Shown here piece after piece: positions 1-25,199 of a stretch of 25,199 nt of DNA (position 1 is its first letter; the number at the start of each line of letters is the position of its first letter). Made by a program: the position numbers and the translations under genes. Source of the DNA: a virus; the IMG/VR virus record IMGVR_UViG_3300046532_000038, positions 1 through 25,199 of that record, one strand, 5' to 3'. Below the pieces are notes generated by a model. The model ran no database searches, was not told the DNA's origin, and saw only the letters and a list, made by a program, of their open reading frames with translations.

Positions 1-450
1 GCCTTTAGTCATCTTACCTGTTTTGCCTGCCAGTTGACGAGCTTTCATAGCAGCTTTACCAACCTTAGATGCAACACCGAAACCGGGGACAACATACTGG
101 GTAATTACTTCTGCGCCTTTACCTATTATTCCTTCTGGGTCAAAACCTGCGGCATCACGAAGAGCCTCTGCTCCTGCTGTAATTTTGTCTCCGTAATCTG
201 AACCTGTAAAATAATCGGGAACCATGGCCCCGGCACCAAGAATGCCTTCGCCTATGCCAATTAGTCCAGAACCAACTCCTTCGCCAAACTCACGAAGAGC
301 GGAGCCTTCAAGAAACTGTTCACGATTGCGTCCAGTTTCTTCTGGTGGAGTAAACGAAAGCCCTGCGGGTGGAGTAGATGAAAGCCCTGGCGGAGTAGCA
401 CTTAATCCTGCGGGTGGAGTAGATGAAAGCCCACGCGGTGTTTCAGCCAT
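1..450 (-). CDS. N-terminal part of a virion (probably internal) protein, cut by left window edge
   Basis: The minus frame is open from an ATG at 448-450 to base 1, giving 150 residues with no stop, so the C-terminus lies outside the window. An AAAGGTG ribosome site sits 9 bases before the ATG. Residues 6-36 are a Pro-rich repeat of GLSSTPPAG type; a 26-base unit recurs exactly 45 bases apart. After this come a Gly-rich helical stretch (GVGSGLIGIGEGILGAGA) and a segment containing VITQYVVPGFGVASKVGKAA, then Lys-rich sequence. Large proteins with a similar VTQF-VPG-G-A segment occur late in marine phage structural operons and may be internal or ejected virion proteins; that is recall plus inference. 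Position after two other probable internal proteins agrees. No enzymatic motif is visible in this part. Being a gene is nearly certain; its role is a guess. Confidence 0.8.
   Translation of the reverse strand, partial: MAETPRGLSSTPPAGLSATPPGLSSTPPAGLSFTPPEETGRNREQFLEGSALREFGEGVGSGLIGIGEGILGAGAMVPDYFTGSDYGDKITAGAEALRDAAGFDPEGIIGKGAEVITQYVVPGFGVASKVGKAAMKARQLAGKTGKMTKG
362..432. repeat. 45-base-spaced direct repeat coding TPPAGLSST
   Basis: A 26-base unit at 362-387 recurs without change at 407-432, with a diverged copy between them. On the minus strand it encodes successive GLSSTPPAG-like units near the N-terminus of the protein that begins at 450. The unit sequence is kept at the DNA level, which suggests recent duplication by slippage or recombination. 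Confidence 0.85.
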
Positions 451-461
451 ATCTTACACCT

Positions 462-1586
462 TTATGCCGTTGTTGGTGGAACGTAAGGATTTCCGTCTGC
501 ATCCACAAAGTTAGTGCCATCAGTAGAATAGAATGGTTTACCTGATGGATCATACATAGTTATACGATCTTCTTGACCCCCACTAGGAGTTCCTTCTCCA
601 TAGTATTGCGAAGCAAATTTTTGTGCTTGCGCCATCGCTTCGTCAAACCCAATGCCTTGAGCAATTAATTTACCAGCTAAATCTCGCACTGCATCCGCCT
701 CATCCTCTTTAGGAGACATGCCTGACTTACCACCCGACGCAGCTGCGGACCTAGCCGCGATAGTCTGCTTATAGTTTTGCAAACCCAAGAGTACCGCTTG
801 TTGAAACTCTTCTCCAGTGGCATCAGATTTAGAGGTCAAAACTTTAAAAATAGCATCGTCAATTTCACCAATGTCGTTTGTGTCTATACCTAAAACAGTT
901 TGTGCAAAATCCATTTTGCCTTCGTCAGTATTGGGAACTTCCGCTGCATTAAGAACAGCACCAGCTACCTTGGCAGGATCTTTTGAGACTTCAAGTGCAG
1001 CAATCATTGCGCTTCCTTTTTCACTTGCTGCTTTTTCCGCCGCTTCTATGCTTCCAAACTTATTGACCGCATCCCTTTGTAACTCTGCATCCATACTAAA
1101 CAACAAAGGAGTGGCTTCTTTAGTGATATCTACTCTATCGGCCCCACGTCCGAACCGAGGAATAGCACTTGCAGGAACATCTCCCTGAAACTTCGGATTA
1201 AAATCTTCTCTCACATCAACAGCCGTACCTGGCGCAAACTTCATAGGCGTAGCCGAGGAGGCAGGGCGCGGGACAGCGGGAGAAGAAGGCATGGGAGCAA
1301 CAGCCGTGTTCATGGGAAGTTGCGGCAAGCTAGGCAGTGCAGGAGCAGCAGGCATCATGGGCGGAGGGGCCATAGGAACAGGTGCAGGTTGTCCATCAGG
1401 GACTGGTGCCATAGGCATAGGCATAGGCATAGGAGCTTTGGGTTGCATTACAGCTTGCATTAACTGAGGAGAAGAAGCCAAAATTCCTTGAGGACGTTGG
1501 ATTCCTGCCATCATATCTAGCTTGTTTCTAGCTTGCCGCTGAGATGCGCCGATCAATGCCGCGTTGTTTATGCCACCTTGGTTCAT
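462..1586 (-). CDS. Pro/Met-rich probable virion protein (374 aa)
   Basis: Function not recognised. The start ATG at 1584-1586 has a GGAG site 6 bases upstream, which overlaps the end of the preceding gene. Residues about 45-118 are dominated by Pro, Met and Ala, including an (MP)n run. The central part (about 150-330) is Ala/Glu/Lys-rich and probably helical. The C-terminus is polar, with the motif YSTDGTNFVDADGNPY. There is no signal peptide or membrane segment. It lies between two other large Ala/Gly-rich proteins at the end of the structural operon, where short-tailed phages usually encode internal or ejection proteins, so a minor virion or ejected protein is the best inference. The disordered Pro-rich arm would suit a protein threaded through the tail. 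Gene reality is certain, function weak. Confidence 0.8.
   Translation of the reverse strand: MNQGGINNAALIGASQRQARNKLDMMAGIQRPQGILASSPQLMQAVMQPKAPMPMPMPMAPVPDGQPAPVPMAPPPMMPAAPALPSLPQLPMNTAVAPMPSSPAVPRPASSATPMKFAPGTAVDVREDFNPKFQGDVPASAIPRFGRGADRVDITKEATPLLFSMDAELQRDAVNKFGSIEAAEKAASEKGSAMIAALEVSKDPAKVAGAVLNAAEVPNTDEGKMDFAQTVLGIDTNDIGEIDDAIFKVLTSKSDATGEEFQQAVLLGLQNYKQTIAARSAAASGGKSGMSPKEDEADAVRDLAGKLIAQGIGFDEAMAQAQKFASQYYGEGTPSGGQEDRITMYDPSGKPFYSTDGTNFVDADGNPYVPPTTA
1410..1433. repeat. Hexanucleotide (CATAGG)4 repeat coding Met-Pro
   Basis: Four perfect tandem copies of CATAGG encode alternating Pro-Met on the minus strand inside the Pro-rich arm of the 374-aa protein. The six-base period keeps frame, so slippage would only change the arm length. 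Confidence 0.9.
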
Positions 1587-1587
1587 A

Positions 1588-2676
1588 CTATGCTCCGCTT
1601 GTATTTTTCAAACTACCCAGACCTTGACTGTTTAAAGCAGAGTATATGTTTTGATTGGTCATCATGTTTGATAGTGGACTAGATGACGGCGTACCCGTAG
1701 CGGTTAACCCCGTACCAGATGCAGGTACGCCAGAAAGAATGTCCCTCATATAAGAGAATCGAGCAAACGGTTCGTATGCCTCTTCCAACTGCCCTGCACG
1801 TTGCACATCGTACTCTGATTGGAGTTGTTTCTGTTCTAGTTGTCCAACATTGAACAAGGTGTTCACGTCTTGAAACCCAAGAGCTTGTTGAGATTCTCCC
1901 AAGGCACCCATTCCTGTGCCCAACCCTTGGAAAAGTTGCCCTGCTTGAAGACCCCGGTTCTGTTGGTTTTCAAAAACAGATTGAGCTTGTTGTTGCGCTC
2001 CAGTAAATGCCTGTGACCTCAGTTGCGCCCCAAGTTTCCCTGCTTCTGCGCTAGATTTACCCATCGCAGTGCCCCGTTCTAGTCCATAACGGTTACCGAA
2101 AGCCCCAACACCCGCAGCTTCAGCACCCATCTGTCCTAGCTGAACATTCAAAGCGTCCGTAATATCGGCCTGAGAAGTGTCGATTACATCTTCAACAAAA
2201 GGATCGTAGTAATCTTTGTAACTTTGAGGGTCAAAAGTAGCAGAACCAGATGTGTCTGCTATATCTACGCCTTTTTGATAAATATCTTTTGATGAATCAA
2301 GATAAGGTTGGTATGAATCCATCATACCTTCAAATCCGCCTGCACCCACTAATCTGTTAATTGCTTCTTGTTGAGCATCAGTGAAACGCATTACATCAGG
2401 AGGAGCCACGCCTCCTTCTACAGCAAGAATTGGTTCGCCAAATTGATCCCTAGAAGCGTCGTTAATTTCTGAAGTGTATGATCCATCTGCGGCAACATAC
2501 ATTTGTTCCCCAGTATCATCTAAAACAGGCTGACCGTATAAAGGACTTTGAGAAGCAATACCTGAAATGGTTCCCGTTTCTTCATCTACTTGAAACACGT
2601 TGGCTAGTAAATCTTTTAAATACTTCTCCTGATACTCAGGAAGAAGCGTCATTTGTTTTGAAACTGTTTCACCCAT
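1588..2676 (-). CDS. Probable internal/ejection-type virion protein (362 aa)
   Basis: The start ATG (2674-2676) overlaps the stop of the upstream gene by one base (TAATG). The N-terminal 110 residues hold a polar segment with AADGSYTSE. The centre has PQSYKDYYDPFVEDVIDTS, followed by a long Gln/Ala/Gly-rich helical region (about 150-290) with a GAFGNRYGLERG turn. Near the C-terminus is EPFARFSYMRDILSGVP, and the last 50 residues are Ser/Gly-rich. The order tyrosine-rich patch, Ala/Gln-rich helix containing AFG-R, and a late F-Y-RDIL-G-P block is one I recall from marine phage structural proteins of unassigned role. Length, composition and place suggest an internal head or ejected protein; a tail-associated protein is also possible. 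No enzymatic motif is visible. Confidence 0.8.
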   Translation of the reverse strand: MGETVSKQMTLLPEYQEKYLKDLLANVFQVDEETGTISGIASQSPLYGQPVLDDTGEQMYVAADGSYTSEINDASRDQFGEPILAVEGGVAPPDVMRFTDAQQEAINRLVGAGGFEGMMDSYQPYLDSSKDIYQKGVDIADTSGSATFDPQSYKDYYDPFVEDVIDTSQADITDALNVQLGQMGAEAAGVGAFGNRYGLERGTAMGKSSAEAGKLGAQLRSQAFTGAQQQAQSVFENQQNRGLQAGQLFQGLGTGMGALGESQQALGFQDVNTLFNVGQLEQKQLQSEYDVQRAGQLEEAYEPFARFSYMRDILSGVPASGTGLTATGTPSSSPLSNMMTNQNIYSALNSQGLGSLKNTSGA

Positions 2677-3479
2677 TACGCAACACCCTCAAATTGATTC
2701 ATTATCTGGTACATTCTAGCGGCCCCCGCATCTCGATTGCCGCGCCCTGCACCTCTAACTGCATCCGCAGTCATAACAAACTCACCGTCCGAAAGCGCAG
2801 CTTCCTGAACCCTGCCACCATTTTGATATATTGCAGCAGGGATAGAATCGCTTGTTCCAGCACCAGGGCCTTCAATCATGCCGCCCGCCGCTGCTCTTCT
2901 AGTGGGAGTTTCGGGTAAAACTGTTCCTGTATAATCAGGTCTTCTTTCTCCTGAATCAAACTGAGCCGTTTCAGTCGGAGACATGACCTTATCAAAGTTT
3001 ACTTTTTGTTGTTCGTTTAAATACTGTCTCATGGCACTTGGTGCCGTAAGGTTATATTCAGGATCAAGCGCACTCATGAAAAGGGATTGAATACCCGCTT
3101 CCTTGCCTCCAGAAAGACCCGCCAACAGAGCGTTATTGACCATACGATTTTGACCTTTTGCAGACGACATCGTATTTAAGAATTGTCCAAGACCTTGTTC
3201 AGCAGAACCTACAGATCTGCCTCCTCCGCCCATGCCTTGCAGAATAGCAGCCCCGGTTGGTCCCATCATCGCAGCATTAGCAAAAGCCCCGATTCCTGCT
3301 TGCATCGGATCTTGTCCTCTGTTTGCAGCGAACAGTGCATTTGCTATTGCAAGACCCCCCGCGCCACCTTGTGATGCCGCGAATAATTTTACTCCTGTTT
3401 CAATAAGACCTTCAAAACCACCACCAAACAAATTGCTTTGGCTTTTGTTCATCTCTGGTTCTTGTTCAACCTTAGACAT
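2676..3479 (-). CDS. Conserved marine-phage structural protein with C-terminal SDGEFVMTADAVRGAG domain (267 aa)
   Basis: The start overlaps the upstream stop by one base (TAATG); a later Met (residue 10, before NKSQSNLFGG) is an alternative start. Residues 17-110 are Gly/Ala-rich with hydrophobic runs, possibly membrane-interacting helices. Residues about 200-267 form the recognisable part: GMIEGPGAGTSDSIPA, then LSDGEFVMTADAVRGAG, and GAARMYQIMNQFE at the end. I recall this C-terminal block as widely shared among marine phage proteins of different lengths, always C-terminal, with no proven function. It lies directly downstream of a zinc-ribbon protein and begins the run of Ala/Gly-rich probable internal proteins. 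A virion role is inferred from context only. Confidence 0.82.
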   Translation of the reverse strand: MSKVEQEPEMNKSQSNLFGGGFEGLIETGVKLFAASQGGAGGLAIANALFAANRGQDPMQAGIGAFANAAMMGPTGAAILQGMGGGGRSVGSAEQGLGQFLNTMSSAKGQNRMVNNALLAGLSGGKEAGIQSLFMSALDPEYNLTAPSAMRQYLNEQQKVNFDKVMSPTETAQFDSGERRPDYTGTVLPETPTRRAAAGGMIEGPGAGTSDSIPAAIYQNGGRVQEAALSDGEFVMTADAVRGAGRGNRDAGAARMYQIMNQFEGVA

Positions 3480-3709
3480 TATGCCTCTCCCGAAATAGGA
3501 GCAGGAGCAGTGACACTAATCGCCGTGCTTCTTTTCTCTGTTCCTACCCAATTCTTACCACAATCGGGACACTTACCAGAGGGGTAACTAGCTATTTCCG
3601 CAGGAGTATCAACTTCATTGTCACAATGAACACATTGTATTTTTTCAACGCTACTTGATGGACTCCACTTTGAACCATCGCCTATGATAATTACTGTTTC
3701 GTCACTCAT
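3479..3709 (-). CDS. Small zinc-ribbon protein (76 aa)
   Basis: Two CxxC pairs are visible: CVHC at residues 26-29 and CPDC at 47-50, separated by 17 residues, the spacing of a small rubredoxin-like or zinc-ribbon fold. A WVGTEKRSTAISVTAPAP tail of beta character follows. The ATG overlaps the upstream stop by four bases (ATGA), and its own stop overlaps the next ATG by one base, so translation is coupled on both sides. Similar short zinc-ribbon proteins are common in marine phage tail regions, without known function. It could be a small structural clip in the virion or a non-virion factor. Zinc binding is strongly suggested; the role is unknown. Confidence 0.8.
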   Translation of the reverse strand: MSDETVIIIGDGSKWSPSSSVEKIQCVHCDNEVDTPAEIASYPSGKCPDCGKNWVGTEKRSTAISVTAPAPISGEA

Positions 3710-4002
3710 GAAATCACCACCGTTACCTGTCCGACTTGACCAGTGCCGCCCGAACCACGAACACTCGCCACGTTTAATTGCGCTATCTTAACAAATCCAT
3801 CGTGCTGGAACAAGGCTCCTGTTTCAAGGCCAACGTCATCCGTTTGCAATTCTGTTAATGTTAGCTGTGTGCCCCGTATATCTCCGGGGTTTTGCATCTG
3901 CTCCAAGTACACCGAGAAGGACCGAACTAACTCTGCAAAATAGTTTTGCATATATTGCGGCGGAGGGACAGGAAAGAATGGACGGGTTAATCTACGAGAC
4001 AT
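3706..4002 (-). CDS. Conserved small structural-region protein (98 aa)
   Basis: Function not recognised. The N-terminus reads MSRRLTRPFFPVPPPQY, followed by a short amphipathic helix (FAELVRSFSVYLEQMQNPGD) and then a beta-rich half with LQTDDVGLETGALFQHDG. The C-terminus is GQVGQVTVVIS, much like the GAVGTVTVVTE end of the 108-aa protein at 12601-12927. Start and upstream stop share one base (TAATG), and its stop overlaps the next gene by four (ATGA). I recall the FFPVPP start from unnamed pelagic phage proteins next to the nozzle-like protein, so a small tail component is likely but unproven. Confidence 0.75.
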   Translation of the reverse strand: MSRRLTRPFFPVPPPQYMQNYFAELVRSFSVYLEQMQNPGDIRGTQLTLTELQTDDVGLETGALFQHDGFVKIAQLNVASVRGSGGTGQVGQVTVVIS

Positions 4003-5942
4003 TAACGCCTCCCATCAGGACGAATATCCACTCTTGGAGAACCTAACCTCCACGTTACTGACAAATCATCTGACGAGATTTTAAACCTCATCTGTCTACC
4101 ACGAAGCCTAAAATACAACTGCTCTGTTCTATTATCTACAGCCGCTACTTTAGTGCTAACAAACCCTTTTGTACTTTGTTGGTTATACGTCCCATCTGGC
4201 GCGTTCTTCATGTCCAACGTAATATCCACTTCCGGCAAAGTGGCTGTAGAGTTCTTAAAATCTACATCAGGAATCATTTTGTTTATAAACATAAACTGAT
4301 CACCATCCCCTATATCTATAGGGCTGGACTGAATATAAGAATCTACGGCTGAAGCAGGATTTGTTGTTCCATCATTAAACCCAAACTCATGTTCGTATAA
4401 ATATCCATCAGTATTTGCGGCGATTGGGAAATCAAAGATCCCTCTGTCCATCCAAGCTGTACGACCAAGTACGCCATAGTACCAAACTTGCTCAGAGTAA
4501 TTATATACAACATACTTATCCACCTCTTCACTGTTAATGGAAGGGTAGAACCACCACACTTCTGAGTGTTCTGTGTTTAAGGCAGCGTTAATTTTTTCTA
4601 GTTGGTTATCATTTAAATCCGAGAAAATATAGTCTCTAACCGTGCAAGGAAGCCGTTGCACTGCACCACTATAAGTATAAAATTCTGATCTTCCCATCCA
4701 GAACACGTTGTCATCTACTGCAATTACGGCGTTTGGACTGGCTACCGTTATGTTTTCTGAAATAGCAGTCACACCAAAAGTAAAAGGTGGTCCTAAGAAC
4801 TGCATAGCGTACAAAGTTGTGTCAGTTAAAACCAAGATCTGTTGCCTGGTTTCTACTGCGGCAACAATCTCGGACCCAGAACCAAGGCGCAATTCTCCCG
4901 CAGTGTTGGTGGCTTCTGCCCCCCACTGGCTGACTGATTCTTGAGTCGAAAACCGTATAGTTAATGGATCTTGTACTCCTGGCGTAGTTTCAGGATCACA
5001 ACCAAAAGCAATAACGTGCCTGTCTCGATCTGACACCATAACTTGTTTCGCAACGGTAGGAATCTTACCCGTTGCGTTTAATGAAACAAGGCTGACCGCA
5101 CGGGCACCCAGTCCGTTAGAAGAATCCCAGTAATATATACCACCGTCTCTAACATTTATAAGCAAGTCCTCACCAAAATTATCGTGTGACCAAAGACGAA
5201 GTGTGTTCGTTACAATCGAGTCCGTAGATGCGGACCCCCAACCTGATCGACTCCATGTACCTGCGCCCCAACCAGAAGCTTTAACCGTTGTGTTTAGACC
5301 AATGTTAATCTGGTAGTTGCCGACAATAGACCCACCACCGTTTCCTGTGTCACTACCGTTAGCAGGAACAGGAGCCACGTTTCTTATTGTGTGAGGCGTT
5401 GTGCTTGTATCTACCCAAGTCTGTTGAGTAAGGGTAGTGCCCCCTGTCCTTGAAACAATTTGGTAGGAATTGGCATTTACAACCAAAGTGATTTCATACT
5501 CTTGATTTAAAACAGCAGCGGTTATTACGCCCCCTAAACTCGAAGCTCCACTAAACGTAACAAAGTCTCCGACCACGGCACCATGAGTCGTATCAGCAAC
5601 AACGAGAGTGGAGGAACCATTCGTCGCCGCAAACGTAACGGCCCCCGCGGCGGTTTGCTCCCGAATAGGGGTGATGTCGTTATACGCGCCACCTTCTCCT
5701 ATGTAGTATTTTTTGGTTGTGCCCAAACCTATAAACTGGTCTCGATTTAACGTAACCCAAGGATGCAGCGCACGACACGTTCCTAAGAATGTTTCTACGC
5801 CCCGTTTTTGCCAGCCACCTATCTTTTCTGGATACCCTTTTTGAAATCGAACCTTGTCAGAATCAAACCAACCACCTTCATTTGTGTACGAAGTGACTTC
5901 CCGATTAACTCCGGGGTTAAATTGTAGCTTTGATAGAGGCAT
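4002..5942 (-). CDS. Putative tail nozzle/hub protein, P22 gp10-like role (646 aa)
   Basis: The protein begins MPLSKLQFNPGVNREVTSYTNE, with GGWFDSDKVRFQKGYPEKI soon after (about residues 24-43); this opening is one I recall as highly conserved in marine short-tailed phages. The body is beta-rich with repeated aromatic/Gly blades: FLGTCRALHPWVTLNRDQ, QFIGLGTTKKYYIGEGGAY, DDNVFWMGRSEFYTYSG and EVWWFYPSINSEEVDKYVVY, suggesting a beta-propeller. The C-terminus (LYFRLRGRQMRFKISSDD ... WRLGSPRVDIRPDGRR) looks like a compact beta domain. P22 gp10 and related nozzle proteins are beta-propellers that close the tail below the adaptors. Two adaptor candidates in the same operon fit this. Residues about 100-200 hold a less conserved beta domain that may be an insertion. 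The nozzle assignment is inference; a receptor-binding role cannot be excluded. Confidence 0.6.
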   Translation of the reverse strand: MPLSKLQFNPGVNREVTSYTNEGGWFDSDKVRFQKGYPEKIGGWQKRGVETFLGTCRALHPWVTLNRDQFIGLGTTKKYYIGEGGAYNDITPIREQTAAGAVTFAATNGSSTLVVADTTHGAVVGDFVTFSGASSLGGVITAAVLNQEYEITLVVNANSYQIVSRTGGTTLTQQTWVDTSTTPHTIRNVAPVPANGSDTGNGGGSIVGNYQINIGLNTTVKASGWGAGTWSRSGWGSASTDSIVTNTLRLWSHDNFGEDLLINVRDGGIYYWDSSNGLGARAVSLVSLNATGKIPTVAKQVMVSDRDRHVIAFGCDPETTPGVQDPLTIRFSTQESVSQWGAEATNTAGELRLGSGSEIVAAVETRQQILVLTDTTLYAMQFLGPPFTFGVTAISENITVASPNAVIAVDDNVFWMGRSEFYTYSGAVQRLPCTVRDYIFSDLNDNQLEKINAALNTEHSEVWWFYPSINSEEVDKYVVYNYSEQVWYYGVLGRTAWMDRGIFDFPIAANTDGYLYEHEFGFNDGTTNPASAVDSYIQSSPIDIGDGDQFMFINKMIPDVDFKNSTATLPEVDITLDMKNAPDGTYNQQSTKGFVSTKVAAVDNRTEQLYFRLRGRQMRFKISSDDLSVTWRLGSPRVDIRPDGRR

Positions 5943-5945
5943 GGA

Positions 5946-6323
5946 TCACGATATTTCCTCATAACCAAACATTATGTTTATGTTACCACCGCCAACGCCT
6001 GTTCCGACAACAGCCGCTATAGAATCGCCCTCTAGCAAGTAAATCGGGTCTTCCAGAATCTGAACACTTGTCGATGCCGCTATGCTTTTCTGATGCAGGA
6101 ATGTTGTCGCATTTCCTAAAGCCACAGTACCAGCGCCCACTGCTATACTAAGAGTATTGGCGTTTGAGTTGTCTATGTTGGTCGCCCTTATAGATAAAAC
6201 TCTGTAAACCTTGTTGGAACTACTCGCATTTGTCAAAAGGTTTGCGATTGACGTAGCCACAGGACCATTGTTTTGCCTTTTTCCAAGCACAGAAGTCGCT
6301 GTCAAAATGTTTGGATTTGCCAT
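5946..6323 (-). CDS. Small beta-sandwich structural protein (125 aa)
   Basis: The start ATG is preceded by TAGGAGAA, whose TAG is the stop of the upstream gene. After MANPNILTATSVLGKRQNNG the chain is a run of beta strands: VYRVLSIRATNIDNSNANTL, then VQILEDPIYLLEGDSIAAVV, ending NINIMFGYEEIS. The order LE-x-LxEGDxI followed by a terminal FGYEE strand matches a small domain I recall from many phage structural proteins, including tail-tip and decoration components. The same C-terminal pattern (LVLSNGDKI ... VQVFGYEG) closes the 597-aa protein at 9015-10808, so the two may share a fold. It is almost certainly a virion protein; its location in head or tail is not determined. Confidence 0.75.
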   Translation of the reverse strand: MANPNILTATSVLGKRQNNGPVATSIANLLTNASSSNKVYRVLSIRATNIDNSNANTLSIAVGAGTVALGNATTFLHQKSIAASTSVQILEDPIYLLEGDSIAAVVGTGVGGGNINIMFGYEEIS

Positions 6324-6332
6324 TAGGTTCTC

Positions 6333-7058
6333 CTAAAATAAAACACTGTAAGTGTACGCTCTAGCCGCAGAAGCTATTGAAGTAAATCCAAGTGCCGCAG
6401 GGTTGTTTCCGTCTGTAGTAATAGCCTGACCCGCAGTTCCTGTAGATGTAGGAAGATCAAATGCCGCCAAGAAAGTTGTTAAGTTAGCATCATATGCCTG
6501 AACATCTGGATTGGAATCAACGCCCCCAACCTCTAAATCTAAACCTGTTCTAGCCAAAGCCTTATCTGCTGCGCTCATGTCAGATGCAATGTTTCCGCCC
6601 GTTATTCTGACGTTGCTTAAACTAAGGTTGTCGCTAAGACTGACAACCGCCGCTCCTGAACCGCCGCCGTCACAATAAAGAATGTTAACTCCAGCGGCAG
6701 AAGATACAGCGGGAATTATTATATTTCCACCGCCTCCTTGAGTAACCGTGATAGCACCGTCACTATAGTTGTATATCATGTAAACGTGTTTGTTTGTGTT
6801 GGGAGAAATAGTTACCGTGCAGGCGTTGCTTACAGGACTACCTGTTAAAAGTATGACCTTAAACTGTCCATCAGACAACACACCATCACTGGTGGTGATG
6901 ACTTTAGTAGCAAGACCCTGCAAAGAAATAGTAACAACACCATTAGTCAATCGATCAATGATGCTTAAATTAGTGTTAGTTGTTGTACCCCATGTACCAG
7001 ACTGCTCACCGTTTCGTATGAGTTCAAGACCTGTGTTATCTGCATATGTACTAGCCAT
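6333..7058 (-). CDS. Tail fibre-like protein (241 aa)
   Basis: Residues 2-40 (STYADNTGLELIRNGEQSGTW, then GTTTNTNLSIIDRLTNGVV) form the attachment-type N-terminal domain common to tail fibres of marine phages, in my recollection. A beta-rich middle with TVTQGGGGNIIIP follows, and a C-terminal part contains DVQAYDANLTTFLAAFDLP, a motif often found in repeat form in phage fibres. The ATG follows TAGGAAATTAA, in which TAG is the upstream stop. The protein lies between two other beta-structured adsorption candidates. It is short for a complete fibre, so it may be an adaptor to which others attach. Fibre-like identity is likely; host-binding activity is not shown. Confidence 0.7.
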   Translation of the reverse strand: MASTYADNTGLELIRNGEQSGTWGTTTNTNLSIIDRLTNGVVTISLQGLATKVITTSDGVLSDGQFKVILLTGSPVSNACTVTISPNTNKHVYMIYNYSDGAITVTQGGGGNIIIPAVSSAAGVNILYCDGGGSGAAVVSLSDNLSLSNVRITGGNIASDMSAADKALARTGLDLEVGGVDSNPDVQAYDANLTTFLAAFDLPTSTGTAGQAITTDGNNPAALGFTSIASAARAYTYSVLF

Positions 7059-7066
7059 TTAATTTC

Positions 7067-7660
7067 CTATGCCGCTATGGGAGTCCAAATAGTATTTGGT
7101 TCAGGAACGATTTCACCCCAAACTAGCACAGTTCCGACTGAAGTGGTAGCCTCTACTCCTGTTAATGTACCTGTAGTAGAATCTCCAATTACAGTGGTTC
7201 CACCATCTACAATTCCAGTAGCTCCGGGCATGTTTGTTATTGGAATAACCGCAGTAGTTCGTTGAGTAACGCCACTTATTGCGGTTGTTGCTACAAGACC
7301 TGTTGTTGGCGCGGTAGAGTTTCCTTCGACAACAACTGCTCCGCCGTTGAGAACTGTCTGACCGTAAACTCCAACGACATTAACACTTATACCTGTGCCA
7401 TTTACAACAGTTACGCCACCTACCGCAGAAGTCCCTACAGATGCTCCAGCATTTATAACAGCCCCTGCGCCTGTGTTTATTGCGACAACACCGTTTATAC
7501 AGGTAGCCGATAGCCCCGATTGAGCCAAAACTTGATCAGTTATTACAGCGGTTCCTCCACCTACAACCCCAGTTCCCACAAGACTAGCCGTTATTACAAC
7601 ATACGTTGTAATCGTCTCATCTGCGATAGGAGTTGCGGTTAAGGGTGTAAAACCTAACAT
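7067..7660 (-). CDS. Beta-repeat virion protein with about seven ~24-aa repeats (197 aa)
   Basis: From residue 30 the protein is a series of 23-25-residue Val/Gly/Thr-rich units: examples are GVVGGGTAVITDQVLAQSGL, GGVTVVNGTGISVNVVGVYG, NGGAVVVEGNSTAPTTGLVA and DGGTTVIGDSTTGTLTGVEA. It ends SVGTVLVWGEIVPEPNTIW, a C-terminal VxVWGxI-P---W cap that I recall from pelagic phage virion proteins made of GVEATGSVGTVTV repeats. Regular Val/Gly spacing suggests a beta-solenoid or stacked beta-hairpin rod. The start overlaps the stop of the glycine-rich gene by one base (TAATG). It probably forms a shaft or spike next to the glycine-rich adhesin. There is no signal peptide or membrane segment. Structural role is likely, details inferred. 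Confidence 0.72.
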   Translation of the reverse strand: MLGFTPLTATPIADETITTYVVITASLVGTGVVGGGTAVITDQVLAQSGLSATCINGVVAINTGAGAVINAGASVGTSAVGGVTVVNGTGISVNVVGVYGQTVLNGGAVVVEGNSTAPTTGLVATTAISGVTQRTTAVIPITNMPGATGIVDGGTTVIGDSTTGTLTGVEATTSVGTVLVWGEIVPEPNTIWTPIAA

Positions 7661-9009
7661 TACTTATAACAAATCACGACGAAGCCATCACCTGCGCCCA
7701 AAGGGTAAGTGTGGGAGCATGAACCAGACCCGCCGCCGAATGGAACTCGCCCCAAAGAAGTTATATTAGCTCTAAGGTCGCCAGTGAAGTTGTCTAACGC
7801 ATAGTTGAAATTGGAGGTTAGTTCTGCATCCATTACAATATGTGTTCCGCCACCGCCGCCCACCATGCGGCCTCTACCGCTAATGGGCCACAATCCGCCG
7901 TAGTTGATAAGTAGCGTAGGATTAGAATTTGCGCCCATACCGCCCCCGAAGCCGGGGACAAGCCACGCATTATAAGCAAGGTTAGTTTCGACTGCATGTC
8001 CCCATCCACCAACGCCATCGCCGTTTACATCCCATACCGCTCTTGCATTAGTGCCTGTAAGAGCTTCACCCGTCATGTACGTCCACCAAGAACGGCGTCC
8101 ACCACTGGTTGGTTGGGTTTGGGGCATTGGAGCTTGCCCTGTACTCGATCCCCCCCAGCCTTCCCATGTGTTAAGCTTCGCATTATCAAATGATTGCCCT
8201 CCCCCAAAAGGAGATCCACCAGAGGATTCTACATCATAGGTGCTTGTAGACTGGGATATAGACCCTCCTGAGTGCATGTAACCGCCGCCGCCTGTTGCGT
8301 TGAAGCTACCTGTGTTGGGGGTAGTGCCTATACTTATATCTCCGCCGTTGCCTCCAGCCCAACCGCCGCCGCCTGTTCCCTGATAGCTACCGCTTGTTGA
8401 ATCGCCTCTAAAAAGATCTCCGCCACGGCCCCCATCTCCAGAAAGAGAACCGCTGGCTCCGCCTCCAGTATTTAGTCGGTATACGCTTCCCGTCCCGCCA
8501 TGCCCTAGATTTCCGCCACGGCCCCCATTTGCTGTGAAAGAACTTAAAAAAGAAGTCGATGAGTTCACTGTACCCACTCCTCCCGCTCCACCTAACAAAG
8601 TATTTTGGGCGGTGGAAATAACCTGTAATCCGCCTTTTCCGCCGCCGCCCGTTAAAAGTATAACGTCATCAGAATCTTTAAAAGTAGTGTCCGTACCATC
8701 TGTAACAGAGGCATATCCCTGCAAATAACCGCCTTGACCGTTAGTTATTGTGTAGGTCGATCCAGCCGTAACAGTTAAAGCTCCGCCAGCATAACCTCCG
8801 CCACCTCCGCCCGTAGCCATATAGTTTGTGGACGCCGCACTTGAGTTCCCCCGTCCACCCGATCCAAACACGTTGACAAAAACTTCTGTAACACCCGCAG
8901 GAACTGTCCAAGTATATGTAGACCCGTTATTACCAAAAAAAGTTGCCGCTCCTCTAGAGTAATCCCCTAAAGCCGAACTACTTGCGCCAGTGTCAATAAA
9001 CCTAGTCAT
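7660..9009 (-). CDS. Glycine-rich tail adhesin candidate (449 aa)
   Basis: Residues about 20-50 form a small beta domain with YTWTVPAGVTEVFVNVFGSG, a frequent opening of glycine-rich phage tail proteins. From about residue 48 to 285 the chain has many poly-Gly motifs (ATGGGGGGYAGG, TGGGGKGG, GTGGGGWAGGNGG, GGGGYMHSGG). Similar motifs return near residues 350-390 (PGFGGGMGAN, GRMVGGGGG) and at 430. The distal part contains Trp/Arg-rich loops, including GRRSWWTYMTGEAL. Gly-rich adhesins such as the S16 gp38 type fold into polyglycine-II bundles with variable tips that set host range; this protein may do the same, though no sequence homology to gp38 is claimed. It lies beside other fibre candidates. 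A receptor-binding tail protein is a good inference. Confidence 0.7.
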   Translation of the reverse strand: MTRFIDTGASSSALGDYSRGAATFFGNNGSTYTWTVPAGVTEVFVNVFGSGGRGNSSAASTNYMATGGGGGGYAGGALTVTAGSTYTITNGQGGYLQGYASVTDGTDTTFKDSDDVILLTGGGGKGGLQVISTAQNTLLGGAGGVGTVNSSTSFLSSFTANGGRGGNLGHGGTGSVYRLNTGGGASGSLSGDGGRGGDLFRGDSTSGSYQGTGGGGWAGGNGGDISIGTTPNTGSFNATGGGGYMHSGGSISQSTSTYDVESSGGSPFGGGQSFDNAKLNTWEGWGGSSTGQAPMPQTQPTSGGRRSWWTYMTGEALTGTNARAVWDVNGDGVGGWGHAVETNLAYNAWLVPGFGGGMGANSNPTLLINYGGLWPISGRGRMVGGGGGTHIVMDAELTSNFNYALDNFTGDLRANITSLGRVPFGGGSGSCSHTYPLGAGDGFVVICYK

Positions 9010-9014
9010 ATTGT

Positions 9015-10808
9015 TTACCCCTCATACCCAAATACCTGAACAGCCATAGCTGTTGATCCCGTGTTTTGACAAATTATTTTGTCACCATTGCTTAACACCA
9101 AACCAGACCTAATATAATGCAGCATGTCCTGATTGTTTTCCAAAATCCCGTCTGTAGAAAGATTTTGAAAATTGTCTTTAATATAGAAGAAAGATCCGCT
9201 GTCATGGCGGATGCTTACAGCGGAATCATCTAGTGCTGGAACATAGTAATCATCGGGAGTGTAATGAGCCGCGTATGTTTTCCACGTCTTTAGATCAGTG
9301 GAAACCCTAATGTCTGTGTCTCCGTTTGCCTCATCAAAAGCAACTAACACCCAAAGTTTTTTCGCGGCCCTTTGTACTCTATAAGTAACGGTTCCTTCAG
9401 AAATAGCTGTATTGGTGAAGGAAAGAGATATCTCACTGCTAACGTCAGTTATCCCTGTGGGCAGAGCAGTGTTGTAGTAAAGTTCTTGGAACGAAACAGG
9501 ACTTCCAGTAGAACCGGTTACAAGATCCTTTCTTTTTATTTTCCACAATCTAAGCTGATCAGACCTCGCGCTATCAACTTTGAGACGGACACGGAAGCAT
9601 AGGTAGGTCACATCCTCCACTTCGTCGTACTCAAGAAATAAAACCTTGCCCCCTATAACATCATTGTTTTGACCGCCGGGAAGGTCGCTAGGACCGTTCG
9701 TGTAAGTGTACATAATTTTAACACCACCCCGATACGTGCTACTTGAACTTGAGTAGCTAACCATCTGGCATATCTCATCAAGGCTTCGGCCAAGGCCATT
9801 AATGGCATAAACAAACATACCAGTGCTTGAACCTGACGAACTCATGTTATCGCAAAGGTCTGAAACGTATACCCCTCCACTAGCTCTGAGATACGGCCTA
9901 GAATTAGTAGTGGTCGGTGCTGTAAAACTCCGAAAACCCGCGTTGTAGTTAATAGCATCCGACGATCTTGTTGATGTTGTTGTTGTGGCAGTTGCGTCCA
10001 TCCGATACGCTTTTGCGTCCATATACCCATTATCACCCGCAGCAAGTGTTACTGCGACGGCGGTTTCCCCAGTGGTACTACTATTTCCCACATAAGCCCC
10101 GCACTCAACGTAATAGGGGTCATATGTGACAGCACGATTTGAATAAGTAGCGTTAAGATTAAGCGTGGACCAATAGTCAAATGTTGATCCATCTGGACCA
10201 GTACCCTGCCGCGCACCCATCATGCGGTAATAGTAGTCACTCCTATTCTGAAAGTTATCTGCCGTTCCTATTGCCGACGTTTTGTATGTATAGTTTTGTA
10301 TTCCGGTTCCGTTACCAAAGCCGTCCGCTGGAACGGTAGTGCTGTCACTAGTGGGAAACACTATATAACCTATTGAGTTTTTTATCTCCCAAGGAACAAC
10401 GGGCCAAACAGAACGATTGAACGCAATGCTGTTAGAGCCAGAAGATGCTCCCCAAAGGGCAGGATAAGCTGTGGCATCGTTATAGAGAAACTGAAAGTTA
10501 TTTGGGCGCGTAAGTCTGGTAGAGCTAGTTCTAGGCCATTGGAAGCGGTCTAAAATGTCTCCTGAACCAGCAGGAAGACTGTCGGCGTTAATAACGAGAT
10601 CGTCGTTTAAAACGAACGTTTCCGTAGCCAATGTTGTTGTTACCGTATTCGCAGGATTGGCATCCTGCGAAATCCTGAAGCTAAGTTTTCCCGTCTCCGT
10701 GCCATCCGCAGCAAGCGTGACAGAGGCTTGAGAACCACTACTGTTGGTGTATATCGTGGCGTAAGAGTTTGCAGGAACGCTCACATGAGCTAGTCTACCA
10801 TTTGCCAT
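9015..10808 (-). CDS. Large tail fibre/tailspike-like protein with split beta domain (597 aa)
   Basis: An AAGGA site precedes the ATG. The N-terminus (MANGRLAHVSVPANSYATIY, up to about residue 85 with DLVINADSLPAGSGDILDR) and the C-terminus (about 545-597, DGILENNQDMLHYIRSGLVL ... VQVFGYEG) together resemble one small virion beta domain seen as a free-standing protein of about 110 aa in other phages. About 450 residues lie between. That centre is Ser/Thr/Tyr-rich and beta-structured, with WSTLNLNATYSNRAVTYDPY and a late segment KKLWVLVAFDEANGDTDIRV resembling a propeller or carbohydrate-binding blade. The role is probably host recognition. No catalytic tailspike motif is apparent to me. Gene certain, adsorption role moderately likely. 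Confidence 0.68.
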   Translation of the reverse strand: MANGRLAHVSVPANSYATIYTNSSGSQASVTLAADGTETGKLSFRISQDANPANTVTTTLATETFVLNDDLVINADSLPAGSGDILDRFQWPRTSSTRLTRPNNFQFLYNDATAYPALWGASSGSNSIAFNRSVWPVVPWEIKNSIGYIVFPTSDSTTVPADGFGNGTGIQNYTYKTSAIGTADNFQNRSDYYYRMMGARQGTGPDGSTFDYWSTLNLNATYSNRAVTYDPYYVECGAYVGNSSTTGETAVAVTLAAGDNGYMDAKAYRMDATATTTTSTRSSDAINYNAGFRSFTAPTTTNSRPYLRASGGVYVSDLCDNMSSSGSSTGMFVYAINGLGRSLDEICQMVSYSSSSSTYRGGVKIMYTYTNGPSDLPGGQNNDVIGGKVLFLEYDEVEDVTYLCFRVRLKVDSARSDQLRLWKIKRKDLVTGSTGSPVSFQELYYNTALPTGITDVSSEISLSFTNTAISEGTVTYRVQRAAKKLWVLVAFDEANGDTDIRVSTDLKTWKTYAAHYTPDDYYVPALDDSAVSIRHDSGSFFYIKDNFQNLSTDGILENNQDMLHYIRSGLVLSNGDKIICQNTGSTAMAVQVFGYEG

Positions 10809-10830
10809 TGTTATGTCCTTCGTATGTCAT

Positions 10831-11175
10831 CTATGACGCTCTCAAAAAGTACACGAACCCCGTAGAAACTCCGCTTCCGCTTAGATCCGCCGCCGCCGCC
10901 GTTATGAAAACTGTAGCACTACCTGTTAAGTTTAAGGCATTGTTAGAGTCGCTACTTTCCTCGACACTTCTAGCCATCGTAGTACCACTAGATGTGTATG
11001 TACCTGTTCCAATCTCGAACCCTACTCCGTCTTCTATTGTGTACCGAACAGTTTTTCCATTGGTTATGCCGCCCTGCGCAAAGGTTTGATACCCTACTAA
11101 AGCAGAGCCAAGCGTAATGGTTCCAGTACCCGTGGTGCTGGTTGAAACCTTAACCCTGTTTGCAAACTCGACCAT
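10831..11175 (-). CDS. Small beta-structured tail protein (114 aa)
   Basis: The chain opens MVEFANRVKVSTSTTGTGTI and continues TLGSALVGYQTFAQGG, a domain I recall at the N-terminus of numerous phage and prophage tail fibre proteins; here it forms a free-standing protein. The middle, VRYTIEDGVGFEIGTGTYTS followed by SGTTMARSVEES, is the second half of that domain. The final 25 residues (ATVFITAAAADLSGSG ... FVYFLRAS) are hydrophobic and may pack on a partner. It lies directly upstream of the 597-aa fibre candidate. A fibre-base or adaptor role is reasonable but inferred. Confidence 0.72.
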   Translation of the reverse strand: MVEFANRVKVSTSTTGTGTITLGSALVGYQTFAQGGITNGKTVRYTIEDGVGFEIGTGTYTSSGTTMARSVEESSDSNNALNLTGSATVFITAAAADLSGSGVSTGFVYFLRAS

Positions 11176-11185
11176 AGTAGAACCT

Positions 11186-11662
11186 CTAGGCTATTCTAAT
11201 TAACGCATTCGATGCATCTGGGGTTGGAAACACAATTTGAAAATCCCCCGCAGTTGAAGATTTATCCGAACCAAAGTCCAAAACAACAACAGCGTTAGCT
11301 GTATTAGCGCCACCCGTGATCGAACTGTTATATATTAACGCGCCACGAGCCGTTATGGTTGCGGACGTAAACGTCTTGTCTGCAAAATCTGTGTACGCTG
11401 TTGTACCAGAGGTTGTAGGCGTAACATTTGTCAAACTGTTGTTTGCCGTACTACCCGCAGGACCACCAGAGGTATAAGTACCCGAAGATGCCACCTCGTT
11501 GTTTCCTGCACCAAATACCGCCGCAGTAGTAGCCGCGTTAAACGATGCCGAGTTTGTGTACAGAGCCATTTGAAAAACGTCCTGCCCATTTGTAAAGTCG
11601 TGTTTTGCTTGCATCAGTTCTTGTTTGAACGATGTACACATAAAGTTTCCAGTAAAGGCCAT
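11186..11662 (-). CDS. Conserved beta-rich structural protein (158 aa)
   Basis: The ATG has an AAGGAGA ribosome site 8 bases upstream, within the last codons of the preceding gene. The sequence opens MAFTGNFMCTSFKQELMQAK, then runs as Ser/Thr/Gly-rich beta strands: FQMALYTNSASFNAATTAA, TAYTDFADKTFTSATITARG, ALIYNSSITGGANTANAVVV and LDFGSDKSSTAGDFQIVFP. The order A-YTNSA, TARGALIYN, LDFG-DK-S-AGDF-I-FP is a well conserved pattern in marine phage structural proteins by my recollection, without assigned role. It could be a tail-tip, collar or decoration component. The strong ribosome site suggests fairly high expression. Confidence 0.75.
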   Translation of the reverse strand: MAFTGNFMCTSFKQELMQAKHDFTNGQDVFQMALYTNSASFNAATTAAVFGAGNNEVASSGTYTSGGPAGSTANNSLTNVTPTTSGTTAYTDFADKTFTSATITARGALIYNSSITGGANTANAVVVLDFGSDKSSTAGDFQIVFPTPDASNALIRIA

Positions 11663-11663
11663 G

Positions 11664-11963
11664 TCAGAGTCTCCTTATAAGTTCAGCCAGTTCAGGATGG
11701 CCCGCATCCGTTATTGCGTTAAAAACCGTAGTGCGGTCACTTTGTATAGCTTGACGCATATAATACGCTACCACTTTTTCCATGTGCCTTTCAAAAGCAC
11801 GGGCTTGATCTCTAATTCCCGGCAACGCAGTATCCGAAACAGAGATTATCTTTGCAACGCAGGCTTCTGCAAGCTCATCAGGGGTAAAGCCACGGTTGTT
11901 TGTTGTGCGAACCGATACCACATTTTCGTGTTTTGGCAAATCTAACTTAAATTCTGCACTCAT
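11664..11963 (-). CDS. Conserved marine-phage protein of unknown function (99 aa)
   Basis: The core reads RGFTPDELAEACVAKIISVS, then DTALPGIRDQARAFERHMEK, VVAYYMRQAIQSDRTTVFNA and a GHPELAELIRRL end. It is mostly helical and soluble, unlike the beta-rich neighbours. I recall very similar proteins in cyanophages and pelagic phages; as far as I know they are unnamed. The ATG overlaps the stop of the SU10-like adaptor gene by four bases (ATGA). Its place between connector and tail genes suggests assembly or virion function, but the conserved acidic/basic helical surface could also suit a regulator or chaperone. No catalytic signature is visible. Confidence 0.78.
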   Translation of the reverse strand: MSAEFKLDLPKHENVVSVRTTNNRGFTPDELAEACVAKIISVSDTALPGIRDQARAFERHMEKVVAYYMRQAIQSDRTTVFNAITDAGHPELAELIRRL

Positions 11964-12604
11964 TCTTTAGACCTAATCACTTTTCCAGTTCTGTATTCGT
12001 CAGTGACTTCTTTAGCTTCTCCAAGCATCTTAACACCAACTATCGCTTCTTGGAAGCGGCTATTATACAAAGCCATTATATCCTGTTCGCCCTTCATGTA
12101 TATGTACGCCTCGATCAACGCTCCATACAACAGCGCCATTTCTGCGTTTGTACTAAGCCAAGTCGTTTCGGAATCGGCTCCTTTTGTTATACTTAACGGA
12201 CGGTAAAAGTAATGTAATTCAGCCGTGTGAACTGTAGCAGGGGCCGGGGCCAATAAAAAGTTTTCAAAATCAAACTGACAATAGTACCTGGGAGTTCCCG
12301 TAGTAGCGTTGTTCGGGGTGTACATCTGAAGAAAGCTTGGATCTTTAAATTGCGCAAAATATCTTGTACCGTCTGCGGGAAATAAAGACAAAGAAAATGG
12401 GGCAAGAAAGTCAGAAGGACAACCCAAGAATTTTCCCGAAGTCGGGGCAGTAGCATTTTTACGAAACAAACTTAACTGTACGTTTTTAAGAATACGTTCT
12501 TCCGCTGTTCTAATAAACAAAGGAAGGTTAGCGACGAAACTTGTTTCCTCGTATTCAGTGTAGTCCTTTATGGCCTGCTTTAGCTCTGCGTATGTAAAAC
12601 TCAT
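11960..12604 (-). CDS. Head-tail adaptor, SU10-like family (214 aa)
   Basis: The N-terminal helices read SFTYAELKQAIKDYTEYEET, then FVANLPLFIRTAEERILKNV and LSLFRKNATAPTSG. The pattern EET-F---LP-FI--AEERI--NV-L---RK is typical of the phage adaptor family known from the podovirus phiEco32/SU10 group (recalled, not searched). The rest has beta segments with YCQFDFENFLLAPAPATVH and a C-terminal helix with ALIEAYIYMKGEQDIMALYN. Such adaptors form a ring on the portal and link it to the tail nozzle. The ATG overlaps the preceding stop (ATGA). It is the second adaptor-like protein here, after the gp4-like one at 12927-13592. Assignment is fairly good. Confidence 0.75.
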   Translation of the reverse strand: MSFTYAELKQAIKDYTEYEETSFVANLPLFIRTAEERILKNVQLSLFRKNATAPTSGKFLGCPSDFLAPFSLSLFPADGTRYFAQFKDPSFLQMYTPNNATTGTPRYYCQFDFENFLLAPAPATVHTAELHYFYRPLSITKGADSETTWLSTNAEMALLYGALIEAYIYMKGEQDIMALYNSRFQEAIVGVKMLGEAKEVTDEYRTGKVIRSKE

Positions 12605-12927
12605 TCTGTTACCACCGTTACTGTTCCAACGGCCCCTTGAGCAACCAAGTTATTCGGAGGGCTAATACCGGGGATATTAGCAAACCCTACCGGATTCCAC
12701 CCCCACTGTAGCGCCCTTTGCTCGACAAGGCCACTCTCAGGACGTGGGTTCATCAACGCCTGGGGATCAGGGAAAGCTTTAGGGGGAGACAACTGAGGCT
12801 GTTTGGGGTCAAATTCCTCTGGTCCAACCTTGGCCCCGGTCCACTCTACTTTCATCTTATTTAGACGATAACGCCGACCAGACCGATCAGATATTCCCCA
12901 AGCATTTTTCCCCGCAGCGTAAGGCAT
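12601..12927 (-). CDS. Small conserved structural-region protein (108 aa)
   Basis: The opening MPYAAGKNAWGISDRSGRRY is a signature I recall from marine phages, with a WTGAKVGPEEFDPKQPQLSP segment next, then a Pro-rich linker and a C-terminal GAVGTVTVVTE. The sequence is rich in Pro, Gly and basic residues near the N-terminus and has few predicted helices. It is wedged between the two adaptor genes, with a TAATG overlap before and ATGA after, which suggests it is made in step with the connector. The C-terminal VGTVTVV resembles the 98-aa protein at 3706-4002. It may be a small connector or tail component; function unknown. Confidence 0.72.
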   Translation of the reverse strand: MPYAAGKNAWGISDRSGRRYRLNKMKVEWTGAKVGPEEFDPKQPQLSPPKAFPDPQALMNPRPESGLVEQRALQWGWNPVGFANIPGISPPNNLVAQGAVGTVTVVTE

Positions 12928-13592
12928 TAGACCCTCAAATAACTCAGACTCGGTTGAAGTTTCAGCGGGGTTCTCCCCTGATCCTCCTCCGCTGCCCTTT
13001 GAAACTCCTCTTCGTACATAGCCTTTAATATCTGCACACGTTCAGGCGCACGTTTAACAGCCATGTAATAAGCCAAACCTGAGACCATACAAGGATAAAA
13101 CCTGAACGGCATGTCAGTAGTGTTGACCAAAGTGTCCGCATCCTCAATCCTGCGAACATAGTAATAGATGATTTGATCCGTTGAGTTCTCAGGAACTGAC
13201 CACAAATGAAGCTTTGGTATAATCTGCCTGTCCAACCAGTACTGGCTGGGGCGACCCTGTGTAGTCTTGTTCGGAAGTGTCGCATAATCACCACGGCTAA
13301 TTCGCTGAACCTCATAGTCAGTGTTGTCTCTGCGAAGAACCACATCAAGCGTGTCAACCACATCAGCCAACAACGGTTCTTCACTCTGCCCCTGAGTAAG
13401 AGTTATCGTAGACTGACTTACTGTCCACAGATTTAAGCCACGGTTAGCCCATTCCGCAAACATCAGATTAAGAGACCGACGAGCAGTCTTGGCATCGTAA
13501 CCAGTGCGGACCTCTAGTCCACACCGCTCATACGCTTCTTCGATAACTTCCCCAACGTCTAGGTTGAAATCCCTTGATCCTGATGTTGTCAT
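12927..13592 (-). CDS. Head completion/adaptor protein, P22 gp4-like role (221 aa)
   Basis: I place the start at the ATG at 13590-13592 (MTTSGSRDFNLDVGEVIEEA), because it shares one base with the upstream stop (TAATG); an in-frame ATG at 13667 would add 25 basic residues inside the upstream gene and is less likely. Helices near the N-terminus carry IEEAYERCGLEVRTGYDAKT and ARRSLNLMFAEWANRGLNLW, then a beta segment with TITLTQGQ, a central DNTDYEVQRISRGDYATLPN and GRPSQYWLDRQIIPKLHLWS. C-terminal helices contain MVSGLAYYMAVKRAPERVQI and YEEEFQRAAEEDQ. This arrangement matches the P22 gp4-type adaptor that binds the portal and stabilises packaged DNA. P22 gp4 is somewhat shorter. Identity is by pattern, not search. 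Confidence 0.7.
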   Translation of the reverse strand: MTTSGSRDFNLDVGEVIEEAYERCGLEVRTGYDAKTARRSLNLMFAEWANRGLNLWTVSQSTITLTQGQSEEPLLADVVDTLDVVLRRDNTDYEVQRISRGDYATLPNKTTQGRPSQYWLDRQIIPKLHLWSVPENSTDQIIYYYVRRIEDADTLVNTTDMPFRFYPCMVSGLAYYMAVKRAPERVQILKAMYEEEFQRAAEEDQGRTPLKLQPSLSYLRV

Positions 13593-13813
13593 TATCCACC
13601 CCTTGCCTGATTGCCTGCGTCCGACTCGACGGAGTTTGCTGCATTCCTTACAAGAAACTCTTGCCACATTGGTTTCAGCATACCGTGGTTTTCATCAACG
13701 CGCCACTGTATGACTGCCACATCTGACTTGAGATGGTAAATCTGAAGAGACCCCCATGCGACAAGCCCCATAGTAATGCCTGCCACTATGCTATTAAAAT
13801 CTAGTTTTAACAT
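13592..13813 (-). CDS. Small single-TM protein (73 aa)
   Basis: ATG at 13811-13813 is preferred; a GTG two codons upstream is the alternative and has poorer ribosome-site spacing. Residues about 7-25 (NSIVAGITMGLVAWGSLQI) are a hydrophobic membrane segment, followed by YHLKSDVAVIQWRVDENHGM, a short helix or coiled coil, and LKPMWQEFLVRN. I recall similar small proteins with a single N-terminal TM and a VDENH--LKPMW helix from marine phages. Membrane location inside the connector gene block is unusual; it may act in lysis (an antiholin or holin-like factor) or in the virion membrane contact during ejection. Its stop shares a base with the next ATG. Function unknown. Confidence 0.72.
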   Translation of the reverse strand: MLKLDFNSIVAGITMGLVAWGSLQIYHLKSDVAVIQWRVDENHGMLKPMWQEFLVRNAANSVESDAGNQARGG

Positions 13814-13822
13814 TTCCACCGC

Positions 13823-14104
13823 CTACGATAATAGAATAGTCAATTCAGTACCTGACCCCGTTAAGGCAGAAACGTAAACTCCTGAAGTAAAAAGCATACC
13901 AGACTCAGGAATGTATATCTCGTTCATACCCGCAGGGAATTTTTGAACCAACATAGTTGCTCCACCGTTTCCATTCGTAAGAGTAAAAGACCCCAAGGCA
14001 GTTGCATATATGTTCACCGCTTGTAGTCGTGATCTGGACGGCCCAATAAGAGCCGCCGCCGCACCTTGCGTATGATTATACGCGGTTGTGTCTGAACCTG
14101 CCAT
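13823..14104 (-). CDS. Small beta-rich structural protein (93 aa)
   Basis: The sequence TAAGGAGA supplies both the upstream gene's TAA stop and the ribosome site for this ATG (14102-14104). The protein opens MAGSDTTAYNHTQGAAAALI, then beta strands VNIYATALGSFTLTNGNGG, MLVQKFPAGMNEIYIPESG and LFTSGVYVSALTGSGTELTI. It looks like a single small beta-sandwich. It follows the capsid gene and another probable decoration protein, so a head decoration or collar role is the simplest inference. The strong ribosome site is consistent with a virion protein present in many copies. Confidence 0.72.
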   Translation of the reverse strand: MAGSDTTAYNHTQGAAAALIGPSRSRLQAVNIYATALGSFTLTNGNGGATMLVQKFPAGMNEIYIPESGMLFTSGVYVSALTGSGTELTILLS

Positions 14105-14115
14105 CTAACATCTCC

Positions 14116-14598
14116 TTACGCTACAAGGTTACTTGCTTGTTGATAAAGGATTGTAGCCCGGATTTCTCCAGCGTCAGTAGCACCCGTTGTAGTCCACGTT
14201 ACACGAATATCTGCTGTGTTAGAGGTCTCGGCCCAAGTCAAAGCACCACCAGATTCTGTGGTCGGATACTTACGGCCAACGCCAGAAGCTACGGTAATTG
14301 AATAAGCGTTAACAAGAGTCGCGTTTCCGCCCACTGTGTCACCTATGCTTAAAACAGCCGTATTGGCCCCCATTACCGTTGGGACATCAATAACAATGTC
14401 TATAATTTGCGACTTCGCTGGAATCACAACATCCGTTACGTTCGCAGCAGAGGCCCCCGCGGCAAGAGCGGTGCCTGTAGTAAAGGACTGAGCCATCACA
14501 ACTTGGCCTGTGTTCTTAATATCAGAACCTACTGTCGAACCAGTTGTGTTTTTAATTGTACCTGCCAGAATTGGCCCGGAAAAAGTAGTCGTACCCAT
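14116..14598 (-). CDS. Probable head decoration protein (160 aa)
   Basis: First gene after the capsid terminator. An AGGAG site lies 6 bases before the ATG. The protein opens MGTTTFSGPILAGTIKNTTG and continues as Ala/Thr/Val-rich beta strands: NTGQVVMAQSFTTGTALAAG, NVTDVVIPAKSQIIDIVIDV, TLVNAYSITVASGVGRKYPT and ADIRVTWTTTGATDAGEIRA. The N-terminal SGP-AG--N style opening is frequent in small phage head and fibre proteins. It has no membrane segment or cysteine. Position right after the capsid protein and small size suggest a capsid decoration or cement protein; a fibre component is the alternative. Confidence in the exact role is low. Confidence 0.65.
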   Translation of the reverse strand: MGTTTFSGPILAGTIKNTTGSTVGSDIKNTGQVVMAQSFTTGTALAAGASAANVTDVVIPAKSQIIDIVIDVPTVMGANTAVLSIGDTVGGNATLVNAYSITVASGVGRKYPTTESGGALTWAETSNTADIRVTWTTTGATDAGEIRATILYQQASNLVA

Positions 14599-14622
14599 GT
14601 CATTCTCCTGTCTGGGTTAGTC

Positions 14623-14641
14623 AACCACCCAATGTGGTTGT
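14623..14641. promoter_or_regulatory. Hairpin in leader of the 160-aa gene
   Basis: The 7-bp perfect inverted repeat CAACCAC / GTGGTTG is separated by five bases (CCAAT). It lies about 25 bases before the AGGAG-ATG of the next gene and about 40 bases beyond the capsid terminator. It has no U-tract in the minus direction, so it is not a second terminator. It might protect a processed 5' end or act as an operator. I see no convincing -35/-10 promoter near it. Confidence 0.4.
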
Positions 14642-14669
14642 CAGGAATGCTCAAACCATACACGAGGTC

Positions 14670-14705
14670 CAAACAAAAAGAAAGGGGCAACCATAGCTGC
14701 CCCTT
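14670..14705 (-). terminator. Rho-independent terminator after major capsid gene
   Basis: Read on the minus strand, AAGGGGCA (14698-14705) pairs perfectly with TGCCCCTT (14682-14689) across an 8-base loop, followed at once by TTCTTTTTGTTT. This is the classical stem plus U-tract. It lies about 30 bases after the capsid stop, in the longest non-coding gap of the window (14599-14737). It would end or weaken transcripts from the head operon so that the tail genes are made at lower level. Confidence 0.85.
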
Positions 14706-14737
14706 CCAAACTGACACCAACGAGTGCCGTTATTTTC

Positions 14738-15649
14738 TTACGCTCCGATTGAACCGTAGACGCAGCGCGGATCTGAGAAACCGAAGCTGTAACGCTCACG
14801 GGCCTTAAACCGCATGTTGCCAGTATCAAAGTCGCCTTCCATGTTTGTGGATAGCGGAGTACGCTCAAAGTGGATCATTCCACGAGGAGCATCTGTCATA
14901 ACAAAGAACGCATCTGGATCAGTCAAGAAATCATTGACAGCGTAACCGCTAGGCAACATCCCCATTGAACGCAATGCGTTAGTGTCATTGTCCGCAGTAC
15001 CTGGACGAAGATTAGAAGCAAGAATCCGCTCTGCAATAAATTGCAACTGACGAGGGATAATCATCTTTGTACCACGAAGAGCAATTTTTAGACCACGCTC
15101 GTCAACAAAACCTGCGATATTGATCAAAGCATCTTCAAGAGATGTTTCATTCAAATCAGCAGCTACTGTTGGTTCGTTAGCAAACGTGCCACCGTTTGTA
15201 AGCGGGTGGTCAGTGGCGCAAAGTGCAACACCATCTCCACCAGCAGTCGCACCACCTGTGAACGCAGTGTTCAAGACATCAGCGGCTTTAACCTGCTTAG
15301 TGTGGGCCATTGAACGAGCCAAAGCTTTCGTGTAACGACTGCCAAGGCGGTCATACAAGTTGTCTTCGATTGCTTCCTCAGTGATTGAGAAAGCTAGTGC
15401 AATGGTTTCGTGGTTGTAACGAGCAGTGTATGCTTCGTTAGCATCGTCAAAGTTAATCGCAGAACCTTCCGATTTGGTCGGTGCTGCGCCGAACCCGGAT
15501 AGCATAACTTCCTCTTCAAACGCTCTGTCTGAAGATTCTGTTGTGTATATCTCGGCGTGTTGGTTTTCGTACTTGTCGTACTCCATACCAAACAGCGCGT
15601 TGAGGCCCGGTTCTAGCTCTTTCGCTAGTTGTGCGCGTGAAATAGCCAT
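14738..15649 (-). CDS. Major capsid protein, HK97 fold (303 aa)
   Basis: The length, place after the scaffold and decoration candidates, very strong ribosome site (TAAGGAGGT, 7 bases from the ATG) and following terminator all indicate the major head protein. The N-terminal arm (about 1-60) includes ALFGMEYDKYENQHAEIYTT. The conserved centre includes TARYNHETIALAFSITEEAI and a loop with ALCATDHPLTNGGTFANEP, a H-L-NGG loop seen in Mu gpT-like and related capsid proteins. The C-terminal A-domain includes RGTKMIIPRQLQFIAERIL, DPDAFFVMTDAPRGMIHFER and FKARERYSFGFSDPRCVYGS, the last being a usual capsid ending. No cleavable delta domain or fused decoration domain is obvious. The 303-residue length is typical for an HK97 shell without extra domains. 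Confidence 0.9.
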   Translation of the reverse strand: MAISRAQLAKELEPGLNALFGMEYDKYENQHAEIYTTESSDRAFEEEVMLSGFGAAPTKSEGSAINFDDANEAYTARYNHETIALAFSITEEAIEDNLYDRLGSRYTKALARSMAHTKQVKAADVLNTAFTGGATAGGDGVALCATDHPLTNGGTFANEPTVAADLNETSLEDALINIAGFVDERGLKIALRGTKMIIPRQLQFIAERILASNLRPGTADNDTNALRSMGMLPSGYAVNDFLTDPDAFFVMTDAPRGMIHFERTPLSTNMEGDFDTGNMRFKARERYSFGFSDPRCVYGSIGA

Positions 15650-15656
15650 TTTTTAG

Positions 15657-15665
15657 ACCTCCTTA
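15657..15665 (-). promoter_or_regulatory. Consensus ribosome-binding site of capsid gene, overlapping upstream stop
   Basis: On the minus strand TAAGGAGGT is fully complementary to the 16S rRNA 3' end and its first three bases are the TAA stop of the preceding gene. It is the strongest ribosome site I see in the window, as expected for the most abundant virion protein, and it couples capsid translation to that of the decoration candidate. Confidence 0.85.
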
Positions 15666-16298
15666 TACGCCAGTAGTCGATGGAGTTCCAGCAACAAGAG
15701 CACCGTTAGGTGAGTTGAAACTGTTATTCAATCGAACAATTAATGGAATACCCGCTGCGGCAAAGTCACTATTCTCTGGATCATCTTGGATACCCATGAT
15801 GCGCAGATGTAGTGCCGCAGTGGCGGCGATGGTGCTGACACCCAACTTAGCAGAAGAAATACCTGTGGTCGTTGAACCAGAAGTACCTGCTGCAAAGTTT
15901 GCGTTAATAAACACATGTGTCCGTGCAATTGTTTCGCTGGTAAGCGAAGCGTCTGAACAGACCACAAATGTGCTCATAGGGTTGTCATACACATGGGCTA
16001 CAACGGGATGGTTAGAATCCGCCCCAGAACCCGGCCAGTAGTTAGAAAAAATCTTCCCACCAGTGGTAGACGAAACGTATGAACAGCCCCAGAAAACACC
16101 TAGTAAACCTACCGTTCCCCCTGCTGCCGCGCCAACTATGTCAATAAAACCAGTTGCAAGCGGAATAACAGGAGACCCTTGATAGATCACGTTAGTGTTG
16201 CCAGAAGCAATTCGATACTCGGTCGTACCAGTGGTGTTCGCAGCCTGACCGACTACGCCAATCGGACGTAGTCCGAAAGCACCGTTACTGTTTGCCAT
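15663..16298 (-). CDS. Probable capsid decoration/cement protein (211 aa)
   Basis: The protein begins MANSNGAFGLRPIGVVGQAA and has TGTTEYRIASGNTNVIYQGS soon after. I recall this N-A-FG-RP-G opening followed by TEYRIASG and a GD/GSPV strand from proteins encoded just before the capsid gene in many pelagic phages. The rest is beta-rich: LLGVFWGCSYVSSTTGGKIF, a SNYWPGSG loop, VAHVYDNPMSTFVVCSD, and IMGIQDDPENSDFAAAG followed by IPLIVRLNNSF. It is 14 bases upstream of the capsid ATG and shares its stop with the capsid ribosome site, so the two are made in a fixed ratio. A head decoration or accessory shell protein is the best inference. Confidence 0.72.
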   Translation of the reverse strand: MANSNGAFGLRPIGVVGQAANTTGTTEYRIASGNTNVIYQGSPVIPLATGFIDIVGAAAGGTVGLLGVFWGCSYVSSTTGGKIFSNYWPGSGADSNHPVVAHVYDNPMSTFVVCSDASLTSETIARTHVFINANFAAGTSGSTTTGISSAKLGVSTIAATAALHLRIMGIQDDPENSDFAAAGIPLIVRLNNSFNSPNGALVAGTPSTTGV

Positions 16299-16316
16299 AA
16301 TAGCAATCCTTTATGG

Positions 16317-16781
16317 TTATTCGGGGTTTCTTTGAGAACCTCCGAAAGATACACGACTCCGCCGATCATTATGTATCGGCATAGAAGGATGTTGCTCCTT
16401 CATTAAATCCTGATCAACTGCAACCATTTGTTCGCGGGTTCGGCCCCCGTAATACTCGTTTCTTTCTCTGGCGGTTTCTTCAGGTATACGGCACAGCATT
16501 AGTCCACCTTGTCCGATCACTCCCTCATATCGACCTTCGTCAATAGTAGGTGCCTCATAGTCTGGATACTCGTCCTTACGAACAGGTTCCCATCCTTCAC
16601 GCAGCTTGGTGTTGACATTCATCTTGTCTTCCTCACCACGCATTGAGACTCGAATCCAACGATGCTGAAACCCTTCTGGGGCTTCTGGAGCATCAAGGCG
16701 ACTGGGCGGTGCCCATGGTTTTCTACGCGCTTCTTTATCGCGAGTGGTACTCTTACGAGAAGTTCTTACATCATCAGCCAT
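16317..16781 (-). CDS. Basic/acidic head-operon protein of unknown function (154 aa)
   Basis: I choose ATG at 16779-16781 (MADDVRTSRKSTTRDKEARR) because an AAGGA lies 9 bases upstream; a longer reading from 16817 would overlap the previous gene by 32 bases. After the basic N-terminus come RLDAPEAPEGFQHRWIRVSM, a WEPVRKDEYPDY segment and GVIGQGGLMLCRIPEETARE, with a Met/His-rich polar C-terminus. The W-R-VS-RG--D--N----L-EGWEPV block is one I recall from unnamed proteins between scaffold and capsid genes in marine phages. It might be a minor head protein or assembly factor. It lacks membrane or signal segments. Confidence 0.75.
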   Translation of the reverse strand: MADDVRTSRKSTTRDKEARRKPWAPPSRLDAPEAPEGFQHRWIRVSMRGEEDKMNVNTKLREGWEPVRKDEYPDYEAPTIDEGRYEGVIGQGGLMLCRIPEETARERNEYYGGRTREQMVAVDQDLMKEQHPSMPIHNDRRSRVSFGGSQRNPE

Positions 16782-16785
16782 ATTC

Positions 16786-17658
16786 TTAATCCTTTTTATA
16801 CTTAGCGTATTGTTCAAGAGGCACGTTTAGCTTTTTGGCTATTGCAACCTCTGAATGGGTTAACTTGACCGACCTGCGCCCTGGGGTTTTACTGCGGGAT
16901 GCGGAGTTACCAGCAGAAGCGACCTGGCTTCCTCCACCCGTTTTCTTTGCCGCAGAGAATTTATGAGGAAATTCCCTGCGTATACGTTTATTGACCTCAG
17001 TATAGTAGTCTTCTGTCCGCGGGTCAAATCCTTCTTCTTCTGTAAGTTGTTGATGTACCGTCAAAACAGCATTTGTCATAATCTTATCTTCACCAAACCA
17101 CTTGTTATTGTTCTTCCACCTAACCGCTCTCTCGTCAGGTTGCGGAGCCGCCTGCTGTTGCTGTTGCGGAGCCGCCTGCTGTTGCTGTTGCGGAGCCGCC
17201 TGCTGTTGCTGTTGCTGTCGCACTGGAACTTTAGCCTGCTGCTCTGCCCTAACTTTAGCCGTATTATATTGCTGCTGCTGCACTGCAATATTGGATAAGG
17301 CTTGTTGAGCTTCCAACATTTTATCCGTGTCACCAGCCTCATAAGCCTCTTTATACACACGTTTTGCACCATCTGTTTGCGACTGCAAGCGAGAACCATA
17401 CTCAGACAGGTATCCCGTGTCTAAAGCTTTTACCCTGCCTTTAAGCTTTTTGTTTTCTTCCCACAACTGTTTCGATATTCGTACAGCTTCGCCTTTGTCT
17501 CGTTCTTCTTGACGGTATTTTTCGGTTAATTTTTTAATACGAGACTGTACGCCTTTACTGTACGAGTCTAGTTCATTATCCGCAGATTCTTTTGTTTCTG
17601 CTTGTTCAGGCTCTTCAACAGAAATATCTTGTTGCTCTTCAGACATGTTTGACATCAT
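16786..17658 (-). CDS. Probable capsid assembly scaffolding protein with Gln/Ala/Pro repeats (290 aa)
   Basis: It is highly charged and helical, as scaffolds are: an acidic N-terminus (SEEQQDISVEEPEQAETKES), a coiled-coil-like stretch at about 35-75 (RIKKLTEKYRQEERDKGEAV) and a Gln-rich middle (about 125-172). The middle contains three exact copies of an eight-residue QQQQQAAP-type unit. The C-terminal third is basic, with KFSAAKKTGGGSQ and TPGRRSVKLTHSEVAIAKKL, and could bind the capsid protein. Gene order portal, scaffold, capsid is classical. The first two Met codons are adjacent; the second (17655) has better spacing from GGAG. The gene overlaps the GroES gene by 20 bases. No protease motif is visible. 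Scaffold is inferred from composition and order. Confidence 0.7.
   Translation of the reverse strand: MMSNMSEEQQDISVEEPEQAETKESADNELDSYSKGVQSRIKKLTEKYRQEERDKGEAVRISKQLWEENKKLKGRVKALDTGYLSEYGSRLQSQTDGAKRVYKEAYEAGDTDKMLEAQQALSNIAVQQQQYNTAKVRAEQQAKVPVRQQQQQQAAPQQQQQAAPQQQQQAAPQPDERAVRWKNNNKWFGEDKIMTNAVLTVHQQLTEEEGFDPRTEDYYTEVNKRIRREFPHKFSAAKKTGGGSQVASAGNSASRSKTPGRRSVKLTHSEVAIAKKLNVPLEQYAKYKKD
17141..17212. repeat. Three perfect 24-base tandem repeats in scaffold gene
   Basis: Copies at 17141-17164, 17165-17188 and 17189-17212 are identical and encode eight-residue Gln5-Ala2-Pro units on the minus strand. Flanking CTGTTG runs extend the Gln tract. The identical copies point to recent slippage-type expansion; each copy keeps the frame, so linker length can change without breaking the protein. 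Confidence 0.95.
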
Positions 17659-18127
17659 CAGGCTCCATTATTGTAGCTATCACCTCATCATCATTGATTA
17701 TGCGGACTTCCCCGCCATCAATCTTAAACCTGGACCCAGAGTAACGACCAATGCATACCCACTGGCCCTCCTTGCACCATGGCTCATCATCATCTCCAAA
17801 CTTACTAGGATCTTTATAAGCTAATGGTCCTAGCTTCATCACGTATGCCACAACCGTAGCAACCGACTCACGCTCTCGAACTTCGTCAGGAATGTATAAA
17901 CCACTCGATGTTTTAGCTTTACCTTGATAGGGCATAACTAAAATCCGCCAACCTGTCGGCTGCGGCAGTCTTTCGAGTAGCGGTTTGTCTAAGAGGGACG
18001 GGTCTAGTACCCGTTCTTTAGCGTCAACATATGCGCTTTCCAAAGCTTCAGTTTCTGCTTTTGCAGGGAACTTATCTTTGTTTACTTTCTGCGCAACGTG
18101 TTCAGGAAGATATAAGGTCTTCGACAT
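17639..18127 (-). CDS. groES: Phage GroES-type co-chaperonin (162 aa)
   Basis: Residues 59-155 align by eye with GroES: GWRILVMPYQG matches the first strand, SSGLYIPDEVRE (75-86) the mobile loop with GLYI in place of the GroEL-binding GIVL, TVVAYVMKLGP the VLAVG strand, KEGQWVCIGRYSG the VGDIVIF strand, and FKIDGGEVRIINDDEVIATI the C-terminal IDNEEVLIMSESDILAIV. The roof hairpin is enlarged (about 101-117, PLAYKDPSKFGDDDEPW), and there is a 58-residue N-terminal extension absent from cellular GroES (about 97 aa). T4 gp31 and RB49 CocO are phage GroES analogues needed to fold the capsid protein with host GroEL, also with enlarged loops. The gene overlaps the scaffold gene and lies three genes upstream of the capsid gene, which supports the same task here. 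Confidence 0.88.
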   Translation of the reverse strand: MSKTLYLPEHVAQKVNKDKFPAKAETEALESAYVDAKERVLDPSLLDKPLLERLPQPTGWRILVMPYQGKAKTSSGLYIPDEVRERESVATVVAYVMKLGPLAYKDPSKFGDDDEPWCKEGQWVCIGRYSGSRFKIDGGEVRIINDDEVIATIMEPDDVKHV

Positions 18128-18314
18128 CGTCTACGTTTCTCTCCAGCGAGGACTTGATTTCTTCACGAGCGAAAGAGAGTCCTCGTATCTCTCCCACCGA
18201 CATTTTGTACTGCTCCCAATCTTTGACAGCACCACTTGCAAGAGCAGCGGAAAGGTCTTTTTCCCGCTCCTCAAGTTTCTTATACATGTACTTTGCCCAA
18301 TCGACAACGTCCAT
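18102..18314 (-). CDS. Small helical acidic protein upstream of GroES (70 aa)
   Basis: Function not recognised. The sequence reads MDVVDWAKYMYKKLEEREKD, then LSAALASGAVKDWEQYKMSV, GEIRGLSFAREEIKSSLERN and an acidic end. The W-KY-YKKL-EREKDL-AALASGAV-DWE-YK--VGEIRGLS pattern is one I recall as a conserved unnamed family in pelagic phages. It is all-helical with no cysteine or membrane segment, and ends 26 bases inside the GroES reading frame, so translation is probably coupled. Its ribosome site (GGGGAC) is weak. It might assist head assembly alongside GroES, or be unrelated. Confidence 0.75.
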   Translation of the reverse strand: MDVVDWAKYMYKKLEEREKDLSAALASGAVKDWEQYKMSVGEIRGLSFAREEIKSSLERNVDDVEDLISS

Positions 18315-18330
18315 TACATATAGTCCCCAA

Positions 18331-18540
18331 TTAGTATGTTTTTCCTCTGGTCTTGCTATCTCTTACGTCACCTGCGCGGACTTCACCACCATGCTTCATA
18401 CCACCTGCTCGAAGAAGATCGTTTCTAGAAACCTTTCCGCTACTAGGTAACATAACAGAACCGCCGTTCATCATACCTTTAGACTTTTTCTTCTTAGGTC
18501 TTCCAGCTTTACTTCCATACGTTCCCGGTCCTTGTGGCAT
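18331..18540 (-). CDS. Small Gly/Lys-rich basic protein (69 aa)
   Basis: The ATG follows the endolysin TAG with no spacing. The sequence opens MPQGPGTYGSKAGRPKKKKS, then a Met/Gly segment, LPSSGKVSRNDLLRAGGMKH and GGEVRAGDVRDSKTRGKTY. It is strongly basic and probably unstructured at the N-terminus. I recall similar MPQG-GTYG--GRPKKKK proteins in marine phages, function unknown. DNA binding or packing inside the head is one possibility given the charge; a role in lysis is another given the neighbour. Neither is shown. Confidence 0.72.
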   Translation of the reverse strand: MPQGPGTYGSKAGRPKKKKSKGMMNGGSVMLPSSGKVSRNDLLRAGGMKHGGEVRAGDVRDSKTRGKTY

Positions 18541-19038
18541 CTAGCCCTCCATCAATTCAAAATGTGGAGCGTCAATAAAAGGTCTGCGCCCCTGAGACCG
18601 TCTTAAATCTACATAGTAGTTCATAGCATCTTCCGCCGTACCTGAATAGACCACATCCTCGTTTTCGTAAGTATGAGTTGCGCCGTTCCATGCACTAAAG
18701 TCATCTATATGCCATGCCGCTCCCCAACGAAGCTTAACTCCAAGTTCTTTGGCAGCAGACTTCATAGCATCAGCTATTTCATCGTACAAATTCAACTCCC
18801 AACGGCCTCCGTCAATATATGCCATTAAATCAACGGCATAGCCCCCAAGATGCTTCGATTTCATCGTTTGTGAAGCTCCCTTGGCGACTAACGCCTCCTG
18901 CTCCTTTTTAGTGCGAAGACCGCAAATCACACTGAAATCCTGAGAAGTCTGTCCAATAGCCGCATGAACAACAGCCTGCATACGCTCGTCCACACCCTCA
19001 AGTTTCTCTTTACTTTTATTCCCAAGTTTATACGTCAT
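18541..19038 (-). CDS. Endolysin, peptidase M15 (L-Ala-D-Glu type) (165 aa)
   Basis: The zinc-peptidase signature of M15/VanY-like enzymes is complete: SKHLGGYAVDLMAY places His63 and Asp70 in the HxxxxxxD metal site, and DAPHFEL gives the second ligand His159. FSVICGLRTKKEQEALVAKG before it matches the usual SG-RT-EEQ-AL entrance region. Between them is a WGAAWHIDDFSAWNGA loop. M15 endolysins such as the T5 lysin cut the peptide stem of peptidoglycan at cell lysis. It lacks a signal peptide, so export depends on a holin; a GTA-type holin is two genes upstream. The start overlaps the 51-aa gene's stop (ATGA). Confidence 0.88.
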   Translation of the reverse strand: MTYKLGNKSKEKLEGVDERMQAVVHAAIGQTSQDFSVICGLRTKKEQEALVAKGASQTMKSKHLGGYAVDLMAYIDGGRWELNLYDEIADAMKSAAKELGVKLRWGAAWHIDDFSAWNGATHTYENEDVVYSGTAEDAMNYYVDLRRSQGRRPFIDAPHFELMEG

Positions 19039-19190
19039 TGTTCGACCTTTTTCAGACCATTCGATTTATTTTTTTCACGAGGCTCTCTAAAACCTACGCC
19101 TTCATCCAAGCAAAAACTTTCCTGTTCTTTTTCTATGCGTTCCGCATTACGATCCATTTCTTCAATCTGCATCTGTTTCATCGCACCCAT
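19035..19190 (-). CDS. Short charged protein in lysis block (51 aa)
   Basis: This reading frame is shorter than usual ORF cut-offs but well supported. It starts at ATG 19188-19190, has a TAGGAGAG ribosome site 6 bases upstream whose TAG is the holin stop, and ends with a TGA that overlaps the endolysin ATG by four bases (ATGA). The product begins MGAMKQMQIEEMDRNAERIE, continues KEQESFCLDEGVGFREPREK and ends NKSNGLKKVEQ. It is highly charged and helical at the N-terminus, with one Cys and no membrane segment, so it is not a spanin or holin by itself. Perhaps it tunes lysis or is a translational coupler. It fills an otherwise empty gap between holin and endolysin. Confidence 0.8.
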   Translation of the reverse strand: MGAMKQMQIEEMDRNAERIEKEQESFCLDEGVGFREPREKNKSNGLKKVEQ

Positions 19191-19201
19191 ATTCTTCTCT
19201 C

Positions 19202-19660
19202 CTATTGTTTAACTTTCATGTATTTAGAAATTGCTCTGCCACCAAACCAGAAACTCATAATCGCTGCAAAAAGTCCTGCGGTTTGATCATCCCAAATAAG
19301 GGACAACGATCTACCTAAGTCGTTACCTGAGTTCATCAGAGCAACAATCGCCGTTATCTTGATGGCAATGAAAAGCCCAAAAAAAACATAAGTGACGATA
19401 GGCCGGACACTACCTCGTAGTGCGTTGATAAAGCCTCCAGCGTCCATGCTATCATGTTTATACAACCCCTCTGTCTCTTTAATCTCCGCCTGCTTATCCA
19501 TGATGTTAAGCTGCAATTCACTGCGCTTGGTCATCAACTCCATCTCAAGCTGCATAGACTCCAATTTGTGCTTGTGATCCTGGCCCGCTCTGAAAAAGTT
19601 TAGTACTTCGGGAAGAAAAGAAGTCCCAAATCCCAATAAACTTCCAAGTAATGTAATCAT
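19202..19660 (-). CDS. Holin of the three-TM gene-transfer-agent family (152 aa)
   Basis: The N-terminal hydrophobic segment (MITLLGSLLGFGTSFLPEVL) is followed by a charged helix with HKHKLESMQLEMELMTKRSE (about 29-65). Two more membrane segments are at about 88-108 (IVTYVFFGLFIAIKITAIVA) and 127-141 (AGLFAAIMSFWFGGR). The LRGSVRPIVTY motif before TM2 and the W-----IMSFWFGGR ending are features of the GTA_holin_3TM family, known from alphaproteobacterial gene transfer agents and phages. It should make membrane lesions that release the endolysin. A strong AAGGAG site precedes the ATG. Membership of this family is a confident recall; actual holin function in this phage is inferred. Confidence 0.8.
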   Translation of the reverse strand: MITLLGSLLGFGTSFLPEVLNFFRAGQDHKHKLESMQLEMELMTKRSELQLNIMDKQAEIKETEGLYKHDSMDAGGFINALRGSVRPIVTYVFFGLFIAIKITAIVALMNSGNDLGRSLSLIWDDQTAGLFAAIMSFWFGGRAISKYMKVKQ

Positions 19661-19672
19661 TTCTTTCTCCTT

Positions 19673-19912
19673 CTAGTCCCAGAACTTTGTTTTTAGTGGA
19701 ACGAATTGGGGGAGGCACTTGGCTTGGGTGAGGCTTTCTTTGTTCTCGTAAAAAACCCTGTTACCCACAAAAGTGCTGTTCGCAGTTTTCTCAATAGCCG
19801 TTGCAAACTGCTCACAACGGTAGATGTCACGAAAGACAGCCAACCCATTACCCATGTCATAAGTCTGCCCACTAACCGTAACGGTGAGGACAAAAGCCAG
19901 TATTGTTTCCAT
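19673..19912 (-). CDS. Small probably exported protein with two cysteines (79 aa)
   Basis: I choose the ATG at 19910-19912 (METILAFVLTVTVSGQTYDM), which follows the upstream stop by one base. The N-terminus is a short hydrophobic stretch resembling an uncharged signal or signal anchor. The body holds RCEQFATAIEK with Cys33, an FVGNRVFYENK strand and AKCLPQF with Cys66, so a disulfide is possible outside the cytoplasm. I recall a METIL-VLTVTV-GQT family of short proteins from pelagic phages. A different frame with ATG at 19917 overlaps the previous stop (ATGA) but gives an atypical basic sequence, so I reject it. A longer in-frame start at 20002 would run inside the upstream gene. Position in the lysis block suggests an envelope function, unproven. 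Confidence 0.75.
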   Translation of the reverse strand: METILAFVLTVTVSGQTYDMGNGLAVFRDIYRCEQFATAIEKTANSTFVGNRVFYENKESLTQAKCLPQFVPLKTKFWD

Positions 19913-19913
19913 T

Positions 19914-20150
19914 TCATTTGTCTGATGCCTTGCCTGCTTCAGGGGGCGTGGGAGAGCTTGACTCCTTACCCATCCATATACCAAAGCACCCTGTAAGAGC
20001 ACCCATGCAAACGCTGACTAAACCGCTCTGAGCGATTGAGGGGTCAGGAAGCCCCATAAACCAGTGAACAGCCTGATACGTGAGCACAGTTACCGCCAGC
20101 ATCATAAGACGAGGCAGAACCTTCCATTCATCTAAACTCGTTGCTGCCAT
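19914..20150 (-). CDS. Small two-TM membrane protein, candidate holin/antiholin (78 aa)
   Basis: After MAATSLDEWKVLPR two hydrophobic segments are visible: about 15-33 (LMMLAVTVLTYQAVHWFMG) and about 40-60 (AQSGLVSVCMGALTGCFGIW), with a polar DPSI turn between and a charged, Pro-rich C-terminus (KESSSPTPPEAGKASDK). Size, two TMs and a hydrophilic tail fit a class II-like holin or an antiholin, and a GTA-type holin is encoded two genes downstream. The TV-T-QA--WFM-LPDPS---A-LVS--MGA--G-FGIWM pattern is one I recall from many marine phages, usually unnamed. Both topology and role are inferred. Confidence 0.72.
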   Translation of the reverse strand: MAATSLDEWKVLPRLMMLAVTVLTYQAVHWFMGLPDPSIAQSGLVSVCMGALTGCFGIWMGKESSSPTPPEAGKASDK

Positions 20151-20159
20151 GCTTCACCT

Positions 20160-20621
20160 TTACCATGTCATTAGCCAAACAAGGCCAAATAAACCACCAA
20201 CTAGCATAAAAAACAAGGTAATTCCAGCCGTCCATTCTTTGATACTCTGAACCATCTCTAACCTACGATACTCGTTGTCACGCTTTTGAACACGGATTTC
20301 TGCTTCTATGCGGAGTAATTCTTCCCAATGAGACGGGCCATACATAACCGATATGTAGTCTTTTAGTTCAGCCCTCATGGCATCGCGTTTTTTCTTGGCT
20401 GCAAATATCTCCATTGCTTGCGACTCTACGCCGCCACCTAAGATTTGGAACACGGAGGGGTTTTGGTTTCTTTTGTCGCAGAAATCTAGGTCTGACATAG
20501 CGCCTGCCCAACGACCCAAATCGGTAGCCATGCCCTCCAGATCCCTCCCTACTTGCATTCCTTTTTTTAATGCGGAAAATGCACTTGAGGCGATTGCGAT
20601 TGCAGAAACGGGATCAATCAT
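20160..20621 (-). CDS. Membrane-anchored helical protein of unknown function (153 aa)
   Basis: An AAAGG site lies upstream of the ATG at 20619-20621. The N-terminus (MIDPVSAIAIASSAFSALKK) is an amphipathic Ala-rich helix. The middle (about 70-125) is a long charged helix with MYGPSHWEELLRIEAEIRVQ. The C-terminus is a single membrane segment (about 131-151: TAGITLFFMLVGGLFGLVWL). It therefore probably sits in the inner membrane with its bulk in the cytoplasm, or the reverse. The PVSAI----SAF-A-KKG opening and the MYGP-HW helix are familiar to me from pelagic phages, unnamed. First gene of the membrane/lysis block after the portal. It might be a spanin-like or lysis-regulating factor; no direct evidence. 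Confidence 0.75.
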   Translation of the reverse strand: MIDPVSAIAIASSAFSALKKGMQVGRDLEGMATDLGRWAGAMSDLDFCDKRNQNPSVFQILGGGVESQAMEIFAAKKKRDAMRAELKDYISVMYGPSHWEELLRIEAEIRVQKRDNEYRRLEMVQSIKEWTAGITLFFMLVGGLFGLVWLMTW

Positions 20622-20642
20622 GGCAACACGCCTTTAAGATGT

Positions 20643-23108
20643 CTAGCCCTGTTGCATTTTTTCTCGTTGAACGTCAATACGCTCACGATTCACTCGATTA
20701 CGGTTTTCCGCGATGTCTTCTTGGCTTTCTATTCTAGCCGCATCTGTAGCCGCACGTTGTTGTAATTTTTGAAGCTCCATCAACATATCACCCTGATCGT
20801 CTTCTGTCTTACGCTGCAAATCCTGTTGCTTCAAAGCCAACTCTTGCATACGAATTTGAACCAACGGATCTTCCATAGGATCGTTACCAGCAGGTAGTAG
20901 CCCTGGAAGAACTTCTGCCATCAACTTCTCCATTTGCATGGAGATCAAAGCTTCCATTTGCGCTGGATCAGATACACGTTGCTGAAGCTCCATAATCTGT
21001 TGTTGTGCCGCCTCTGGGTTAATTGCACCCCCTTGCGATGCCAGTTGTGCCTGACTAATCAACCCTTCAATCTCCGCCTGAACCATCTTACGTGCCTTCT
21101 GAGATACATGCTCCATTATATGCGAATAAAACGTACCCATGACCTGTGGGGAAGTCATCACCAAAGGAGTCTTCATAAACGCCATGTGAATACGAATGTG
21201 AATCTCGTGGTTCTGCTCTGGAAACGTAGTAAGGATTTCTCCCATTAACGCCCTAGCGTTCTCAATGGCTGGATCTAATGGTTGTGGTTCTGGCGGTGGA
21301 GGCAATATCTCGTCAATATTTTGTACCTCAAGAGCCTGATACATCCTGCGATAGGCCGCGTGTAAGTTATGTACCTCTGGATTAGACTGCGCCAACTGCA
21401 ACTGTGTCTGTGCCAACGTAACCCGTTGTGCCATCGAGAAGATGTTCGGATCGCTTACAGGTACTACATCTATGCGGTCATCAAAGTCTTCCGCCTTAAT
21501 CATACGATTGCCGCCCTCGACATCATATGGATACTCAGGAGGTAAATTGTCCCTAAATATTCTGGCTAAAATCCTGAACTCTTGGCGTTGCGAATAATGA
21601 AGCCGTTTGTGTATGGCAGACATAACTTTCATACCACGTTCCAACATAGCCACTGTGGTGCCCACAGGAGCCGCTGCGTTGGTATCACCTGTCTGTTGGT
21701 CTGCTAGTGAGACAAAACGCCTTCCGCCCTCTATGAGTGCCCCTAGAAGCTGCGCAAGCGTAGCTGATGGTTCCTTGTACGGAAGAGGTATAATTGCGTC
21801 CCGTATGTTTCCCCCAGGGGCATCAATGTCTCTCCATTCGCCGGGCTGTAAGGGTTCGTCATCATTACGAACCCTTACACCTCGTGCCTTGAACCCAGCA
21901 GGGAGGTTTGCTAGAGTCCCGGCGTCGATCAGTTGCCGTAAAATACTCGTTGCCGCACGACCAAGACCGCCAATCATGTGAATCAAACCAAAGCCATAAA
22001 ACCCTAGCCCCGGCATAAACTTGTAATGCACAAAGTATTGTTGTTTCTTAGCTAAACCTACATCTTCTTCAAAATTACGACGGATAGACAGAATGTGTCC
22101 TGATCCTTCATCCAAGGTCACAATGTACGGTATAGCAATTCCTGTAGGCTCTCCGTCAGGAGACATATCCTCAAAACCCTCAAGGTCTAAATCTATATGC
22201 ATCTCAAGAATAGTGTAAATCTCATCAGAATACGTGCGAGACGTGCCCTGTAAATCGTCAACCTTCTGACGAACTTCGTCTTCTTTATTATATGTACTTA
22301 ACTCTACCTCTTTATAGAAACCCGCAATCTGCATCTTGCGTATCTCATTCGCATCCATTCGTAAGACATGCGTAACACGAGAAGCTGTCGCCAAATCTGA
22401 TGCAGCATAAGGTACAACCAAATCCTGCGCAGGAATAAACTTCGATACCGCCCGCTGTTTAGCCTCATCGTAATAAACCTTCTTAAAGGTAGAACCCGAC
22501 AAGGGTAAATAAAACAATAACTGATCCATGTCTGGATCAAACTCTTCCATGACTTCCATAATCTGGTAGTTCATAAACTGTTTAACTCTAGTGGCCTGCT
22601 CTTCCCTTGCTACGTCCTGTAAACCCAAGACCTGAGTCTTCACTGGACCTCCTGAAGGCAACAATTCCTTGTATGCCTGCGCTTGGAACTGAGTTACACT
22701 CTCAGCAATCAACGGATGAGTTACACCTGAAGCACCCTGAAACGGCTGAGTACGTTCATCATACTTAACGCCCAGTTGATCTAACCCTTGAGTATATGTT
22801 TCTTCCCACTCAGAACGAGACTCCATATCATCTTCGAAAGATGCACGAAGATCCGACGATATTTCTCCAAGGTAAGCGTCATCCAGAAAATCCGCCAAGT
22901 TAGCGTTGTGAGGAATCTGCTGTTCTTGTTCCTCTCCCCCCATAGCCTCAACCAAGGCTTGTACAATCGCACCTCCCTGTCCATCGTCTATAACCTCCGC
23001 ACCGCCTGCAAAACTTTCAGGTTGTGGTACAGATACATCCACAGATGCCTCCGTTGGCATCATGTCTTGGGGTAAAATCCCAGAATCTACAATAGGTGGC
23101 AAAGCCAT
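20643..23108 (-). CDS. Portal protein (821 aa)
   Basis: The gene follows the large terminase with a one-base TGATG overlap. The N-terminal 70 residues are acidic and probably unstructured. The portal core shows DERTQPFQGASGVTHPLIAE, FQAQAYKELLPSGGPVKT, a clip-like LPLSGSTFKKVYYDEAKQRA, IPAQDLVVPYAASDLATASR, and the wing/stem region FYGFGLIHMIGGLGRAATS with SLADQQTGDTNAAAPVGTTV. The conserved Q-F-ASG-T-PL and PVGTT--MLE patterns are shared with portals of marine short-tailed phages by recollection. The C-terminal 150 residues are Gln/Met/Glu-rich coiled coil (ALKQQDLQRKTEDDQGDMLM), likely a barrel or tail extension reaching into the head, as in P22. At 821 residues it is long (portals often 450-750), mainly from these ends. 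Confidence 0.88.
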   Translation of the reverse strand: MALPPIVDSGILPQDMMPTEASVDVSVPQPESFAGGAEVIDDGQGGAIVQALVEAMGGEEQEQQIPHNANLADFLDDAYLGEISSDLRASFEDDMESRSEWEETYTQGLDQLGVKYDERTQPFQGASGVTHPLIAESVTQFQAQAYKELLPSGGPVKTQVLGLQDVAREEQATRVKQFMNYQIMEVMEEFDPDMDQLLFYLPLSGSTFKKVYYDEAKQRAVSKFIPAQDLVVPYAASDLATASRVTHVLRMDANEIRKMQIAGFYKEVELSTYNKEDEVRQKVDDLQGTSRTYSDEIYTILEMHIDLDLEGFEDMSPDGEPTGIAIPYIVTLDEGSGHILSIRRNFEEDVGLAKKQQYFVHYKFMPGLGFYGFGLIHMIGGLGRAATSILRQLIDAGTLANLPAGFKARGVRVRNDDEPLQPGEWRDIDAPGGNIRDAIIPLPYKEPSATLAQLLGALIEGGRRFVSLADQQTGDTNAAAPVGTTVAMLERGMKVMSAIHKRLHYSQRQEFRILARIFRDNLPPEYPYDVEGGNRMIKAEDFDDRIDVVPVSDPNIFSMAQRVTLAQTQLQLAQSNPEVHNLHAAYRRMYQALEVQNIDEILPPPPEPQPLDPAIENARALMGEILTTFPEQNHEIHIRIHMAFMKTPLVMTSPQVMGTFYSHIMEHVSQKARKMVQAEIEGLISQAQLASQGGAINPEAAQQQIMELQQRVSDPAQMEALISMQMEKLMAEVLPGLLPAGNDPMEDPLVQIRMQELALKQQDLQRKTEDDQGDMLMELQKLQQRAATDAARIESQEDIAENRNRVNRERIDVQREKMQQG

Positions 23109-24571
23109 CAGTAATACTCCCGCTTGCGGCGATATTGATTCTCTTCTTCGCCCTCACCGTTTAGGGAAATAAACCCACCACGTCGAAAACGCATTAGTGC
23201 TAACGTCATGCTATCACAATAATCGTCATTGTCGCCATAAGGAAATGAAACAATCTCCTCAATGACATCCTCCGCAAACTTTTTGTCCACTGGTGCCCAC
23301 ACAATACCAGCCTCAAACAAGGGTGCTACCATGTGCATCCTAGATACTTTATCAGACCCCTTGCCTGGAGCAAAGCCCAACGCAGGTATGCCCCTAAGAC
23401 GTAATTCATCTATTAATGGAGTTCCTGTGGCCTTGGCTTCCACAATAACCATGTCAGGTGCCCAATATTCATGTTCCTCATACGCTTTTTCTTTCAATTC
23501 AGGGAAATTCCACCGACCACGCTGTGCATCTAGCAGTATTATGTTGTCTGGTCCGCTCTCTTCAGGCTTAAATATGCCCCATGTCGTAATTGCAGAGTAA
23601 TCTGCGGTTTCTTTCTTGGAAAACGCCGTATCATACGCTTGTACAATATATTGTACAGGAGGAATCTTTTCTTCTTCCCACTTCTGCCACCATTCTCTCT
23701 TAATTATAGCAGAATCCGACGATGTTGGGTTCTGTTGCCACTGCGCATTCCACTTTTGTACAGGCAATGAAGCCTTAATGCCCAATAATGCGTCTTTTTC
23801 CCAAAACTCAGGCCACAATGGCTTGTCAGAAGGCAAGATTGCAGGAAATTCTACCACTTCCCACTGGTCTGACATGATGTCACTACCCTGCGCAGCGATT
23901 AAACGACCTGTTAAGTCCTTCTTACCCCATCGAGTCATAACAATTATGATCGCACCACCAGGTTGAAGACGCTGTCGAGGACCAGAAGTGTACCATTCAT
24001 ACGCATTATCAAACGCACTCTCACTCAAAGCGTCCTGCTCCGAATGTGGATCGTCAATAACAAATAAATCCGCACCACGACCCGTTACCGCAGCTCCAAC
24101 ACCCGCCGCAAAGTACTCACCACCAGCACTGGTTTGCCACTTTCCCGCACCCTTGTTGTCTTCTTTCAAGTGAGTATCAGGAAATATGTCTTTATATTGT
24201 GGATCGTCTATAAGATCACGAACCTTGCGACCAAACCGTACTGCCAACTCTGTGTTGTGCGTAGCCTGAATAATCTTGAGCTTGGGATTTCGCCCCAAGA
24301 ACCACGCAGGCATCAAAAAACTAGCAAACTCAGACTTGGAATGACGTGGCGGCATGTTAATAATCAAACGCTTTAACTCGCCCCTGGCTACCTTTTCCAG
24401 TTTCTCCGCAATGATTCTGTGATGACGGCCCTCAATGAAATTCTCATACACATGATTAGCAAAGGGCATGAAATAATCTTGCGCCTTGTCTCGTATATCT
24501 AGTGTTTTCTTAGCCTCAGTTAAGGCTAAGATTTCCTTTAAAGCTTCCTCTGGTAAGGCTTGTAGGTTCAT
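23108..24571 (-). CDS. terL: Terminase large subunit (487 aa)
   Basis: Motor and nuclease motifs are in the right order. Walker A is NMPPRHSKSEF (about 72-82), the form with PPRHSKS in place of GxxxxGK(S/T) common in this terminase group; Walker B is DLFVIDDPH (168-176); the coupling motif IIIVMTRW is at 208-215. The RNase H-like nuclease follows, with acidic residues in VQAYDTAFS (Asp313), VIVEAKATG (Glu378) and NDDYCDSMTLAL (Asp453). The length (487) is normal. It cuts and pumps phage DNA into the prohead through the portal encoded next. The start overlaps the previous stop by four bases (ATGA). No small subunit is recognised inside the window. Confidence 0.95.
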   Translation of the reverse strand: MNLQALPEEALKEILALTEAKKTLDIRDKAQDYFMPFANHVYENFIEGRHHRIIAEKLEKVARGELKRLIINMPPRHSKSEFASFLMPAWFLGRNPKLKIIQATHNTELAVRFGRKVRDLIDDPQYKDIFPDTHLKEDNKGAGKWQTSAGGEYFAAGVGAAVTGRGADLFVIDDPHSEQDALSESAFDNAYEWYTSGPRQRLQPGGAIIIVMTRWGKKDLTGRLIAAQGSDIMSDQWEVVEFPAILPSDKPLWPEFWEKDALLGIKASLPVQKWNAQWQQNPTSSDSAIIKREWWQKWEEEKIPPVQYIVQAYDTAFSKKETADYSAITTWGIFKPEESGPDNIILLDAQRGRWNFPELKEKAYEEHEYWAPDMVIVEAKATGTPLIDELRLRGIPALGFAPGKGSDKVSRMHMVAPLFEAGIVWAPVDKKFAEDVIEEIVSFPYGDNDDYCDSMTLALMRFRRGGFISLNGEGEEENQYRRKREYY

Positions 24572-25199
24572 ACGCTACGTTTGACTGCCCCAACTGTTTC
24601 TGTCGATGTAGTTGTATTACGTTTTTGACCGGGGCCAGATCCGCGTCTGTATCCACCCGTATATCTTCTTGTACCCGCTCCAGCACGTTGTCTGGTTCTT
24701 TTGACCGACTTCTGACACGTAGGACCGTCATCTCCCTCAACTAGAGTATAACCCTCTGGGCATTCATAAACCGTCTCACCATCTTCATTCGTTGATGTCA
24801 TAGGCGGCACGAAAGGTGGATCAACCTCAAGGTCATCATCTTCTACTTCAACAATGACTTCTTCTTCTTCTTCCTCTTCTTCATCTTCAGGCTCAATTAT
24901 ATCATCTTCTACATCAGTGTAAGTTACAAGATTGTCGTCAATTAAAACTGTCGTATCGTCGTCAACTAGAACTGTAGTATCGTCGTCCGTTGTCTCTTCT
25001 TCCGTAGTCTCTTCCTCTGTCGTCTCTTCTTCCTCTGTAGTCTCTTCTTCCTCCGTAGTCTCTTCCTCTGTCGTCTCTTCTTCCGTAGTCTCTTCTTCCT
25101 CTGTAGTCTCTTCTTCCGTAGTCTCTTCTTCCTCTGTAGTCTCTTCTTCCGTAGTCTCTTCTTCCTCTGTAGTCTCTTCTTCCGTAGTCTCTTCTTCCT
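24568..25199 (-). CDS. Glu/Thr-repeat protein with basic C-terminus, N-terminus beyond window
   Basis: The minus frame is open from the stop at 24568 to the right edge (209 residues visible), so the start lies outside; a GTG at 24810 is an internal codon and not the true start. The visible N-terminal part is acidic EEETT/EEEETT repeats (about 70 residues), then DDDTTVLVD and DDTTVLID repeats, then a long Glu run. A short domain with VYECPEGYTLVEGDDGPTCQ (two Cys) and a strongly basic tail (RTRQRAGAGTRRYTGGYRRG) follow. The acidic repeats and basic tail suggest an extended protein that could mimic or bind nucleic acid or cap a partner. It is directly upstream of terL (ATGA overlap), where a small terminase or head protein gene might sit, but nothing supports small-terminase identity. 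Confidence 0.8.
   Translation of the reverse strand, partial: EEETTEEETTEEEETTEEETTEEEETTEEETTEEEETTEEETTEEETTEEEETTEEEETTEEETTEEETTDDDTTVLVDDDTTVLIDDNLVTYTDVEDDIIEPEDEEEEEEEEVIVEVEDDDLEVDPPFVPPMTSTNEDGETVYECPEGYTLVEGDDGPTCQKSVKRTRQRAGAGTRRYTGGYRRGSGPGQKRNTTTSTETVGAVKRSV
25081..25199. repeat. 33-base tandem repeat, 3.6 perfect copies, continuing off the window
   Basis: A 33-base unit repeats exactly at 25081-25113, 25114-25146 and 25147-25179, with 20 more bases to the edge. Shorter and diverged units continue back to about 24985. On the minus strand one unit encodes an 11-residue EEETT+EEEETT block. Repeat copy number may differ between genomes and could hinder assembly at this end. Confidence 0.92.

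Follow-up and report, generated by a model that had tools for sequence, protein, structure and literature searches.

A probable holin-endolysin lysis cassette between the portal and GroES genes of a marine tailed phage

Introduction

Is a block of small genes lying amid the head genes of a virus, ahead of its major capsid gene, a lysis cassette, and if so, what sets the time of lysis? The question is raised by virus record IMGVR_UViG_3300046532_000038, of which positions 1 to 25,199 were analysed here as a single stretch (the window, 25,199 bases). An initial annotation of this DNA placed a lysis cassette inside the head operon, between the portal and the GroES and scaffold genes, and argued that this position forces some special control of timing. 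The placement was borne out by our analysis, and the same position is kept in relatives. The block very probably serves a marine tailed phage as its holin-endolysin lysis cassette, carried within the late (head) operon and timed by the holin rather than by the order of genes on the transcript.

Results

All late genes of the window lie on the minus strand, and the gene list and order from TerL to capsid that had been given beforehand agree with the open reading frames and with Pfam and PHROG matches. The portal gene (23108-20643), which follows TerL (24571-23108), forms the upstream border of the cassette. The downstream border is the gene for a GroES-like co-chaperonin (18127-17639; PF00166, E=1e-9), beyond which lie the presumed scaffold (17658-16786) and the major capsid protein (15649-14738; PHROG major head, E=6e-25). 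Upstream of TerL, an open reading frame at 24568-25197 (minus strand) consists mostly of acidic EEETT/EEEETT tandem repeats and runs off the edge of the window.

The first gene after the portal encodes p153 (20621-20160; 153 aa; PHROG 32327, listed as unknown), a helical protein with a weakly hydrophobic N-terminal helix and a C-terminal transmembrane segment. It is followed by p78 (20150-19914), which has two predicted hydrophobic segments and a class II holin-like or antiholin-like shape, and by p79 (19912-19673), a possible exported protein with a short N-terminal hydrophobic stretch and two cysteines. The 152-aa holin candidate (19660-19202; PHROG 6637) has a hydrophobic N-terminus, a long polar helical stretch and two hydrophobic segments near its C-terminus, and precedes p51 (19190-19035), which is small and soluble, the endolysin (19038-18541), the small basic protein p69 (18540-18331) and p70 (18314-18102), a conserved protein of 70 aa directly before GroES. 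Hydropathy was the sole basis for calling transmembrane segments; by this measure p153 and the 152-aa protein have the two segments of highest hydrophobicity in any gene of the window, and no such segment is seen in p51 or p69. Hydropathy upholds the earlier view that the block holds several small membrane proteins, and reduces from four to three the membrane or exported candidates ahead of the holin. It is probable that p69 is not a lysis gene and that p70 belongs to the head module.

Neighbouring genes of the block are separated by no more than about 20 bases and in places overlap, at p78/p79 and at p51/endolysin, where the stop codon of p51 overlaps the start of the endolysin gene (ATGA); with such spacing an internal promoter would have hardly any space. 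In the cassette region, promoter-like matches were not above those in shuffles (10 found, 12.4 expected), and a terminator scan found no minus-strand terminator-like site between portal and GroES.

The gene at 18541-19038 encodes a predicted M15 endolysin of the L-alanyl-D-glutamate peptidase type. Its match to Pfam PF13539 (E=4e-6) is above the cut-off and its match to PHROG endolysin has E=2e-47. It is related to solved L-alanyl-D-glutamate peptidases, and it carries the SxHxxGxAxD and PHFE-type motifs as SKHLGGYAVD and APHFE, with the zinc-site residues H63, D70 and H159 invariant in an alignment of 15 sequences. Hydropathy gave no N-terminal hydrophobic segment, that is, no signal or SAR sequence, and as such the enzyme would need a holin. 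Around NGATHTYENEDVV the enzyme has an insertion, about 14 residues long, that most relatives lack; contig L020 has a similar one.

A comparison of gene order with related marine phages, which had been proposed beforehand, was run and found the position of the cassette conserved. All 39 of the M15-matching contigs that include both flanks have the M15 gene between portal and GroES. When full reading frames were used, an endolysin was present in this gap in every one of 45 uncultured marine contigs spanning it, of M15 type in 36 and of GH19 type in 9. The endolysin query had found 18 of these 45; the other 27 were found through the portal alone and so form a fair sample, in which conservation is independent of the lysin-based search. 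No gap in this sample was empty (18 M15, 9 GH19) and all 27 contained exactly one holin-like family; the sample comes from among the best 80 portal loci and speaks for near relatives. Across the 45 contigs, exactly one of three holin-like families was present in 44. Their portal sequences form about 21 groups, and the contigs are therefore not one clone.

What speaks most strongly for a lysis cassette is that the genes of the block are exchanged slot by slot while the order stays fixed. The usual order in the gap is p153, a small exported protein, a two-TM protein, a holin-like protein, an optional spanin-shaped protein, the endolysin and p70. The slot of the 152-aa protein is held in relatives by GTA_holin_3TM or PHROG 2524 proteins. 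The 152-aa family occupies it at 36 loci, PHROG 2524 at 59 and GTA_holin_3TM at 14, with no locus having two, and since related contigs are not independent no probability is attached to these counts. M15 enzymes are paired with all three holin-like families and GH19 enzymes with two, and in 62 of 99 cases the end of the holin-like gene overlaps the start of the lysin gene or lies at most 20 bases from it.

It is mainly because of this exchange that the 152-aa protein is called a holin, as its direct matches are weak. It has no Pfam match, its comparison with PHROG holin gave E=0.012 (best relative, 4.5e-4), and it fell short of the curated cut-off of Pfam GTA_holin_3TM (PF11351), of which it is not filed as a member; four of 14 members of its family match PF11351, weakly (best E=0.089). 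The GTA_holin_3TM family found in the same slot has a Pfam match of E=4e-16. The fold model of the 152-aa protein (pLDDT 56) was too poor to use. With slot exchange as the best evidence, PHROG 6637 and PHROG 2524, both listed as unknown, are likely to be holin families. Profile comparisons among the three holin-like families, with few sequences in the GTA holin set, gave no significant match, and their common descent is not claimed.

A different assignment would make p78 the true holin and the 152-aa protein an antiholin or anchor. The class II holin shape of p78 would fit such a role, and so would its alternation with another protein of two TM segments, a pattern seen in holins: across 100 loci, p78 and an EF-hand-like two-TM protein occur at 52 and 37 loci, respectively, and never together. 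In phage HMO-2011, moreover, a p78 relative adjoins the endolysin. However, the slot adjoining the endolysin is the usual place of the holin, and in several relatives a recognised GTA_holin_3TM protein fills the 152-aa slot and not the p78 slot, including in L132, which also has p78. This assignment is in our view unlikely, and the 152-aa protein is retained as the holin candidate.

The presence of p153 in 42 of the 45 portal-to-GroES contigs, and of p153 relatives near an endolysin in CRP-1 and HMO-2011, marks it as a putative near-constant lysis-associated protein of marine phages. A fold search with its model (pLDDT 71) gave no significant match. For p79, no close relative was found in full reading frames; L046 has a cut-off copy, and a weak relative lies near the lysis genes of HMO-2011.

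Spanins, either a lipoprotein with an inner-membrane partner or a unimolecular protein, are common but not universal in holin-endolysin cassettes. A simple lipobox rule, applied to every frame of the 25,199-base window, a fragment of the genome, gave no lipoprotein signal, and no spanin lipoprotein was identified there. Some relatives have a spanin-shaped protein in the cassette, optional and located between the holin-like protein and the endolysin. Elsewhere in the window, a gene at 13592-13819 (minus strand, GTG start) encodes 75 aa with an N-terminal transmembrane segment and a polar tail, a shape like that of an inner-membrane spanin; relatives of this protein occur downstream of the capsid gene in L087, L088, L144 and L146.

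Discussion

The time of lysis is set mainly by when the holin reaches a critical concentration (PMC3166277). In the mechanism that we propose, the operon would be read as one late transcript, and, while heads are being assembled, the 152-aa protein would accumulate in the inner membrane, which it would open on reaching that concentration; the signal-less endolysin would then reach the wall and cut its peptides. Lysis time would depend on the rate of holin synthesis and on the properties of the holin, possibly tuned by p78 and p79, and not on transcript order. In this mechanism p153 would be a constant tail-anchored accessory, for which membrane anchor, a part in an outer-membrane step and holin regulator are candidate roles; p79, or a gene not seen here, may instead serve the outer-membrane step. 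For the small membrane proteins of the block more generally, antiholin and anchor are possible roles, as candidates only.

The initial annotation held that a position before the capsid gene forces special timing control, and such a position might require a dedicated antiholin or a translational delay, lest lysis precede the making of capsids. Beside the holin candidate the block encodes three more small membrane or exported proteins, in slots that are nearly constant. The predicted ribosome-binding site (RBS) of the capsid gene is the strongest in the window (-12.5), and those of the endolysin, p78, p79 and p153 are among the weaker (-3.0 to -4.3), on scores that assume the common bacterial anti-SD sequence. 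Weak translation, also suggested beforehand, may thus apply to these four genes, but not to the holin, whose predicted RBS is among the stronger (-8.8). Transcription of lysis genes before the capsid gene is not a paradox, since phages lambda and P2 have theirs ahead of or among the morphogenesis genes and ordinary holin control suffices in both (PMC3166277). Lambda and P2 themselves have antiholins, and one here would be ordinary. Against the latent period that has been reported for HTVC027P, about 18 h (PMC12753301), any delay due to transcript order would also be small. A requirement for dedicated control is thus improbable, and the claim that position forces it was not sustained; ordinary timing by the holin remains our preferred reading.

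The place between portal and GroES is uncommon for lysis genes, and we did not find this arrangement reported in the openly licensed literature, whereas a place ahead of the capsid gene is not uncommon. The late transcript of lambda reads on from the lysis genes into the head genes. As in the window, the S-R-Rz-Rz1 genes of lambda are transcribed before the capsid genes; they lie directly after Q in the gene order and are co-transcribed from the late promoter (PMC3166277). Unlike those of the window, which follow TerL and portal, they are at the promoter-proximal end of the late operon and include spanins. In the O operon of P2 (NC_001895), also a morphogenesis operon, holin and endolysin genes have head genes on one side and tail genes on the other, but there the capsid gene is ahead of the lysis genes and spanin genes are present. 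In P22-like phages (PMC2629481) non-homologous holins and lysins swap at one place of the late operon, which is similar to the exchange observed here; the window differs in that its place is between portal and GroES/scaffold, in the addition of the near-constant p153, and in that no Rz/Rz1 pair was found.

The closest TerL relatives are HTVC023P-type pelagiphages (TerL 52-59% identical), psg01 and the freshwater phage DSL-LC04. TerL and GroES are among the HTVC023P-type core genes (PMC9599517). The predicted packaging and head genes of the window phage resemble those of HTVC023P-type pelagiphages, a resemblance only, from which membership is not claimed. Both have TerL, portal, small genes including a holin-like gene, GroES, scaffold and capsid in this order, and a PHROG 2524 protein is kept between portal and GroES in HTVC027P, HTVC023P and psg01. 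DSL-LC04 likewise has TerL, portal, small genes, GroES, scaffold and the head genes after it in common with the window. No endolysin match was found between portal and GroES in the four closest TerL relatives (HTVC023P-type, psg01, DSL-LC04). HTVC027P, in contrast to the window, has an M15 endolysin of another subfamily (PF08291) in a different region. In its genome (L001) the M15 endolysin gp17 (1966-2442) is far from the holin-like gp46 (20665-21051) of the portal-GroES gap, and the main text of the HTVC027P transcriptome paper names no endolysin or holin gene.

HMO-2011-type phages, which infect Puniceispirillum and Roseobacter, are like the window in having relatives of p153 and p78 in a cluster, several also with an M15 endolysin, but in these phages the cluster lies just upstream of TerL and portal. 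In HMO-2011 itself the p153 and p78 relatives precede an unrelated GH24 lysozyme, which takes the place of M15 and is adjoined by the p78 relative. That the M15 and GH19 enzymes, which sit among head genes, serve in the virion or in head maturation and not as endolysins is highly improbable, given that they are small, single-domain proteins with PHROG endolysin matches, that an unrelated peptidoglycan enzyme swaps into the slot, that the gap contains a holin-like protein, and that Roseobacter phages have an M15-type enzyme apart from the head genes.

In 43 of the contigs compared, many of them short, parts of the cassette are present without a match to the head module of either the window or HMO-2011. 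With relatives of its parts in these contigs and in HMO-2011-type phages, the cassette appears to move between phage lineages. It is possible, though rather doubtful, that p153, the small exported protein and the two-TM protein form an undescribed set of lysis accessories, either standing in for spanins or timing the holin, and that this set passes among marine phages in the company of unrelated holins and endolysins.

Both the place of the cassette and its near-constant protein, p153, deserve to be put on record. A position in the late operon with portal on one side and GroES/scaffold on the other is a stable home for a lysis cassette, and the exchange of genes within it provides a likely function, that of holin, for two PHROG families listed as unknown. 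Three holin-like families and two lysins at one position also constitute matched natural variants with which determinants of lysis time could be tested in phages of marine bacteria. Two public records consulted for this comparison contain probable errors. That of Limnohabitans phage DC33 (L170, PQ492659; 39 kb) is assigned to Inoviridae, a misfit with its size and gene content. In that of CRP-823 (L167, PV211013), the annotation at 5001-5695 looks to be one gene off, with the M15 match under 'hypothetical protein' and the next gene named M15 metallopeptidase.
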